This document shows, in pieces, positions 1 through 64,000 of a stretch of DNA of 64,000 nucleotides (within the stretch, counting starts at the first letter, position 1; the number at the start of each line of letters is the position of its first letter). The notes beneath the pieces are model-generated. The model was not told where the DNA came from and searched no databases. It saw only the letters and a list, made by a program, of their open reading frames with translations. Both the position numbers and the translations under genes were made by a program. Origin of the DNA: Flavivirga sp. 57AJ16 (GTDB taxonomy: Bacteria; Bacteroidota; Bacteroidia; Flavobacteriales; Flavobacteriaceae); the NCBI RefSeq assembly GCF_028736925.1, contig NZ_JAQZAT010000008.1:1-64000 (forward strand), in the 5' to 3' direction.

Positions 1-74
1 AACTATTGGCAAGGGTTTTTGCTGTAGTGAACAGAGGGGTACCATATGTTGATACAATGGGATATGCCGCTTAA
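1..74 (+). CDS. C-terminal tail of a truncated upstream gene, possibly an IS110-like transposase
   Basis: An open frame enters from the left edge (frame starting at base 3) and ends at TAA 72-74, giving a tail that includes LLARVFAVVNRG. Such a hydrophobic-basic tail resembles the last helix of IS110/IS116-type transposases, but 23 residues are too few to decide. The gene body lies outside the window. It would place a mobile element directly beside the repeat that borders the following polysaccharide locus. Confidence 0.3.
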   Translation, partial: LLARVFAVVNRGVPYVDTMGYAA

Positions 75-122
75 GACAATAGAGAAAATTTATGATAAAA
101 AATTTGCTAAAGTCATAGGATA

Positions 123-230
123 CGAAATGCTAATAAAAACTAGAACTCCAATAGGTCTTCGACTTTAGCCTGTCTTGAGCGGAGCCGAAAGGCTCAGACT
201 GACATTACGGCCTTAACTTAATGACATTGA
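123..230 (-). repeat. Truncated copy of a 162-bp MITE, inverted relative to the copy at 18.4 kb
   Basis: These 108 bp are, by eye, a perfect reverse complement of 18413-18520. The segment ends with the terminal repeat CCTTAACTTAATGACATTGA (211-230). The other end, present in the 18.4 kb copy as about 54 further bases with the second terminal repeat, is missing: homology stops abruptly at base 123. With its partner it brackets the whole polysaccharide locus. Perfect identity over 108 bp of non-coding DNA implies recent movement or homogenisation. Confidence 0.85.
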
Positions 231-231
231 G

Positions 232-251
232 CCGTAGCTACGGTTTTTTTT
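232..251 (+). terminator. Weak intrinsic-terminator-like hairpin
   Basis: The palindrome CCGTAGCTACGG (232-243) is followed by eight T residues. The stem is only about 4-5 bp with a tiny loop, so function is doubtful. It directly abuts the truncated repeat. Confidence 0.3.
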
Positions 252-317
252 CTAATGAGTTAGAATGGGAAAAAGGGTGTTTTATTTCAGTAGATTCTAT
301 TGATGTTTGGTATTTAG

Positions 318-357
318 CACGACATTCGTTGTAGTGGATCGGGTGTCGTGTTTTTTT
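318..357 (+). terminator. Rho-independent terminator-like hairpin
   Basis: CACGACA (318-324) pairs with TGTCGTG (344-350) and is followed directly by seven T residues. It would stop plus-strand transcription entering from the left. The 231-800 stretch holds no convincing gene, only this hairpin, the one at 440-471 and AT-rich DNA leading to the HTCS gene. Confidence 0.6.
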
Positions 358-439
358 AAAGAATAGAAAATAATATATAAATAGTAGTTTTTTTCATACC
401 ATTTCAATAAACTGTTAGTCATAGTTTATTTGATTGTAG

Positions 440-471
440 CATGGACACTTTAGCCTTATAGAGTGTCCATG
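440..471 (+). terminator. 10-bp hairpin, possible terminator
   Basis: CATGGACACT (440-449) and AGTGTCCATG (462-471) form a perfect 10-bp stem with a 12-base loop. The following bases are T-rich (TTTATTT) but not an uninterrupted T-run. With the hairpin at 318-357 it makes a double barrier before the regulator gene. Confidence 0.45.
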
Positions 472-800
472 TTTATTTAATAGAATGTTCAAGAAAAACC
501 ATAATAGGTTATGCAAATATCACAACCAAAATATATTAAAATTGGTAAAAGAAAAGGAGTTAGTTTGGACTTTGAACATTGCTTTCAGCAGTATTAGGAA
601 TAATATTGTTTTCAAAAGACTTACGTATGTCTATTCGTCCTACAATGACTAATCAATATTTTGGTCGATATTTTTAAATAATCATTAAAAACCAAACAAT
701 ATTTTTGTAAAATTCGTATTCTTGTGTATATAGGGGTAACAATTGTCTAAAATGTTGTTTTTTATTTGTTTTCCTAAGTTTTAATCAATCAAATTTAGTT

Positions 801-3800
801 TTGAAGTCTAGTCAATTATTATTAGCAATCATTTTTTTATCAATTACTGGTTGTACTAAAAAACATGGGCAAGCATCATTAAATATTCTCCCTAAAAATA
901 AAATTGAAATATCTTCATTAAAAGACACTAATATTGATAAATCAAACGCTTTTGATGTTAAATACTCTATAGAGCAATTAGATAATACAAATGGACTTTC
1001 CAATAGTTCGGTAAATACCATTTTTCAAGATTCTGAAAATTTGTTATGGATTGGTACATGGGATGGATTAAACAGATACGATGGTCATAGTTTTAAGATT
1101 TTCAGACCTGAATTGAATAATGATAACAGTCTTACCAACCAAGTAATCCTTAAAGTTAATGAAGATAATACTGGACATATTTGGGTATTGACCGTGCATG
1201 GCATAAATAGATATGACAAAAAATCTAACACATTTAACAGATATTATTTTTCCAGAAAAGACAAGCCTCCTTTTTCTGAATCAGAATTCAATATGGCCCT
1301 TGACAATTCCAAAATGGTCTTTTGTGCAGTTAAAGACTGGGGAATTGGGTATTTTAATGGTGACAGTTTTCAATTATTGAAAATTAAAAACCTTCCTAGT
1401 CATGCTGTTAATAAAATGACTTTCTCGCAAAACGGCGAATTACTTTTACTATTAGATAACAATGAACTTTATTCCTTGAAAATAAAGACCAATACGGAAG
1501 GCGCAAAAGTAGTTTCTAAAGTTGAAAGGATTTTAACGAATGTAAGAGATTTTGATGTTCTACCTCAAAAGAAATTGTGCTTCATCACCCTTTCTGGCAA
1601 TCCTGTTTTGTATTCTTTTAATGATAAAACTGAGAAAAAAATAGATGAAAACAACATTAGTAAGGTTGTGTCTAGAACTAAAGGGGGGCTTTTGTTATAT
1701 AATGATTCAGGGTATTTTGTCATTGATAGTTTAGGAAGGACAATACATAATACCTGGACCAAAAAACTTAAGAACCAAAAAATAACAACCTTGTTGCAAG
1801 GCACTGAAAATGTTATTTGGACAGGAACCGATGGTGATGGCCTTTTTAAAATGTACCCACAAAAAAAAGTGTTTAATTTGGTTTCTAAAGCGCAAATACC
1901 TGAAATAGATGGTGGTATTGTAAGAGCATTTTTAGAAGTAAACGGAAATTCATTTTGGGTAGGAACAAAAGGGAAAGGCTTGTTTCGTTTTCCTTCAAAA
2001 TTCTACTTAAACACCAACCAACCATTAACATATCAAAACTTCAATGAGAGTAATAGCTCCATCAACAATGCGGTATTTTCACTTTATGAGGGCCAAGACG
2101 ATCTGGTTTTTGTTGGTACTGATGGTGCAGGAATCAATGTTTTTGATTTAAAAAAATCAAAACTTCTTGGTTGGCCTGATATTATTGGACATGAAGCATG
2201 CTCATATTTTAAGTCTACTTACGCTATTTATCAAGATGAGAACGGGTTCATTTGGTTGGGAACCAATGGTTATGGAATGATTCGGTTTAAAATTTCACGT
2301 TCTGGAGAGGCTTTAAAAATAACGGACTTTAAACAATATCTGGCTGCAAATGGCGCAAAGAAATCTTTAAGCAGCAATATTATTTTTTCCATAATACCCA
2401 AAAACAATAATGAGCTTTGGATAGGAACCAGGTTAGGTGGCTTGAATCTTTTCAACAAGTCGACTAGTATTTTTGAAACATTCAAAAACAAAAAAAATGA
2501 TCCTCAAAGCTTGTCAAACAATGATATTTTATGTCTTCATACCGATTCAGCAAAAAGACTTTGGATAGGAACTAGCTTTGGCTTAAATGTACTGGAAGCG
2601 TTTAATAGCGGTGAAGCGCCTAGATTTAAAAATTTTACTGTAAAAGAAGGTCTTCCAAACAATACGGTGCACGGGATTGTTTCAGATACAGAATCCAATC
2701 TTTGGATAAGCACAAATTTTGGGTTGTCTAATTTTGTTTTCAAAGAATCAAAGTTCATTAATTATAGTAAAAATGAGGGTTTGCAAAACAATGAATTTGC
2801 AGACGGTGCTTTTTATCAAAATGATAATTCGGATTTTATTTTTATGGGAGGAATAAAGGGGTTTAATTATTTTTTGCCTTCTAAAATAGAAGAATCCCAA
2901 GTTGTCCCCGACATTCTTATTGATAAAATTAGTGGTCAAAATCAGGAAACCCCATACTATCAAGGATTGGTAGTATCTCCAAATTCAAAAACATTTCCTT
3001 CTATAGTTTTGCAACACAATCAAAACTTTTTTGATGTAGAACTGTCAGCTTTAACATACATAAACAGTGAAAAATGCCAATACGCTTATAAATTAAACAA
3101 TTTTGATCAAAATTGGAATTCCATCAATAACAGAAAAATCATCTCTTTTACCAATGTGCCAAAAGGATCTTATTCTTTATGGATTAAATGGTCCAATAGT
3201 GATGGTATTTGGAGTAACCCCGTTCATGCTATTGATATTGAAATCAAACCTGTTTTTTGGCAATCAAATGTGGCCATATTCGTTTATTTTATTTTACTGT
3301 TTTTATTTCTCCTTTTTGTTTGGAGCTATTTTAATAAACAATATAAATTAAGACAAACTATTCTTTTCCAAAAACAAGAGGAGGAAATTCATCAAAATAG
3401 ACTGACGTTTTTTACAAATATTGCCCACGAATTTCAAACACCTCTAACCTTAATAGTAGGACCTGTACAAAAGCTTGTCGAATCTGAAAATATGGGCGAG
3501 CGAAGTAAGAAGTTTATAAATATGATTCAGAGAAATTCTTCTAGGCTTCTTTTTTTAACACAACAATTACTTGAATTTAGAAAGGCTGAATATGATTATT
3601 TGGAAGTTACCGTAACGCAGTTTGATTTGGTCAATTTAATAGAGCAAATAGCAGAGCTGTTTGATGAATGGGCTTTAGATAAAAATATTGAATATGATTT
3701 AGAATTACCTACAGAATTAATAGGTTGGTACGATAAGGACAAAATTGAAAAAATAATTTTTAACCTGTTGTCCAATGCGTTTAAATATACACCTAAAGAT

Positions 3801-5003
3801 GGCCATATCAAATTAGAGTTCAATATAGAGGGGGATGAATCAAAAATACTATCCATAAAAGTATCCAATTCAGGAAAAGGAATTTCCAAAGAAAAACTTG
3901 ACTCTTTATTTGATCGGTTTTTTTTAACGGATACAGCAGATAAATCAGATAGGGATTTGTTTAGAACTGGGATTGGATTGGCGTATATTAAAAAACTGGT
4001 AACGGTGTTGAGGGGAGACATCGATGTGTCTAGCAAACCAAATAAAGAGACTGTTTTTTCAATCATGATTCCATGCAGTAAGGAATCATTTAAGAGCAAG
4101 GAAATTGATATAGAGGAAAGTCAAGTTTTAATTTCAGATTATCTTAAAAATATACTTGATGAAAGTCCAAATGACTCAGAAGGAGTATTTAACAAAATGT
4201 CATCACTTGAGGCCTTTTTAGAAAAGCGTAAAGTGATATTGATTGTTGAAGATGAAATGGAAATACAGTTGTTTTTGAATGAATTATTAAAAGAAAAGTA
4301 TAAAATCATTATTGCGAATAATGGCTTGGAGGCTTTGGAAAAGATAAAAAGTAATCTTCCCGATATCATTATTACGGATGTTATGATGCCGGTAATGGAT
4401 GGTATTGAATTTTGCAAAAAAGTTAAAAACGATGATAAGACCTGCCATATTCCTGTTATAATGCTTACGGCTAAGAGTTCTATTTTACACCGTATTGAAG
4501 GGTTGGAGAGTGGAGCGAACTCATATATTCCAAAACCATTCCATCCAGAGCATATCCTTATCAGGATTAAAAAACTTTTACAAGAACGGGAACTTATTTT
4601 AAAACATTTGGCTCAAGATACGCTTATTGAAAACATTAAAGATCTTGAAGTACATAATGACGATAAGGAATTGTTAAGAAATGTTATCGATTTAATTCGT
4701 AATAACATAGAAAATGACAATCTGCAAAGCTCGTTTATTGAAGAAAATCTAGGTATTAGTAATTCACAATTATATAGAAAAATTAAACAAAATTTTGGTT
4801 TTTCTCCAGGAGATCTAATTCGAACCATAAGGCTACAGTATGCAGCCGAACTATTGAAAAAAAGCAATTTTACCGTCTCAGAGATTTGTTATCGATCAGG
4901 TTTTAATAACCGATCTTATTTTTATAGGGAGTTCAAAAAAATGTATAATCAAACCCCTAAAAATTATCAAATCAAAAATAATTCGAGTATAAATCAAGAA
5001 TAA
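801..5003 (+). CDS. Hybrid two-component system sensor/regulator (HTCS) of the polysaccharide locus
   Basis: This 1400-residue one-protein signalling system senses a glycan fragment in the periplasm and regulates the adjacent susCD genes. The order is: N-terminal hydrophobic signal with a lipobox-like ITGC (Cys18); a propeller of about 14 Reg_prop repeats (motifs such as LWIGT and GLNRYDG) to about residue 740; a Y_Y_Y domain at about 750-812; one membrane helix near 823-844; HisKA with phospho-acceptor His876 in HEFQTPLT; HATPase; a receiver with Asp1193 in TDVMMP; and a C-terminal AraC-type HTH ending near YFYREFKKMYNQTPKNY. The start is TTG at 801; no ATG precedes it in frame and the signal peptide begins there. 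All catalytic modules look intact. The HEFQTP box differs from the usual HE(F/I)RTP. Confidence 0.93.
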   Translation: MKSSQLLLAIIFLSITGCTKKHGQASLNILPKNKIEISSLKDTNIDKSNAFDVKYSIEQLDNTNGLSNSSVNTIFQDSENLLWIGTWDGLNRYDGHSFKIFRPELNNDNSLTNQVILKVNEDNTGHIWVLTVHGINRYDKKSNTFNRYYFSRKDKPPFSESEFNMALDNSKMVFCAVKDWGIGYFNGDSFQLLKIKNLPSHAVNKMTFSQNGELLLLLDNNELYSLKIKTNTEGAKVVSKVERILTNVRDFDVLPQKKLCFITLSGNPVLYSFNDKTEKKIDENNISKVVSRTKGGLLLYNDSGYFVIDSLGRTIHNTWTKKLKNQKITTLLQGTENVIWTGTDGDGLFKMYPQKKVFNLVSKAQIPEIDGGIVRAFLEVNGNSFWVGTKGKGLFRFPSKFYLNTNQPLTYQNFNESNSSINNAVFSLYEGQDDLVFVGTDGAGINVFDLKKSKLLGWPDIIGHEACSYFKSTYAIYQDENGFIWLGTNGYGMIRFKISRSGEALKITDFKQYLAANGAKKSLSSNIIFSIIPKNNNELWIGTRLGGLNLFNKSTSIFETFKNKKNDPQSLSNNDILCLHTDSAKRLWIGTSFGLNVLEAFNSGEAPRFKNFTVKEGLPNNTVHGIVSDTESNLWISTNFGLSNFVFKESKFINYSKNEGLQNNEFADGAFYQNDNSDFIFMGGIKGFNYFLPSKIEESQVVPDILIDKISGQNQETPYYQGLVVSPNSKTFPSIVLQHNQNFFDVELSALTYINSEKCQYAYKLNNFDQNWNSINNRKIISFTNVPKGSYSLWIKWSNSDGIWSNPVHAIDIEIKPVFWQSNVAIFVYFILLFLFLLFVWSYFNKQYKLRQTILFQKQEEEIHQNRLTFFTNIAHEFQTPLTLIVGPVQKLVESENMGERSKKFINMIQRNSSRLLFLTQQLLEFRKAEYDYLEVTVTQFDLVNLIEQIAELFDEWALDKNIEYDLELPTELIGWYDKDKIEKIIFNLLSNAFKYTPKDGHIKLEFNIEGDESKILSIKVSNSGKGISKEKLDSLFDRFFLTDTADKSDRDLFRTGIGLAYIKKLVTVLRGDIDVSSKPNKETVFSIMIPCSKESFKSKEIDIEESQVLISDYLKNILDESPNDSEGVFNKMSSLEAFLEKRKVILIVEDEMEIQLFLNELLKEKYKIIIANNGLEALEKIKSNLPDIIITDVMMPVMDGIEFCKKVKNDDKTCHIPVIMLTAKSSILHRIEGLESGANSYIPKPFHPEHILIRIKKLLQERELILKHLAQDTLIENIKDLEVHNDDKELLRNVIDLIRNNIENDNLQSSFIEENLGISNSQLYRKIKQNFGFSPGDLIRTIRLQYAAELLKKSNFTVSEICYRSGFNNRSYFYREFKKMYNQTPKNYQIKNNSSINQE

Positions 5004-5040
5004 CTCATTTTAATTGTCTTAAAAAGAGGTTATTAACAGT

Positions 5041-5073
5041 TAGTGTACATTTTTGACGACATAGTGTACACTA
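5041..5073 (+). promoter_or_regulatory. Direct repeat upstream of susC, candidate HTCS operator
   Basis: TAGTGTACA occurs at 5041-5049 and again at 5062-5070, 21 bp apart, so both lie on the same helix face about two turns apart. The second copy extends to the palindrome TAGTGTACACTA (5062-5073). AraC-type output domains of HTCS proteins typically bind direct repeats upstream of susC, so this is the natural operator candidate. Binding is inferred, not shown. Confidence 0.5.
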
Positions 5074-5158
5074 TTTGTTGTGCTCTCAATCTATATTTAT
5101 CATCAGATTTTCAAAATCAGATTTGATAACATATTAACTCACTAAACTAATTAATATC

Positions 5159-5209
5159 ATGAAAACAAGTACTCAAATTATTAATCAATTTAATTCTCTT
5201 TTATTATGA
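5159..5209 (+). CDS. Possible 16-residue leader peptide overlapping the susC start
   Basis: An ATG at 5159 opens a 16-codon frame (MKTSTQIINQFNSLLL) whose TGA at 5207-5209 overlaps the susC ATG at 5206-5208. The ATGA arrangement would allow translational coupling to susC. It could be accidental, because short frames are common in AT-rich leaders. Confidence 0.3.
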   Translation: MKTSTQIINQFNSLLL

Positions 5210-8200
5210 AAAAGCGCATTATATATAACCTATATTTTATAGGATTTATGTTATTTGGAAGTGCGTTATGTGCACAAACCGTAACGGGAATTGTAACAGA
5301 TAACAATGGCCCCATGCCTGGTGCAAATGTTATTGTAAAAGGAACATCGTTAGGAACCGCAACAGATTTTGATGGAAATTACACTATAGAAAATGTGGCT
5401 TCAAATGCTGTACTTGTTTTTAGTATGGTAGGCTATGCAACTCAAGAGGTTAGTGTTAACGGACAATCCCAAATCAATATCAAATTGACGGAAGATTTGC
5501 AGTCATTGGATGAAGTGGTGCTTGTGGGATACTCGTCAAGAAAAAAATCAACCTTAACAGGTGCGGTTTCTGTAGTGGACATGGGAGACCTTGAAAAAAC
5601 AAGGGTGGTAAATGTTACACAAGCCTTACAAGGACAAATTGCTGGTGTACAAGTAACATCCAGTACGGGTGCTCCTGGTGACCCGATTGAAGTGCGTATT
5701 CGTGGATTAGGAACTATTGGTGATAATAACCCATTATATGTAATAGATGGTATTCCAACAAGGGATATCGGGTTTTTGAATCAGGCTGATATAAAATCAA
5801 TGACCGTTTTAAAAGATGCATCTGCTGCCGCTATATACGGTTCAAGAGCTTCGGGTGGTGTAGTACTAATTACAACAAAAAGTGGAAATGAGGGGAAAAT
5901 AACTTTTGATGTAAACTATTTTACAGGACTACATTATGCCTCTAACTTACCAAATATGCTGAATGCAGAACAATACATGAATACTGTTGAAAAGGCATGG
6001 AATAATTCTGATAGAACAGGTGTAAATCCTTATACGGCAGACAAGGGAAGAGCTGATTTCTCTAATACTGATTGGCTCGATGAATTATTTGAAACAGGAA
6101 GATCCCAAAACCTGCAATTTACGGCAAGTGGAGGAAGTGATAAAATCCAATTTTTAATGTCATTAGGGTATTATGGTCAAGATGGTATGGTCATATTTGA
6201 TAATGACAAATACAAAAGATTAAGTTATAGAACCAACCTTAATGTCGATTTAACAGATCGTTTAAAAATTGGAACCAATCTTCAGTTAACTTATGCCACA
6301 CAAGATAAATTATCATCAAAGGGTGATGCGCCTGGAATTATAAGACATGCACTATTGAGACCACCAGTTATTGGGGTTTATAAGAATGTTAACGATCCTA
6401 CCTATTCTCAAAGAGATCCTTTTACAGATTTGCCTTTTTATTTGCATAATGATAGAGATAATGGCGGATGGGAAAGTGATAAATACGAATGGTCACAAAA
6501 CCCGATTGCATTGGCTTATTTTACAGATGATGTAAGAAAGGATTTTAGAACATTTGGAAACATATATGCCGAGTATTCTTTTTTAAAGGATAAAGAACTG
6601 ACTTTTAGAACTAATGTTGGTGTCGATTTATCATTTATTCACAATAAGGCATTTCGTGAAAATTTTGGTGATGATGATGGCGGTGGAAATGCTACCGACC
6701 AAGGATTGGGAAGACAAAATCGCCCCAATAATTTAAGTGAAGAACGAGGCGAAGCCCGTACCATTACGTTTAATAATACATTAAACTATGCAAAGGCTTT
6801 TAATGATAAACATGATATCAGTGCTTTGATAGGAATGGAATATATTGATAATTATAGCTCTTCAATTGGAGCGAGCAGAGCGCGTTTTGATAATACGGAT
6901 AGCACCTTTAGATATATTGATTATGGTGCAACAGAAGCCGATTTATGGAATGGAGGAAGTGCTTCAGAATGGGCATTGTTCTCTTACTTTGGTTCGGCAT
7001 CCTATGTGCTTGATAGTAAATATATGGTTACGGCCAATATGAGGGCAGATGCATCTTCAAGATTTTCAGAAAAAAACCGATGGGGTTATTTCCCTTCAAT
7101 TTCTGCTGGATGGAAAATTTCTGATGAAGCCTTTTTAAAAGATGTGAAGTGGCTATCCAATTTAAAGCTTAGAGCAGGTTGGGGTAAATTGGGAAATCAA
7201 GAGATTGACAACTATGCCTTTTTAACTTTAATTAATCAAACAGACGGAAAGGTTGTTGTAAACCGATATGGAAACGAAGATTTAAAATGGGAAAGTTCAG
7301 AATCAACCAATATAGGTGTTGATGTAGGTTTCTTAAAAAACAAATTGATTTTTTCAGCGGAATATTATGTAAAAAACACATCAGATATTCTATTGCCAAT
7401 TGGTTTGCCAAGTATTGTTGGAGATGTTTCCCCTACCATTGTAAACGCTGGAGAGGTAAGCAACAAAGGGTTTGAGTTTTCTTTAAACTATAGAGAGTCA
7501 AGCAAAGCATTCCAATACAGCATAAACGCAAACTTAGGAACTGTAGTAAACAATGTTGAGAAATTACATCCTAATGTTCCAAACCTTGTTGGAGAAGTGA
7601 CAAGAACACAAGTTGGTCAACCCCTAAATGCATATTACGGTTATAAAATGATTGGAATTTATCAAAATCAAGCTGAAATTGACAGTCATTTAAGCGGCAC
7701 CTTAAACCCTAGTGTAAAACCAGGGGATATTAAATTTGAGGATTTAAACGATGATGGCATTGTCAATTCTGATGACAGGAAATTCCTTGGAAGCTCCATA
7801 CCAGATTTAACTTATGGAATGTCGTTTTCATCATCGTATAAGAACTTTGATTTTTCTTTCCTTTTTCAAGGTGTAGAAGGCGTTGATAGATATAATGACT
7901 CGAAGAAAATATTAGACTACGATACGCGCCCATTTAATTATACAACCAACATTTTAGGTGCTTGGGACGGTGAAGGAACCAGCAACACAATTCCTCGTGT
8001 CGCTTTTGAAGATAATGGAAGCAGTAAAGTGTCAAGTATTTTTGTTGAAGATGCTTCTTACTTACGTCTTAAAAATATTGAGTTGGGATATACCATAAAT
8101 AGCGTAAAAGGAGTTCAAGACATCCGTCTTTATGTCTCTGGTCAAAATTTATTTACTGCAACCAAATATACAGGTATGGATCCTGAATCCACAGATTTAA

Positions 8201-8262
8201 TGGATAGAGGAACGTATCCTTCATCATCATCGGTTTTGTTCGGTTTAAATGTTAAATTTTAA
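5206..8262 (+). CDS. SusC-like TonB-dependent outer-membrane transporter
   Basis: This 1018-residue protein is the outer-membrane channel for oligosaccharides and works with the SusD-like lipoprotein encoded next. A signal peptide ends at about residue 23 (SALCAQ). A carboxypeptidase-regulatory-like beta-sandwich follows (VTGIVTDNNGPMPGANVIVKG), then the plug domain with SusC-type signatures (DEVVLVGYSSRKKSTLTGAV; the IRGLGTIGDNNPLYVIDG region) and a large beta-barrel. The length is normal for SusC (about 1000 residues). The C-terminus ends in FGLNVKF, as expected for a barrel's last strand. It is the first gene after the candidate operator, so it probably heads the PUL transcript. Confidence 0.95.
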   Translation: MKKRIIYNLYFIGFMLFGSALCAQTVTGIVTDNNGPMPGANVIVKGTSLGTATDFDGNYTIENVASNAVLVFSMVGYATQEVSVNGQSQINIKLTEDLQSLDEVVLVGYSSRKKSTLTGAVSVVDMGDLEKTRVVNVTQALQGQIAGVQVTSSTGAPGDPIEVRIRGLGTIGDNNPLYVIDGIPTRDIGFLNQADIKSMTVLKDASAAAIYGSRASGGVVLITTKSGNEGKITFDVNYFTGLHYASNLPNMLNAEQYMNTVEKAWNNSDRTGVNPYTADKGRADFSNTDWLDELFETGRSQNLQFTASGGSDKIQFLMSLGYYGQDGMVIFDNDKYKRLSYRTNLNVDLTDRLKIGTNLQLTYATQDKLSSKGDAPGIIRHALLRPPVIGVYKNVNDPTYSQRDPFTDLPFYLHNDRDNGGWESDKYEWSQNPIALAYFTDDVRKDFRTFGNIYAEYSFLKDKELTFRTNVGVDLSFIHNKAFRENFGDDDGGGNATDQGLGRQNRPNNLSEERGEARTITFNNTLNYAKAFNDKHDISALIGMEYIDNYSSSIGASRARFDNTDSTFRYIDYGATEADLWNGGSASEWALFSYFGSASYVLDSKYMVTANMRADASSRFSEKNRWGYFPSISAGWKISDEAFLKDVKWLSNLKLRAGWGKLGNQEIDNYAFLTLINQTDGKVVVNRYGNEDLKWESSESTNIGVDVGFLKNKLIFSAEYYVKNTSDILLPIGLPSIVGDVSPTIVNAGEVSNKGFEFSLNYRESSKAFQYSINANLGTVVNNVEKLHPNVPNLVGEVTRTQVGQPLNAYYGYKMIGIYQNQAEIDSHLSGTLNPSVKPGDIKFEDLNDDGIVNSDDRKFLGSSIPDLTYGMSFSSSYKNFDFSFLFQGVEGVDRYNDSKKILDYDTRPFNYTTNILGAWDGEGTSNTIPRVAFEDNGSSKVSSIFVEDASYLRLKNIELGYTINSVKGVQDIRLYVSGQNLFTATKYTGMDPESTDLMDRGTYPSSSSVLFGLNVKF

Positions 8263-8272
8263 AAGCTTAATT

Positions 8273-9760
8273 ATGAAAAAAATATATAATAGTTTAATCG
8301 CAATTTGTATCATAACAACCTTTGCAGGTTGTAATGATGAACTAACCAAAGACCCCATAGGTCTACTTACTTTGGATCAAATCGATACAACACCAACCAT
8401 AACAACGCTTGAGTCTTCTGTAAGCTCCTCATATCAACTTCTCGCTAGCACTTTGAACCTTATAGGTGAGTGGAATTGGGATGGAGGAGCCGTTCTTAGA
8501 AATGATTTTATATTACAGGACATTGCATCCAATGACATGAATAAAAAATGGAACCCAGATGGCGATCAAGCATGGATGGATGAATTGAGTGCATTTAGTT
8601 TTACACCAGATAATGGTGCTTTTAACGGAATTTGGCTTTATGATTATGAAGGAATTAACAGGATAAACTTGGCCATAAGTTATTTAACCAACCCTGAAGT
8701 CATCCAGGAAGTTGGTATTGCAGAGGCCCGTAAAAATCAATTATTGGGAGAAGCTTATTTTTTAAGAGCCTTCTATTATTTTGATTTGGTAAATAATTTT
8801 GGTGATGTACCACTTTTAACCGTTCCATTAAAATCATTTGAAGAAGCTTTCGACGTTGCAGTACGAGTACCAGCTACAGACATTTGGACACAGATAAATT
8901 CAGATTTGACAGAAGCAAAAACGCTATTGCCAAATTCAAAATACCCATCTCCTTCTGAACCGTGGAGGGCTTCAAAAGGAGCCGTCATTGCATTGCAAGC
9001 TAAAGCAGCCTTATTTAATGAAGATTGGGCAACGGTGATTAGCCTTGTCAATGAATTGGACGCCCTTGGGTTTTATAGTTTAAACACTAATTATTTTGAT
9101 AGTTTTGACGTCACCAAAGAGTTTTCCGAAAACGAGGTCATTTTTGCTTACGATCATATATCAGATCAAAACCCTAGAAAAGGCAATGGCTTATGTGCTT
9201 TAGTGGGTTGGGGCTTCATAGCACCAAGTGCGGACTTTATAAATGCTTTTGAACCCAATGACCCTAGGTTATTGTATACCGTAGATGTAGCCAATCAAAA
9301 TGTTTCAAAATTATTGGGCAATACCGTTGGGGATTATAAAGGAAATGATGATGCGCCTAACAACAAAATCTATATCCGTTATGCCGATGTACTACTTTGG
9401 AAAGCAGAAGCGTTGAACGACACAGGAGATTATCCTGGAGCTATTGCAATTATAAATCAAGTTAGAGCAAGGGCAAGAACAACTCCCACTGCAGATGGCT
9501 CTATGGTTCCTGTAGGGACTTTAGCCGACAGACCAAGTTCAACAGATCCAGCGCAAATAAAAGGATGGCTGATGTCTGAAAGAAGAGTTGAATTAGGTTT
9601 TGAGTCTCAAAGATTCAATGACCTAAAACGATGGGGAACTGCAAAATCTGTTTTAACAGGCCTTGGAAAGAATTTTCAAGACAAAAATTACTTGTACCCA
9701 ATTCCACAGGGAGAAATTGATAAGTCAGGGGGAACTATCACCCAAAATCCTAGTTATTAA
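8273..9760 (+). CDS. SusD/RagB-like glycan-binding lipoprotein
   Basis: This is the surface lipoprotein that caps the SusC channel and binds the glycan. I choose ATG 8273 because it gives MKKIYNSLIAICIITTFAGC, a standard lipoprotein signal with Cys20; an ATG at 8249 overlapping susC would add eight residues before the signal. The mature protein (about 475 residues) has SusD hallmarks: an N-terminal TPR-like helical part with AYFLRAFYYFDLVNNFGDVPL, and the C-terminal half with VRARA, the ERRVELGFESQRFNDLKRWG motif and the final YPIPQGEIDKS. The gene starts 10 bp after susC. Confidence 0.95.
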   Translation: MKKIYNSLIAICIITTFAGCNDELTKDPIGLLTLDQIDTTPTITTLESSVSSSYQLLASTLNLIGEWNWDGGAVLRNDFILQDIASNDMNKKWNPDGDQAWMDELSAFSFTPDNGAFNGIWLYDYEGINRINLAISYLTNPEVIQEVGIAEARKNQLLGEAYFLRAFYYFDLVNNFGDVPLLTVPLKSFEEAFDVAVRVPATDIWTQINSDLTEAKTLLPNSKYPSPSEPWRASKGAVIALQAKAALFNEDWATVISLVNELDALGFYSLNTNYFDSFDVTKEFSENEVIFAYDHISDQNPRKGNGLCALVGWGFIAPSADFINAFEPNDPRLLYTVDVANQNVSKLLGNTVGDYKGNDDAPNNKIYIRYADVLLWKAEALNDTGDYPGAIAIINQVRARARTTPTADGSMVPVGTLADRPSSTDPAQIKGWLMSERRVELGFESQRFNDLKRWGTAKSVLTGLGKNFQDKNYLYPIPQGEIDKSGGTITQNPSY

Positions 9761-9805
9761 ATTGTCTTTCAAAATAGTCAATTTTTGAGTTTAGTTTATT
9801 TGTTT

Positions 9806-9841
9806 AAAGAGAAGTAGTTATTAGTTTGCTACTTCTCTTTT
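9806..9841 (+). terminator. 12-bp hairpin after susCD
   Basis: AAAGAGAAGTAG (9806-9817) and CTACTTCTCTTT (9829-9840) form a perfect stem with an 11-base loop, and the T-run lies in the 3' arm. It may terminate or attenuate the susCD transcript, so that the downstream enzymes are made at a lower level or from a separate promoter in the 100 bp that follow. Confidence 0.65.
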
Positions 9842-9943
9842 AACCAAATATCATGTGGTTTCATCTTTAAAACAATCTACACTTGTTTAAGTGCGGTCAT
9901 AACTAGTTGGCTAACCAATAACTATAAATACAAATTTCAATAC

Positions 9944-11269
9944 ATGATATTTACGTTTAAAATAAATACCCATTTTTTAATTATGTTGCTTTTGTTAGTG
10001 TCATCATGCCATGATAGTAACACCACTTTTCCTGATAAGGCCCCTGCAGAAAATATTTCAAATCCTGATATGGAGATCATCCCTTCTGAACCACTACCAA
10101 ATGGAGCAATAAATTTTAGCCATTTCAACCATCTTTATAATGAGATTAATTTTAATGGTAAAAAAGTTGGGATCATTCATATCTACAGTGAATATCCAAA
10201 TTATGCGTATGCCATTGAACCAAACGAGGGCTTTACCTGTGTAGATGATGTATCAAGGGCCATGGTCATGTTAACCAAATATTTAGAATTATATGGGGAT
10301 GATGACATAGCAAGGGAAAAGCTTAAAAACCTTACCGAGTTTGTGTTACAAATGCAAAACGAAAATGGCTACTTTAATAATTTTATATGGAATGACCTTA
10401 CAGTAAACACGACCTACCGGACTTCAACGGCTACTCTTGATTGGTGGTCATTCAGGGCATTATGGGCCATAGAGTCTGCGTATCCTTTTTTGAAGTCTGA
10501 TGAGGATATGGCAAATAGAATAGCCATGGCTTCAGAAAGATTGATAGCAAATATTAAAAGAGACCTTCCAACATCTTATTTAACTACAGAAGTTATTAAT
10601 ACGATTGAATTGCCAACATGGTTGCCTGGAAAATCAGCTTCAGACCAATCAGCGATATTAATTCTGGGATTGTTGAATAATTATATAAGGACAGGAGATA
10701 ACGATTCCAAAACTTTAATTGATCATCTAGCTCAAGGCATTATCCTTATGCAAAAGGGCGCTGCTAACAAGTATCCTTATGGTGCTTTTTTAAGTGCTGA
10801 GAATTTATGGCACGCTTGGGGAAACAACCAAGCTTATGCACTATTGAGAGCAGGTCAAACTTTTGATAACCAAGACTATATTGATAGCGCTCTCATGGAG
10901 ATTGAAAATTTTTATCCTTGGTTGTTGCAAAATGGGCTTGCTGAAGCTTTTTGGATACATAAAGTAGATACTAATTTTATTGAAGTAGAGAAGAATAAGT
11001 ATCCTCAAATTGCCTATGGCATTCGACCCATGCTTTGGGCGACGGCCGAAGCATATCGTTATTCAAATGACGATAAATATTTGGTTATAGCCAAAGAACT
11101 AGAATTATGGATGTCTGGTAAAAACGATGCTAATAAAGCCATGTATAACCCAAGTACAGGAGTTTGTTTTGATGGTATTACTGGTTTAAATGAAGTCAAT
11201 AAAAACTCAGGGGCAGAATCAACTTTAGAAATGTTACTCATGCTATTGGAAATAGAAAAAACAAAATAG
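9944..11269 (+). CDS. Lipoprotein with predicted alpha/alpha-toroid fold, possible glycosidase
   Basis: This 441-residue protein has a lipoprotein signal with Cys22 (LLLLVSSC), so it is probably an outer-membrane or periplasmic lipoprotein. The rest is rich in amphipathic helices with aromatic and acidic motifs: EGFTCVDDVSRA at about 95-106, LDWWSFRALWAIESA, AENLWHAWGNNQAYALLRAG, YPQIAYGIRPMLWATAEA. Such a pattern is typical of six-hairpin glycosidase or epimerase folds. I do not recognise a specific family. The Asp pair at 101-102 is an obvious candidate for a catalytic acid. The gene lies between susCD and the GH130 gene, so a role in depolymerising the imported glycan is inferred from context only. 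Confidence 0.75.
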   Translation: MIFTFKINTHFLIMLLLLVSSCHDSNTTFPDKAPAENISNPDMEIIPSEPLPNGAINFSHFNHLYNEINFNGKKVGIIHIYSEYPNYAYAIEPNEGFTCVDDVSRAMVMLTKYLELYGDDDIAREKLKNLTEFVLQMQNENGYFNNFIWNDLTVNTTYRTSTATLDWWSFRALWAIESAYPFLKSDEDMANRIAMASERLIANIKRDLPTSYLTTEVINTIELPTWLPGKSASDQSAILILGLLNNYIRTGDNDSKTLIDHLAQGIILMQKGAANKYPYGAFLSAENLWHAWGNNQAYALLRAGQTFDNQDYIDSALMEIENFYPWLLQNGLAEAFWIHKVDTNFIEVEKNKYPQIAYGIRPMLWATAEAYRYSNDDKYLVIAKELELWMSGKNDANKAMYNPSTGVCFDGITGLNEVNKNSGAESTLEMLLMLLEIEKTK

Positions 11270-11294
11270 CGAACCATTATAAATTTAAATTTTT

Positions 11295-12350
11295 ATGAAA
11301 GACATATCACATAGAAGCGATCAAAACCCGCTTTTGTCACCAAAAGATTTAAACCCCAGCAATAAGAACATGATTATTGAATGTTTGCTTAATCCTGGGG
11401 TATTTGAATTTAAAGGAAAAATAGGACTTCTAGTGCGTGTGGCCGAGCGGACAGTTCAAAAAGAAGGATTGTTGTCTGTGCCTCTATATAATTCTATCGG
11501 TAAAGTTGAAATTTTACATTTCAACCTTGATGACCCCAAACTGGATGCTTCAGATGCCAGGGTTATCAATTATAATGGGAAGGACTATTTAACAACCATA
11601 TCGCATTTGAGATTGCTTTTTAGTGAGGATGGTGTAACCTTTAAAGAAGACAAGGCGTGTCCGTCACTTTTTGGAGAAGGAGACTATGAATCTTATGGCA
11701 TAGAAGATTGTCGCGTTTCAAAAATAGAGGACACCTATTATTTAACCTATACCATGGTTTCAGATAATGGTGTAGGCGTAGGATTAAGAATAACAAAGGA
11801 TTGGAAGACTTTTGAAAAAAAAGGAATGATTTTTAGTCCTCACAATAAAGACTGTGCCATTTTTGAGGAGAAAATAAACGATACATATTTCGCTCTGCAT
11901 AGACCGAGCAGCCCGGAATTAGGAGGGAATTATATATGGCTAGCAGAGTCACCAGATGGCGTTCATTGGGGCAATCATAAATGCATTGCTAAAACCCGGA
12001 AAGGAAAATTTGATAGTAAACGTCTTGGAGCGGGAGCAGCCCCCATAAAAACAGATAAAGGCTGGTTGGCAATTTATCATGGAGCAACAGAAAAACATCG
12101 GTATTGCCTAGGGGCATTGCTGTTGGATTTGAAAGACCCATCTATTGTCATTGCACGTTCTGAAGACCCCATTATGGAACCAATAGCCACTTATGAACAA
12201 ACCGGTTTTTTTGGAAATGTGGTTTTTACTAATGGACATTTAGTTGATGGAGACACTATTAAAATGTATTACGGAGCATCAGATGAACATGTTTGTTTAG
12301 CTAGCTTTTCAATTAACCAAATATTAAAAACACTAGAACAATCATGTTAG
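11295..12350 (+). CDS. GH130-family beta-mannoside phosphorylase or hydrolase
   Basis: This 351-residue protein has no signal peptide and is probably cytoplasmic. It shows the five-bladed propeller signatures of GH130: LLNPGVFEFKGKIGLLVRVAER, the catalytic-acid motif YGIEDCR with Asp138, then HRPSS, SPDGVHWG, GAGAAPIKTDKGWLAIYHGA and LDLKDPSIVIARSEDPI. GH130 enzymes cleave beta-mannosides by phosphorolysis (releasing mannose 1-phosphate) or hydrolysis; the subfamily cannot be set by eye. Its last seven bases overlap the start of the permease gene at 12344, so the two are probably co-translated and act on the same imported sugar. Confidence 0.88.
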   Translation: MKDISHRSDQNPLLSPKDLNPSNKNMIIECLLNPGVFEFKGKIGLLVRVAERTVQKEGLLSVPLYNSIGKVEILHFNLDDPKLDASDARVINYNGKDYLTTISHLRLLFSEDGVTFKEDKACPSLFGEGDYESYGIEDCRVSKIEDTYYLTYTMVSDNGVGVGLRITKDWKTFEKKGMIFSPHNKDCAIFEEKINDTYFALHRPSSPELGGNYIWLAESPDGVHWGNHKCIAKTRKGKFDSKRLGAGAAPIKTDKGWLAIYHGATEKHRYCLGALLLDLKDPSIVIARSEDPIMEPIATYEQTGFFGNVVFTNGHLVDGDTIKMYYGASDEHVCLASFSINQILKTLEQSC

Positions 12351-13612
12351 ATTTAGCAAAAGTAGGATGGAAAGATTTTACAAGAAGCGCAAAAATATTG
12401 ATCATTACCAATATTATTTATGCCTTTGTATTACCTGTAATAGATATTTTTGTGGCCTCATATATCATGCGGAATTCCAATGATCCTTCCAAAGTAATTT
12501 TTTATCAAATGGCCATTTATACCGGAATACCCATTACCTTTTTTATTAATGGTTTTTTGTTGAATAGAATTAATATCAAGCGATTATTCTCTTTAGGCAT
12601 GTTGTTAAGTGGTATTTCTATGGTTTTTATGATGTCCTTAAAAGAAATAAATTATTTTGGACTGGTAGGAGCAGGTTTAATAATGGGAATGTCCTTTGGA
12701 TTATATTGGGCTAATAGAGATTACCTGGTGTTGGCAACAACCAAAGATAGAACAAGAAATTTTTACTATGGATTGGAAACTTTTTTCTATACCATCATAG
12801 CAGCTGTGGTGCCGGTCATGATTGGATGGTACCTAATGAATGGAAATGGCTCTACAAATGAAGGTGTAAACTCGGGATATAAAGTAGTCACTGTCATTGT
12901 TTTTATTATCACAATAATTGCCTCAATAGTATTTCATTTTGGAAAATATGAAAAACCAAAAAGCGAAAAGTTCCTTTATTTTAAATTTCATAAACTCTGG
13001 AAAAAAATGTTTCAATTAGCCTTGCTAAAAGGCTTGGCTCAAGGATTTATTGTGACCGCTCCGGCAATGCTGATGATGAAATTTTTTCATTCAGAAGGCG
13101 CTTTGGGTACGGCTATATCCATTGGTGCTGTCATTGCTGCTGTGATTATGCTCATTCTTGGGAAATATTCACAACCAAAACACCGGCTAATTATTTTTAG
13201 TGTTGGTTTAATAGCTTTCTTTTTGGCTTCCTTTTTTAACGGATTACTGTTTAATTCCGTTGGGGTTATTATATTTATGTTTTTGTTATTAATAGCCAGA
13301 CCGGTTCTTGATATTGCTTATTTTCCTATCCAACTTAAAGTTATTGATGTTTTGTCTAAAATAGAAAACAGAAATGAATTTTCTTATATATTGAACCACG
13401 AATTTGGGTTATTTGTTGGTAGATTAATAGGGGCAAGTACTTTTTTAGTGATTGCGTTTTTTATAAATGCAGACATTGCCTTAAGATATGCCTTATTGAT
13501 TATTGGTGTACTTCAATTACTTTCCATAATTATTGCCAAACAACTTTTAAAACAACAAGAAATATTGGAAAAGGAAACATCAGAAAAAGAAAAATTAATT
13601 GAACTTATTTAA
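12344..13612 (+). CDS. MFS sugar permease of the inner membrane
   Basis: This 422-residue protein has about twelve hydrophobic segments, a central loop near residue 200 (FHFGKYEKPKSEKFLYFKFHK) between two six-helix halves, and a charged C-terminal tail. It starts inside the GH130 gene (ATG 12344). Coupled MFS/GH130 pairs in PULs import small mannosides and phosphorolyse them. The substrate is inferred from the neighbour and not from the transporter sequence. Confidence 0.85.
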   Translation: MLDLAKVGWKDFTRSAKILIITNIIYAFVLPVIDIFVASYIMRNSNDPSKVIFYQMAIYTGIPITFFINGFLLNRINIKRLFSLGMLLSGISMVFMMSLKEINYFGLVGAGLIMGMSFGLYWANRDYLVLATTKDRTRNFYYGLETFFYTIIAAVVPVMIGWYLMNGNGSTNEGVNSGYKVVTVIVFIITIIASIVFHFGKYEKPKSEKFLYFKFHKLWKKMFQLALLKGLAQGFIVTAPAMLMMKFFHSEGALGTAISIGAVIAAVIMLILGKYSQPKHRLIIFSVGLIAFFLASFFNGLLFNSVGVIIFMFLLLIARPVLDIAYFPIQLKVIDVLSKIENRNEFSYILNHEFGLFVGRLIGASTFLVIAFFINADIALRYALLIIGVLQLLSIIIAKQLLKQQEILEKETSEKEKLIELI

Positions 13613-13677
13613 ACTTTTTTAGCCAATTGTGAAAAGTTTAAACGAGTTCATTATTAAAAATATAAACTTACAAGGAA

Positions 13678-15582
13678 ATGCATAAAATAAATTATACCAA
13701 TTTGAGTATAAAATGTCGTATTAAAGCCGATGTTATTTTTAAATATAAAAACGCTGTGATTAGATTGCATAGTGTTTCTACGGAATTTATGAACAAGGCT
13801 TTTAAATTTAAAAAGAACGAGTCGACATGCGACATTTTATATTCAAATTGGTATTATATGGTAATCTTGATAGTTGGATTGGTTTTTTATTCCTGTAAGA
13901 CGGAGCCATCCAAATTTATCATGGAAAATCCAATCAATCAAATACAACTGAGCCGAATTGACTCTATGCCCAATTTGCCCAGACCTTTTAAAATAATGGA
14001 TTTTAAAAATTTAACCAAAGGATTTGATTCTTTGGTTTTTGATGAGACCCAAACAGGAGACTATTGGCCATTAATATGGAAAGACGATTCGCGTAAAAAT
14101 TTCGACCAAGAAACTTTTGGAATCTTTACGGCTATGGGCGACTTAAGGCAAGGAGCTAACCATAACAACGGTATTTTTCATGAATCGCTAGCAACCATAG
14201 GGGCTGTTTTTGGAGCAACGCTCGTAGGCATAGATAAGTCAAACCAAAACGGAAAGAATTATGTTTCCATGTTGAAGAATTATTTTAATTCTGATACCAA
14301 TTGGAATATTGTGATGAATAATACGTGTCCTGAGGTAGCATTGTTGGGAGGCGGTTATGCAAGGGATTGGTGGTACGATGTATACCCAAATGTATTATTT
14401 TATGGATTAGCTAGTTTTTACCCTGAAGAAAAGGACTATTCAAAAATTATGCGTTCAGTGGCTGATAAATTTTATGAAGCAGATTCTGTTATGGCTGGGA
14501 ACTATGGATATTCCTATTTTGATTATGCAAAACTAGAGCCTAAAGATAATTGGATTTGTAAGCAACAAGATGCAGCGGCAGGTCATGCTTATGTGTTGTA
14601 TTCAGCCTATAAAAAGTTTCAAGACCCTAAATATTTACAAGGTGCCAAATCGTCTTTAGAAGCGCTTTTGGCACAAAACGACAATAGGTTTTACGAAATA
14701 TTGATGCCCTTTGGAGCTTATGTGGCGGCACGTTTAAACGCTGAAGAGGGAACTAATTATGATTATTCAAAAGCCCTTAATTGGACGTTTAATGGCACAC
14801 CAGAATGTAGAGAAGGGTGGGGTGTTTTAGTCGGAAACTGGAATGGATATGATATCTCTGGAATTGTAGGAAGTACGGTAGATCATGGTGGTTTTGGGTT
14901 TCTAATGAACACCTATGATGCTATGTGGCCCTTAGTGCCCATGGTTAGGTACGATCAAAGGTACGCCAGTGCTATTGGGAAATGGATGCTGAATGCGGGT
15001 AATGCCTTGAAATTTTTCTATCCTTATGAAATAGCCGATGAGCACCAAACCATTCCAGAACAAAAACAATACACCAAAGGTGTGATAGCTTATGAAGGAC
15101 TCATCAAAGAAGCGCATTTTGAAAAATATGAACATTTGCAAGCGCCTGTAGCTATAGGCGATGGCCCCCATTGGGTAAAAGGAAATCCAGATGTGTCGCA
15201 ATTTAGCGTTTATGGAAGCGGCCATGTGGGCATTGCAGGGGCTATTATTTCAAATACAAATGTTGAAAACATCCTTCAATTAAACTTATTGGCAACCGAT
15301 TTCTATCGGGACGATGCGTTTCCTTCTTTTTTATATTATAATCCTAATCCAGAAGCAAAAGAAGTCACAATTTCAATAGGAGAAAAGCAGTTAAAAATTT
15401 ATGATGCCATAAAAAGAGCATTTATAGCCGAAAATGTAAAAAATAATTTCACGTTTAGTCTAGCTAAAGAGCAGGCTTCGCTATTTGTGTGGGTTCCTCA
15501 AGATGCCGTTATATCTGAAAAGGACGGCAAATTATATGCAGATGATGTTATAATAGATTATAGATATTCTTCTGCAAAGTAA
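13678..15582 (+). CDS. Large PUL lipoprotein of unrecognised family, likely glycan-active
   Basis: The frame encodes up to 634 residues. The first 60 codons look poor; ATG 13858 would give a short lipoprotein signal (MVILIVGLVFYSC), while ATG 13789 gives a more basic n-region before the same segment. The lipid-attachment Cys is residue 73 of the longest form. The mature part is helix-rich with many Trp, Tyr and acidic motifs (MGDLRQGANHNNGIFHES, CPEVALLGGGYARDWWYDVYPN, CKQQDAAAGHAYVLYSA) and a beta-rich C-terminus, as in alpha/alpha-barrel glycosidases with an appended sandwich. I recognise no CAZy family. It is a candidate new enzyme of this locus. Confidence 0.75.
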   Translation: MHKINYTNLSIKCRIKADVIFKYKNAVIRLHSVSTEFMNKAFKFKKNESTCDILYSNWYYMVILIVGLVFYSCKTEPSKFIMENPINQIQLSRIDSMPNLPRPFKIMDFKNLTKGFDSLVFDETQTGDYWPLIWKDDSRKNFDQETFGIFTAMGDLRQGANHNNGIFHESLATIGAVFGATLVGIDKSNQNGKNYVSMLKNYFNSDTNWNIVMNNTCPEVALLGGGYARDWWYDVYPNVLFYGLASFYPEEKDYSKIMRSVADKFYEADSVMAGNYGYSYFDYAKLEPKDNWICKQQDAAAGHAYVLYSAYKKFQDPKYLQGAKSSLEALLAQNDNRFYEILMPFGAYVAARLNAEEGTNYDYSKALNWTFNGTPECREGWGVLVGNWNGYDISGIVGSTVDHGGFGFLMNTYDAMWPLVPMVRYDQRYASAIGKWMLNAGNALKFFYPYEIADEHQTIPEQKQYTKGVIAYEGLIKEAHFEKYEHLQAPVAIGDGPHWVKGNPDVSQFSVYGSGHVGIAGAIISNTNVENILQLNLLATDFYRDDAFPSFLYYNPNPEAKEVTISIGEKQLKIYDAIKRAFIAENVKNNFTFSLAKEQASLFVWVPQDAVISEKDGKLYADDVIIDYRYSSAK

Positions 15583-15614
15583 TATATTAAAAAATGACTG
15601 AATTATATAAAAAA

Positions 15615-18062
15615 ATGAGAACAATACTTCTAATTCAACTGTTCTGTTTCATTGGAACCATTGGATGGAGTCAAAGTATTAATCTAAAAGTAGTTGGAAA
15701 TACAGAAGCGGGTTTTTATGTGGATATTTATAACGGTGACCAATTAGTAATTCATAACACCGAAGAATTTAAACTTAAAGTCGCTAATTTGGATTTAAGT
15801 GAAACAACCGAAATCAACGATTGGAAAGGGTCGGAATGGACAGGTGATGAAACCCTTGTAAAGCTATCAAAAGAGACTTATTTATCGGATTTTGACTTGA
15901 ATTTGTCAATGACCGTAACCTATGAAGTCATAAACGCCCAGGTGGTTAAAAAGAGCATTGATTTGTTTCAATCGGGTATGCCATCGCTGTATTATACTAT
16001 TGAAGAAAATTTCAAGCCTGCCGAAATACCTATCAAATATGTCACTTTTGAGCATGATAATTTTCCAGGAGGTTTTGTCCATGAAATGTTTCCATCTGCT
16101 GGTTTTATAACACCCAATAATCAATTGATTGGTGTTTTAATGGATGCAGGATACAAAAACCATTATACACGTACAACACGTCGCAGGTTCAACGGGCATG
16201 GTGGCGGTTTTGTGGGAATGAGACAATTGCCTGATCCCGAATTGGTTTCAGTTGCTAGCTTAGAAGAAAGAGCAAAAGGACAACAGTATATCCAACAAAA
16301 ATTTGGTGAGATGTACAATCTGGATACTGGTAAAGAATTGGCATTGAAAATTAGTGATGACTTTCAAAAAGTTGGAGCTGTCGACATTAAAAAGCAATCG
16401 GGACTAATTTCACTTAATTGTAAACCATCAAGCCGTGCAGGATTTGAAATAATAGCCCCTTTTAAGGACCAAAAGACATATACCATCTCGTTTCTTTCCA
16501 AAGGGAATTCGCCCATAGCTCTTAAGCTTTTCAGAATTAAAAATGGGAAAAAAACCATTGAATTGGAAGATGGTATTAAATACATTGATCAATTTCCCAT
16601 AAAAGAAAATGAATGGACACTTTTTAAAGGAAGTATTCTAGTGCCGTATATAGAAAATGATAGTGTGTCCATGTTTTTAGGAACACAGTCAGGAAAAGAA
16701 GCAAACATACAAATTAAAGACTTGAAAATTGTTGAAAACCAGCCTCTAAAGCAGCCTTACAACAGAATGGATATGGGTAAAAAGGATACCAAAACAAGCT
16801 ATATATTTGTGGAACCTTGGACCAATCACCATGATTTTGTGGTGTCTTCCCAATCACGTCTTGCCGAAGGAAAAGGTTTTAAAGGGGCCTTGATAGAAAA
16901 AATGTTATATGCAAATTTCAACATGTTAACATGGATCACATCAATTAATGATTTTACACCTTTGAATGTTCCCAACATGAACTATGCGCCGGATATGTAT
17001 AATAGGGATTCGTTTTTTTCCATAGTTTCCAGTTATAATGAAGCCCTTAATTTAAAAATATGGGAACAATGGGCCAAAACCCAAAATGCTAATGGTGCCG
17101 TAGCAACTATTATAACGCCTTATATGGGAACTATAGAATGCAAGGATAATGAGGCTACAATTCAGTTTTTAATTTGGGCCATGATGAATAAAAGACGCTA
17201 TGGCGTTACCTTACCTAAAGATAAAATCGATAAAGCGGTAAATTATGTTTTAAACGAATTCGATGATGACCGAGATGCTATCTGTAAGTCACATTTTACA
17301 TTAAGTCAGGTTGATATTAATAAATATGAACCTAAAACCGATAAACTGGCAGTAAATCAAGGCATGTTTGCTATTGCACTAAAAACCATTAAGGAATTGG
17401 GGTATGAGATATCTGATGCATATATTGAAAAAGCAGAAGCTGCCTATCTTGATTTTTATGATGCACAAAGAAAACATGTGTTGTTTGATAGGGATTTCCC
17501 AAATGTGATTACAATGACCGATTTAGAACCAGAATTTTTCTCGTTGTGGTTGTTCAATAAACCAATGCTGACCGATGACATGGTTATCAATCATTTAGAG
17601 CAAATGCCAATATTGAATAAAGTTCCAAATTCACCGCACCCGGAATATGGTACAACCGCGCCTGTTTGTGTTCGATTGGATAAGAGTGAAAAAGGATATG
17701 CCTATTTAACCTCAGACTATCAGCCTTTCAGGGAATTTGGAGAAGCAAACTATAAAGATGGAGCAAGAGATGGCTTTTATTATAATGGTGGGAGTTGGAT
17801 GCGACCAGAATACTGTGGCTATGTAGTTGGACTTCGACATGGATGGAAAAAGGCAAAAGCACTCATGGAGAACAGAGCTTGGGCAGAAATCAATCTCAAT
17901 CCGAAATGGCCCTATAGTAAAGAATTTATTCCAACAAAATGGACCACAACAGATACTTGGTGGGAATCAACCCGAGGCCTGTGTTGGAATGTATTTATAC
18001 TCATGGCTAATGAAGTAGCAGGACTTCGTAAACCTGATATGGATCCTGATTTTAAAAAATAG
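15615..18062 (+). CDS. Secreted alpha/alpha-barrel-like protein of unrecognised family
   Basis: From ATG 15615 this 815-residue protein begins with a signal peptide cleaved near GWSQ; an ATG at 15594 would add seven residues. The first 400 residues look like beta-sandwich modules, including a carbohydrate-binding-like stretch with Lys/Thr-rich strands around residues 270-380. The C-terminal half is helical, with motifs YNRDSFFSIV, NGAVATIITPYMG, NQGMFAIALKTI, DLEPEFFSLWLFN and TWWESTRGLCWNVFILM. This layout resembles GH63/GH15-type glycosidases but I recognise no specific family. It follows the previous gene by about 30 bp, indicating one operon. Confidence 0.75.
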   Translation: MRTILLIQLFCFIGTIGWSQSINLKVVGNTEAGFYVDIYNGDQLVIHNTEEFKLKVANLDLSETTEINDWKGSEWTGDETLVKLSKETYLSDFDLNLSMTVTYEVINAQVVKKSIDLFQSGMPSLYYTIEENFKPAEIPIKYVTFEHDNFPGGFVHEMFPSAGFITPNNQLIGVLMDAGYKNHYTRTTRRRFNGHGGGFVGMRQLPDPELVSVASLEERAKGQQYIQQKFGEMYNLDTGKELALKISDDFQKVGAVDIKKQSGLISLNCKPSSRAGFEIIAPFKDQKTYTISFLSKGNSPIALKLFRIKNGKKTIELEDGIKYIDQFPIKENEWTLFKGSILVPYIENDSVSMFLGTQSGKEANIQIKDLKIVENQPLKQPYNRMDMGKKDTKTSYIFVEPWTNHHDFVVSSQSRLAEGKGFKGALIEKMLYANFNMLTWITSINDFTPLNVPNMNYAPDMYNRDSFFSIVSSYNEALNLKIWEQWAKTQNANGAVATIITPYMGTIECKDNEATIQFLIWAMMNKRRYGVTLPKDKIDKAVNYVLNEFDDDRDAICKSHFTLSQVDINKYEPKTDKLAVNQGMFAIALKTIKELGYEISDAYIEKAEAAYLDFYDAQRKHVLFDRDFPNVITMTDLEPEFFSLWLFNKPMLTDDMVINHLEQMPILNKVPNSPHPEYGTTAPVCVRLDKSEKGYAYLTSDYQPFREFGEANYKDGARDGFYYNGGSWMRPEYCGYVVGLRHGWKKAKALMENRAWAEINLNPKWPYSKEFIPTKWTTTDTWWESTRGLCWNVFILMANEVAGLRKPDMDPDFKK

Positions 18063-18114
18063 AGGACTCTTTTTGTTGTTCTAGTCTTGATTGAAGTTCA
18101 AAACAATCTAAAAA

Positions 18115-18345
18115 ATGAAACTTTTAAAACCGGCATTATTAATTTTGATTGTTAGTTGCATGGCTTCATGTAAAACTGAGAAGGACAGAAATACTCAAGG
18201 CGTTTGGTGGAAAGAAACGGTGTTCTATAAAATTTATATGCCCAGTTACAAAGACAGTAATGGAGATGGGTATAGTGATTTTAAAGGGTTAACTTCAAAG
18301 TTGGATTATATTCAAAACTTGGGGGTTATACCAAATGAATTTTAA
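18115..18345 (+). pseudogene. Truncated GH13 (alpha-amylase family) lipoprotein, N-terminal fragment only
   Basis: The 76 residues start with a lipoprotein signal (SCMASC, Cys19) followed by WWKETVFYKIYMPSYKDSNGDG and FKGLTSKLDYIQNLGV, the unmistakable start of a GH13 barrel up to the second strand. After LGV (about 18327) the frame runs into a palindromic repeat and stops; a normal enzyme would need about 500 more residues with the catalytic Asp and Glu. The break shows that the locus was cut on its right side. The catalytic part is absent, so no activity is expected. Confidence 0.85.
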
Positions 18346-18360
18346 AATGATTGGTAATAA
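18326..18360. repeat. Imperfect palindrome at the GH13 breakpoint
   Basis: TTATACCAA (18326-18334) and TTGGTAATAA (18351-18360) form the arms of an imperfect palindrome around TTTTAAAA. It resembles the ATACCA...TGGTAT palindromes at 43777-43808 and the half-copy near 56640. Its position exactly where GH13 homology ends suggests it is part of whatever disrupted the gene. The rest of 18346-18412 is featureless. Confidence 0.5.
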
Positions 18361-18412
18361 ATTTGAAATATATTTACATTAGAAGAGATAAAAAACATAA
18401 GCATAGCCTAGT

Positions 18413-18574
18413 TCAATGTCATTAAGTTAAGGCCGTAATGTCAGTCTGAGCCTTTCGGCTCCGCTCAAGACAGGCTAAAGTCGAAGACCTATTGGAGTTC
18501 TAGTTTTTATTAGCATTTCGACTGCGTTCAATGTGACAAATAAAGAACAAATTTCCTTAACTTAATGACATTGA
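18413..18574 (+). repeat. Complete 162-bp MITE-like element with 20-bp terminal inverted repeats
   Basis: TCAATGTCATTAAGTTAAGG at the left end and CCTTAACTTAATGACATTGA at the right end are perfect 20-bp inverted repeats. The flanks carry a direct repeat, GCCTAGT at 18406-18412 and again at 18575-18581 (GCCTAGTT counting one shared T), which looks like a 7-8 bp target-site duplication. No coding capacity is present. The inside includes a TGAGC-type flavobacterial dispersed repeat. Bases 18413-18520 are repeated, inverted and identical, at 123-230. Confidence 0.85.
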
Positions 18575-18785
18575 GCCTAGTTAAGGATATGTTTTTTATT
18601 GAAATATAAAGGAAATAGAAATCGAAGATTCAAGAACACCAATTATAAAAATAAAGATAGTGAGCTAAACGGTTTTAACCAGTTATTTTGAAGTTTATTT
18701 GGTATTAAAGGCATTTTTTATAAATACCAAGGAGCAAGAAAGTCCTGATCTAGTTTATTTAGGTCGTATATCTATTGGATCAAGA

Positions 18786-18826
18786 TAAAAAAAAACCTCA
18801 TTAGGGATTTATTCTCTAATGAGGTT
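18786..18826 (-). terminator. Intrinsic terminator for the minus-strand lytic gene cluster
   Basis: AACCTCATTAG (18794-18804) pairs with CTAATGAGGTT (18816-18826). On the minus strand the stem is followed by nine or more T residues. It is positioned to stop transcripts running down from the GH64 gene. The other bases between 18575 and 18785 hold no gene that I can support. Confidence 0.75.
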
Positions 18827-18841
18827 AAAAAAAATACTGAA

Positions 18842-18995
18842 TGTCCGTAATCATACATAATGATATTTTTGTCATTCAGAACGAAGTGAACCTGCCTGCC
18901 GGCAGGCAGGGAATCTGCTGATAATCAATGAGATCCCCCGTTGCCTCGGGATGACAAAAACAATATGTTTTTAGGTTTATGACAAATTACGGACA
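18842..18995. repeat. 154-bp nested inverted-repeat (MITE/REP-like) element
   Basis: TGTCCGTAAT (18842-18851) and ATTACGGACA (18986-18995) are perfect 10-bp outer inverted repeats. Inside is a second pair, TTTTTGTCAT and ATGACAAAAA, which encloses the dispersed palindrome CCTGCCTGCCGGCAGGCAGG. It looks like one repeat unit inserted in another. It lies between the GH64 gene end and its terminator. Confidence 0.65.
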
Positions 18996-19038
18996 ATCAA
19001 AAAAAATATAGAAAAAGGGTTAAAGTGTAATTTTATTA

Positions 19039-21228
19039 TTATTTTTTAATGACACGAACGGTTTCTGTAACCCCATTTTTTTCAATACGAATTAAGTATA
19101 ACCCTTTGTTAAGGCTAGAAAGATCAACCGGTTTTCCAGATTCTATCATTTTTGATGATAGCATGGTTTGTCCGAGTGTATTAAATACAGTAATCTTTGC
19201 ATTTTTTTCTTCAAAATTGAATTGTAGTGAATTTTTAAAAGGGTTTGGATACAACTTGGCTTTACTTATTTGCTTTACTTTTTCATTAATGTCTGTGTTA
19301 TTAGCTAAAATGGTCTTAGCAGATTTTAAGCTGGATGCACTTGTTATTTTTATCCAATTAATATTCCATCCACCAGATGCAGCAAACAGACCAAAAGCAT
19401 ACGTTCCTGCATTTATATTCACGGTGTGAGATCTGGTAGTCCAGTTTTGCCATCCACCAGTATTTGGAATGTTAACTTGTCCGAGAACAGTTGTGCCAGC
19501 ATTTAAATCGGCAGATAAAGTACCGCCGCCAACTTCGCTTGCCACACGGTATTCAATAAGATAATTACCAGAAGTGGGGAAATTAATATTAGCATAAGCC
19601 ATCCAGTCGCCAGTATCTATATACCCTACGTTTTGACCGCCTTCAGAACAGTCTTCTGGTTCAACACCAGACATAGAGGTGTAGTTTTCTGCTTCAATTA
19701 GCTGACTAGGACCACTACTTCCCGTTTTTGAAACTATGATAGAAGTCATTTTATCATTCCAATTACCATCGTTAGTTAAGCAGTCATCATCCGAAGTTTT
19801 TTCTAAACTGTCTCCTCCAAAATTGTCATCCCAATATAAGGTTGCTTTATATCCTGATTCTACACGTAATGATGATACTTGATCGTTAGGGATTCCCAAA
19901 GCGTTTAATTGAGCCATGGTATAGCTTCCTTCATACAATGCTGCTGAGTTTCCTGCAAAAGGGCAATCCAAATATAAAGTCACATGCCCTGTAGGGTTAG
20001 GATTTGAACCTCCTTCTAAACCACCTAGCGTTATTTTTATGTTTTGAGGGTTAGGTGTATGAATTGTAGCAGATTGGTTATACACATCATCATAAGCAAA
20101 TGTATAGGTTTGGCTTTCAAAGCTAATATCTGTCTGATGGAAAAATTTAGAATACCAGTTGTATGGCCAGGTTTGATAGTACTTAGAAGTATCTCCAAAA
20201 TCCTGCAGAACTCCAGAAGGTACATTTAAATCTAAAGCATGTCTTGTAATTGCCGCAACCATCTGAGATTGTACTACTTTATCCCATTGCTCTCCAGATG
20301 CCATAACGCCACTCCCTTCCATAGCTTGAATTGTAGTTGGTTTACCAGGGATTCTTCCAATTTGGCCATCACTATCTCTTGTAAACACGAATTGATTTCC
20401 GCCTTGCACGCTGCCTCTCCATGTTCCTGCATCCGATGTAAATGCGAGCTCTTGATTAGTATATTTAGACCAAATAGCATTAATATATCCATCCATAAAG
20501 TTTTTAGGGAAAGTTTCTACTTTGGTAGGAAAGTGAATACTACCTTCTTCAGTATTTAACAAACTTTTAAACTCATTAGGAGCGGTTGCTTGCCATTGTG
20601 ATATAATATCTTCATGGGCTTTTAGCTCCCCTACTTTTTTATAAAAATTATCTCCCCATATTTCAAGCCCAATAGGGTATTGATATGAATCAACTCTCGA
20701 TGTATTACACCAAAGACCAATATCGTTGAAAGTTAATTCAACCAATTCAAATTTGATGCCTTGGTTAGGGTCTGTTGGGTTTGCCAGATTTGGAGCCGCA
20801 TATCCGCTAGGATCTCCAGAATGTCCAAAAAAGTACAAATACAGTTGACTTTTAAAAGAGATCATTATTCGGCATCCTGCTATTTTAGGGATATTAATTG
20901 TTTTATTAGGAATATCACTTAATCGTCGGAAACAGTTTGCATATTTTCCATTCCCTCCTGGGCCTTGGTTGCCATCAATTATTGGCCCTGATACTGTGTT
21001 ATTTGAAGGGTCCATACGGTTTACTTGACCTGTAACGGCATCCACCCATACGTGTCCATCTGTAATACCTACAATAGCAACAAAGACCTCGTTGTCTGGG
21101 TAAATGGACTTATTGGTAATTTCATAAGGAAGTGTTTGGGCTTGGCTAATTGCTCCAAAAAGGAATAATATCCCAACATATAATAGATGGGTTATTATAT
21201 TTTTTAATTTGTTATATTTTATTTTCAT
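19039..21228 (-). CDS. Secreted GH64 beta-1,3-glucanase with beta/gamma-crystallin, CBM6 and T9SS tail
   Basis: A signal peptide ends near AISQAQ (about residue 30). Residues 32-400 match GH64 thaumatin-like beta-1,3-glucanases: YPDNEVFVAIVG, DGHVWVDAVTGQV, FGHSGDPSGYAAPNLANPTDPNQGIKF split by loops, FVFTRDSDG, and RHALDLNVPSGVLQDF. GH64 enzymes cut beta-1,3-glucans such as laminarin or yeast-wall glucan into oligosaccharides. A beta/gamma-crystallin-like module (about 418-510), a CBM6 (about 515-640, IEAENYTSMSG to WNINWIKI) and a T9SS type A sorting domain (KLYPNPFKNSLQF ... RVIKK) follow. The CBM6 and tail are nearly identical to those of the next gene, 27 bp upstream, so the two probably share a transcript. 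Confidence 0.88.
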   Translation of the reverse strand: MKIKYNKLKNIITHLLYVGILFLFGAISQAQTLPYEITNKSIYPDNEVFVAIVGITDGHVWVDAVTGQVNRMDPSNNTVSGPIIDGNQGPGGNGKYANCFRRLSDIPNKTINIPKIAGCRIMISFKSQLYLYFFGHSGDPSGYAAPNLANPTDPNQGIKFELVELTFNDIGLWCNTSRVDSYQYPIGLEIWGDNFYKKVGELKAHEDIISQWQATAPNEFKSLLNTEEGSIHFPTKVETFPKNFMDGYINAIWSKYTNQELAFTSDAGTWRGSVQGGNQFVFTRDSDGQIGRIPGKPTTIQAMEGSGVMASGEQWDKVVQSQMVAAITRHALDLNVPSGVLQDFGDTSKYYQTWPYNWYSKFFHQTDISFESQTYTFAYDDVYNQSATIHTPNPQNIKITLGGLEGGSNPNPTGHVTLYLDCPFAGNSAALYEGSYTMAQLNALGIPNDQVSSLRVESGYKATLYWDDNFGGDSLEKTSDDDCLTNDGNWNDKMTSIIVSKTGSSGPSQLIEAENYTSMSGVEPEDCSEGGQNVGYIDTGDWMAYANINFPTSGNYLIEYRVASEVGGGTLSADLNAGTTVLGQVNIPNTGGWQNWTTRSHTVNINAGTYAFGLFAASGGWNINWIKITSASSLKSAKTILANNTDINEKVKQISKAKLYPNPFKNSLQFNFEEKNAKITVFNTLGQTMLSSKMIESGKPVDLSSLNKGLYLIRIEKNGVTETVRVIKK

Positions 21229-21255
21229 TCTGTAATATTTAAAGTTTATAATTGA

Positions 21256-23679
21256 TTATTCTTTAATGACACGTACGGTTTCTATAATGCCATCCGTTTC
21301 TATATTAATTAGGTATAATCCTTTGCTAAGGTTAGAAAGGTCAACCGGTTTTCCCGATTCTATCGTTTTTGATGATAGGATGGTTTGCCCGAGCGTATTA
21401 AATACAGTGATTTTTGCATTTTTTTCTTCAAAACTGAATTGTAGTGAGTTTTTAAAAGGATTTGGATACAACTTAGCTTTACTTGTTTGCTTTGCACTTT
21501 CACTAAATTCTATGTTATTAGCTAAAATGGGGTTAGCAGGTTTTATACTGGATACACTTGTTATTTTTATCCAATTAATATTCCATCCGCCAGATGCAGC
21601 AAACAGACCAAAAGCATACGTTCCTGCATTTATATTAACTGTATGAGATACGGTGGTCCAGTTTTGCCATCCACCAGTATTTGGAATGTTAACTTGTCCG
21701 AGAACAGTTGTACCAGCATTTAAATCGGCAGATAAAGTACCGCCGCCAACTTCGCTTGCCACACGGTATTCAATAAGATAATTACCAGAAGCAGGGACAT
21801 TAATATTAGCATAAGCCATCCAGTCACCAGTGTCTATATATCCTACGTTTTGACCGCCTTCAGAACAGTCTTCTGGTTCAACACCAGACATAGAGGTGTA
21901 GTTTTCTGCTTCAATTGTTTGTCCAGATCCAACTTGGTTGGTTTGTGAAATTATAATAGAGGTAACCTCATCATTAAACCCATCGTCAACAAGACAATTG
22001 ACATCACCAGTTTTTATAATTGAAGTTCCTGTAAAGTTATCATCAAAGTATAATGTAGCTTGATATCCAGATTGGATCTTTAGAGAAGAAATATCATCAT
22101 CTTCGGCCCCTAATCCAATTAATTGGCTTCTTGTGTATGAACCCTCTGCTAAACCTACAGCATTCCCACCATATGTGCAATGCTTGTAAATTGTAGCAAC
22201 ATTATTGCTTGAACCTGGGGGTATAGTACCTGAAATTGAAAAAGTACCTAACGAAGCATAATCTGAATATCCGTTTGTAGCAGGATCTCCTGCGCCAGTA
22301 CCATCAATACTAATGTAATATCTACCGGCACCTAAATAAGCTTCAAGGTGTGTATTTAACCCACTACCGTTAAAAGTACCTATTTGATTTCCTGAAGATC
22401 CTTCATATAAGTTTACTTTTATATCTAAATTGCCATGTCTGTTTACCGTATTAATATCTAAAAACAGATTACCTGTACCACAATCAAAAGCAAACATGTC
22501 TTGATCTCCTCTAGTTTCTATGACGCCGTGTTGCTGAGTAATAGTGCCTGAACCATTTATATTTATGTAAGTAGCATTATTAAAAGTATTACCATGATCG
22601 TCATTTCTAAACATAATAAAACCAGACATAACTGATAAATCATTTTGTCCATTGTTAGCATTGTTATATTCACCTTGACTCCATTGGGTTATACTTTTTC
22701 CGTAGCCAACTCCCATAATAGGAGCCCAGTCTCCATGACCACCAAAATACTCTTCACTAGGGTTTGCACGGCCATCATGTCCCAGACCTAATGTATGCCC
22801 TAATTCGTGCGAAGCTGCTTCACCAGAAAATTTAGCGCCCCCTTGAAAAACCCAACATACTTCGTTCTCAATAAAACCAAATGAATTTATATAAGCGACA
22901 CCTCCATAACCAGGGGCAGCTGTATTGGTTGGTGTAAAGACACACCACATTCTCCTGTTAGGCGAATAAGAATCGAAAACCGCTTTATTCGTTGTGATGT
23001 TAATGTTATAAGGGCGAAAGTCCTCAGATACAACTTCCCATGATTCCTCAATTTGGGCATCAGAAAATCCAGAGTGGGCTGCATCTATAGGATTTCCATT
23101 ATTCCATCGGGATCCTGCTGGTAAATAGTGACCATCATAGTCTAGATAAATACAAGCTTCGGCTCCAGGCTTACTCTGAAGATCGTTTGCTGCTGCTATC
23201 TTGTTATCAATCGATGTTTGCGATGCTTTCTCTCCCTTGTCAACAACAACTTGCGGAAGTGAAACGCATATTACTTTATTAATATCCTTCTCGGTAATAA
23301 ATACCTGACCAGATTTTGAGTAATATTCGTAAGCCTCATTCGTTTCTCTAAGTATAATGTTTCCACTAACGTCTCCATCATGCATTTTTATAAAGAATGT
23401 ACTATTTGGCATATTGCTAATAGACCCTACAATATTAAAGCCATTTTTTGTAACCTCTTTAAACTGAATATCCAGTTCGATATTTTTAGACTGTGAAATT
23501 TTTGATTTTAATACTAACTTTTCTCCTTTTTTTAAAGCTGTAGCTTTAATTTTTTGAGTAATACTTTCTTCAAAAGAGCTTATTGTTCCTAGAAGAATTG
23601 GATCTTTTTTGCTTTGAGCCTGTGCAAGGCTTAAGAAGCCAAATGTTATGGCTATTAATGATAATTTGAAAAAATTCAT
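21256..23679 (-). CDS. Secreted zinc metalloprotease with beta/gamma-crystallin, CBM6 and T9SS tail
   Basis: This 807-residue protein has a signal peptide to about residue 22, a propeptide-like region, and a metzincin-type catalytic domain with the zinc site HELGHTLGLGH (His291, His295, His301) and a downstream Met-turn candidate in IMGVGY (Met322). A pre-peptidase C-terminal-like beta domain (about 365-480), a crystallin-like module (about 490-580), a CBM6 (about 590-715) and a T9SS type A tail follow. A protease carrying a glucan-binding CBM6 is unusual; it would be targeted to a polysaccharide-protein wall. It stands directly upstream of the GH64 gene on the same strand. Confidence 0.87.
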   Translation of the reverse strand: MNFFKLSLIAITFGFLSLAQAQSKKDPILLGTISSFEESITQKIKATALKKGEKLVLKSKISQSKNIELDIQFKEVTKNGFNIVGSISNMPNSTFFIKMHDGDVSGNIILRETNEAYEYYSKSGQVFITEKDINKVICVSLPQVVVDKGEKASQTSIDNKIAAANDLQSKPGAEACIYLDYDGHYLPAGSRWNNGNPIDAAHSGFSDAQIEESWEVVSEDFRPYNINITTNKAVFDSYSPNRRMWCVFTPTNTAAPGYGGVAYINSFGFIENEVCWVFQGGAKFSGEAASHELGHTLGLGHDGRANPSEEYFGGHGDWAPIMGVGYGKSITQWSQGEYNNANNGQNDLSVMSGFIMFRNDDHGNTFNNATYININGSGTITQQHGVIETRGDQDMFAFDCGTGNLFLDINTVNRHGNLDIKVNLYEGSSGNQIGTFNGSGLNTHLEAYLGAGRYYISIDGTGAGDPATNGYSDYASLGTFSISGTIPPGSSNNVATIYKHCTYGGNAVGLAEGSYTRSQLIGLGAEDDDISSLKIQSGYQATLYFDDNFTGTSIIKTGDVNCLVDDGFNDEVTSIIISQTNQVGSGQTIEAENYTSMSGVEPEDCSEGGQNVGYIDTGDWMAYANINVPASGNYLIEYRVASEVGGGTLSADLNAGTTVLGQVNIPNTGGWQNWTTVSHTVNINAGTYAFGLFAASGGWNINWIKITSVSSIKPANPILANNIEFSESAKQTSKAKLYPNPFKNSLQFSFEEKNAKITVFNTLGQTILSSKTIESGKPVDLSNLSKGLYLINIETDGIIETVRVIKE

Positions 23680-23729
23680 GAGTTATGGTTTTTGTTATTT
23701 AAATATTTAATGATGTGATAAAAAGAACG

Positions 23730-23871
23730 TGTCTAAAAAGTATACGAATTGTTATTTTGAGCATTACGAAAGAAGTAAGTGTAGCTTAGCGAAAAATCCC
23801 AACACACTCATAATTGGGTGTTTCATTTTAGCTAGATGCTTCATTTTATTCTGAATGCTGCTTTTTAGACA
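23730..23871 (+). repeat. 142-bp MITE-like element, copy A (inverted partner of 25386-25552)
   Basis: Perfect 11-bp terminal inverted repeats TGTCTAAAAAG (23730-23740) and CTTTTTAGACA (23861-23871) enclose non-coding DNA. The reverse complement aligns along nearly its whole length with 25386-25552. The two copies lie in opposite orientation on either side of the GH16 gene. Confidence 0.75.
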
Positions 23872-23886
23872 TCTTCTTTTGCTATT

Positions 23887-25335
23887 TTACTTTTTTATAA
23901 ATTTGATGACTTTAGAAGACATGTCGTTTTTCATCTTTATAAAATATGCGCCCGATTTTAGTGCACTAATGTCGATTCTAGTATCACTATCGGATGCATC
24001 TATCTTAATTGTTTTAACTAATTGACCGTAAAGATTAACAATTGATATATTCGATCCTTTGTTAGCTCCCCTAAGGTTCAATTCGTTGGTGGCAGGAATT
24101 GGAAACAATTGTACTTTTTGTTCAAAAGAGCTTTTAATTAATTTTTTAGAAGCGAGTTGTGTTGTTCTTGTTGCAGAATTTAGACTTGTAATTTTTATCC
24201 AATTTATATTCCAGCCTCCAGCTACTGCATACATACCAAAATCATGTGTTCCAGCATTTATATTAACTGTATGGGATACCGTAGTCCAGTTTTGCCATCC
24301 ACCAGTATTTGGAATGTTAACTTGTCCGAGAACAGTTGCTCCTGCATTTAAATCGGCAGATAAAGTACCGCCACCAACTGCACTTGCCACGCGGTATTCA
24401 ATAAGATAATTACCAGAAGTAGGGAAATTAATATTAGTATAAGCCATCCAATCGCCAGTGTCTATATACCCTACGTTTTGCCCGCCTTCAGAACAGTTTT
24501 CTTTTTCAACACCAGACATAGATGCGTAGTTTTCTGCTTCAATTAATTGATCTTGATTAGGTGTTCCGTTATCATCATCTCTGTATACACGTACATAATC
24601 TACAGACATGCGTGCTGGTAGTCTACTCTCATCAACCGTAAACCCTGGCCAGTTACCACCAACAGCTAAATTTAGTAGTAAAAAGTATTCATTATGAAAC
24701 TCGCTTGTTCCATTAACGCCATTACTTATATTAACTTCATGGAATTGATTCCCATCTACAAACCATTTAATAGTATTTTCGTCCCATTCTATGGTATACA
24801 AATGGTAATTATTAACATTAACAGCGGTATGCCCTCCATAATTTGCATGATCACCATTATGATCTTCCCAATGTATGGTACCATGAACATCTGGCGAGGT
24901 ATTAACGTGTTCCAGAATATCTATTTCTCCACATGCAGGCCATCCTACAGAAGAAATATTATTTCCTAACATCCAGAAAGCAGGCCATAACCCTTGACCA
25001 GTAGGCAAAGCGATTCTTGCTTCTATCTTACCATATTTAAATGATTTTCTGCCTTGAGTTTTCATTCTTGCAGAAGTGTAATGAGCGGTTCCGAAATCTT
25101 GTCTTCTAGCTGTAATAATTAACTGGCCATTTTCGACTGTGGCGTTCTCACTACGATAATATTGTAGTTCATTGTTGCCCCATCCCGAAGAACCTCTTCC
25201 GGTTTCAAAAACCCAGTCTGGACTTATTCCGTTGGTAAACTCATCTTGCCAGACCAGTTGCCAGTTTTGAGCCTCCACTGCGGAAGCTGCAATCATAAAA
25301 AAAATTAAAAAAAATAAAGTGTTGATTGTTCTCAT
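23887..25335 (-). CDS. Secreted GH16 beta-glucanase (laminarinase-like) with CBM6 and T9SS tail
   Basis: This 482-residue protein has a signal peptide ending at VEAQ. Residues 25-255 form a GH16 domain with the catalytic motif GEIDILE (Glu137, Asp139, Glu142) and Trp-rich walls (LWPAFWMLG, GWPACGEIDILEHVN, IKWFVDGNQFHEV, NLAVGGNWPG), typical of beta-1,3-glucanases. A CBM6 (about 265-390) almost identical to those in the two neighbouring genes and a T9SS type A tail complete it. It probably endo-hydrolyses laminarin-type beta-1,3-glucan outside the cell. It is set apart from its neighbours by the inverted repeats on both sides, so it may have its own promoter. Confidence 0.92.
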   Translation of the reverse strand: MRTINTLFFLIFFMIAASAVEAQNWQLVWQDEFTNGISPDWVFETGRGSSGWGNNELQYYRSENATVENGQLIITARRQDFGTAHYTSARMKTQGRKSFKYGKIEARIALPTGQGLWPAFWMLGNNISSVGWPACGEIDILEHVNTSPDVHGTIHWEDHNGDHANYGGHTAVNVNNYHLYTIEWDENTIKWFVDGNQFHEVNISNGVNGTSEFHNEYFLLLNLAVGGNWPGFTVDESRLPARMSVDYVRVYRDDDNGTPNQDQLIEAENYASMSGVEKENCSEGGQNVGYIDTGDWMAYTNINFPTSGNYLIEYRVASAVGGGTLSADLNAGATVLGQVNIPNTGGWQNWTTVSHTVNINAGTHDFGMYAVAGGWNINWIKITSLNSATRTTQLASKKLIKSSFEQKVQLFPIPATNELNLRGANKGSNISIVNLYGQLVKTIKIDASDSDTRIDISALKSGAYFIKMKNDMSSKVIKFIKK

Positions 25336-25385
25336 TTTAAAAGTATTTATAAGTTAATATTTGGGTTTGTGTTAGATGAAGGGTA

Positions 25386-25552
25386 CTAAAAAGTGTCATT
25401 CAGAATAAAATGAAGCATCTCGTTAAAATTAAATACTCAATTATGAGTGTGAGTGTATTGAGGTTTTTAGGTGAGTTATGCTTGTTACTTTCTTTACAAA
25501 AAATATTTTGCAGTTAAGTAATGCTCAAAATAACTGTTTGTAGACTTTTTAG
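25386..25552 (-). repeat. 167-bp MITE-like element, copy B (inverted relative to copy A)
   Basis: Ends CTAAAAAG (25386-25393) and CTTTTTAG (25545-25552) are inverted repeats. The interior shares long blocks with the reverse complement of 23730-23871 (for example CAGAATAAAATGAAGCATCT and ATGCTCAAAATAAC) but contains an extra segment near 25485-25515. It lies just upstream of the GH16 gene. The remaining bases to 25690 carry only a short GAGCCTAT/ATAGGCTC inverted repeat. Confidence 0.7.
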
Positions 25553-25695
25553 ATAGCCTCTATCAACGTTATTGTATTAAGAGAGAAACTTGTAATTGTT
25601 AGTTTGAGCCTATCGAAGATTATTTAAATATTTGTACGTAATTGAATTTCTATAGGCTCGGAGTGATATTTTAAAACCTTAATTTAAAGGCATAG

Positions 25696-25815
25696 TTAGG
25701 GGTGTTGTTTTATTATTTTTCCAGAATAACTTTTATTGGCGACTTTGATTTTATAGATGTATAATCCTGATGCTAATGATTCAATATTTATTTTAATTCT
25801 CTTTTTAAGGTTTAA
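25696..25815 (-). pseudogene. Orphan T9SS C-terminal sorting-domain relic
   Basis: The minus frame from 25815 to the TAA at 25696-25698 encodes 39 residues including ESLASGLYIYKIKVANKS and GKIIKQHP. This matches the end of a T9SS type A sorting domain (the SGLYIYKI signature). There is no start codon or upstream protein; a TGA and the hairpin at 25811-25857 precede it. The chitinase upstream already ends in its own complete tail, so this is the remains of another secreted protein or of a duplicated tail. Confidence 0.65.
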
Positions 25816-25857
25816 TCATTCGGTGATATTTTTTTAATATATCACCGAATGATTAAA
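25811..25857. terminator. 19-bp perfect hairpin downstream of the chitinase gene
   Basis: TTTAATCATTCGGTGATAT (25811-25829) pairs perfectly with 25839-25857 around a 9-base loop. It begins 10 bp after the chitinase stop codon. No clear T-run follows on the minus strand, so it may protect the mRNA 3' end or be an inserted palindrome as well as a terminator. Confidence 0.55.
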
Positions 25858-25866
25858 AATAAGGGT

Positions 25867-28800
25867 CTAGTGTTTTATCATAACCTTACCATGAACTTGT
25901 TCGTTTGGTAAAGAGATAATATAAAAGTATAAACCTTCTTGAAGTCTACTTACATCAAAGGATTTAAGATTATTTCCTTGTTGTTTAAGTGTACTTTTAG
26001 TCTCTAACATCTTAATTCCGCTAGTATTGAATATTTGCAAATTAAAATCTGTATTAGCTTTAGATGCTTTTACAGTCATATTCATAGTACCTCCAATAAC
26101 AGGGTTGGGACGTACATCTACATTATTAATTGTTAAATTACTAACAGGGCTAAGACGCAGATCTGCATTTAAACCACTCAAAGCATCTAAATATGTTCTG
26201 TGAGGATTAGAGAATCCAAAACCACCTGCTTTATCCCAATTAATAGACCAGGTCATTAACCCTCTAAAGTTACTATATCCAGATGGGTTTCTTAATGTAT
26301 AGCGTCCTCCAAAAGATTGCCCTTTTATAATATAATCTAAGGCTTTATGTACTTCTGCGGGTGCTGTATATCCACTTCCTGATGCAGAACTAGTTGCAGG
26401 TAAACCAATAGCCACCTGATCTGGTCTTAGAGCAGGAAATTGTTGTCCTCCTGCTACTGGGAATCCTTGTAATAATAAATCTGCCATGGCTACATGGAAA
26501 TCTGCATTAGCCGAACTGTAGCATAACCCATCTAATCCAAGCATACATCCTGTGTTATAATGTTGTACATGAATATAATTCATGTTGTCACGTAAGGCAT
26601 GAATTATAGGAAGATAAGCTCCTGTTACACCACCGTAAGAACTGAAACCTCCTTGAACAAATAAAGTCTCTGGAGCCATCGATAATATAAAATCTGAATT
26701 AAATTGTGATATAATTGTTCTAAAGGCACTAATAAGGTTAACAACTTTTGGAGATGTAGGGTTTTTAAAATCGGTATCTCCTGCTACAAGAGAAATAGAT
26801 TGTCCTTCAAAATCGATATCCATTCCATCAAAACCATATTCATTAATAATATTAATCATGGAACTGCTAAAAGCTTGTGCATCTGCAGCGGTATTAACAC
26901 CAACAACTCCAGTTTCGCCTCCCATTGAGATTAATACTTTTTTACCTTTACTTTGTAATACCGCAACATCATTTTTAAATGCTTGCACACTGGGATAAAT
27001 AGCAGGGTCTGGTGTGAATGTCATGGTAGATCCTATTGGTGTTGTAGGCACAGCAAAAGCAATATTGATAACATCCCATTTATCTGAAATTTCACTAAGC
27101 TTCATCGGGCCTGCCTCATTAATAAAATTATGCCAGTATCCTACTAATATTCGCTTAGGTAGGTCTCCTCCTGGAGGGTTTATTGATCCTACAGTTATTG
27201 TAACTGGTGTTGCATCTGCTGTTGTATTTGTATTATTGGTTGCTTGTGCTGTAAGTGTATGACTTCCAGATGTTGCAATCCAATTTGCATTATAAGGTGC
27301 AGAAAAGTCTTCTCCTATTATACTTCCATCTACGTAGAATACTACTTTAGTAACAGAACCAGCTGTATCATTTGCATTTGCTGCTATATTTACAGATTCT
27401 CCTACAGTAAAATTAGCTCCAATAGTTGGTTGCGTTATAGAAACAGTAAATGTACCATCGCCACCTGTACAATCTCCAATTTCTTTCCATGCATTTGGCC
27501 AAGCCCAGCCATCTGGATCACCAGGGGCATAAGGACCTCCTATAGTACACCATCCACCAACAATACATTCATATTTTTTATCAAAGTTCTGTACCACATC
27601 TCCTGTATTGTAGGCAGAACCATCTACATATTGAGCGGCGTCACAATTACTTTCTGTATTTACAGTAATATTTACAGCAGTAGAAGTACTGGTAGCTGCA
27701 TCATTATCGGTTGCTATTGCTGTAATACTATGATTTCCTAGAATTGCAGTCCAATTTGCAGTATAAGGTGGCGATGTGTCTTCGCTTATCATAGTATTGC
27801 CTAGGTAAAATGAGACCTTGCTTATACTACCATCGTTATCACTTGCATTAGCAGCTATGCTCACACTTTGTCCAACAGTATATGTAGATCCCGCAGATGG
27901 GTTCGTAATGCTTACCGTTGGGAGCTCATTTCCTGTTTCTCCTGTTACTGTTATTGCAATTGAAGATGATGTCGTTACAGCACCTTCATTATCAGTCGCT
28001 TTTGCAGTAAGTGTATGGTTTCCTGTGGTAGCGGTCCAATTAGCAGTATATGGCGACGATGTATCTTCGCTTACCATAGTATTGTCTAAATAAAAGGCTA
28101 CTTTGGTAAGACTCCCATCACTATCTGATGCGTTTGCATTAATAGTTACACTGCTTCCTGTAGTAAAAGATGCTCCAGATGCAGGAGAAGTAATGACCAC
28201 CGTTGGAGGCATATTATTTTCTCCACACGGGTCGCCTGCTACCTGATTAATTGCTGTTAATAAAGATGTAGCTTGATCGTTAGTGTCATTAGACAGTTCC
28301 CACATCATAATACCGCCACCTTTTTCTAAGGCCAGTTCTGTTTTTGCTTTTATGGTAGGTATACCATTATAGTTCATGCCTTGATACGAATCACTATTAG
28401 CGCTTGCTCCCATAGCCAGTAACTCAGCATAACTTTTTACTTGCGATCTGCTATAGAAAGGAACTCCCAATACAGCTTTAGATTTAGGTAAACCACGATT
28501 TAACCAGTAATTTAGTCCACCTTCTGCCTGTGCCATTGTAGAATGATCTGGGCCATCGTATGCCATGATATTTAAGAAATCAATATCATCAAAAACACCA
28601 GCTAATATACCATCGGCGTTCCATCCAGATACTACAACAGCAGCAGTTAATAATTTCCCTCTACTATGCATCGCTTCTCCTAGCTCTTGCATTAATAACT
28701 CATAGTTTTGAGGTTCGCTACCTTCTCTAGGGTATTCCCAATCCATGTCTACACCATCTAGGTTGTATTGATTTACAAAATTTACTAGGTTATTTATAAA

Positions 28801-31689
28801 TGTAGTTCTTGTGGCTGGATTAGCTGCTAGTGTAGTAAATGCAGAATCATTTCCATTTAACCAACCTCCCACGGCTATTAATACTTTGACACCTTGAGTA
28901 TGTCCTTGTGTGATAATTTGCTGCATTTTTGCAACACCCTCCATAGTTTGAAGGCTTCCATTACTGTTAGGTATTAAGAAAGAATAGTTAATATGTGTTA
29001 GCTTATCATATTGAATGTTAGAGGCACTACCTTGCCAACTTGGCATATATCCTACTACTTTAAAATTGCTATTTCCTGTACATCCGCCATCATTTGAAAC
29101 ACTTATTGAAATGGCACTAGAAGTGCTTTGTTCGTTATCATTATCTGTAGCTTTGGCTGTTAAAGTATAACTTCCTATAGCAGCATTATTCCAAGTATAA
29201 CTGTATGGACTTGTTAGGTCTTCTCCTAACTTGGTTGTACCGTTATAGAATTCTACTTTAGATACAGATCCGTTACTATCTGATGCATTCACATTAATAG
29301 TGATGCTATTTCCAACAATAATGTTCGTTCCCGAAGTAGGTGATGTTATTGCTACTTGCGGAGCCGTTGTACCGTTGCCGTTACAGGGGCCTATTAATTC
29401 CCAAACACTTTCTCTGTTAGTAACAGGATCATTGTTTTGTGTCCACCAGTTGGCTTTGTATTCATTCCCTTGATAAGATACTATGTCGCCTCCTGTATAT
29501 ACGGTGCCATGTACGTATGCGGGTGCTGTACATGAGCCACCTGTATTATTTACAGTAATAGAAACAGACGAAGAACTTTCACCATTTTTATCATCAAAAG
29601 CTTTAACGGTGATGGTATAGTTTCCTTCAGAAACATTATTCCAGCTATAGGTGTAAGGGGCACTCGTTTTTTCACCTAACAGGATAGTGCCATTATAAAA
29701 TGCCACTTTAGCAATCGTACCATCGCTATCACTTGCAGTAGATGAGATGCTAATATTAGCACCCGAGGTAAATGTGTCTCCAGCTTGTGGAGACGTGATC
29801 GATATGATAGGTAATTGATTACCTCCACTTCCAGTGACTGTTATTGATACTGTTGAGGTAGCTGTGCCTCCTTTATCGTCTGTTGCTTTAGCTTTAATCG
29901 TATAATTGCCAGCAGAAACATTATTCCAGTTATATGTATATGGTGCCGATGTAGCTTCTCCAATTTTAGTATCACCGTTATAAAACGCTACTTTGGTAAC
30001 CGTACCATCACTATCGCTCGCATTTGCTGCTATAGTAATGTTTGAGCCTTCTGCAAATGTGGCACCAGAATTAGGAGAGGTCATTGAAACTGATGGTAAT
30101 ATATTATCAACACCACCACTAGCAAAGACTTCATTTACCTTATTAATTAATGGCGATTTTACGTTGGACCATCTTTTTAATTTGGTTCCGAAAGATTGAA
30201 CAGACCCACTCATTTCTAAGTCCCCATAAACGGTCCAAACAATGGTTCCAGCAAGGTTATTGTCTTTTATATATTGTGCCTTTATTCCTATAGACTCTTC
30301 ATCATCATAGCTTAAAAAGAAATTTCCTTTGGTCATATAAGGAACTTTAGCCTGATCATCCCACTGTCTTGTCCATCCACTTCCTGCTCCAGTTTTTTGT
30401 TTAATAAAGAAATGATTTGGCGTGCCATCATATACTTCTTGTGGCCAGTTTGTATAATCGGCAGCTGTACTTACAGGGCCGTCTGGTTGTATGGTTACAT
30501 TCCTTTTAACCGTAGGCGCATTTAATGCTGCATTTCCATTTGTTACAACACCTCTTCCATAGAAAGGAATTCCAAAATTTATTTTATTGGAAGGGATTCC
30601 CATTGATATCATTTTATTCAATAAAGTTTGCCAGTTAAAATCTGGTGCTTCAGCGCCATCGTATGGATATACAGGTGCATTATGTCCTGCTTTATTGGAC
30701 CACCCACCATTAAAATCGTAGGTCATCATGTTAAAGTAGTCCATAGTATTGGCAAGCTTAGACCAGTTAAACCCTTCTAATTTTTTATAGTCAGCGGCCA
30801 TAGCAGCTGTGATCAATTTATCTGGGCCAATAGCATTCCTAATTTCCTGAACTAAATTTTCAAAATTTGCATAGTCTGCATTTGTGCCTGTAAAATTCAT
30901 TCCAGAAAAAGGCCCTGGATATTCCCAATCCAGATCAATACCATCAAAGCCCATACTGATTAGTTTTTTGCAGTCTTCTATAAAACGAGCTCTTTTAGTA
31001 GCATCTGCAGCCATTTCAGGAAAGTGTTTACACATGCTCCAGCCACCTATGGAAGCCATTACTTTTACGCCATTTTGATGGGCTAATTCTAATAGCCCTT
31101 TTCCCCCACTGCCTACTTTTGGTAGCGGTAATGGTAAAGTACCTTGAAGTCCCCATTCTGGATGGCTCCATGTGTTTCCTCCAACAGTCACTTGATAGCC
31201 AAGTGCTTCGGCTCGTAGTTTTACGGCTTCGCTTATATATTGAATAGGTTCTATTTCACCAAACAGAATATGATAATCCCAACTACTATAAACGTCACTA
31301 AATAGGATGTCTCCAGGTTGTTGTACAGATCCTGATTGGTAAATTTGTTTATTTCTAAGATCTCCACTGTGTAGGGAGCCATCGTTAGCAACTCCAAAAA
31401 AGGAGTAGTTAAGAATGGTATATTTAGAATAATCAATATTAAGTTGTGTTAATGCTCCCTGAGCAGGCACTCCGGCAGTAGGTTGTTTCCAAGCATCCCA
31501 ATTGGTTATATAGCCAATAATTTGCTTGGTATGGTTCGATGTACTAGAGTTGCCTCCAGTGTTTACTTGAGCATTTGTTCTATGATGCTGTAGTAGCAGT
31601 AAGAGGGTAATAAAACACGAGAAAATTTTTAATGTGGTTTTGGTAAAAAGGGCATTCCTATAGAAATACCTATGCATAATTGGTTTCAT
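25867..31689 (-). CDS. Giant secreted chitinase with three GH18 domains, two chitin-binding modules and T9SS tail
   Basis: The protein has 1940 residues. A signal peptide runs to about residue 40. GH18-1 is at about 55-520 (catalytic DGIDLDWE, Glu256); Ig-like repeats at 531-620 and 626-714; a CBM5/12-like chitin-binding module at about 720-769; an Ig-like repeat at 777-865; GH18-2 at about 875-1155 (DGVDMDWE, Glu985); Ig-like repeats at 1161-1250 and 1256-1344; a second CBM5/12-like module at about 1349-1407; an Ig-like repeat at 1414-1501; GH18-3 at about 1510-1840 (DGMDIDFE, Glu1628); and a T9SS type A tail from about 1855. All three catalytic motifs are intact. Known T9SS-exported ChiA of Flavobacterium johnsoniae has two GH18 domains, so a third is notable. 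It would degrade crystalline chitin outside the cell. Confidence 0.93.
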   Translation of the reverse strand: MKPIMHRYFYRNALFTKTTLKIFSCFITLLLLLQHHRTNAQVNTGGNSSTSNHTKQIIGYITNWDAWKQPTAGVPAQGALTQLNIDYSKYTILNYSFFGVANDGSLHSGDLRNKQIYQSGSVQQPGDILFSDVYSSWDYHILFGEIEPIQYISEAVKLRAEALGYQVTVGGNTWSHPEWGLQGTLPLPLPKVGSGGKGLLELAHQNGVKVMASIGGWSMCKHFPEMAADATKRARFIEDCKKLISMGFDGIDLDWEYPGPFSGMNFTGTNADYANFENLVQEIRNAIGPDKLITAAMAADYKKLEGFNWSKLANTMDYFNMMTYDFNGGWSNKAGHNAPVYPYDGAEAPDFNWQTLLNKMISMGIPSNKINFGIPFYGRGVVTNGNAALNAPTVKRNVTIQPDGPVSTAADYTNWPQEVYDGTPNHFFIKQKTGAGSGWTRQWDDQAKVPYMTKGNFFLSYDDEESIGIKAQYIKDNNLAGTIVWTVYGDLEMSGSVQSFGTKLKRWSNVKSPLINKVNEVFASGGVDNILPSVSMTSPNSGATFAEGSNITIAANASDSDGTVTKVAFYNGDTKIGEATSAPYTYNWNNVSAGNYTIKAKATDDKGGTATSTVSITVTGSGGNQLPIISITSPQAGDTFTSGANISISSTASDSDGTIAKVAFYNGTILLGEKTSAPYTYSWNNVSEGNYTITVKAFDDKNGESSSSVSITVNNTGGSCTAPAYVHGTVYTGGDIVSYQGNEYKANWWTQNNDPVTNRESVWELIGPCNGNGTTAPQVAITSPTSGTNIIVGNSITINVNASDSNGSVSKVEFYNGTTKLGEDLTSPYSYTWNNAAIGSYTLTAKATDNDNEQSTSSAISISVSNDGGCTGNSNFKVVGYMPSWQGSASNIQYDKLTHINYSFLIPNSNGSLQTMEGVAKMQQIITQGHTQGVKVLIAVGGWLNGNDSAFTTLAANPATRTTFINNLVNFVNQYNLDGVDMDWEYPREGSEPQNYELLMQELGEAMHSRGKLLTAAVVVSGWNADGILAGVFDDIDFLNIMAYDGPDHSTMAQAEGGLNYWLNRGLPKSKAVLGVPFYSRSQVKSYAELLAMGASANSDSYQGMNYNGIPTIKAKTELALEKGGGIMMWELSNDTNDQATSLLTAINQVAGDPCGENNMPPTVVITSPASGASFTTGSSVTINANASDSDGSLTKVAFYLDNTMVSEDTSSPYTANWTATTGNHTLTAKATDNEGAVTTSSSIAITVTGETGNELPTVSITNPSAGSTYTVGQSVSIAANASDNDGSISKVSFYLGNTMISEDTSPPYTANWTAILGNHSITAIATDNDAATSTSTAVNITVNTESNCDAAQYVDGSAYNTGDVVQNFDKKYECIVGGWCTIGGPYAPGDPDGWAWPNAWKEIGDCTGGDGTFTVSITQPTIGANFTVGESVNIAANANDTAGSVTKVVFYVDGSIIGEDFSAPYNANWIATSGSHTLTAQATNNTNTTADATPVTITVGSINPPGGDLPKRILVGYWHNFINEAGPMKLSEISDKWDVINIAFAVPTTPIGSTMTFTPDPAIYPSVQAFKNDVAVLQSKGKKVLISMGGETGVVGVNTAADAQAFSSSMINIINEYGFDGMDIDFEGQSISLVAGDTDFKNPTSPKVVNLISAFRTIISQFNSDFILSMAPETLFVQGGFSSYGGVTGAYLPIIHALRDNMNYIHVQHYNTGCMLGLDGLCYSSANADFHVAMADLLLQGFPVAGGQQFPALRPDQVAIGLPATSSASGSGYTAPAEVHKALDYIIKGQSFGGRYTLRNPSGYSNFRGLMTWSINWDKAGGFGFSNPHRTYLDALSGLNADLRLSPVSNLTINNVDVRPNPVIGGTMNMTVKASKANTDFNLQIFNTSGIKMLETKSTLKQQGNNLKSFDVSRLQEGLYFYIISLPNEQVHGKVMIKH

Positions 31690-32008
31690 GAGATAAAGAT
31701 TTGGGTTAATTTGATTTTTTGTAATAATTGGGTGTGTGTTTTCATAACATAAGTAGTGTGTTTAGGGGGTTTATATTAAAGTTATTAAGAGGTGTAACTC
31801 GCTTTATATAAGACTATAAAAGGCCAGTTGTTAAGATGGGTTTATTATTAATTTTGGGTAATATTTTCTGATTAAAGAAAAGGATATATAAAATATTTTA
31901 AATTATTATTTAGAGTAGTTAATGCCGAAAACCAATATTTAATAAGGCATTTTATATAAAATAAAAGCTTAGTTTTTTTATGATGTAGTATAATTTAAAG
32001 GTATTATA
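31690..32008 (-). promoter_or_regulatory. 319-bp leader region between the antiterminator gene and the chitinase gene
   Basis: No gene is seen here. On the minus strand the region holds two hairpins: TAGTATAAT/ATTATACTA at 31986-32011, overlapping the upstream stop codon, and AATGCC/GGCATT at about 31920-31952. It is the place to look for the chitinase promoter and for any sequence recruiting the NusG-like protein encoded just before it. Confidence 0.35.
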
Positions 32009-32524
32009 CTACTCGGAAAGCACAGCCAGATGTGATTTGTTTAATTCTGCACTGATGCAGCTTTTTAAGGAGTCTATGCGAACTATAACTTTTTCTTTCC
32101 CTTTATGACCAATAACAAAACAGTCGTATCCAGAAAAGGGACCAAAATTAATTCTTCTCTTTTCACCTATACAAATTTCAAAAGGGGCTAATTGTATATT
32201 GGAAAATTCTCCAACAAAAAGTTTAATGGAGTTTATTTCTACATCTGTGACTAGAGCTGGTTTTCCTTCAATACTAATATATCCATAAACTCCTGTTGTT
32301 TTCAATGCAAATAATTGATCTTTCGGGCTTTTTAAATGAATAAAAAGATATGACTTGAATAAAGGTTTTTCTACACTTTTTTTTCTGTCACTCCATTGTT
32401 TTACCATTTTGTTCATGGGAAGGAAAACATCGAAATTATTTTTTAATGTATTGTATACTTTTTTTTCATAGTTAGATTTGGTATGTATGACATACCAACC
32501 TATTCTAAATTTGGGGCTTTTCAT
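32009..32524 (-). CDS. UpxY/NusG-like specialised transcription antitermination factor
   Basis: This 171-residue protein carries a NusG N-terminal domain: GWYVIHTKSNYEKKVYNTL at the start, FLPMNKMVKQWSDRKKSVEKPLFKSYLFIHL in the middle, then a shorter C-terminal part with FGPFSGYDCFVIGHKGKEKVIVRID resembling a KOW motif. Such paralogues bind RNA polymerase and suppress termination in long operons, often those for surface polysaccharides. Here no capsule cluster follows; the next gene downstream on the same strand is the 5.8-kb chitinase. It may therefore promote that transcript, or be left over from a lost polysaccharide locus. Confidence 0.85.
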   Translation of the reverse strand: MKSPKFRIGWYVIHTKSNYEKKVYNTLKNNFDVFLPMNKMVKQWSDRKKSVEKPLFKSYLFIHLKSPKDQLFALKTTGVYGYISIEGKPALVTDVEINSIKLFVGEFSNIQLAPFEICIGEKRRINFGPFSGYDCFVIGHKGKEKVIVRIDSLKSCISAELNKSHLAVLSE

Positions 32525-32860
32525 AAAAATAAATTTATAAGTAGGAATAAAAGTTTGATTTAACTAAAGTGTTCTTTAATGATTAAGCATAGCTCCGCCA
32601 TTTTAATCACATTGGGTATATGAATAAAAAATTTATTTAGAAATAAAACTGAGAGAAATGTTAATTATAAGTATATCAAGAATACTGCTTATAAATACGA
32701 GAGAAATCTAAATTAAGATTAAATTTACATAATATTTTAATTAAAAAAAAAGAGTAATTAAAAAAAAGAGTAAATTTAATGTGAATTATATAGTTTAACG
32801 AGTTTGATGTAATCAATGTTGTAAATCAAATAGTTGGCATCTGTAAATTTTATAAAAACT

Positions 32861-32890
32861 AATAAGCCCCCTATTTAGAAGGCTTATTTT
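32861..32890. terminator. Hairpin terminator candidate upstream of the antiterminator gene
   Basis: AATAAGCC (32861-32868) pairs with GGCTTATT (32881-32888), and the plus strand continues with T residues. It lies 70 bp beyond the end of the small minus-strand gene at 32965. The 32525-32860 stretch has no gene; it is very AT-rich and has a tandem AAAAAAGAGTAA-type repeat near 32745-32772, probably the promoter region of the antiterminator gene. Confidence 0.5.
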
Positions 32891-32964
32891 GACTATTTCC
32901 CCACAATAAAACTAATAGTCAATTTTTGATTGCTCACAATCAAATGAAAATTTAATGAGCGTAT

Positions 32965-33183
32965 TTACCAAAATTCAATAAATACGCCATGGGAAGTGTT
33001 TTTAAGTGTGACACTAACTGGTATTTCTTCACATAGTTTTGCCAATAGAATTATTTGATGTTTAACCAAAGGTTCATTAACTATGGTTGTTAAACCATCA
33101 AAGTTTCCTTTTTGGGTCTCCGTTTTAAAGATGTCTTTCAAACCTTCTTTAATTCTTTTATGATATTTTTTATTTACAGCCAT
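32965..33183 (-). CDS. Small hypothetical protein, 72 residues
   Basis: A short basic-to-neutral protein (MAVNKKYHKRIKEGLKDIF... ending GVFIEFW), with a helical N-terminal half and beta-like C-terminal half. I do not recognise it. It lies among other small regulator-like genes on the minus strand. Its codon use looks normal and the ATG is the only good start. It may not be a real gene, but it is flanked by clear non-coding DNA and a hairpin follows. Confidence 0.5.
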   Translation of the reverse strand: MAVNKKYHKRIKEGLKDIFKTETQKGNFDGLTTIVNEPLVKHQIILLAKLCEEIPVSVTLKNTSHGVFIEFW

Positions 33184-33373
33184 TTTTAATTAGATAGGTT
33201 TCGGGATTTTATTATGGTATTAGTATTTTTTTAGGGTTCAATACTTAGGATTTGTCTTGTTTCTTTTTTTAAATTTTAATGCCTTATAGGCTGATCTCAA
33301 GGGTGTTTGTCGTTTTGGATATTAAAAATAATAATCAAGCGATCATATATCAAGGAAGCATATAATCTTTATG

Positions 33374-33655
33374 TTATTTATTGTTTTTTAGATTTTTCTT
33401 CAAACGATTGGCCATGACCTTATATTCTTTGGCAACTTCAATAATAGCATTAAAGACCAAGATGTTTTTTGAGATACCTGCCTTTGTATTTCTTACAGTT
33501 TGTGAATCGACTATGACTTTATTAGCACTTAGTTTGTCTATAACCTTACTTGTGTATTCTTTTGGAAGATGCTTGATAAGTAAATCTTCAAGGGCTTTCT
33601 GTTCTTTAAGAATACGGATATCGTATAATGCGTATAATTTGTTTAAATTTGTCAT
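33374..33655 (-). CDS. Small helical protein, possible DNA-binding regulator
   Basis: This 93-residue, lysine-rich, wholly helical protein contains ANKVIVDSQTVRNTKAGISK, which could be a recognition helix followed by a loop, and ends LKKNLKNNK. I recognise no named family with certainty. It is transcribed divergently from the HTH gene at 33767, with 111 AT-rich bases between them, an arrangement typical of paired regulators that control each other. Function is inferred only. Confidence 0.55.
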   Translation of the reverse strand: MTNLNKLYALYDIRILKEQKALEDLLIKHLPKEYTSKVIDKLSANKVIVDSQTVRNTKAGISKNILVFNAIIEVAKEYKVMANRLKKNLKNNK

Positions 33656-33766
33656 ATTTTGTATGTATTTGTGAAATATTGAGTGAAATTACACACAAAT
33701 ATATACAAATAATTAAATAAATTAAAAATATTTTAATTATTAGTATAATTTGTAATTGTTCTAAAT

Positions 33767-34078
33767 ATGTTATTTAAAGAAAAACTAAAACAATTAATAA
33801 AGACAAAATATAGCAGATACGGCGATTTAGCTGATAAATTCGATATGAATTATACGCAATTGTCGCAATATATAAATGGTAAGAAAATATCGATTGATTT
33901 TTTAACTAAAATAATTCAAGAATTTCCAGATGCAGATCTTAATTGGTTATTGAGAAATGACGATGTATTACGTGAACATGTAGAGCCTTACAAGGCAACA
34001 TTGACCAATCAGCAAATTATAGATAAAATAGAAGTATTGTTGGGGGATTTAAAAGAAAGAATAAAAGAAGAAGAGTAA
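33767..34078 (+). CDS. HTH (XRE-like) DNA-binding protein
   Basis: This 103-residue protein has an N-terminal helix-turn-helix of the Cro/CI type: YGDLADKFDMNYTQLSQYINGKKISIDFLTKIIQEFPDADLNWLL, where TQLSQYINGKK is the recognition segment. The C-terminal part is an acidic coiled helix (KIEVLLGDLKERIKEEE) that may dimerise. It is divergent from the 33374 gene. The 300 bp that follow (34079-34376) hold nothing that I can support. Confidence 0.8.
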   Translation: MLFKEKLKQLIKTKYSRYGDLADKFDMNYTQLSQYINGKKISIDFLTKIIQEFPDADLNWLLRNDDVLREHVEPYKATLTNQQIIDKIEVLLGDLKERIKEEE

Positions 34079-34376
34079 TATTTATCTTTTTGTATTATTG
34101 CTGTCCGATAAAAACTATAGACTATAATTAGAAGCCCATCAATAATAGTAAAAGTAAAAGCATTACAGATTAGACACCTTGCTTTAAATACCAGTAAAAA
34201 CAAACAAGAAATATTTAGGTTTCAGAAAGTAAAACAATAGAGGTGTCTTTGTTTGTCAGTTAGTAACAATCAAGTCTTTGTTCTTGGTTCAAATAGCGAA
34301 GCGGTCTTACGTCTTTAGTCGGACACTAATGGTTTTGTATTTAAATATAACCATGTTTTTCTTCATATAAACTCAT

Positions 34377-35660
34377 TTAAAGACATTCCAAAATCCTTTC
34401 CAAAGCCATACCCCTGGAACCTTTAATAAGTATGGTAGTGTTCTCTATTTTAGAGCTGCCAAACCAATCCTTAAAATCATCAAATGACCTAAATTGTTTT
34501 GTTGTGTTTGGTTTTGTTTGTGTTTTAAAAAAGTTTTCACCAATGAGAATAACCTGATCTATATTTAAGGATGCTGCTAGATCGGTAATATTTTGGTGCT
34601 CTTTATTTGTGTCTTTTCCCAGTTCGAACATATCCCCAATAAAGGCTATCTTTTTTGTACTTAGTTGCTTTTCAAAATTTAATAAAGCAGCTCGCATACT
34701 TGTCGGGTTTGCGTTGTAAGCGTCTAAAATGATCTTGTTAGTATCTTTCTGTATAATTTGTGAACGGTTATTGTTGGGTGTATAATTTTCGATAGCGTTT
34801 TTTATATCTTTATTTTCAACTTTAAAATAATGGCCAATAGCAATGGCAGCTGCGATGTTATTAAAGTTATAATCGCCAAGAAGCTGACTTTCTATTTCTA
34901 GTTTATTGTACTGGGATTTTACAAAGGGGAGCGCATTAATGAAATCGATATTTATATCAAAATCACGATTTTTTTTACTAAATACAAATCGATTTGCGTT
35001 TTTTGTTTTTTCAATTTGGATACTATCATCGCCATTTACAAAAATGGTTTTGCCGTGGTTAATCAGGAAATCGTACATTTCACTTTTCCCTTTAATAACC
35101 CCTTCAATGCTTCCAAAACCTTCTAAATGTGCTTTTCCAAAATTAGTTATATAACCATAGTCTGGTTTGGCTATGTCGCAAAGGAATTCAATTTCTTTTT
35201 GATGGTTTGCACCCATTTCTACAATCCCAATTTGGGTATTGTTTGTCATAGATAACAATGTTAATGGCACGCCGATATGGTTGTTTAAATTCCCAACAGT
35301 AGCCGTGGTTTTATATTTTTGGGATAATGTTGCATTAATTAATTCCTTAGTGGTTGTTTTGCCATTACTACCCGTTAACGCTATTATAGGAATGCTTAAA
35401 TATACTCTATGGTGAGAAGCCAATTTTTGCAATGTTTCCAGAACATTTTTAACCAAAATGGTTTTATCGGATGTATTAAAAGGGGCTTCATCAACAACGG
35501 CATATTTTGCGCCATTTTTTAAAGCGAGCTCTGCATAGGCATTTCCATTAAAATTTTCGCCTTTAAGAGCGAAAAACAAATCGTTTTTTTTAATCTTTCT
35601 TGTGTCGGTACATACCGAATTACATTCTAAAAAAAGCGTGTGTAATTGTTCTATTTTCAA
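34377..35660 (-). CDS. murF: UDP-N-acetylmuramoyl-tripeptide--D-alanyl-D-alanine ligase MurF
   Basis: This 427-residue cytoplasmic Mur ligase adds D-Ala-D-Ala to the UDP-MurNAc tripeptide, the last cytoplasmic step of peptidoglycan precursor synthesis. The N-terminal substrate-binding domain has CTDTRKIKKNDLFFALKGENFNGN; the ATP site is ALTGSNGKTTTKELINATL; the central domain has TVGNLNNHIGVPLTLL, EMGANHQKEI and GKAHLEGFGS; and the C-terminal domain has LDAYNANPTSMRAAL and FIGDMFELG. The length is slightly below that of proteobacterial MurF and usual for Bacteroidota. It follows gldJ on the same strand, as seen in other flavobacteria, separated by a terminator. Confidence 0.95.
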   Translation of the reverse strand: MKIEQLHTLFLECNSVCTDTRKIKKNDLFFALKGENFNGNAYAELALKNGAKYAVVDEAPFNTSDKTILVKNVLETLQKLASHHRVYLSIPIIALTGSNGKTTTKELINATLSQKYKTTATVGNLNNHIGVPLTLLSMTNNTQIGIVEMGANHQKEIEFLCDIAKPDYGYITNFGKAHLEGFGSIEGVIKGKSEMYDFLINHGKTIFVNGDDSIQIEKTKNANRFVFSKKNRDFDINIDFINALPFVKSQYNKLEIESQLLGDYNFNNIAAAIAIGHYFKVENKDIKNAIENYTPNNNRSQIIQKDTNKIILDAYNANPTSMRAALLNFEKQLSTKKIAFIGDMFELGKDTNKEHQNITDLAASLNIDQVILIGENFFKTQTKPNTTKQFRSFDDFKDWFGSSKIENTTILIKGSRGMALERILECL

Positions 35661-35701
35661 CAGGTAGAATTCTTTTAAGTTTACAAAATTAAATGTATAA
35701 A

Positions 35702-35729
35702 AAAAGTCCTAACATTTGCTAGGACTTTT
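35702..35729 (-). terminator. Intrinsic terminator between gldJ and murF
   Basis: AAAAGTCCTA (35702-35711) and TAGGACTTTT (35720-35729) form a stem with an 8-base loop, and on the minus strand it is followed by a T-run. It would end the gldJ transcript, so murF should have another promoter or depend on read-through. Confidence 0.75.
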
Positions 35730-35753
35730 AATAATATTATAAATAATAGGATA

Positions 35754-37460
35754 TTAATTCTTTGTTTTGTTTTTGTTTTTGGATTTTGAACCTACACGGG
35801 ACATCGCACATCTAAACCCAATATAATCAGTAGCCATATCTTGTGGGAAGTAACGTCTTTGAGCTGGATCTAGCCAATACTCTCTATCTTTCCAAGATCC
35901 TCCTTTGTAAACCCTAACTTCGTCATTAATTAAAGAAGTTCTGTTATTACCTTTATCATATTCTCTAATAATGTTTCCTAAAGAATCTCTAGAGATTCTA
36001 TGTTTAGGGGAGTTATACATTTTTCTGGTATCAGAATCTTGTTTTTCATCACCTTTACCTTCACCTTCATAGTCATTAAAACTTTCATAATAACGGGAAG
36101 AGCGTTTGTCACCATCTCTAAAGTTTACCTCATTACTTCTATCAAAGTTAGTACGCAAGTATGTCTCGTTTTCGTCAATCGGGACTTGTTTTATTTCACC
36201 AGGTAAATTTCTAGCGATCACTTTTCCGTTTGGTAAAGTATCGTATACAATATCATCTGCAGTAACAACTTTTACTGTACCATCAGGATTTAAAGCATTC
36301 TTGGTGTAAACATTACCACGATAATAGTTAAAGTCGTTAAAATCATCATCTATTATAGGTCTGTAAACATCAGCAACCCATTCGGCAACATTACCGGCCA
36401 TATCATATAATCCAAAATCATTAGGGTCGTATGATTTAACAGCATTTGTAATATCTGCTCCATCATCAGACCAACCTGCAATACCACCATAATCGCCTTT
36501 TCCTTGCTTAAAATTGGCTAATTGATCACCACGAATTTTACGTTTGTCAGAACGTGTATATTGTCCGTCCCATGGATATTTTTTACGTCCACGATATAGG
36601 TTGTAATTTCTAATTTCGCTTAATCCTAAGGCGGCATATTCCCACTCAGTTTCGGTTGGAAGCCTATATTTTGGTGAAATTATTCCAGTTTCACGAGTGG
36701 CATAAATATTAGATTCATTACCATCGGCATCTACTCTAGCATATCTTTTATTACGACCTCCTTCGGCATTAATAATTTCTTCATTACCACCATACGTTAG
36801 GGTAGGGGCATTAATATAGGTGTCTGTATTAAATGTTGATTCTGCATTAACATCGGTGATTTTTGCATCACGTTTTAAGTAACCTGCTTTTTCCAAGTTG
36901 TATTCATTAACACGATCTGATCTCCAATTTGCAAATTCAACGGCTTGAATCCAACTTACACCAACAACAGGATATTCTCCATAACCTGGATGACGTAGAT
37001 AATTGTTTGTCATGACTTCGTTGAAACCTAATCGGTTTCTCCAAACCAATGTGTCTGGTAAAGCGCCATTATAGATGGCTCTAAAATTTTCCTCAGATGG
37101 TGGGTAAACTCTTTTAATCCAATCTAAATACTCCATATACATGGCGTTGGTAACCTCTGTTTCGTCCATGTAAAAAGATTGTACATGTTGCTGAGTTGGA
37201 CTATTGTTCCAATCGTGCATCACATCATCTTGAACACGCCCTTTAGTAAAAGTGCCTCCCTCAACAAATACAAGTCCAGGAGATGTTTCCTGTTCCCTGA
37301 AATCTGTATTGTACTGAAAACCACCTTCCCTGGAGTTAATCTGCCAGCCTGTAGCTCTTGAACTATTCTTTGAACTCGAAGATTTCTTACAACTAGTTGA
37401 AGCCATAGTTAGAGCTAAAACTAATAAGATCTTGAATGCTACTACTTTTTTCATATCCAT
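35754..37460 (-). CDS. gldJ: Gliding motility lipoprotein GldJ
   Basis: This 568-residue protein has a lipoprotein signal with the Cys in ASTSC (about residue 24) and a formylglycine-generating-enzyme-like (FGE-sulfatase) domain: FVEGGTFTKGR, FYMDETEVTNAMYMEYL, PVVGVSWIQAVEFANWRS, YRLPTETEWEYAALG, YDMAGNVAEWVADVYRP and VYKGGSWKDREYWLDPAQRRY. GldJ is needed for gliding and stabilises T9SS core proteins such as GldK. Its place beside porU and porV, transcribed divergently, is the usual flavobacterial order. Confidence 0.93.
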   Translation of the reverse strand: MDMKKVVAFKILLVLALTMASTSCKKSSSSKNSSRATGWQINSREGGFQYNTDFREQETSPGLVFVEGGTFTKGRVQDDVMHDWNNSPTQQHVQSFYMDETEVTNAMYMEYLDWIKRVYPPSEENFRAIYNGALPDTLVWRNRLGFNEVMTNNYLRHPGYGEYPVVGVSWIQAVEFANWRSDRVNEYNLEKAGYLKRDAKITDVNAESTFNTDTYINAPTLTYGGNEEIINAEGGRNKRYARVDADGNESNIYATRETGIISPKYRLPTETEWEYAALGLSEIRNYNLYRGRKKYPWDGQYTRSDKRKIRGDQLANFKQGKGDYGGIAGWSDDGADITNAVKSYDPNDFGLYDMAGNVAEWVADVYRPIIDDDFNDFNYYRGNVYTKNALNPDGTVKVVTADDIVYDTLPNGKVIARNLPGEIKQVPIDENETYLRTNFDRSNEVNFRDGDKRSSRYYESFNDYEGEGKGDEKQDSDTRKMYNSPKHRISRDSLGNIIREYDKGNNRTSLINDEVRVYKGGSWKDREYWLDPAQRRYFPQDMATDYIGFRCAMSRVGSKSKNKNKTKN

Positions 37461-37652
37461 ACTTTTAAGTAAGCTAAATAATATTTTGGTGCTGCAATAT
37501 AAGAATTAAACCTAATAACACAAGCTCTTTTTTACATTTTAGCCAAAAAAAAGTGTATTTCACCCTATTTTTTTGACATTACAACGATGATTTTGTTGTT
37601 TTTCACGGTTGTTTTGTGATGTATTAACGCATGTTTTACTAATTTATTATTG

Positions 37653-37660
37653 TATTTTTG
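37653..37660 (+). promoter_or_regulatory. Candidate -7 box of the porU promoter
   Basis: TATTTTTG fits the Bacteroidota TAnnTTTG -7 element and lies 65 bp before the porU start. A clear TTTG -33 element at the expected spacing is not obvious, so this is moderate evidence. Confidence 0.4.
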
Positions 37661-37724
37661 ATACAGTTTTTAAAATTGTCGATTTTTTTAATAATAACAA
37701 GACTTTAACTACGTTGTTTTAACA

Positions 37725-40700
37725 ATGAAAAAGAACATTTTATTTTTATTGCTTATTTCTTGTACAATAGCTGTATTTGGGCAACAAAAAAAATACACCA
37801 TTACCTGGGAGGACTCCAAAACAATTTCCGGAGGAAGCTATACCATTAAAATACCTTCTTTTAATAATGAAAATTTCAGCTACGGTTTTGAAGAAGGGGT
37901 GCTGTTTGTAGACCAATGGGAGGTAGATCAATTAGTAAACGAATCTTCTGTAACTGTTAGCCATGTTGTTTATGCTTCTATTTCTAAAGCCAATTTAAAA
38001 GACTTAGCCCTAAATAAGATTCCGGAAGTATTAAAATTTAGTTTAAAAAACTCTAATGCAAGAGATAAACAATATGCGGTTTTGGAACTCTCGCCCATTG
38101 TTAAGGATTCTAGGGGAGGTTATAAAAAAGTTATTTCGTTCCAGCTAGATTATAAAAATAGCTTAGCTGCTAATAGTACATCTTCATTGCGTAAAGGTTT
38201 TAAAACGTCTAAAGTCATTAGTAATTCGGTATTAAACTCGGGAGAATGGTACCGTTTTTATGTTGATACTACTGGGGTTTTTAAATTATCAAAAAGCTTT
38301 TTGCAGCGTTTAGGAGTAAATGTAAACAATGTAGATCCTAGAAATATAAAGTTATATGGACATGGAGGACGCATGATCCCTTATTCTAATGCCATAGCTT
38401 ACCCTTTTGATATGCCAGAGAATGCTATAAGATTTGTGGGAGAAGAGGATGGTGTTTTTAACAATGAAGATTATATATTGTTCTATGCCCAAGGTCCAAA
38501 AGCGTATCATGCAGAAAGCAACACGCATATAAATTGTTATACAGATAAAACATATTATTGTATAAATGTGAGCGGGGGGCTGGGCAAACGCATACAACAA
38601 TTTGCACAACCCAGCGGGCCCGTAGATTTAGTTATTGATACATTTGAAGATTATAGGTTTCATGAAATGGATACCCATAATATTGCTTTTTTAGGAAGGC
38701 GTTGGTTTGGCGATACATTTGATGTAGATACCAATAAGACCTTTGAATTTGATTTTCCAGATTTAGTGACATCAGAATCAATAAACCTAAGGGTGTTTAC
38801 TGCTGCGGCATCAACTACATCGAGCATCATAGAGGTGGCCGTAAACGGAACGCCGGTTTCTACATTAAACATGAGCGGGTCAACATCACCCAATTTAGCG
38901 AGTCAGGCTTCGTTTAGTGGTAGCGTTAGCGTGAACAGCCCAAAAGTACAAGTAGGGCTTAATTTTAATAACCAGGGCAACCCAGGCACACAGGCTTATT
39001 TGGATTATATATCCATAGAGGCAACGCGTTCTCTGAATTTTTCGGACAAACAATTTCAATTTAAAAATAGTGCAGTGGCTTCCGCATCAGGAATAGGACA
39101 GTATAATATGACTAATACATCCCAAGTTTCAGAAATATGGGATGTAACCGATATATACAATGTTTCTAACTATTTAAACACGGAGGGTGCTTCAAACCTT
39201 AGCTTTACATCTAATTTGGGGAGCTTAAAAAGCTTTGTAACAGTCACGCCTTTGGATTATTTTGAACCGAAAATAGATTCAAAAACAACGATTAGCAACC
39301 AGGATATAAAAGGTAGTATTTTTCAAAATAACCAAGGTGTGTTCCAGGATGTGGACTACATCATAGTTGCTCCAAATAATATGGTTAACGAAGCGGAGCG
39401 TTTAGCACAGATAAACAGAGATCAATATGGTTTAAATGTTAAGGTACTGGGTTTGGATGAAATTTACAACGAATTTAGTTCGGGCAATCAGGATATTGGA
39501 GCTATTAGAAACCTAATTAAGTATGTTTATGATAATGCGAGCGTGCCAGAAAATAGAATAAAGTATGTCTGTTTATTTGGGGATGGTTCTTTTGATTATA
39601 AAGATAGAATTCCAAACAATACCAATATGGTCCCTTCGTGGTACTCTTATAACAGTTTTAATCTTACCAGTTCATTTGTCTCTGATGATTTTTATGGTAT
39701 GATGGATGCTAATGAAGGCACCATGTCCACAAGTGATAAGTTAGATATTGCAGTAGGTAGGATTTTAGTGGATACGCCACAAAGGGCCAAGGAAATGGTC
39801 GATAAAATAGAATCATATTATGCAAAGGAAGCGTTTGGTGCTTGGCGTAATAATTTTGTGGTTATTTCGGATGATGTTGACAAAGATTGGGAAGGTATAT
39901 TGCAACAAACAACCGATAATGTAGGTAATTTAGTTTCCCAAGAAAAACCTTTTATGAATGTCGTAAAAATACATTCCGATGCTTTTCAGCAGGAAACATC
40001 GGCAGGAGGAGACAGGTATCCCGAAGTAACAAACGAGATTGTAAATGCTGTTGATAATGGTGCATTGGTTGTAAATTATTTTGGTCATGGAGGAGAGGAC
40101 GGTTTGGCGCAAGAACGTATTCTTTTAAAGCCAGATGTTAACGGATTTCGTAATTTTTGTAAATTAAATTGTTTTGTAACCGTAACATGCGAGTATACTA
40201 AGTTTGATAACCCATTTAGAGAGACAGCAGGTGAGTTTACTTATTGGAATAAACAAGCAGGGGCTATTGGTTTGATTACAACTACTAGACAAGTATTTGT
40301 TAATTTCGGTATTACTTTTAATAATACTTTAGGGCAATATTTATTCTCTTATAGTAATAATGATACTTATCAAGATCATGAATACCCTTCTATAGCTGAA
40401 GCATTAAGATTGGCAAAAAATGATCCTGTTATATCCGGGAATTCTCAGAGGCGTTTAGTGTTCTTTATTGGAGATCCAGCTATGAAATTAGCTTTTCCTA
40501 AGCCAAACATAAGATTAACGGCTATTAATGATGTGCCTATTGCTCAGGCCACAGATACATTAAAAGCATTAAGTTATGTAAAATTAGCAGGTCAGGTAGT
40601 TGATGTATCTGGAAATTTAATCACTGATTATAATGGGACACTTTCGACTACTATTTATGATAAGTCAATTAACAGACAAACGCTTGCTAATGATGGTACA

Positions 40701-41615
40701 CAACTAAACGGACAAACAGTAAGATTAGACTTTGAAACACTTGGGGAAATTATATTTAGAGGTCAGGCATCTGTAAAAGACGGTCAATTTGAGTTTGATT
40801 TTGTAGTGCCAAAAGACATCGGCATTCCCGTTGGGTATGGAAAAGTAAGTTTTTATTCAAAAAATGAAGCGTTATCCCAAGATCAGGCTGGGGCGAGTAT
40901 CAATACAGTTAAAATAGGAGGGGTGAACGAAAATGCTGCAGAGGATAATATAGGGCCTGTTATTACACTTTATATGAATGACGAGAACTTTGTGTCGGGA
41001 GGTATCACGAATGAGTCCCCTACGCTGTTGGCTAAAATGGAAGATGCCAACGGGATTAATACAGCAAGTGGCATTGGGCACGATATCGTTGCTATAATAG
41101 ACGGAGATGAAAAGAACCCTGTCGTTCTTAATGATTATTATCAAACTGAAGTAGACAATTATCAGAAAGGTGTTGTGAGTTTTCCATTTAGGGATTTAGA
41201 GCCTGGGCTCCATACTCTAACTTTAAAAGCTTGGGATGTCTATAACAATTCGTCAACTTCTGAAATTCAGTTTGTTGTATTCGATAAAGATCAGGGATTG
41301 GTTATAAATAATGTACTTAATTATCCAAATCCTTTTGTGAATTACACAGAATTTTGGTTTAACCACAATAGTTCGGAACCTTTAGACGTTTCTATACAGA
41401 TATTCACTGTTTCAGGAAAATTGGTAAGAACGATTAATGGACAAACAACAGGAGGTGTTAAAACGACAAGCTCGCTATCTAGAGAGATTGTTTGGGACGG
41501 TAGAGATGATTTTGGGGACAAAATAGGTAAAGGGGTTTATATTTATAAGCTTACGGTTCACTCAAACTTATTAAATAAAAGCGTAGAAAAAATCGAAAAA
41601 CTCGTTATATTGTAA
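37725..41615 (+). CDS. porU: T9SS sortase-like C-terminal signal peptidase PorU
   Basis: This 1296-residue protein removes the C-terminal sorting signals of T9SS cargo at the cell surface and attaches cargo to lipid. A signal peptide ends near AVFGQ (about residue 20). A large beta-rich N-terminal region is followed by the gingipain-type (C25) peptidase domain from about residue 510, with catalytic His788 in NYFGHGGEDG and Cys822 in VTVTCEYTKFDNP. A long beta C-terminal part ends with a T9SS-type domain (LNYPNPF, VWDGRDDFGDKIGKGVYIYKL). PorV, its partner, is encoded 78 bp downstream. Confidence 0.95.
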   Translation: MKKNILFLLLISCTIAVFGQQKKYTITWEDSKTISGGSYTIKIPSFNNENFSYGFEEGVLFVDQWEVDQLVNESSVTVSHVVYASISKANLKDLALNKIPEVLKFSLKNSNARDKQYAVLELSPIVKDSRGGYKKVISFQLDYKNSLAANSTSSLRKGFKTSKVISNSVLNSGEWYRFYVDTTGVFKLSKSFLQRLGVNVNNVDPRNIKLYGHGGRMIPYSNAIAYPFDMPENAIRFVGEEDGVFNNEDYILFYAQGPKAYHAESNTHINCYTDKTYYCINVSGGLGKRIQQFAQPSGPVDLVIDTFEDYRFHEMDTHNIAFLGRRWFGDTFDVDTNKTFEFDFPDLVTSESINLRVFTAAASTTSSIIEVAVNGTPVSTLNMSGSTSPNLASQASFSGSVSVNSPKVQVGLNFNNQGNPGTQAYLDYISIEATRSLNFSDKQFQFKNSAVASASGIGQYNMTNTSQVSEIWDVTDIYNVSNYLNTEGASNLSFTSNLGSLKSFVTVTPLDYFEPKIDSKTTISNQDIKGSIFQNNQGVFQDVDYIIVAPNNMVNEAERLAQINRDQYGLNVKVLGLDEIYNEFSSGNQDIGAIRNLIKYVYDNASVPENRIKYVCLFGDGSFDYKDRIPNNTNMVPSWYSYNSFNLTSSFVSDDFYGMMDANEGTMSTSDKLDIAVGRILVDTPQRAKEMVDKIESYYAKEAFGAWRNNFVVISDDVDKDWEGILQQTTDNVGNLVSQEKPFMNVVKIHSDAFQQETSAGGDRYPEVTNEIVNAVDNGALVVNYFGHGGEDGLAQERILLKPDVNGFRNFCKLNCFVTVTCEYTKFDNPFRETAGEFTYWNKQAGAIGLITTTRQVFVNFGITFNNTLGQYLFSYSNNDTYQDHEYPSIAEALRLAKNDPVISGNSQRRLVFFIGDPAMKLAFPKPNIRLTAINDVPIAQATDTLKALSYVKLAGQVVDVSGNLITDYNGTLSTTIYDKSINRQTLANDGTQLNGQTVRLDFETLGEIIFRGQASVKDGQFEFDFVVPKDIGIPVGYGKVSFYSKNEALSQDQAGASINTVKIGGVNENAAEDNIGPVITLYMNDENFVSGGITNESPTLLAKMEDANGINTASGIGHDIVAIIDGDEKNPVVLNDYYQTEVDNYQKGVVSFPFRDLEPGLHTLTLKAWDVYNNSSTSEIQFVVFDKDQGLVINNVLNYPNPFVNYTEFWFNHNSSEPLDVSIQIFTVSGKLVRTINGQTTGGVKTTSSLSREIVWDGRDDFGDKIGKGVYIYKLTVHSNLLNKSVEKIEKLVIL

Positions 41616-41693
41616 TCAAGATAAGAATAAATATCAGATTAAAAACAGATGGGTTTTTAAAATAAAATTATATTTGTTAACTAAACTTAATAC

Positions 41694-42896
41694 ATGAATA
41701 ATAGAATATTAATAGTATTGGCTTTTCTTTTTGTGTTAAAGCTAAATGCTCAAGAGACCATTGTTTTTCCAAATCAAGATAGAAGAGTTATAACAACAGG
41801 AGTTCCATTTGTTTTAATTGCTCCAGATGCTAGAGCTGCTGCTATGGGGGACATGGGGGTAGCAACGGCTGTTGATGCATTTTCACAGCAATGGAATTCA
41901 TCTAAATATGTGTTTTCAGAAACTAAATCGGGCATTGGGGTAAGTTATACACCTTACTTGAGCAAATTGGTCAATGATATTTTTTTAGGAAACATTACTT
42001 ATTTTAATCGTTTAGATGAACGTAGTGCATTTGCAGCAAGTTTAAAATATTTTTCCTTGGGAGATATTGAGTTTGTAACCGATGAATTTTCAACAGCATT
42101 AATACAAAGACCTAATGAGCTTACTATAGATGCTTCTTATGCGTTAAGGTTATCAGATCAGTTTGCCATGTCTGTAGCGATGCGTTATTTAAGGTCAGAT
42201 TTAAGATTAGATGGCGTAGATGGAGATGCAACGCCAGCAAATACGTTTGGTGTGGATATTTCTGGTTATTATCAGAGTGAAGAAGAGGCTTATGCTGATT
42301 TTAATGGGCGTTGGCGTGCAGGTTTTGCAATTCAAAACATAGGGCCAAAGTTTAAATATGACGAAGGAGGGGTTGAGAATTTTCAACCTACAAACTTGCG
42401 TTTAGGAGCAGGTTTCGATTTTATATTTGATGATTATAATAAAATTGCTGTCACTGCCGAAATAGGAAAACTATTGGTGCCAACACCACCTGTTTATGGT
42501 TACGTCGATACAGATGGTGATGAAAATCAAGATAGTGATGAGCCGACTATTATTGTTGAAGGTAAAGATCCAGATGTGAGTTTTTTAACGGGAATGTTTC
42601 AATCATTTGGAGATGCTCCAGATGGTTTTAGTGAAGAGTTAAAGGAGTTTACCTGGGCATTGGGAGCAGAATATGTATATCAGGATTCTTTTGCCTTTAG
42701 GGCAGGTTACTTTAATGAAAGCGAGGACAAAGGAGCCAGAAAGTTTTTGGCATTAGGAGCTGGGTTTAAAGCCAATGTTGTAAATATTGATTTATCGTAT
42801 TTGTTTTCGGCATCAAAAGTACAAAGCCCTTTAGAAAATACGCTACGTTTTTCATTAACGTTTAATATTGGTGCAGATACCTATAACGAGTATTAA
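41694..42896 (+). CDS. porV: T9SS outer-membrane shuttle protein PorV (LptO)
   Basis: This 400-residue FadL-like outer-membrane barrel forms the attachment complex with PorU and shuttles cargo from the translocon. A signal peptide ends near LNAQ (about residue 20). The mature start, TGVPFVLIAPDARAAAMGDMGVATA, is the PorV hallmark, and strands with alternating hydrophobics continue to LRFSLTFNIGADTYNEY. The length is typical. It is in an operon with porU and is followed by a strong terminator. Confidence 0.95.
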   Translation: MNNRILIVLAFLFVLKLNAQETIVFPNQDRRVITTGVPFVLIAPDARAAAMGDMGVATAVDAFSQQWNSSKYVFSETKSGIGVSYTPYLSKLVNDIFLGNITYFNRLDERSAFAASLKYFSLGDIEFVTDEFSTALIQRPNELTIDASYALRLSDQFAMSVAMRYLRSDLRLDGVDGDATPANTFGVDISGYYQSEEEAYADFNGRWRAGFAIQNIGPKFKYDEGGVENFQPTNLRLGAGFDFIFDDYNKIAVTAEIGKLLVPTPPVYGYVDTDGDENQDSDEPTIIVEGKDPDVSFLTGMFQSFGDAPDGFSEELKEFTWALGAEYVYQDSFAFRAGYFNESEDKGARKFLALGAGFKANVVNIDLSYLFSASKVQSPLENTLRFSLTFNIGADTYNEY

Positions 42897-42922
42897 TTAG
42901 CGACGATACAAATTTATATATT

Positions 42923-42955
42923 AAAAAACTATTGCTCAATGAGCAATAGTTTTTT
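42923..42955. terminator. Strong bidirectional terminator after porV
   Basis: AAACTATTGCTC and GAGCAATAGTTT pair across a three-base loop, flanked by A-run and T-run (42923-42955). Between here and cdd (43178) only a dispersed palindrome, CCTGCCTGCC...GGCAGG at about 43090-43108, is seen. Confidence 0.85.
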
Positions 42956-43177
42956 GTTTGAACTCATTGAAGTGGCTTAAACTTTTAATAATTGGCTGCA
43001 AACGGTCCTTTTATCCCCACATTTTACCTTTTTATTGCTCCGTAGTGATGCTATGCAGTGCAAAAAAGCCTTTATGTAGGAATACCTGCCTGCCGCCTTT
43101 AGGCAGGAAATCACTATTTTCCGCTTCAATCAAAAAACTTTAAATGAGTTCTTTGTATTATTTCGTAAATTTAAAAT

Positions 43178-43660
43178 ATGAAGAAAATAAAAATAGAAAC
43201 TACTTTATATATATACGAAAGCTTAGATGAACTTCCCAGGGAAGTCGTTTCGCTTATGCAAAAAGCTTTTGAAGCACGTGAAAATGCCTATGCCCCCTAT
43301 TCTAGTTTTAATGTTGGAGCAGCATTATTGATGGATAATGGCGAAATCATTACAGGTAATAATCAAGAAAATGCATCATATCCGTCAGGGTTATGTGCAG
43401 AACGTACGGCGATCTATTATGCAGGCTCACAATATCCAAAAGGAAAAATACTTCAGATGGCTATTTCGGCAGGCTCAAAAAACAATACAACAAACAAACC
43501 TATTCCACCTTGTGGCGCTTGTAGACAAGCCATTGCAGAATATGAAATAAAACAGGATGCCCCTATAGCCATTTATTTTATGGGAGCAACGGGAAAAGTT
43601 GCTAAATCCAACTCACTTGTAAACTTATTGCCTCTAGTTTTTGATAGATCGGTGCTTTAG
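43178..43660 (+). CDS. cdd: Cytidine deaminase
   Basis: This 160-residue zinc enzyme deaminates cytidine or deoxycytidine to uridine in pyrimidine salvage. It has the motifs APYSSFNVGAALL, NNQENASYPSGLCAERTA (first zinc Cys and catalytic Glu) and PIPPCGACRQAIAEYE (two zinc Cys), as in tetrameric three-cysteine deaminases. The length is slightly above the usual 130-140 because of an N-terminal extension common in Bacteroidota. It stands alone between the porV terminator and repeat elements. Confidence 0.93.
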   Translation: MKKIKIETTLYIYESLDELPREVVSLMQKAFEARENAYAPYSSFNVGAALLMDNGEIITGNNQENASYPSGLCAERTAIYYAGSQYPKGKILQMAISAGSKNNTTNKPIPPCGACRQAIAEYEIKQDAPIAIYFMGATGKVAKSNSLVNLLPLVFDRSVL

Positions 43661-43776
43661 CCTAATTTTTTGTATTCCACTACCTTCTTTAGGTTCTATG
43701 GATGGATATCTATGACTATGATGCTGGAATGCGTGGAATCCAGTGAGATTTATAATTTTATACTAGTGCTCGTTTT

Positions 43777-43808
43777 ATACCATTTTCACTTTAAAGTGAA
43801 AATGGTAT
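43777..43808. repeat. 32-bp perfect palindrome
   Basis: ATACCATTTTCACTTT is followed immediately by its exact reverse complement. Half of the same sequence, AGTGAAAATGGTATTA, recurs at about 56626-56641, and a similar palindrome lies at 18326-18360. It is probably a dispersed repeat rather than an operator, because it sits downstream of cdd and no gene starts nearby. Confidence 0.7.
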
Positions 43809-43818
43809 TATATAAATC

Positions 43819-44014
43819 TAATTAACGTGAGTTCGATGTAAGCATAATATTATTGATCTGACTATCAATAATTTAGTCTTGGTTGTCAGGTTGAGCGCAG
43901 TCGAAACCCATTTAAATAGCTAGTTTTAATGACTGCGCTCAAGGCGACAAATCGCTTTATTAGTAAATTTATTGTTAAAAATTCCCTTGTTTTAAATCGA
44001 ACTCACGTTAATTA
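43819..44014. repeat. 196-bp MITE-like element with 19-bp terminal inverted repeats
   Basis: TAATTAACGTGAGTTCGAT (43819-43837) and ATCGAACTCACGTTAATTA (43996-44014) are perfect inverted repeats; the outer TTAA/TA may be the target duplication. The inside contains a dispersed pair, TTGAGCGCAGTCGAAA and GACTGCGCTCAA. There is no coding capacity. It abuts the decayed kinase gene, whose last codon is 17 bp away. Confidence 0.8.
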
Positions 44015-44031
44015 AACAGAATAGTTGCTTT

Positions 44032-44979
44032 TTATAGTATTCTTCTTAAAATATTTACCAAATTTTTTCTTTTAAATGGTTTTTCAAGAAAAGCGGCCAT
44101 ACCATTTTTTATACAATTTTCAACATCTTCCTGAAAGGTATTAGCTGTTGTTGCAATAATTTTTACAGGCTTTTCCGTTTTTGAAGCCTTTTCCAATTCC
44201 CTAATCTTTATAGTGGCCTCTATGCCATCCATCTTGGGCATACGGATATCCATTAATATAACATCAAACACATTTGTTTTAAACAATTCAACAGCTTCCA
44301 TGCCATTTTCAGCCAATTCAACATATGGCGACAGTTCACTTAGTACTATTTAAGATACCTTTATGTTGATTGGATTGTCCTCTACGATAAGAAACCTCTT
44401 GTTTTTATGCTCCATGTACTGGTATTTGTCTTCTATGTGCTCTTGTAGCACTAATTTTTCTTGCTGCATTCCCAAAACTTTTAAGACGACATTCAACAGT
44501 TGATTCATTTTGATCGGTTTGTTGAGCCCTTCTTCAAAACCAATCTCATTCATTTTCTGTATTGGTCTGGCATCAGTTATTGAGGACAACAAAATCAATT
44601 TTAAATCACTCATTTATTTTGCACCTTTAATTCGTTTTGCAAATTCTTCACCGTCCATACCGGGCATCTGGTAGTCAACTAATACCAAATCAACAGGCTT
44701 GCCTGCTCCATATGTTTTTTTAAGAAGGATAATGCATCACTTTAAGAAGCTTTCCAGTTTATTTATAATTGGTATTGAACTTCTCATAATGTTCTGTTCA
44801 TCTTCAAAAGCTGCTTTTGCATGAACAGGATCATGGAAATCAAAATTAGTCTTTCCATATAATTCCTCAGGAGAACTAACTCCGAAAATTTCAGCTATGG
44901 CCATATTGCAACGAATAAATCTGGATGCTTTATCTTTAAAATAAATCCTATCGGGCATATTGTTCATTAACAAATCCAT
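44032..44979 (-). pseudogene. Decayed hybrid histidine kinase: PAS fragment plus two receiver domains, three in-frame stops
   Basis: One continuous minus-strand frame of 316 codons is broken only by in-frame stops: TGA 44737-44739, TAA 44614-44616 and TAA 44350-44352. It encodes a PAS domain (NNMPDRIYFKDKASRFIRCN, FGVSSPEELYGKTNFDF), then a receiver (DLVLVDYQMPGMDGEEFAKRI ... GLNKPIKMNQLL), then a second receiver (RFLIVEDNPINIKVS ... FDVILMDIRMPKMDG ... AFLEKPFKRKNL). The kinase core that should lie between PAS and receiver is missing, probably deleted near the TGA. Both sides of each stop align with the domain, so the gene is a relic of a larger sensor. Confidence 0.85.
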
Positions 44980-45422
44980 ATCAAGTTGTTATTGCTAATA
45001 CAGTTTGAAATGACCTTGCTAAATTCTGCACCTTTAAAAAGTAGAGCGTCAGGTTTTTTTTGTTTGATAGCTAGATCCAGTAATTTTGTTTCGCTAAAAA
45101 ATGGTAGGAGACCTCATTGGATTCTGGCAAAGATTTTAGTAAGACGTCAAAACTATATCTGGCAAAACACAAATAGGTTTTTTATTTTTTAGTTGATTTA
45201 AAGCTGTTAATCTATTTTAGATGAGTGAATCTATACTTTCAGTATAGTTTTCCTGCTATTATAGATACTAATGGCGTAGGGTGAAAACTTGTCTAAAGTT
45301 CATTTATAAGTATATTCACTCGAATATATGAAAATATCTATTAAATTGATTAAACAGAATGAGTAATAAGGGCCAGTAAATTATTTTTTTGATATTTTTT
45401 TTTACTTTAATGAATTTACGTT
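44980..45422. other. Non-coding or decayed stretch between the kinase relic and pdhA
   Basis: No intact gene is visible. On the minus strand at about 44985-45150 short pieces such as LLKSLPESNEVSYHFLAKQNYW and, in the next frame, KLLDLAIKQKKPDALLFKGAEFSKVIS look protein-like and may be frameshifted remains of another gene. I could not name it. Confidence 0.35.
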
Positions 45423-45452
45423 TTTGCAATAACTAGCAATGTATTACTTTTG
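45423..45452 (+). promoter_or_regulatory. Bacteroidota-type promoter of pdhA
   Basis: TTTG at 45423-45426 (-33 element) and TACTTTTG at 45445-45452 (consensus TAnnTTTG -7 element) are 18 bp apart, close to the usual 19. The start codon of pdhA follows 31 bp after the -7 box. Together they are the clearest promoter in the window. Confidence 0.6.
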
Positions 45453-45483
45453 TAGTTGCTTAATTAAAATGTAATATTAGTCG

Positions 45484-46482
45484 ATGCAAAAAATCACTAA
45501 AGAGACATACCTAAAATGGTATGAGGATATGCTGTTTTGGAGAAAGTTTGAAGATAAACTGGCAGCTGTTTATATACAACAAAAAGTAAGAGGATTTCTT
45601 CATTTATATAATGGTCAGGAAGCAGTTTTAGCAGGTGCTCTACATGCTATGGATTTGACTAAAGATAAAATGATTACTGCTTATAGAAATCATGTACAGC
45701 CCATAGGTATGGGGGTTGACCCCAGACGTGTTATGGCAGAATTGTATGGTAAGGCTACAGGGACCTCACAAGGACTTGGAGGTTCTATGCATATATTTTC
45801 TAAAGAACATCGTTTTTATGGAGGTCATGGTATTGTGGGGGGGCAGATCCCTTTAGGAGCCGGTATCGCTTTTGGTGATAAATATCATGGTAGTGATGCT
45901 GTAACATTATGTTGTTTTGGAGATGGTGCGGCCAGACAGGGATCACTTCATGAGACTTTTAATTTGGCAATGCTTTGGAAGCTTCCAGTAGTGTTTGTTT
46001 GTGAAAACAATGGTTATGCTATGGGAACATCGGTAGAACGTACTGCCAATCATGACGAAATATGGAAACTAGGTAAAGGTTATGAAATGCCATGCGGGCC
46101 AGTGGACGGCATGAATCCTATTAAAGCAGCTGAAGCGTTTGATGAAGCTATACAGCGTGCACGACGAGGTGAAGGGCCTACATTTTTAGAGTTGAAAACA
46201 TACCGATATAGAGGGCATTCTATGAGTGATGCACAGCATTATAGAACTAAAGAAGAAGTAAAGGAATACAAGAAAATAGATCCTATTACTCAAGTAAAAG
46301 ATATTATTCTAGAAAAAAAATATGCTGATGAAGATGCCATAAAGGTGATTGATAAGCGTGTAAAGGATTTGGTTTCAGAATGTGAAAAATTTGCTGAAGA
46401 ATCACCATTTCCAGATAAGAACGTGATGTACGATGTCGTTTACGAACAAGAAGATTATCCATTTATACAACATAAATTATAA
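45484..46482 (+). CDS. pdhA: Pyruvate dehydrogenase E1 component, alpha subunit
   Basis: This 332-residue subunit binds thiamine diphosphate and decarboxylates pyruvate in the pyruvate dehydrogenase complex. The ThDP/Mg motif GDGAARQGSLHETFNLAMLWKLPVVFVCENN is complete, with LYNGQEAVLAG, TAYRNHVQPIGMG, GGSMHIFSKEHRFYGGHGIVGGQIPLG and YRYRGHSMSDAQHYR as family markers. The E1-beta gene is not in the window, whereas E2 follows after 3 bp, so the alpha and E2 genes form an operon and E1-beta must be elsewhere, as is common in Flavobacteriia. Confidence 0.96.
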   Translation: MQKITKETYLKWYEDMLFWRKFEDKLAAVYIQQKVRGFLHLYNGQEAVLAGALHAMDLTKDKMITAYRNHVQPIGMGVDPRRVMAELYGKATGTSQGLGGSMHIFSKEHRFYGGHGIVGGQIPLGAGIAFGDKYHGSDAVTLCCFGDGAARQGSLHETFNLAMLWKLPVVFVCENNGYAMGTSVERTANHDEIWKLGKGYEMPCGPVDGMNPIKAAEAFDEAIQRARRGEGPTFLELKTYRYRGHSMSDAQHYRTKEEVKEYKKIDPITQVKDIILEKKYADEDAIKVIDKRVKDLVSECEKFAEESPFPDKNVMYDVVYEQEDYPFIQHKL

Positions 46483-46485
46483 ACT

Positions 46486-48117
46486 ATGGCTATAGTAATT
46501 AATATGCCGCGTTTAAGCGATACCATGGAAGAAGGAACAGTTGCGGCTTGGTTAAAGAAAGTGGGGGATAAAGTTGAAGAAGGCGATATTCTAGCAGAAA
46601 TAGAAACGGATAAAGCAACTATGGAGTTTGAGTCTTTTAACGAAGGCACTTTACTACATATTGGTGTTCAAGAAGGGGAAACAACTAAAGTAGATGAGCT
46701 TTTAGCGATCATAGGTGAAGAAGGCGAAGATATAGATGATTTGCTAAATGGAGGTGGAAGTGCATCTAAAGCCGTTGAAGACGAAAAAACAGATGATGCC
46801 ATTCAGAACGAGAATGAAGCATCTCAAGATAAGGCAGAAAGCGAAGTGGCGCTGCCAGAAGGCGTTATTGTTGTAACCATGCCACGTTTAAGTGATACTA
46901 TGGAAGAAGGCACCGTTGCAACATGGCTCAAAAAAGTAGGTGATACCGTTGAAGAAGGTGATATATTAGCTGAAATTGAAACAGATAAGGCTACTATGGA
47001 GTTTGAATCGTTTCAAGCAGGCACATTGCTTCATGTGGGATTGCAAGAAGGAGAATCTGCAAAAGTAGATGACCTATTGGCTATTATCGGCCCTGCAGGA
47101 ACTGATGTTGCAGATGTTGCAAGTAACTTTAAAGTAGGTTCAGGTTCAGCAAAAAAGGAAGAGGCACCTAAAAAAGAAGCACCTAAAAAAGAGGCTCCAA
47201 AAACAGAGGTAAAAAAAGAGGCTGCGAAGCCAAGTATACCAACACCTGTACCGTCTTCAAATAACGGGCGATTATTTGCGTCTCCATTAGCTAAAAAGAT
47301 AGCAAAAGAAAAAGGTATTAATTTATCTCAAGTTCAAGGTTCTGGGGAAAATGGCCGCATCATTAAACAAGATATTGAGAATTTTGTACCAGCTTCTTCA
47401 GGAGCATCCGTTGGCAAATTTGTCCCAACAGGGCAAGAAGATTTTGATGAGGTTACTAATTCCCAAATGCGTAAAGCCATTGCTAAGGCATTAACAAATT
47501 CAAAATTTACTGCGCCACATTATTATTTAAATGTAGAGTTCGATATGGAAAATGCTATAGCATTCCGTAAACAATTCAACTCTATTCCAGATACAAAAAT
47601 ATCATACAATGATATCGTTGTTAAAGCTTGTGCTTTAGCATTAAAACAGCACCCACAAGTAAACTCGCAATGGTTCGCAGATAAAATGCGTTTAAATAAC
47701 CATGTTCACATTGGAGTAGCAGTTGCTGTTCCAGATGGGTTGGTAGTTCCTGTGGTTAAGTTTGCTAACGAGCAATCGTTACCACAAATAGGGGCAGCAG
47801 TTAAAGATCTTGCAGGAAAAGCCAGAAACAAAAAATTAACACCAGCCGAAATGGAAGGCAGTACATTTACGGTTTCTAACTTGGGCATGTTTGGGATAGA
47901 AAGTTTTACGTCTATTATCAATCAACCAAATTCAGCCATTCTTTCCGTAGGAAATATTATTGAGAAACCAGTAGTTAAGGAAGGCAAAATAGTTGTTGGA
48001 AACACTATGAAGCTGTCTTTAGCCTGTGATCATAGAACTGTTGATGGCGCTACCGGAGCACAATTTCTTCAAACATTAAAGGAGTATATTGAAAACCCGG
48101 TAACGATGCTCGTGTAA
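46486..48117 (+). CDS. pdhC: Pyruvate dehydrogenase E2, dihydrolipoamide acetyltransferase
   Basis: This 543-residue core subunit transfers the acetyl group to CoA. It has two lipoyl domains (ETDKATMEFES, lipoyl-Lys43 and Lys168), a KKEAPKKEAPK-type flexible linker, a peripheral-subunit-binding domain at about 260-300 (RLFASPLAKKIAKEKGINL ... GSGENGRIIKQDIENF) and the catalytic domain from about 320 with ACDHRTVDGATGAQFLQ carrying the active His and Asp. The tandem lipoyl domains are nearly identical, indicating internal duplication. A strong terminator follows. Confidence 0.96.
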   Translation: MAIVINMPRLSDTMEEGTVAAWLKKVGDKVEEGDILAEIETDKATMEFESFNEGTLLHIGVQEGETTKVDELLAIIGEEGEDIDDLLNGGGSASKAVEDEKTDDAIQNENEASQDKAESEVALPEGVIVVTMPRLSDTMEEGTVATWLKKVGDTVEEGDILAEIETDKATMEFESFQAGTLLHVGLQEGESAKVDDLLAIIGPAGTDVADVASNFKVGSGSAKKEEAPKKEAPKKEAPKTEVKKEAAKPSIPTPVPSSNNGRLFASPLAKKIAKEKGINLSQVQGSGENGRIIKQDIENFVPASSGASVGKFVPTGQEDFDEVTNSQMRKAIAKALTNSKFTAPHYYLNVEFDMENAIAFRKQFNSIPDTKISYNDIVVKACALALKQHPQVNSQWFADKMRLNNHVHIGVAVAVPDGLVVPVVKFANEQSLPQIGAAVKDLAGKARNKKLTPAEMEGSTFTVSNLGMFGIESFTSIINQPNSAILSVGNIIEKPVVKEGKIVVGNTMKLSLACDHRTVDGATGAQFLQTLKEYIENPVTMLV

Positions 48118-48152
48118 TAAATTCCTGCGTAGACAGGAATCTTTTCATAAAA

Positions 48153-48190
48153 CAAAAAACCTGTTTCATTTGTTTGAAACAGGTTTTTTT
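48153..48190. terminator. Intrinsic terminator after pdhC
   Basis: ACCTGTTTCA pairs with TGAAACAGGT, flanked by A6 on the left and T8 on the right (48153-48190). It is likely bidirectional and separates the pdh operon from the peptidase gene that starts 28 bp later. A small ATTCCTG...CAGGAAT hairpin at 48121-48140 precedes it. Confidence 0.85.
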
Positions 48191-48217
48191 TATCTTTAAA
48201 ACTTAATAAAGTTCACA

Positions 48218-49204
48218 ATGAAAAAACTATTAAATATTATAATAACTATAACGCTCTTAAGTTGTGGTTCGCAAAAAAAGACCTCGGAAGCAAAAGTGGA
48301 TACAGAAAGCATGTCACCTCTTTCTAAAAAAACAACAGTTTTAAAAGAAGATGTAAAGGCGAGTTTGGAATATATGGCTTCCGATGCTTTAGAAGGAAGA
48401 AATACCGGAAGCCCAGGCATTGAAAAAGCAGCTGTTTTTATCGAAAACTATTTTAAAGAAAATAAGGTGGCACCTTATTATGAAACTTATAGGGACAGCT
48501 TTAATTTAGATAACATAGTAGGTTATAATATTGTGGGATATCTAGAAGGACATGACTCGGAACTGAAAAACGAATTTGTTATACTTGGCGCTCATTACGA
48601 CCATATAGGAACTATAGAACCTGTAAATGGAGATAGTATTGCTAATGGGGCCAATGATGATGCCTCTGGCACGGTGGCCGTTTTAGAATGGGCCAAGTAC
48701 TTTTCTAAATCAAAAAGCAATAAACGGAGTATTTTATTTACACTATATGCCGCCGAGGAAATGGGGCTAAAAGGTTCTGGTCATTTAGCAAAACGATTAA
48801 AAGGCGAAGCACTTCATTTATATACCATGATTAATTTTGAGATGATAGGGGTGACTAGAGCAGGAAATCAAACGATGGCTTATATTACAGGATATAAAAA
48901 ATCCAACATGGCAGAAAAACTAAATGATTATGCAAAAGAAGAGATCGTTGGCTTTTTACCACAAGCCAAAGCCTATAATCTGTTTATGCGCTCTGATAAC
49001 TATCCTTTTTTTAAGGAGTTTAAGATGCCAGCTCAAGCTATATCTACTTTCGATTTTACAAACTTTGATTATTACCACCATGTAGACGATGAAACCGATA
49101 AAATGGATTTTGAACATATGACATCTTTTATAAATAAAATGATTCCAGCCTTAGAAGGGATGATTAATGCCAAAACAAAAGAAATAAAAATGAACGATGA
49201 GTAA
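48218..49204 (+). CDS. M28-family zinc aminopeptidase, lipoprotein
   Basis: This 328-residue protein has a lipoprotein signal with the Cys in TLLSC (about 16). The M28 zinc site is complete: LGAHYDHIG, NGANDDASGTVAVLEWA, YAAEEMGLKGSGHLA with the catalytic Glu pair, INFEMIG and YYHHVDDETDKMDF. Family members release N-terminal amino acids from peptides in the periplasm or at the surface. Its end overlaps the next gene by 8 bp, so the two are co-translated. Confidence 0.92.
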   Translation: MKKLLNIIITITLLSCGSQKKTSEAKVDTESMSPLSKKTTVLKEDVKASLEYMASDALEGRNTGSPGIEKAAVFIENYFKENKVAPYYETYRDSFNLDNIVGYNIVGYLEGHDSELKNEFVILGAHYDHIGTIEPVNGDSIANGANDDASGTVAVLEWAKYFSKSKSNKRSILFTLYAAEEMGLKGSGHLAKRLKGEALHLYTMINFEMIGVTRAGNQTMAYITGYKKSNMAEKLNDYAKEEIVGFLPQAKAYNLFMRSDNYPFFKEFKMPAQAISTFDFTNFDYYHHVDDETDKMDFEHMTSFINKMIPALEGMINAKTKEIKMNDE

Positions 49205-49880
49205 AAACATTATTATAACGGGAACAAGTAGAGGTATAGGTTTCGAGTTGGTTCAGCTATTTGCTAAAGCAGGTCATAATGTGTTGGCATTATCCAGAAA
49301 CAGTAAACCCATAGAAAACCTTCGGTTAAAAAATGTGACATTTTTGTCATTTGATTTAAGTAAAAATGATGATTATAAAAAAGTAGAGACCTATATGGCT
49401 TCTCATTGGAGCCACGTAGATATTTTAATTAATAATGCAGGGACTTTGCTTAATAAACCTTTTTCGGAAACTTCAATGGTGGATTTTGAGAAAGTATATA
49501 AAACCAATGTTTTTGGAGTTTCAGAAATGATCCGAATGGCATTGCCTTTTATGAAGCGTCATAGCCATGTTGTAACGATTAGCTCGATGGGTGGTGTGCA
49601 AGGGAGTATAAAGTTTCCGGGGCTAAGTGCCTATAGCTCGAGTAAAGCGGCCGTCATAACTTTAACAGAATTATTAGCAGAAGAATACAAAGAAACAGGA
49701 CCAAGTTTTAACGTTTTAGCTTTAGGGGCAGTACAAACCGAAATGTTGGAAGCCGCTTTTCCGGGGTATGAAGCACCGATTACAGCCTTGGAAATGGCAC
49801 AGTATATTTTTGATTTTTCACTTAATGGGAGTAAATATTACAATGGAAAACTACTTCAGGTCTCTAATTCTACTCCTTGA
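49197..49880 (+). CDS. Short-chain dehydrogenase/reductase (SDR)
   Basis: This 227-residue Rossmann-fold oxidoreductase has the cofactor motif TGTSRGIGFELV (TGxxxGIG), the NNAGTL motif and the catalytic residues Ser (SSMGG) and YSSSK (Tyr and Lys). The length is typical of classical SDRs. The substrate cannot be told. It overlaps the M28 peptidase gene (ATGAGTAA junction). Confidence 0.92.
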   Translation: MSKNIIITGTSRGIGFELVQLFAKAGHNVLALSRNSKPIENLRLKNVTFLSFDLSKNDDYKKVETYMASHWSHVDILINNAGTLLNKPFSETSMVDFEKVYKTNVFGVSEMIRMALPFMKRHSHVVTISSMGGVQGSIKFPGLSAYSSSKAAVITLTELLAEEYKETGPSFNVLALGAVQTEMLEAAFPGYEAPITALEMAQYIFDFSLNGSKYYNGKLLQVSNSTP

Positions 49881-50022
49881 TCAATTATATTTTCGTCGTT
49901 GTAAAGAGCATACGTTCCGTAACCTATTGCTGTATTATTTATCTGTTTAAAATTAGTTAATTGTCTACCTGTTAGTTCGTTGAAATAATTATCTTGCTAT
50001 TAATTTAAAAACTCACAAAATA

Positions 50023-52821
50023 TTGAAAAGAATACTATTTTTAGCCCTAATAATTTCGCCCCTGATCAAAATTCAAGCCCAGTGTGATCCGCCTCAAACC
50101 ATTGTTATTTGTGATATGACCATCGTTGATGGTGATAGCGACGGCACTCCTGATGGTATTATTAATTTGTACGATGAATATAATGCCGTATCTGGAGGCC
50201 CACCCATTTCTCTGGCAACTGGTGCTTGGTTTGACCCTAATTTTAGTTTTGCACTTGATGAAACAACTGGAGATCTACACTTATGGGATTTAACAAATGT
50301 CTCAAGAACGACAACCGATTATCAATTTACAATTAATAATGCCAGTTGTAGTAGCGGTCCCGCGATAACGCTTAACTTGATTTTAGGACCGTTTTCCGGT
50401 AATGCACTGCCAGTAATTAATGCAGATGATATAAATATAGAAATTTGTGATGGAGGTTCTACACCAACGCAGGCATGTAGCATAGTTTCGGATATAGATC
50501 TCTTTCAGGCTTTAGAATCCATTCCCAGCCCGCACCTTAATGGTACATGGAGATATAATGGGAGTAGTCCTAATTTTGTGAGTTTAGTAGGCTCTAATTT
50601 AACCGTGACCATTCCATACCAACAGGGACCGCCTTTGGTGGATGAAGAAACTTTTGAGTTTACCTATAGCGTAACAGGTTTTGGACCCTGCAATTTTACT
50701 GTGGAAACAGATGTGAACGTTTCGGTTGTTAGACAGGTATTTTCTGGATTTGCCCAAAATAAACGTATTTGTGAAACGGATATATTAAACGGAAATTATG
50801 ATGCAGATATAGACTTAAGCGATAACCAATTCTTATTACTGGAAGATCTTGAAGGTGTTTGGGAAGCAGATCTGTTTGGACAAATAACTTCGCCGGCAGA
50901 TTCAGAGATTAATATAAGAAGTGTTTATCAACAAATAGTATCTGGCAATCCAAAGTTTGGATGTAGAGAAGTCAATTTCACTTATTCGGTAGATCAACGC
51001 TCTGGAGTTTGTGGGGATGCCGCTTCTACGGTCAGCTTTAAAATATATGAATATCTGAGGCCTTTTAGCCAACAAACCACTAATCCGTTTGAGTTTTGTG
51101 AAGATGATGTTTCCATGCCTGCTTCAATAAATTTATATGATCAATTAGAGTTCACCACAGAGAACGGTGTTTTATTCGATTATAATAGAAGTTCTTGTAC
51201 AGATTGGAATTTTATTTCCGGTCCGTCAGATTTAGGTTTGGTATCCAATACTTCTGATAATCCTTGTACGCCTTCGTTAGGCTATTCTTCATTAGGAACC
51301 GTTAATTTATTAAATGCAGATCCAGGGGTTTATGTTTTTGAATATGTGGTTTATCCGGAATATAACTGTAGCTCAGATTCGTTTGAAGCGCTAGATTATA
51401 ACCCGGATATTTGCGCCCCTAATGTTGATCTAAGCGGGTTTTGTAATGAAGAACGTGCTCTGGTAACGCTCACTATTCATCCTAAAAACTACGCAGGAGA
51501 AGATACTTCAGGGTTGCAGTTTTGTGAAACGGATCCAACCATAGCCAGTCCATTGGACCTGTTTACTTTATTAACGACAAATGGTATTGATGATCCCATT
51601 TATCAAGGACCATTAGGGACTTGGGTCGATCTATCAACGGGAAGTATTGTTATAAACCCGATTACTTTACCAAATGTAGATGGTCAGCAAACATTTAATT
51701 ACTTATATAGTACGACCACTTCAAATAATTGTGTAGATAGCGCCAGTTTATCTTTTACGGTGTATGAAGCATATCAATCTGGTATCAGTACGACCATAGA
51801 TGTTTGTAATACAAATTCAACTTTTAATTTATTTGATAGCTTGGGAGGGAGTCCCAATACCACTGGAACCTGGTCTGGACCAAACGGATTCACTACTACG
51901 GATCATAATGCGATGTTCGACCCTACATCCTCTGATGCTGGAGATTATATCTATACAGTGCCCGATAATAGTGATGGTACTGGTACTGTGATGTGTACTG
52001 GTAATTCAGCAACTATTACGGTTAGGCTCCACCAAAGCCCTAGTGCTGGAAGTAGTGGTTTATATTCGGTATGTCGTTCAGATTTACAAATAGATTTGGT
52101 TGATTATTTAAGTACTACAGCAGATTTGGGAGGTACATTTGTAGATTTAGATACTACAAATGCCCTTTCGGGAAGCTTGTTGGATGTCTCTCAATTAACA
52201 GCAGGAACGTATGGATTTCAATATGGGATTCAAGGGCATTCGTCCTGTAGTTTGAGTACGGCCCTAATTTCAATAGAGGTAGTGGAAGTTCCACTTCCAA
52301 CAACCACCAATCAAACGTTTTGCGCTAATCAAGGTGCTACAGTTTCAGATCTTCAGGCAAGTAATGGCATAGATTTTAATTGGTACGATACAGCAACTTC
52401 AACAAATCCACTGCCATTGGGAACTGTTTTAATAGATGGCGAAGATTATTATGTGTCTGCGTTGGATAGTGATCATTGTGAGTCGGAAAAAGTACAAATA
52501 ATAGTTACCGTTTTGCCATTAAATCATGCGGATTGTGAGCGTTGTTTTAAAGATGGTATTTCTGTTAATGGCGATGGTGAAAATGATGACTTTGATTTAT
52601 GTGGCCTACCTACTGTATTTCCAAATTTCGAATTGAACATTTACAATAGGTTTGGGACTGTTGTTTATAAAGGAAATAGGAATACACGGCTTTTTGAAGG
52701 CATTTCTAATGTGTCGTTAACCATTGGAGAAGCATTGCCATCTGGAGTCTATTTTTATGTGTTCGAGCCGAAAGACGGAGTCACTGCTCCTATTCAAGGA
52801 AATTTTTATTTAAGCAGATAA
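50023..52821 (+). CDS. Secreted adhesin-like protein with gliding-type (T9SS type B) C-terminal domain
   Basis: The start is TTG at 50023, chosen because the signal peptide KRILFLALIISPLIKIQAQ begins there and no ATG fits. The 932-residue protein consists of repeated beta-sandwich segments rich in Cys, Asp and Gly (recurring FCE, CETD, IDLSD, LTIHP-type motifs), without a catalytic motif. It ends in the gliding-motility-associated CHU_C-type domain (KDGISVNGDGENDDFDLCGL, FELNIYNRFGTVVYKG, LPSGVYFYVFEPKDG). Such cargo is handled by PorP/SprF partners, and one is encoded 15 bp downstream. The operon therefore pairs a type B substrate with its own surface platform. Confidence 0.9.
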   Translation: MKRILFLALIISPLIKIQAQCDPPQTIVICDMTIVDGDSDGTPDGIINLYDEYNAVSGGPPISLATGAWFDPNFSFALDETTGDLHLWDLTNVSRTTTDYQFTINNASCSSGPAITLNLILGPFSGNALPVINADDINIEICDGGSTPTQACSIVSDIDLFQALESIPSPHLNGTWRYNGSSPNFVSLVGSNLTVTIPYQQGPPLVDEETFEFTYSVTGFGPCNFTVETDVNVSVVRQVFSGFAQNKRICETDILNGNYDADIDLSDNQFLLLEDLEGVWEADLFGQITSPADSEINIRSVYQQIVSGNPKFGCREVNFTYSVDQRSGVCGDAASTVSFKIYEYLRPFSQQTTNPFEFCEDDVSMPASINLYDQLEFTTENGVLFDYNRSSCTDWNFISGPSDLGLVSNTSDNPCTPSLGYSSLGTVNLLNADPGVYVFEYVVYPEYNCSSDSFEALDYNPDICAPNVDLSGFCNEERALVTLTIHPKNYAGEDTSGLQFCETDPTIASPLDLFTLLTTNGIDDPIYQGPLGTWVDLSTGSIVINPITLPNVDGQQTFNYLYSTTTSNNCVDSASLSFTVYEAYQSGISTTIDVCNTNSTFNLFDSLGGSPNTTGTWSGPNGFTTTDHNAMFDPTSSDAGDYIYTVPDNSDGTGTVMCTGNSATITVRLHQSPSAGSSGLYSVCRSDLQIDLVDYLSTTADLGGTFVDLDTTNALSGSLLDVSQLTAGTYGFQYGIQGHSSCSLSTALISIEVVEVPLPTTTNQTFCANQGATVSDLQASNGIDFNWYDTATSTNPLPLGTVLIDGEDYYVSALDSDHCESEKVQIIVTVLPLNHADCERCFKDGISVNGDGENDDFDLCGLPTVFPNFELNIYNRFGTVVYKGNRNTRLFEGISNVSLTIGEALPSGVYFYVFEPKDGVTAPIQGNFYLSR

Positions 52822-52836
52822 TAAGCCATTTATAGC

Positions 52837-53748
52837 ATGAAAATTAAAATATTTATAGTATTTATAATATGCGGTCTATCTGCATATGCCCAACAAGAAG
52901 CCCAGTATACTCAATATATGTATAACATGGGGCTAGTAAACCCGGGTTATATGATTAACGAGCCCAGTATGGTACAAGTGGGGAGTCTGTATCGTACGCA
53001 ATGGGTTGGTATAGAAGGAGCACCTAAAACGGCGAATTTATTTGCGAATATTCCTTTAAGCGAAAAAATCGAGCTAGGAGTAAACTATTTAAACGATAAT
53101 ATAGGAGGGAAGATAAACCTTAGCGAAAATATATTTAATATCAATGCAGCATATAAAATTAATATTAAGAATGATCTGAACCTGTCTTTTGGTATTAAAA
53201 TGGGATTCGACCATTTAAATTTTAGTAGTTTAGGCAGTAATGTTAGTGGCGATCCCTTGTTTCAAAATTCAAATAAAACGGTCATAAATATTGGCGCTGG
53301 AGCCTTTTTATTTCACGATAATTATTATGTGGGGCTATCATCACCCAACCTTATTCCGAGCGATTTAGATGCTGATAATGGCATCTTGTATAAAGACAAA
53401 CCTCATGTGTTTTTAATTGGAGGTTATGTGTTTGATATTAATAGCGAATTTAAATTAAAACCATCTACAGTGGTTAAGTATGTTACGGGAGCACCGTTGT
53501 CGTTCGATATATCTACGAATGTTCTTTATCGGAACACGTTTGAACTAGGGGCGTCCTACCGGTATCAGGATGCCATTTCTGGTTTGGCAGGTATTCATAT
53601 TACCCCGCATTTAAAAGTTGGATATGCTTACGATTTTAATACCAGCAAATTAAAAACTTTTAATAATGGAAGTCATGAATTTATATTGTTGTATAAGTTT
53701 GATGTGTTAGGCTTAAGTAAAAAGTATTCATCTCCAAGATTTTATTAA
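52837..53748 (+). CDS. PorP/SprF-family T9SS outer-membrane protein
   Basis: This 303-residue barrel has a signal peptide ending at AYAQ and the family start QEAQYTQYMYNMGLVNPGYMINEPSMVQVGSLYRTQWVGIEGAPKT broken into known blocks. SprF proteins are needed to deliver or anchor type B substrates such as SprB. It sits between a type B cargo gene and an OmpA-type gene, the standard trio. Confidence 0.93.
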   Translation: MKIKIFIVFIICGLSAYAQQEAQYTQYMYNMGLVNPGYMINEPSMVQVGSLYRTQWVGIEGAPKTANLFANIPLSEKIELGVNYLNDNIGGKINLSENIFNINAAYKINIKNDLNLSFGIKMGFDHLNFSSLGSNVSGDPLFQNSNKTVINIGAGAFLFHDNYYVGLSSPNLIPSDLDADNGILYKDKPHVFLIGGYVFDINSEFKLKPSTVVKYVTGAPLSFDISTNVLYRNTFELGASYRYQDAISGLAGIHITPHLKVGYAYDFNTSKLKTFNNGSHEFILLYKFDVLGLSKKYSSPRFY

Positions 53749-53750
53749 TT

Positions 53751-55778
53751 ATGATAAAAAAAACAACTTTCATTGTCATAGCTTTATTGATAGCACAGAT
53801 GTCATTCGCACAAAAAAAAACGATGGCAGATCGGTTTTTTCTAAAAGGGGATTATATAAAGGCTGCTGAATATTATGAGAAAGAACTTAAAAAAGAACGC
53901 CGCAAAAAAACTATAGAAAACATCGCTGTTTGCTATTACAATATATTCGAATATCGTTTGGCATCGAGATACCTTAAGCAATTAGTAAAAGGGAAATATA
54001 TTGATAAGGATAAAACGTATCACAATACCTATAATTTTAAATTATATCAGGTATTATCAGCTTTAGGAGACTATGAAGCAGCTTTAGAATATTTTAAACA
54101 ATATAAAGAAAACGACTCAATTTCTTTAAATAAAGCAGAAGCTATTGAAATTATAGAAGCATTTAAATTAAAAAGCCCGGATTATAAGATTAAAAAGGCT
54201 CAATTTAACTCTGATGCATCCGATTTTGGGGCTGTGAAATTTAACGATAGTGTTTATTTTACTTCCGATAGGGATAATAAACAGCTTTTAAGAAAAAAGT
54301 ATAAATGGACACATCAATCTTTTCTTGATATCTACGCGGTAAAGGTGAATGAAAATAATGATACGATAGGAAGCGTTAAATCACTTACAAAAACAATAAA
54401 CTCTAAATTACATGAAGGTAATTTCTGTTTTACGAGTGATGGAAATACCCTTTATATATCAAGAAGCAATTATACAGATGGAAAGAAAGAATTTAATGAG
54501 CAGTCCGCTAACAATATTCATTTATATAAAACCACTCTAACCAATGGTACATGGAGCAAATTGGAGAAGTTACCATTTAATAAAAATGGATTTTCTTATC
54601 AGCATCCAGCGTTGGGCCCAGATGAAAAGAAGCTCTATTTTTCATCAGATATGGAAGGCGGTTATGGTAGTTTTGATTTGTATTATGTAACTATTGAAGT
54701 AGACGGAACTTTTAGCGAACCAGTTAATCTGGGAGAAACTATTAATACCAAAAATAGAGAGCATTTTCCATTCATATCAGAACAAGGTCATTTGTTTTTT
54801 GCATCTAACGGTCATTTGGGATTGGGGATGTTAGACAATTTTGTTTCAGAACGTGTTAACGATACGTTTACAAAGCCTATTAATTTAGGTGTGCCTATCA
54901 ATTCTAGATATGATGATTTTAATCTAAATTATTACGATGCTAAGGAAGGATTCTTTTCTACAAATAGAAATAAAAAGAACGATGATATTTTCAAGTTTAA
55001 ACAAACTGGGGAAATTTTTATAAGGGAATATATTAATAGGTTTGAAGTAAGGGATCTTGAAACAAAAGCATACATTCCAAATACAGAAGTGGTATTAAAA
55101 GATAAGAAAGGTACTGAAAAGTATACCAATACCTTAGACTCCTTAGCTTTTTTCAATATGAATTTACTAGCGGATAGTTATGAATTTGCAGCTAAAAATG
55201 ATGCTTATTTACCCAATACATTAAACGTAACGGTTGTTGAAGAGCAAGACCAAAAACATGTGCTTTATTTAAAGAAAATCCCACCGCCGCCGCCAGTAGA
55301 TCCCGTTGAGGAAATTATTGTAGAAAAGAAAATTGATAAAAAACTAAAAGAAGAAGATCCCAAGCGATTTGAATTGTTAACCGATCTTGAAGGACCCCCT
55401 GTTGTTGAAAGAGATGGTAAATTGTTTTTCCAATTAGCTCCTATCTATTTTGATTTTGACATGTGGAATATCAGGGCAGATTCTAAAAAGATATTAGATG
55501 AATTGGCAGCTAAATTAGAACGATATCCAAATATTTATTTAAAAATAAGCTCGCATACAGATAGTAGGGGAACGGTACGTTATAATCAGATTTTATCTGA
55601 AAGACGTGCAGAGGCCACAAGAAATTATTTAGCATTGGAAGGTTTTGTTAACGCCCGGCGAATGAAGTTCCAGGGCTTTGGAGAATTAGATCCTATTGTA
55701 CCATGTCCTATGCTGGATTGTACCGATGAAGAGCACCAATTAAATAGGCGTAGTGAATTTGAGATTGTTAAGTATTAG
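53751..55778 (+). CDS. OmpA-family protein with TPR and PD40 repeats (PorE-like)
   Basis: This 675-residue protein has a signal peptide (MSFAQ) and TPR-like helices at about 25-125 (GDYIKAAEYYEKELKKER, GDYEAALEYFKQYK). WD40-like PD40 beta-propeller repeats follow at about 150-420 (FTSDGNTLYISRSN, DEKKLYFSSDMEGGYGSFDLY). A carboxypeptidase-regulatory-like sandwich and a proline-rich hinge (IPPPPPVDP) precede an OmpA domain at about 550-675 with FDFDMWNIRADSKKILDELA and YNQILSERRAEATRNYL. It likely tethers the PorP/SprF barrel to peptidoglycan. It starts 2 bp after the previous gene. Confidence 0.92.
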   Translation: MIKKTTFIVIALLIAQMSFAQKKTMADRFFLKGDYIKAAEYYEKELKKERRKKTIENIAVCYYNIFEYRLASRYLKQLVKGKYIDKDKTYHNTYNFKLYQVLSALGDYEAALEYFKQYKENDSISLNKAEAIEIIEAFKLKSPDYKIKKAQFNSDASDFGAVKFNDSVYFTSDRDNKQLLRKKYKWTHQSFLDIYAVKVNENNDTIGSVKSLTKTINSKLHEGNFCFTSDGNTLYISRSNYTDGKKEFNEQSANNIHLYKTTLTNGTWSKLEKLPFNKNGFSYQHPALGPDEKKLYFSSDMEGGYGSFDLYYVTIEVDGTFSEPVNLGETINTKNREHFPFISEQGHLFFASNGHLGLGMLDNFVSERVNDTFTKPINLGVPINSRYDDFNLNYYDAKEGFFSTNRNKKNDDIFKFKQTGEIFIREYINRFEVRDLETKAYIPNTEVVLKDKKGTEKYTNTLDSLAFFNMNLLADSYEFAAKNDAYLPNTLNVTVVEEQDQKHVLYLKKIPPPPPVDPVEEIIVEKKIDKKLKEEDPKRFELLTDLEGPPVVERDGKLFFQLAPIYFDFDMWNIRADSKKILDELAAKLERYPNIYLKISSHTDSRGTVRYNQILSERRAEATRNYLALEGFVNARRMKFQGFGELDPIVPCPMLDCTDEEHQLNRRSEFEIVKY

Positions 55779-55789
55779 AAAGTTTATTT

Positions 55790-56424
55790 ATGGGCAAATA
55801 CAAATGCGTTATTTTTGACTGCGATGGTGTATTGGTAGATAGCGAAACAATAGCTGCCAGGGCTTTGGTAAATATGGCTAATGAGTTGGGAGCAAATATT
55901 AAAGAGGAAGACGCAGCGAGCCTGTTTAAAGGAAAGTCGTTTAGTTTCTGTATGGACGTAGTTTCAACCTCAATAGGAAAACCATTACCGGAAACATTTG
56001 AAGCAGATTATAGAGCGAAAAGCTTTAAGGCCTTTAAAGAAAGTATCAAGCCATTGAGGGTATTAAAACGGTATTACAACACTTGGAATTACCCTATTGT
56101 ACGGCGTCTAGCGGCCCAGAAGATAAAATCCGACTTAATTTAGAGCTTACCGGTTTATTGCCATTTTTTGGAAATAATATTTTTAGCTGTTATACTATCA
56201 AAAAGTGGAAACCAGATCCAGCCGTTTTTTTATGGGCTGCCAAAACGATGGGGTTTAAACCTAGTGAATGTTTGGTTGTTGAAGATAGTTTGACAGGTGT
56301 AAAAGCTGCCAAGCGTGGCGGCTTTGATGTTTTTGGGTTTACAGCGCATGATTATAATAATGAGTTAGAAGCTGAGGCTACTATGACGTTTGGTAGTATG
56401 TCGGAATTCTTGAAAATGATATGA
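55790..56424 (+). pseudogene. HAD-superfamily phosphatase, disrupted by a single-base frameshift
   Basis: The first part (VIFDCDGVLVDSETIAARALV, motif I) reads to about 56056; then a one-base loss moves the reading frame, and the remainder (GIKTVLQHLELPYCTASSGPE, motif II; KKWKPDPAVFLWAAKTMG, motif III; CLVVEDSLTGVKAAKRGG, motif IV) continues in the next frame to 56424. Corrected, it is a normal subfamily IA HAD of about 211 residues related to sugar-phosphate phosphatases and phosphomutases. The shift lies near CCATTGAGGG (56051-56060). It follows the OmpA gene by 11 bp. Sequencing error cannot be excluded. Confidence 0.85.
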
Positions 56425-56744
56425 TGTTTTGCAGGTTCTTTTAACAGTTTTGGCTATAAGTAGGTGAGCTGGGTTAGGGTAGATTGTCTATTGCCCGAAG
56501 CTAACAAAAGGAAACGAGAATAGGATATCGGCCCTTTTGACCGAACTTCCTTAGGACTATTATGCAGCGTTTTTACTTTATTAATTTCAATGAATTTTTT
56601 CTGTGGTATAAAATGCCAATAAAAAGTGAAAATGGTATTAAGTAAAGGAACAAACCAGTTCCAAATTCTAATCATTAAAAAATAAACTTAAAAAGATTCT
56701 GATTTTAGTTCATTGTTATTGACAACAGTTTTTTGTTAGTTCAG

Positions 56745-57038
56745 TTATAGATTTTCACTCATATCTTGTCTTCCGACTATTGCCATTGCCATTATTTCGA
56801 CAACGTTTTCATTGATTTTATAATAAATACTATAAACTCCACAAACACATCGTCTATATCCTTTTCTTATGTAATCCATTGATTCAAAGGAAAAAGGTCG
56901 TTCAGTAATAATGTCGAAATATTCAAAAAACGATTCGAAATATTTATCGGCTTGGGTCATCCCAAATTTTTAAACTCCGTAAAGGTGAATCCGAATCAAG
57001 TCATTTTTTGCTTCGTTCGTCAGTTTGTATTTAGCCAT
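56745..57038 (-). pseudogene. parE: ParE/RelE-type toxin with an in-frame nonsense codon
   Basis: From ATG 57036-57038 the frame encodes MAKYKLTNEAKNDLIRIHLYGV, then TAA (about 56970-56972), then continues in the same frame as KFGMTQADKYFESFFEYFDII ... YRRCVCGVYSIYYKINENVVEIMAMAIVGRQD. Both parts belong to one ParE toxin of about 97 residues that would poison gyrase; a single substitution made the stop (probably a Lys codon). A duplicated MAMA near the end is also unusual. The start overlaps parD. The toxin is probably inactive, unless translation restarts at the ATG after the stop. Confidence 0.85.
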
Positions 57039-57270
57039 TTTGCAAAGACTTTGCTTGAGCTAAAATACTTTCTTTACTGTCATTCGTGAATCCGCTGTTT
57101 TCAGCTTTTTCTAGTTTAGCTCGAATCCAGTTAATTTGAACTTGTTGTTTTCGGGCTTGTCTAATCAAGTCGTTGACCAACTCACTTTTGCTTGAATATT
57201 CTTTATTGTCTACTTGGGCTTTTAACCACTCATCATTCGGCTTTGTAAATGATATACTTTGTCTTGACAT
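57031..57270 (-). CDS. parD: ParD-type antitoxin
   Basis: This 79-residue protein starts at ATG 57268-57270 (MSRQSISFTKPNDEWLKAQVD); an upstream ATG at 57318 would add 16 residues that do not fit the family. The N-terminal ribbon-helix-helix (SISFTKPNDEWLKAQV ... SKSELVNDLIRQARKQ) binds DNA, and the helical C-terminus (NWIRAKLEKAENSGFTNDSKES) would cover the toxin. It overlaps parE by 8 bp, the usual translational coupling. The antitoxin is intact although its toxin is broken. Confidence 0.85.
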   Translation of the reverse strand: MSRQSISFTKPNDEWLKAQVDNKEYSSKSELVNDLIRQARKQQVQINWIRAKLEKAENSGFTNDSKESILAQAKSLQNG

Positions 57271-57378
57271 AATTTTATTTTTGGTGTAAATATGCATCAA
57301 AAAACGAATCATATCCAAATTATAGCCAAGGGTGTGGCTGTGGTGTGTATCCCGCAGGGTATGTACTATAGCCGTTGT

Positions 57379-58058
57379 GTGTGGCCAGCATGGGCATCTT
57401 TCTCTTACGTGAAAGTAGGAAATTAATTTAGAGGGTGCAAGTCCCTTATGCGCAGGGGTGTAAACCGTGAGGTTTTATCTGAAGAAAGCGAGACTACAAA
57501 ACTCGGTACTGACCCTGAGTCAAGCTCAGGACAGGCCAAGCAGAAACCGTATACAGAGGCATAATGACTCGGGTAAGCAAGCACATCATTGTAACGCCCA
57601 AAAGATTATCAAAAGGGTATTTATGTAGATACGGCAGTGATTGAGTGAATTTAGCGAAGCGTTATCATGAACTCTATAATATAAAGTAAGAATGTGTGAA
57701 TAAAGAAGATGCCATTACCTGGGGAGATCTCCAAAGTCACGAGTTGGCATAAAGGAGAAGTAACGCTAAAGACGTCATTTTCAATCAGCAGAGGTCATAG
57801 TAGTTGTTGGAAACGAGCAGATATCAAAATCAGAGGTCTCACAAGCAGCGAAGGACCGAACGTAATTCTCTTTAAAATTCGCATAGGAATGATGATTCAT
57901 AGCCTATGCTTAAACTAGAGGATAGTTTCAAGGGTGAAAAGAGCTTTGGTGTGATGATTTACGAACCGCCGTATACGAGACCCCCCCCCCCCGCACTTGA
58001 TGCGGGGGGGGGTGAGAGGCGCAGTGGCGACCGTTAGGTCGTCACCCGTCTACTCGAC
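57379..58058 (+). mobile_element. ORF-less group II intron remnant (intron 1)
   Basis: The 5' end GTGTGGCCAGC (57379) fits the GTGYG consensus; domain I features such as GAGGGTGCAAGTCCCTTATG follow. The 3' end shows GAACCGCCGTATACGAGACC and GGTGAGAGGCGCAG (domain V flanks) and a domain VI-like GGCGACCG..TCGTC stem ending CTACTCGAC at 58058. No reverse transcriptase is encoded; the small frame at 57709-57918 is not protein-like. At 680 bp it is much shorter than an intact intron. A CCTGAG-TCAAG-CTCAGG repeat lies at 57514-57530. Domain V is damaged (see 57981-58012), so splicing is unlikely. Confidence 0.75.
57981..58012. repeat. C12/G9 hairpin inside domain V of intron 1
   Basis: Twelve C, then GCACTTGATGC, then nine G: a 12-bp stem (nine G-C pairs plus GCA/TGC) with loop CTTGA. 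CCCGCACTTGATGCGGG is a dispersed repeat of the type found in Bacteroidota. It replaces the 3' strand of intron domain V. The homopolymers are also prone to assembly error. Confidence 0.75.
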
Positions 58059-58079
58059 TGTAAATAGTGCTTTTCGCAA

Positions 58080-58691
58080 TTATAATCCTCTAATGTAACA
58101 GTCAAAAAATGGTCTTTCTCTATGAATTAGGCTCAAATCATAATCAGCTCGTTGGCTTGAAAATCCGATTTTATGTTCTTTAATAGTTCCATCTTTGGAA
58201 ATATAGCTATGATTTATAATTTCCGCAATATCATCTGCAGCATAATTTTCGGGCATTTGAAAAAAATCAAATAAAAAACTCGACCCAAATCCGAATGTTT
58301 TTCCGTCATTCATTTTTACACAAAATCCTGTCCACGACATTGTAGTTTCACCACGAATTTTTCCAAGAATATCTTTTGGAAAAGCAAATGGGCTTTTTTC
58401 TATTCTATCAATATCGTATTCATTAATTGAGTTTTTTTTCGCTACAAAACTTTCTACTATATCTTCATATCCAAACCCCGAACTTTTACTGAAAATTCCT
58501 TTTCCTTTTCGCTCCTCGTCAAATCTTCTAATTGCAAGTTCAGTTAGTGGTTTTGGGTTTCTAAAACGAACACAAGGAATATAAGTTCCATCAGTCAAAT
58601 ATGCTGATGCTCGATATCCATTTCCATAAATCTGGTCATCGATTGGCTCTATATTTTCTTTTAAAAACTTAATTTTTTCTTCTAGCGTCAT
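58080..58691 (-). CDS. Hypothetical cassette protein, 203 residues
   Basis: This soluble protein has no signal peptide or membrane segment. Recognisable features are a Trp-containing central motif (ETTMSWTGFCVKMNDGKTFGFGSSFLFDFF) and a C-terminal HRERPFFDCYIRGL. I do not recognise a family. The gene occupies one cassette-like unit between spacer C (its start side) and spacer D (its end side), on the same strand as its neighbours, and no promoter is obvious. Confidence 0.7.
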   Translation of the reverse strand: MTLEEKIKFLKENIEPIDDQIYGNGYRASAYLTDGTYIPCVRFRNPKPLTELAIRRFDEERKGKGIFSKSSGFGYEDIVESFVAKKNSINEYDIDRIEKSPFAFPKDILGKIRGETTMSWTGFCVKMNDGKTFGFGSSFLFDFFQMPENYAADDIAEIINHSYISKDGTIKEHKIGFSSQRADYDLSLIHRERPFFDCYIRGL

Positions 58692-58711
58692 TTTGTTTCC
58701 GCATTAATTAC

Positions 58712-58992
58712 AACGTTTATGTATATGGAAAGTTGCATGTTTGTGAGCGAGGATTTTCCGAAGGAAAATCAGCACTAAGCAAACAAAGCAACTAACTTTG
58801 GTTAAGCACAGAATAGCAATTTTTTATATACTGTGTGGCTGTTGCACAACTATAAAACACTCTAATTCCTGCTTAATTATTTTTGTCTTCAAAACAACAA
58901 CGTGTTGATTTTAAATTAGTTATGATTTTTCGTTGTTATCAAAATTTATTACTTTATTTAAAATTATGAGTTGTGCAACGGCTACCATTGTT
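58712..58992 (-). repeat. Recombination-site-like spacer C, 281 bp
   Basis: On the minus strand it runs from AAC (58990-58992) through CAATGG, the 149-bp insertion, ATTGCTATTCTGTGC, a central hairpin GATTTTCC-TTCG-GAAAATC and CATGCAAC to ACGTT next to the 58080 gene. Its left box completes TACACACAAC at the end of the dinD unit; its right box opens GTTGTAATTAATGC. It aligns with spacers A and B in order and length. Confidence 0.7.
58836..58984. repeat. 149-bp MITE-like insertion in spacer C
   Basis: Ends TGGCTGTTGCACAACT and AGTTGTGCAACGGCTA are inverted repeats (14 of 16 positions). The interior carries a second palindromic part (ACAACAACGTGTTG, and CAAAAC...GTTGTTATC). Copies of exactly the same length occur in spacers B and A at the homologous position. 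Confidence 0.85.
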
Positions 58993-59006
58993 GTGTGTAG
59001 TGTTTT

Positions 59007-59846
59007 TTACTTAAGTTTATCTGGGTTTTTTCCAAGTTTCTTCGGTTCAGAAATCACTCTTCGCTCCAGTTTTTTAATATCTTCTTCTGCTGGTAAATCC
59101 TCTGGCTTTATGCCTCGTTTTAAAAGGATATTTCTAACACCACGATTATTTGTAATATGTTCGGCAGAAATTTGTCTTTCAGATGAAAGCCCTTTTTCTT
59201 TTGTGTTGAAGACAGTTATTTCTGTTGCAAAATCTTTGGCTTTAATTGTTATTGTCGGTAAGAAATCCGCAAGTGCTCTTCCCTTGGGAACTCCCAATTT
59301 CTTTTTCATCTGTTGGGTAGTTTTTCCAAATAAAGCCTGGTCTCCTTTACTTCTTATTAATCCAAAATTCTTATCGTTACCAGTTTGTTCGTAAATTAGT
59401 TCAGAAAGTTCTTTTTCGGATAGTGTAAGTTTTTGTCTCGCTTGAAGTCTTTCCCAGTCTTTTATCCTTTTTTCAATTTCCTCAAACTTACGTGTTTGTA
59501 TCGCGAAGTAATTTTGAGCAAAGGCTATTTGTTCTTTTCTTGGGTCTCCGTTTTGTGCTATTAAGTAACAAGCGTATCTTGTTAACATAATATCATCAAT
59601 TTCCCGCTCACTTCCTGAACCAAGTTTTACCATTTTGTTGACGTCAACAAAATGGTCTAAAATATCATTTCCAGTAGTTTCGCAAGATGTTTTTGCTTTT
59701 ACTATTACTTTCTGAAAATTCCTCCATTCTGAATAGCCTAAAAGATGCTGTATATCTCTCGCAAACCAAAATTCAATACCGTTTTCGGTAGTTTGAGAAT
59801 GGTCTTCAAAATTATTTGATAGTGATTTTATTATTTCTGATTTCAT
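59007..59846 (-). CDS. dinD: DinD-like DNA-damage-inducible protein
   Basis: This 279-residue protein matches DinD over its length: FWFARDIQHLLGYSEWRNFQKVIVKAKTSCE (BRO-N-type domain), GNDILDHFVDVNKMVKLGSGSEREIDDIMLTRYACYLIAQNGDPRK, FAQNYFAIQTRKFE, and LFGKTTQQMKKKLGVPKGRALADFLPT in the C-terminal part. In E. coli DinD is SOS-induced and inhibits RecA filaments. Its presence as a promoter-less-looking unit between two recombination-site-like spacers suggests a mobile accessory gene. Inverted boxes GTTGTGTGTA (58990-58999) and TACACACAAC (59895-59904) flank it. Confidence 0.85.
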   Translation of the reverse strand: MKSEIIKSLSNNFEDHSQTTENGIEFWFARDIQHLLGYSEWRNFQKVIVKAKTSCETTGNDILDHFVDVNKMVKLGSGSEREIDDIMLTRYACYLIAQNGDPRKEQIAFAQNYFAIQTRKFEEIEKRIKDWERLQARQKLTLSEKELSELIYEQTGNDKNFGLIRSKGDQALFGKTTQQMKKKLGVPKGRALADFLPTITIKAKDFATEITVFNTKEKGLSSERQISAEHITNNRGVRNILLKRGIKPEDLPAEEDIKKLERRVISEPKKLGKNPDKLK

Positions 59847-59901
59847 ATCGTGAAAATACTGATTTTTAATGTAATTTTAATGTTCGTTCGACATTACACA
59901 C

Positions 59902-60180
59902 AACGTGTTTGTGTATGATTTCGTTGCGTGTTTAAGCACTAAAGTTAGCAATTAAATCACAGACAGATAGTCCGCGAGGATTTTCAGAAGTAGGCGAGAA
60001 CAAGCAATTAATTATAGCCAGTGTGGCTGTTGCACAACTATAAAACACTCTAATTCCTGCTTAATTATTTTTGCCTTCAAAACAACAATTCGTTGATTTT
60101 AAATGAGTTATGATTTTTCGTTGTTATCAAAATTTATTACTTTATTTAAAATTATGAGTTGTGCAACGGCTACCGGTGTT
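59902..60180 (-). repeat. Recombination-site-like spacer B, 279 bp
   Basis: On the minus strand: AACACCGG, the 149-bp insertion, CACTGGCTATAATTAATTGC, TTCTGAAAATCCTCGCGGAC (degenerate central hairpin), CACGCAACGAAATCATA, then ACACGTT opening the dinD unit. It aligns block by block with spacers A and C. Its left box completes GTGTGCCAAC, the end box of the 60198 unit. Confidence 0.7.
60024..60172. repeat. 149-bp MITE-like insertion in spacer B
   Basis: Same terminal inverted repeats and length as the copies at 58836 and 63126; only scattered substitutions separate the three. It splits the spacer between ACCGG and CACTGG. Confidence 0.85.
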
Positions 60181-60197
60181 GGCACACGTTTTTTTAT

Positions 60198-61064
60198 TTA
60201 AATCATTGTCATATAATCTCCGTTTTTAACCATTCCTGTTAAATCTATTTTAAAGTCTTCTTTTACTCGTTTTGCAAACTCGAAAGGGTCAACATTTTTT
60301 AATATCAAAATTTCTCTTGTCAATCGAGGATAATATAAAGTTCCAAAATTACCCATAGGAAAGTGTATTCCGATTGCAGGATGAAAAGGATTGCTTGATA
60401 TTAGATAGCAATATGAAAAAGCACCAGTTTTTGCATCGCCAAAAGGAATTGGAACAGCTTGGTTAGCTTTAACAGTCATTGAGGTCGGTTGTCCAATAGA
60501 CATAGTCATTTTCATTAAGTATTCAAGTCCATTTTTAGTAGTATGTACTGTAATATGGAATCCTCCAATACTTTCAATTGCTCCACTTGAAACAACGTTT
60601 TCAAATGCTTTTGAGTGAACGTCCAGAATGTGTTTTGGTTCAGTACTTTTTAGGTTTGAAACAAAGTTTCTTTGAAAAGCATTGAACCCAAGACTATCTC
60701 CAATCCAATGATTTTGATTTGACGGATTAACTTCTCCCTTCGAGATTTTACAAAGTAAAGGTTGGTTTTCTAAAGAGCCAATCAAAAAGTCTGTCTCATA
60801 ATTAGATTCTTTGTTTATCTCAATAAGTAACTTTTTAACGTTCCCAATAGTCAGTTCTTTTAGTTTATAAATTTGTTCTATTGCTTCTTGAGCTGTGTCA
60901 ACTCCTCCAGCATATGAAACGCAAAGTCTTGGGTGTAGAATGATAGTTTTTAATAAACCAGAAAAAATACTATTTCGGTTAGATGCTATTTTCGGATTAG
61001 TAATTTTTGAATCACTATCGATTCTTAAAATTCCTTGAGTTATTCGTCCAATTACTAATGTCAT
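60198..61064 (-). CDS. Cassette protein, possible Ntn-hydrolase (proteasome-like)
   Basis: This 288-residue soluble protein begins MTLVIGRITQGILRIDSDSKIT, then LLKTIILHPRLCVSYAGGVDTAQEAIEQI. This resembles the start of proteasome/HslV-type Ntn-hydrolases: a Thr at position 2, an SDS motif and a Lys on the next strand, then a strand-AG-turn. The rest alternates strands and helices (YETDFLIGSLENQPLLCKIS). I would not assign a substrate. It is flanked by perfect inverted boxes GTTGGCACAC (60178-60187) and GTGTGCCAAC (61074-61083). Confidence 0.6.
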   Translation of the reverse strand: MTLVIGRITQGILRIDSDSKITNPKIASNRNSIFSGLLKTIILHPRLCVSYAGGVDTAQEAIEQIYKLKELTIGNVKKLLIEINKESNYETDFLIGSLENQPLLCKISKGEVNPSNQNHWIGDSLGFNAFQRNFVSNLKSTEPKHILDVHSKAFENVVSSGAIESIGGFHITVHTTKNGLEYLMKMTMSIGQPTSMTVKANQAVPIPFGDAKTGAFSYCYLISSNPFHPAIGIHFPMGNFGTLYYPRLTREILILKNVDPFEFAKRVKEDFKIDLTGMVKNGDYMTMI

Positions 61065-61091
61065 TTCTCAAATGTGTGCCAACGTCTCGGC

Positions 61092-63016
61092 GTCGAGTAG
61101 GCAAAGGGATTTTCACCCTAAGCCTCTCACAGAACCGTGCTTGAAAGTCTCCCCTCACACGGCTCTTATAATACAAATCTATGCAATTACATTTATAAAA
61201 GAATATCTCCAATGGTAAAATAGATACGGAAACTGTTCACGTACTGCTTGCAACCATTTAAAGGCTTTTCTAATACTGGTTTTGTAACGCTTATACCTTT
61301 TTCTTGCCCAACGCACTAATCGATTGCTTAAAAGTCTAAACACTTTTGTGAGTTCTGAGGCTCTAAATTTACCATAGTAATTTACCCATCCTCTTATCAT
61401 TGGATTTAGGTATTGGGCAACGCCTACAATGCTTTTAAAGCTTAAGGATTCTACTTTTAGTGTTCTTAACTTTTCTGCAATTCGTTTTCTTGAACCGATA
61501 CTTATAGCACAATCAAAGCCTAAAAAAAGACGATTGCTTTTCTTGGATGTTGTTGTTCTGGGCTGAAAGGAGTAACCCAAAAAGTCAAATTTATTTATTG
61601 GGTATTTGCCTTTCCTACGATAATCTCGGCAATAGACAATTTTTGTCTTTTGTGGATATAATTCTAATCCTACCGTTTTCATTCGTTCCCGTATAGCATT
61701 GAGTATCTGCTTTGCTTGGGCTTCGCTTTTACAATGTACTATGGCATCGTCGGCATATCGAGCATAGTGTATTGTTCTGTCTGTGTTTTCTAACCATTTA
61801 TCAAAGGCGTAATGTAGAAAAAGGTTTGCTAATAGCGGACTTATAACCCCGCCTTGTGGCGTGCCTTTTCCTTGCTTTTGGATTAGGGTATTAGACTTTG
61901 TTAAAACAGGCATTTCCAACCATCGTTTTATGTAAAGGCGTGCCCAATGCTCTGGCACGTGTTTCTCTACAGCTAGCATTAGTTTGCTATGGTCTATGTT
62001 GTCAAAGAATCCTTTGATGTCTAAATCGATTACCCAGTCTGTTTTCCAGCAGTTCTCTCTAACTTGTTTGAGCGCTTGATGCGCACTTTTGTTAGGTCTG
62101 TACCCAAAGGAATTAGGACTGAATATCTTCTCTAAACGAGGTTCTAAAAACATTTTAACCACCATTTGCCCAACCCTGTCGCTAATGGTGGGGATGCCCA
62201 ATTTACGGATGCTTCCATCTGTCTTTGAGATTTCTACTTCTTTAACAGCAGGAGGAAAATAGCTTCCTGATGCCATACGATTCCAAAGTTTGTAAAGATG
62301 TTGACTGCGATTGGCATCGAATGCTTCCATGCTAATCTGGTCAACGCCCGCACTCCCTTTGTTGGCTCTTACCTTTTTATAAGCCTGCCAAACCATTTGC
62401 CGGCTTATAGGTATTGATTTTGTTTCATTCCATAAATTCATCCTCTAAAAAAAATTGAGTTGATACATAAAATGCAACTGTATTATCTAATCCCTTCGCT
62501 CCATTTCCATTACAGAAACTTCATCACTACTACAGATTAGTCCGCCTTTGCCTATAACGTTGGTATTCCACCTCTCGATTGTTTCGATTGTGTGTTTCTC
62601 TTTGCATTTATAGGCAATTTCCCGAGTTCCATAAATAAGCCCAAATAAAGGTCATGCCATCTGAATGACGCCAGCCATACGGAAAGTAAACAGGTAACCT
62701 CCGTATTTAGTATTGTAATAATACTACTTTTCACTCCGTATCATACTTCGCAGCTTTTGACTGGGTGTTCGCAACTTCTCGACACCTCTTCAATGGTTCA
62801 CTTGCGTTCATCTCCTTTATTAATACCTTCTAATCTCGTGGATTGGATTCTCCTAAACGCTCAATACCATAACTCTTAATTACAGCACCTTTAGGTGGTT
62901 TAAAGCCATTGCCTGTACAACGACTTTGGTGGGTCGTCTTTCTAAAAAAAAGATTCCACCATCTTATTTACAGCATGCAATAGGTAATTGTTGCCGCCTA
63001 TTGCTTCTCGGCACAC
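61092..63016 (-). mobile_element. Group II intron 2 with reverse transcriptase/maturase
   Basis: Read on the minus strand, the intron starts GTGTGCCGAGAAGC (63016) and ends with domain V (GAGCCGTGTGAGGGGAGACT ... CACGGTTCTGTGAGAGG, 61123-61165) and CCTACTCGAC at 61092. The RT frame fills 62441-61179; 62442-63016 is the structured RNA of domain I and adjoining domains and shows no gene. The total of 1925 bp is normal. It lies wholly inside spacer A, 9 bp from the GTT box. It looks complete and may be splicing-competent. Confidence 0.85.
61179..62441 (-). CDS. ltrA: Group II intron reverse transcriptase/maturase
   Basis: This 420-residue intron-encoded protein has the RT palm with YADD at residues 229-232 (HYARYADDAIVHCKSE), the fingers motif GYRPNKSAHQAL, DIKGFFDNIDHS and GTPQGGVISPLLANL, and a group II maturase domain at about 340-415 (MIRGWVNYYGKF, LVRWARKRYKRYK). 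There is no HNH endonuclease domain at the C-terminus. It splices and mobilises its own intron; without the nuclease, target-primed transposition would rely on replication-fork primers or single-stranded targets such as folded recombination sites. Confidence 0.93.
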   Translation of the reverse strand: MNLWNETKSIPISRQMVWQAYKKVRANKGSAGVDQISMEAFDANRSQHLYKLWNRMASGSYFPPAVKEVEISKTDGSIRKLGIPTISDRVGQMVVKMFLEPRLEKIFSPNSFGYRPNKSAHQALKQVRENCWKTDWVIDLDIKGFFDNIDHSKLMLAVEKHVPEHWARLYIKRWLEMPVLTKSNTLIQKQGKGTPQGGVISPLLANLFLHYAFDKWLENTDRTIHYARYADDAIVHCKSEAQAKQILNAIRERMKTVGLELYPQKTKIVYCRDYRRKGKYPINKFDFLGYSFQPRTTTSKKSNRLFLGFDCAISIGSRKRIAEKLRTLKVESLSFKSIVGVAQYLNPMIRGWVNYYGKFRASELTKVFRLLSNRLVRWARKRYKRYKTSIRKAFKWLQAVREQFPYLFYHWRYSFINVIA

Positions 63017-63125
63017 TATGAGTAGTTGCGTGGGTTAGTACTTAATTTTGCAAGTACACACGGAACTGAAAATCCGCGAGGATTTTCAGAAGTGGGTGAA
63101 AACTAGCAATTACTTATAGTCATTG

Positions 63126-63274
63126 TGGCTGTTGCACAACTATAAAACACTCTAATTCCTGCTTAATTTTTTTTGCTTTCAAAACAGCAATACGCTGATT
63201 TTAAATTAGTTATAGTTATTCGTTGCTGTCAAAATTTATTACTTTATTTAAAATTATGAGTTGTGCAACGGCTA
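63126..63274. repeat. 149-bp MITE-like insertion in spacer A
   Basis: Third copy of the element with ends TGGCTGTTGCACAACT and AGTTGTGCAACGGCTA, again placed directly after the CCGG block of the spacer. Bases 63283-63399, between the spacer and the gene that follows, are AT-rich and hold nothing else. Confidence 0.85.
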
Positions 63275-63399
63275 CCGGTGTTGTAAAACGTTTTTATACA
63301 TTCTATAATTATCACCAACCAAATTTACTTTTAATTAAACGTAATATATCAAATCATAAAGCTAGCTATAATCGTTAAGATTAAAGCAGTCAAAAAAAA

Positions 63400-64000
63400 C
63401 TAAATTGGAATTGCAATACCTAAACCAGTTCTTAAACCAGACCAATTAGTTTTTACTTTGTCTCCATTATTATTTTCTAAATAAAAGTCATTATTCTCTT
63501 TAAATTTTAATGTTCCACCGAAGGTCATATCAAAACCTAAAGAAGCCTTAATAATAAAAAATGACATAGGATATTCATAAATCAATCTGCCTCCAACCCC
63601 TAAGTTAATAGATTGAAACTTTATGTTCTCATTAGTGATATTATCTGAAATTTGAGTGTAATTTTCTAATCTCAAATTTGACAACATACTAAATCCTCTA
63701 AGTCCCAAGCTAAAGTTATTATTAGTCTTGGATAGTTTAATTTGATATTCGCCTCCAAATGTATAGGCATTCAAAGGCTGAGTTATTCTTATAACTCCAG
63801 AATAATCTGAATACGATATTTTTCCTCCTGTTGAATTATAACTAAAAAATAAGGACGTATTAATTTGATTTAGTTTATAACCTAAAGTAAAACCAATATT
63901 TGACGGGAAATTATCATTAACTTCGATGGGTACTTCAGGGATATCTTCAATAAATTCTTGCTGAAAAGACTTTAAAGAAGCATGTGAAAATGTATTGTAA
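63400..64000 (-). CDS. Outer-membrane beta-barrel-like protein, partial
   Basis: The frame is open from the right edge to the stop at 63400, at least 200 residues; its N-terminus lies outside. After a short segment (FQQEFIEDIPEVPIEV) come alternating strands typical of an eight-stranded barrel: GFTLGYKLNQINTSLFFSYNS, YTFGGEYQIKLSK, FSLGLRGFSML, INLGVGGRLIYEYP, FFIIKASLGFDM, and the terminal TNWSGLRTGLGIAIPI. I do not recognise a named family. It is the outermost unit of the spacer-separated array that is visible here. Confidence 0.75.
   Translation of the reverse strand, partial: YNTFSHASLKSFQQEFIEDIPEVPIEVNDNFPSNIGFTLGYKLNQINTSLFFSYNSTGGKISYSDYSGVIRITQPLNAYTFGGEYQIKLSKTNNNFSLGLRGFSMLSNLRLENYTQISDNITNENIKFQSINLGVGGRLIYEYPMSFFIIKASLGFDMTFGGTLKFKENNDFYLENNNGDKVKTNWSGLRTGLGIAIPI

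Follow-up and report, generated by a model that had tools for sequence, protein, structure and literature searches.

An integron-type cassette array in Flavivirga sp. 57AJ16 and a candidate integrase lacking the IntI insertion

The 64,000-nucleotide stretch of Flavivirga sp. 57AJ16 DNA analyzed here (the window) very probably contains part of a cassette array of a Bacteroidota integron-type system whose integrase lacks the IntI patch. The assignment is drawn from sequence, namely the anatomy of the array, a box rule linking the two ends of each cassette, covariation and strand asymmetry in the sites, integrase–array linkage, unit duplication and presence or absence between species. An earlier, sequence-only reading of the window had proposed an integron-like array with non-canonical sites, moved by an unseen tyrosine recombinase; both proposals held up, and a recombinase encoded elsewhere in this genome, on contig C14, is the likely agent acting on the cassettes.

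Window array and end boxes

The window genes named in that reading all lie on the minus strand (Table 1), and its toxin–antitoxin and dinD cargo was matched by Pfam and by NF008573 (366.7 bits, cut-off 242), respectively. Pfam and NCBIfam searches gave no match for the 203-aa and 288-aa ORFs. Extension to the right, proposed as a search for more units, showed the array continuing past the window to about 69–70 kb of the contig, with the cassette starting at 63282 reaching about 66.1 kb. The window island consists of sites and cassettes with no integrase alongside.

Table 1. Features of the cassette array in the window
Feature	Position	Strand	Evidence or remark
Terminal cassette	56450..57331	-	Boxes TTATAGCCAA (57320)/TTGGCTATAA (56450)
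ParE-like toxin	56745-56960	-	Terminal cassette; PF05016, just above cut-off
ParD-like antitoxin	57031-57318	-	Terminal cassette; PF03693, just above cut-off
Short attC-like spacer, ~51 bp	57320..57371	-	By eye; inverted arms GGCTATAGTACATACCC/GGGATACACACCACAGCC
Group II intron remnant, no long ORF	57372..58061	+	Rfam RF02001 at 57461-57662
Cassette, 203-aa ORF (58080-58691) of no assigned family	58062..58714	-	Boxes
attC-like site S1	58703..58845	-	Model R1, 126.4 bits, E 1.6e-24
MITE-like insert in S1	58836..58986	-	8 genome copies
dinD cassette	58990..59904	-	DNA damage-inducible protein D ORF 59007-59846; boxes GTTGTGTGTA (58990)/TACACACAAC (59895)
attC-like site S2	59893..60033	-	By eye and weak model R1 match
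MITE copy after S2	60024-60174	-	One of 8 genome copies
Cassette, 288-aa ORF (60198-61064) of no assigned family	60178..61083	-	Boxes GTTGGCACAC (60178)/GTGTGCCAAC (61074)
Group II intron	61084..63017	-	Rfam RF00029 and RF01999; ends by eye
Reverse transcriptase/maturase of group II intron	61179-62441	-	Pfam RVT_1 and GIIM
Remainder of attC-like site S3	63018..63281	-	Weak R1 match, 17.0 bits, E 0.083
MITE copy in S3	63126-63276	-	One of 8 genome copies
Next cassette, end part (ORF from 63400)	63282..64000	-	Boxes GTTGTAAAACAT/ACGTTTTACAAC, 6/6 match

By sequence and predicted fold, the spacers are attC-like. Three of them (277–281 bp) comprise a site of ~143 nt and a MITE-like insert of ~150 nt, at the same insertion point each time. 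This insert is an element separate from the site, and 8/8 of its genome copies lie between R''-like and L''-like flanks in constant orientation. Group II introns also interrupt two window spacers: in S3 the intron stands immediately ahead of the R' GTT, and at the short spacer the remnant (ends by eye) lies at the R'' box and runs antisense to the cassettes. The short spacer gave no match at E ≤ 0.5 to model R1 (25 training sites, from a sequence-only search), and S2 matched weakly (21.6 bits, E 0.33; E 0.0079 in another R1 search).

All four inverted box pairs of the sequence-only reading were present at their positions, the pair near 58060 and 58700 matching at 12 of 14 bases. As claimed, boxes match within a unit and differ between units: in a sample of 143 array units, each below 1.5 kb and most of them taken from related genomes, the boxes at the two ends of a unit agreed at 5.60 of 6 variable positions, compared to 2.08 for shuffled partners. 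Comparison of boxes within units with random pairs, a test set in advance, gave 801/858 matches versus 297.3 ± 16.2, and the maximum of 363 in 5,000 shuffles excludes chance for the box rule. Distinct box pairs (n = 97) gave 533/582 matches versus 192.7 ± 12.8. Where two boxes face each other over a site, agreement was only 2.25 of 6 positions (19 of 214 sites, with no usable box or a MITE inside, were left out), in line with the claim that boxes pair within the cassette and not across the spacer. The box sample was drawn from model R1 matches, mostly at E ≤ 0.01, leaving out opposite-strand cross-matches, the L146 and L131 matches and weaker matches, and adding L047:4893 (E 0.33). In its 143 units, GTT at the head is followed by A or G (C in one unit), next by a base other than A and then by one other than T; head and tail correspond over some 10 bases. 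Tested against RYYYAAC/GTTRRRY, 10/143 R' and 12/143 R'' boxes fit. A consensus search for canonical attC, meant to supply a positive control of the box rule in IntI arrays, yielded too few candidates for that purpose (0–2 per IntI locus).

Integrase, attI-like point and array

The C14 recombinase lies 1.3 kb away from a site that shares 87% identity with one of the window spacers, and it is the one member of the array-integrase clade found in the genome. It passes NF040815, the NCBI family 'site-specific tyrosine recombinase/integron integrase' (241.4 bits, cut-off 220), and scores 205.7 bits against TIGR02249, below the cut-off of 265, with positions 180–243 unmatched; a TIGR02249 search of this genome's proteins gave none above cut-off. 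Among PDB entries it matches 4a8e best (150.9 bits; 'probable tyrosine recombinase XerC-like'), and VchIntIA residues 202–246 are skipped in its alignment with that protein. The six catalytic residues are invariant in 12/12 aligned integrases. Of 20 array integrases, 19 have a catalytic Arg-to-His spacing of 89–90 residues and one has 94, compared to 131 in 14/14 IntI and 94–96 in three Xer proteins. As aligned, the array integrases lack the IntI-specific additional domain (patch or I2 region, a 42-residue insertion), and most carry an N-terminal extension of ~100 residues.

The array integrases fall outside the IntI clade. In an 80-protein tree, 20 of them (the labels of L145, L150 and L154 resting on best E-values of 0.05–0.13) group behind a 99/87 branch that also holds 40 proteins, mostly from Bacteroidota, with no site seen; eight IntI proteins group behind a 100/100 branch, and the Xer branch is likewise 100/100. 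Persicobacter plasmid CP012862 carries an integrase 43.6% identical with one model R1 match downstream.

Among 39 named integrase loci (L136–L174), 12 had model R1 matches at E ≤ 0.5, and 42/42 of these matches, setting aside one opposite-strand match overlapping a site, were downstream of and codirectional with the integrase. No site was found in the other 27 loci, 19 of which have less than 2 kb downstream and eight more. Chains of at least three units, sought ab initio, turned up in 21 downstream and also in 15 upstream stretches of 80 loci, too noisy a result to count as evidence. In two short-integrase loci, G012 and L260, array and integrase diverge. Around more distant R1 matches, an integrase-like ORF was present in only 3 of 12 stretches, hand-picked and mostly contigs with several R1 matches (L260, with short catalytic spacing; L266, three ORFs with other spacing; and L263, a fragment). 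Within cassettes, the longest ORF was codirectional with the site in 150 of 154 with an ORF of at least 60 aa (165 cassettes, 11 without such an ORF).

An attI-like site is predicted beside the integrase, between it and the first cassette. The R' of the first cassette, predicted from its R'', was found 48–417 bp past the integrase stop in 15/15 loci; the GTT head agreed with prediction at 7/7 positions in 10 loci and at 6/7 in five, and the G007 head, 417 bp away, is doubtful.

Evidence for gain and loss comes only from duplicated units in one genome and from presence or absence of the whole island. A ~558-bp cassette occurs in ten copies with sharp edges in two arrays of one genome, and the window island is missing at the same locus in three sister species. 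Two arrays of the G025 genome were cut into 44 and 43 cassettes. The analysis covered five of nine stretches from the host genome, all but L052–L055.

Site fold and strand bias

On the bottom strand, a site (~140 nt, some ~205 nt) runs through an R stem, an unpaired spacer, a 12-bp L stem and a variable end. The 25 aligned sites show an attC-type fold, with R''/R' and L''/L' pairing and an unpaired central spacer. In the stems 98.1% of cells are paired and eight pairs show two-sided changes; the covariation score is 0.152, compared to 0.072 ± 0.007 when shuffled (0/500) and 0.014–0.048 when slid. The L helix (columns 19–30 with 122–133) forms 12 uninterrupted pairs with no extrahelical bases in these 25 sites, and three G.T pairs, two in the L helix and one at the R helix, are invariant (25/25).

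The bottom strand was the more stable in 25/25 aligned sites with RNA folding parameters and, with DNA parameters, in 20/23 training sites and 161/175 sites outside the training set, compared to 41/165 control segments inside cassettes; the sites share descent, and model R1, built on the bottom strand, may favor matches that fold on it. The circle form folded better than the array form in 128/131 cassettes, a set left from 165 after removal of 28 with duplicate tails or an own R'' below 7/9 matches, a selection that favors the circle-form result, and of six whose next head was identical. On these folding energies, the putative substrate is a single strand, the folded bottom strand, which the integrase would recombine.

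At the attI-like point, 8 of 15 integrases have a perfect inverted repeat with arms of 8–12 bp, as expected of a double-stranded core site. The recombinase could then be rightly identified while the sites recombine double-stranded and the hairpins are by-products or terminators. We regard this as unlikely, as it leaves unexplained the within-cassette box match, the two-sided L-stem changes and the conserved G.T pairs that favor one strand.

Relation to IntI integrons and proposed mechanism

Like IntI/attI/attC integrons of the sedentary chromosomal kind, the system has a codirectional array of single-ORF cassettes, folded sites with R and L boxes and a bottom-strand bias, an apparent entry site by a tyrosine recombinase, pairing of the cassette's own ends, and group II introns in sites. 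It differs in its integrase, which has no IntI insertion and, in most of the loci seen, points the same way as the array; in its GTT-A/G-notA-notT head, matched to the tail, in place of GTTRRRY; in an L stem free of extrahelical bases; and in the palindrome at the attI-like point. Sequence places the array integrases in the same protein family as XerA, XerC and XerD, from which they are set apart by their separate branch, their mostly extended N termini and their link to cassette arrays.

It is improbable that the island is a canonical integron remnant (CALIN), its cassettes having been mobilized by an ordinary IntI that has since been lost or is encoded elsewhere. Its anatomy is that of an integron, and like a CALIN it has no adjacent integrase; passages of two reviews count Bacteroidota among integron-bearing phyla (PMC8618304, PMC9668308), of 296 genomes sampled from the phylum, 84 have a TIGR02249 match above cut-off, and R1 matches are accompanied by a TIGR02249 match in 16 of 36 phylum-level genomes, so that a true IntI may have a role in those. 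However, this genome has no protein above the TIGR02249 cut-off, the window-type sites misfit the canonical attC boxes so that the island does not qualify as a CALIN, and the 85 genomes with TIGR02249 at E ≤ 1e-60 share with it the phylum (84) or the class (one), none the order or family. R1 sites were found instead in 17 genomes of its own family, itself included, in a draw sized like that for TIGR02249. No model R1 match reached E ≤ 1 in the 100 kb surrounding five IntI genes. Passive palindromic repeats or TIR-bounded elements lying between genes by chance are scarcely credible, for although a MITE-like insert does sit in three window spacers, boxes private to each unit are not transposon ends, and the single orientation, attI and integrase linkage would go unexplained.

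For the integron-type system, we propose that a single ORF, or a small module, and the site after it, folding on the bottom strand, make up each cassette. This folded site would be recombined with a double-stranded attI-like site by a tyrosine recombinase encoded next to the latter, presumably of the array clade and free of the IntI insertion, and the circle would enter at GTT. Exchange between two sites would release cassettes as circles. The two ends of a free circle would be in nearly perfect pairing; once the circle is inserted, the R' box of the site would be part of the next cassette, from which the mismatch of facing boxes follows. We lean slightly toward a broader view, in which Bacteroidota evolved a second integron class, either separately from IntI or ahead of it, with a folded-strand recombinase free of an I2-type insertion. 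Strand choice would then be set by conserved G.T pairs, not by extrahelical bases. With private end boxes matching over their full length, a cassette would be a better substrate as a free circle than when inserted, favoring capture over loss.

No description of such a system was found in open-licence full texts, subscription papers and preprints being outside the scope, and PMC8352920 contains no mention of 'Bacteroid-'. A passage of one integron survey describes choosing integrases by the IntI additional domain (PMC2426708), and a passage on IntegronFinder 2.0 gives, for Bacteroidetes proper, nothing but In0 elements earlier and a single complete integron, that of Salinibacter ruber (PMC9024848). 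A system with other boxes and no IntI domain could slip through such filters. Gain of the I2 helix has been presented in PMC7790495 as the step from double- to single-strand recombination in integron integrases; with single-strand recombination apparently occurring without that helix, this view becomes directly testable. As recognized from its sequence hallmarks, the array system is present in this flavobacterium and many relatives, in long rows of single-gene cassettes, and its enzyme appears to move them without a domain described as essential in integron enzymes. This may give access to a large reservoir of so far unknown mobile genes carried by environmental Bacteroidota.

Cassette units and the inserts in their sites

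The end boxes from which the sequence-only reading had proposed an integron-like array are present in the window where it placed them. Read in the direction of the cassettes (minus strand), a unit opens with GTTNNNNNN and has those letters in inverse form at its end, and the common spacer form is R''-ACA-L''-loop-L'-AAAC-R' (boxes named as in integron attC). The cargo comprises a ParDE pair, dinD and two ORFs, neither of which had a match in Pfam or NCBIfam. Two genes flank the island, read by us as a putative HAD-type hydrolase and an SprT-like protein; in this genome the hydrolase gene, at the island border, is split between two overlapping frames.

Three window spacers carry a MITE-like insert between R'' and L''. 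The element has ~17-bp inverted ends and eight genome copies, all in the same orientation with an R''-like box on one side and an L''-like flank on the other. The adjoining site was backed by R1, our covariance model of the attC-like site, for seven of the eight copies and by eye only for the other (L247); attC-like sites seem to be the target of the element. Similar inserts are present in G012. Two group II introns lie in cassette direction just before R': one is on contig C14 (identified by eye only), and the other, a maturase-bearing intron, separates L' from R' in a MITE-bearing window spacer. The third is a remnant in the opposite direction at the R'' box of the short window spacer, resembling the IIC-attC intron placement reported in an excerpt of PMC7923331.

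Features of the arrays, their sites and their integrase loci
Feature	Location
Putative HAD-type hydrolase gene	window 55790-56424
MITE-like element, ~150 nt	window 58836-58986, 60024-60174, 63126-63276
MITE-like element, other copies	C51:66214, C9:100216, C5:125271 (L247), C5:126439, C49:157774
Group II introns at R boxes of attC-like sites	window 61084-63017, window 57372-58061, C14:81456 onward
Codirectional layout	G000, G006, G007, G009, G010, G011, G017, G025, G028, G034
Divergent layout (array versus integrase)	G012:C13; L260 (G112:C4)
Tyrosine recombinase ORFs, L266 (G254)	787-1701, 5033-5926, 14861-15667

Spread of the sites and probable mobility of the cassettes

With a MITE-free spacer core as query, further copies were found in the genome. 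One of them, at C14:81345, is 87% identical and lies downstream of a tyrosine recombinase (375 aa) at a distance of 1.3 kb. This C14 core was matched in 23 of 60 genomes (E ≤ 0.001), with every one of the 12 genomes of the genus (this one counted) among them. R1, for which 25 bottom-strand sites free of the MITE served as the training set, gave 269 matches at E ≤ 0.5 across 65 sources. In a draw of 296 genomes from the phylum it matched 61: 17 in the same family (again with this one counted), 8 in the same class and 36 that are more distantly related. Five loci of IntI, the canonical integron integrase, gave no match at E ≤ 1 (100 kb), and 41 other recombinase loci (639 kb) a single weak one at E ≤ 0.5. 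Within each of 12 hand-picked stretches around further R1 hits, the sites were all on one strand (63 matches, E ≤ 0.05).

Start and end boxes of the same unit agree at 5.60 of 6 variable positions (143 R1 units shorter than 1.5 kb), compared to 2.08 with shuffled partners and 2.25 for boxes facing across one site (n = 195). Agreement was 5.31 over 173 units when longer distances were allowed, a set in which sites may have been missed between boxes. Only 10 of the 143 boxes fitted GTTRRRY. The box rule is expected if the site of a cassette circle pairs the cassette's own ends and insertion sets another cassette's head beside the tail.

Cut out at their GTT heads, 165 cassettes had a median length of 871 bp; 154 hold an ORF of 60 aa or longer, the longest being codirectional with the site in 150. 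In the median cassette the ORF starts 28 bp past the head and leaves a tail of 134.5 bp. G025 has ten copies of one ~558-bp cassette, spread over two arrays ~0.5 Mb apart, and two or three copies each of eight others, one of them as a tandem pair. Identity between repeats is 0.95–1.0 at both inner ends and mostly 0.25–0.6 over the 40 bases past the next GTT, the exception being a pair with the same cassette next. Four of ten G025 cassette proteins tested (L116–L118) had no Pfam match; others matched CrtO, PLDc_2, alpha/beta hydrolase and short-chain dehydrogenase families, with weak matches to Imm49 and RHS repeat. Measured from the gene before the putative hydrolase as far as the SprT-like gene, the island interval spans 15.4 kb in this genome versus 0.75–0.95 kb in G001, G009 and G006 and 2.2–11.8 kb in the remaining eight genomes of the genus; R1 matches occur at this locus in 2 of the 11 others, one of them weak.

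Integrase loci and a candidate entry site

R1 sites were found in 12 of 39 named loci (for example, Winogradskyella ursingii, Seonamhaeicola aphaedonensis, Algibacter onchidii, Flavobacterium enshiense, Rufibacter and Algoriphagus ornithinivorans), all downstream of the integrase and codirectional (42 of 42 matches, one opposite-strand match overlapping a site being set aside). The same layout holds in 10 of the 11 genomes whose integrase surroundings were taken. G012:C13 and L260 are instead divergent, like canonical integrons and unlike the layout elsewhere; their integrases are short (272–280 aa, 280 aa in L260) and lack the IntI-specific patch. In L266, three further tyrosine recombinase ORFs lie amid one array's sites and run in the opposite direction to the cassettes.

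The head of the first cassette, predicted from its tail, was sought behind the integrase and found in all 15 loci tried (7/7 positions in ten, 6/7 in five); in G007, a 4/7 alternative head occupies the conserved place. A perfect inverted repeat of 8–12 bp ends 3–7 bp before GTT, just upstream of the head, in 8 of the 15 (counted with the alternative head in G007); in 150 shuffles, arms reached 8 and none was 9 or longer. From these sequence features, this place behind the integrase is taken as a putative attI.

Site folding and the relation to IntI integrons

Against VchIntIA (PDB 2A3V), the integrase aligns at residues 14–201 and 247–317 of the latter, with nothing between. The catalytic Arg and His are 89–90 residues apart in 19 of 20 array integrases and 94 in one, versus 131 in 14 of 14 IntI and 94–96 in three Xer proteins. 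Among 80 proteins placed in a tree, the array integrases (20) fall on a branch (99/87) that also holds 40 further proteins, mostly from Bacteroidota; eight IntI and the Xer proteins form separate branches (100/100 each).

In the consensus fold of the 25 sites, an R helix is followed by an unpaired 5-nt/2-nt spacer and an L helix of 12 bp without interruption, in which four pairs show two-sided changes. G.T pairs are invariant at three places, twice in the L helix and once at the R helix; on the top strand they would be A.C mismatches. With RNA parameters, all 25 sites fold better as the bottom strand; under DNA parameters this strand is favoured at 20 of 23 training sites and 161 of 175 others, compared to 41 of 165 control segments from cassette interiors. 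Passages of PMC2727003 describe strand choice in canonical attC sites as set by extrahelical bases; none was seen in the L stem of the 25 aligned sites.

Judged by sequence, these data establish cassette units with private end boxes, folded strand-biased sites, an integrase with an entry site, and duplication of single units. The system would work like an integron, yet it departs from IntI integrons in four of the features tested: insertion, clade, boxes and extrahelical bases. Our confidence is slightly lower because R1 matches occur in IntI-bearing genomes. Open-licence literature, to which the search was confined (subscription papers and preprints being outside its scope), yielded no description of this system. 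Cassettes would exist as circles, with the array integrase as the probable catalyst of exchange at GTT on a single-stranded substrate. The site in the free circle is more stable than in its array by 5.6 kcal/mol on average (128 of 131 cassettes), so capture would be favoured over loss.
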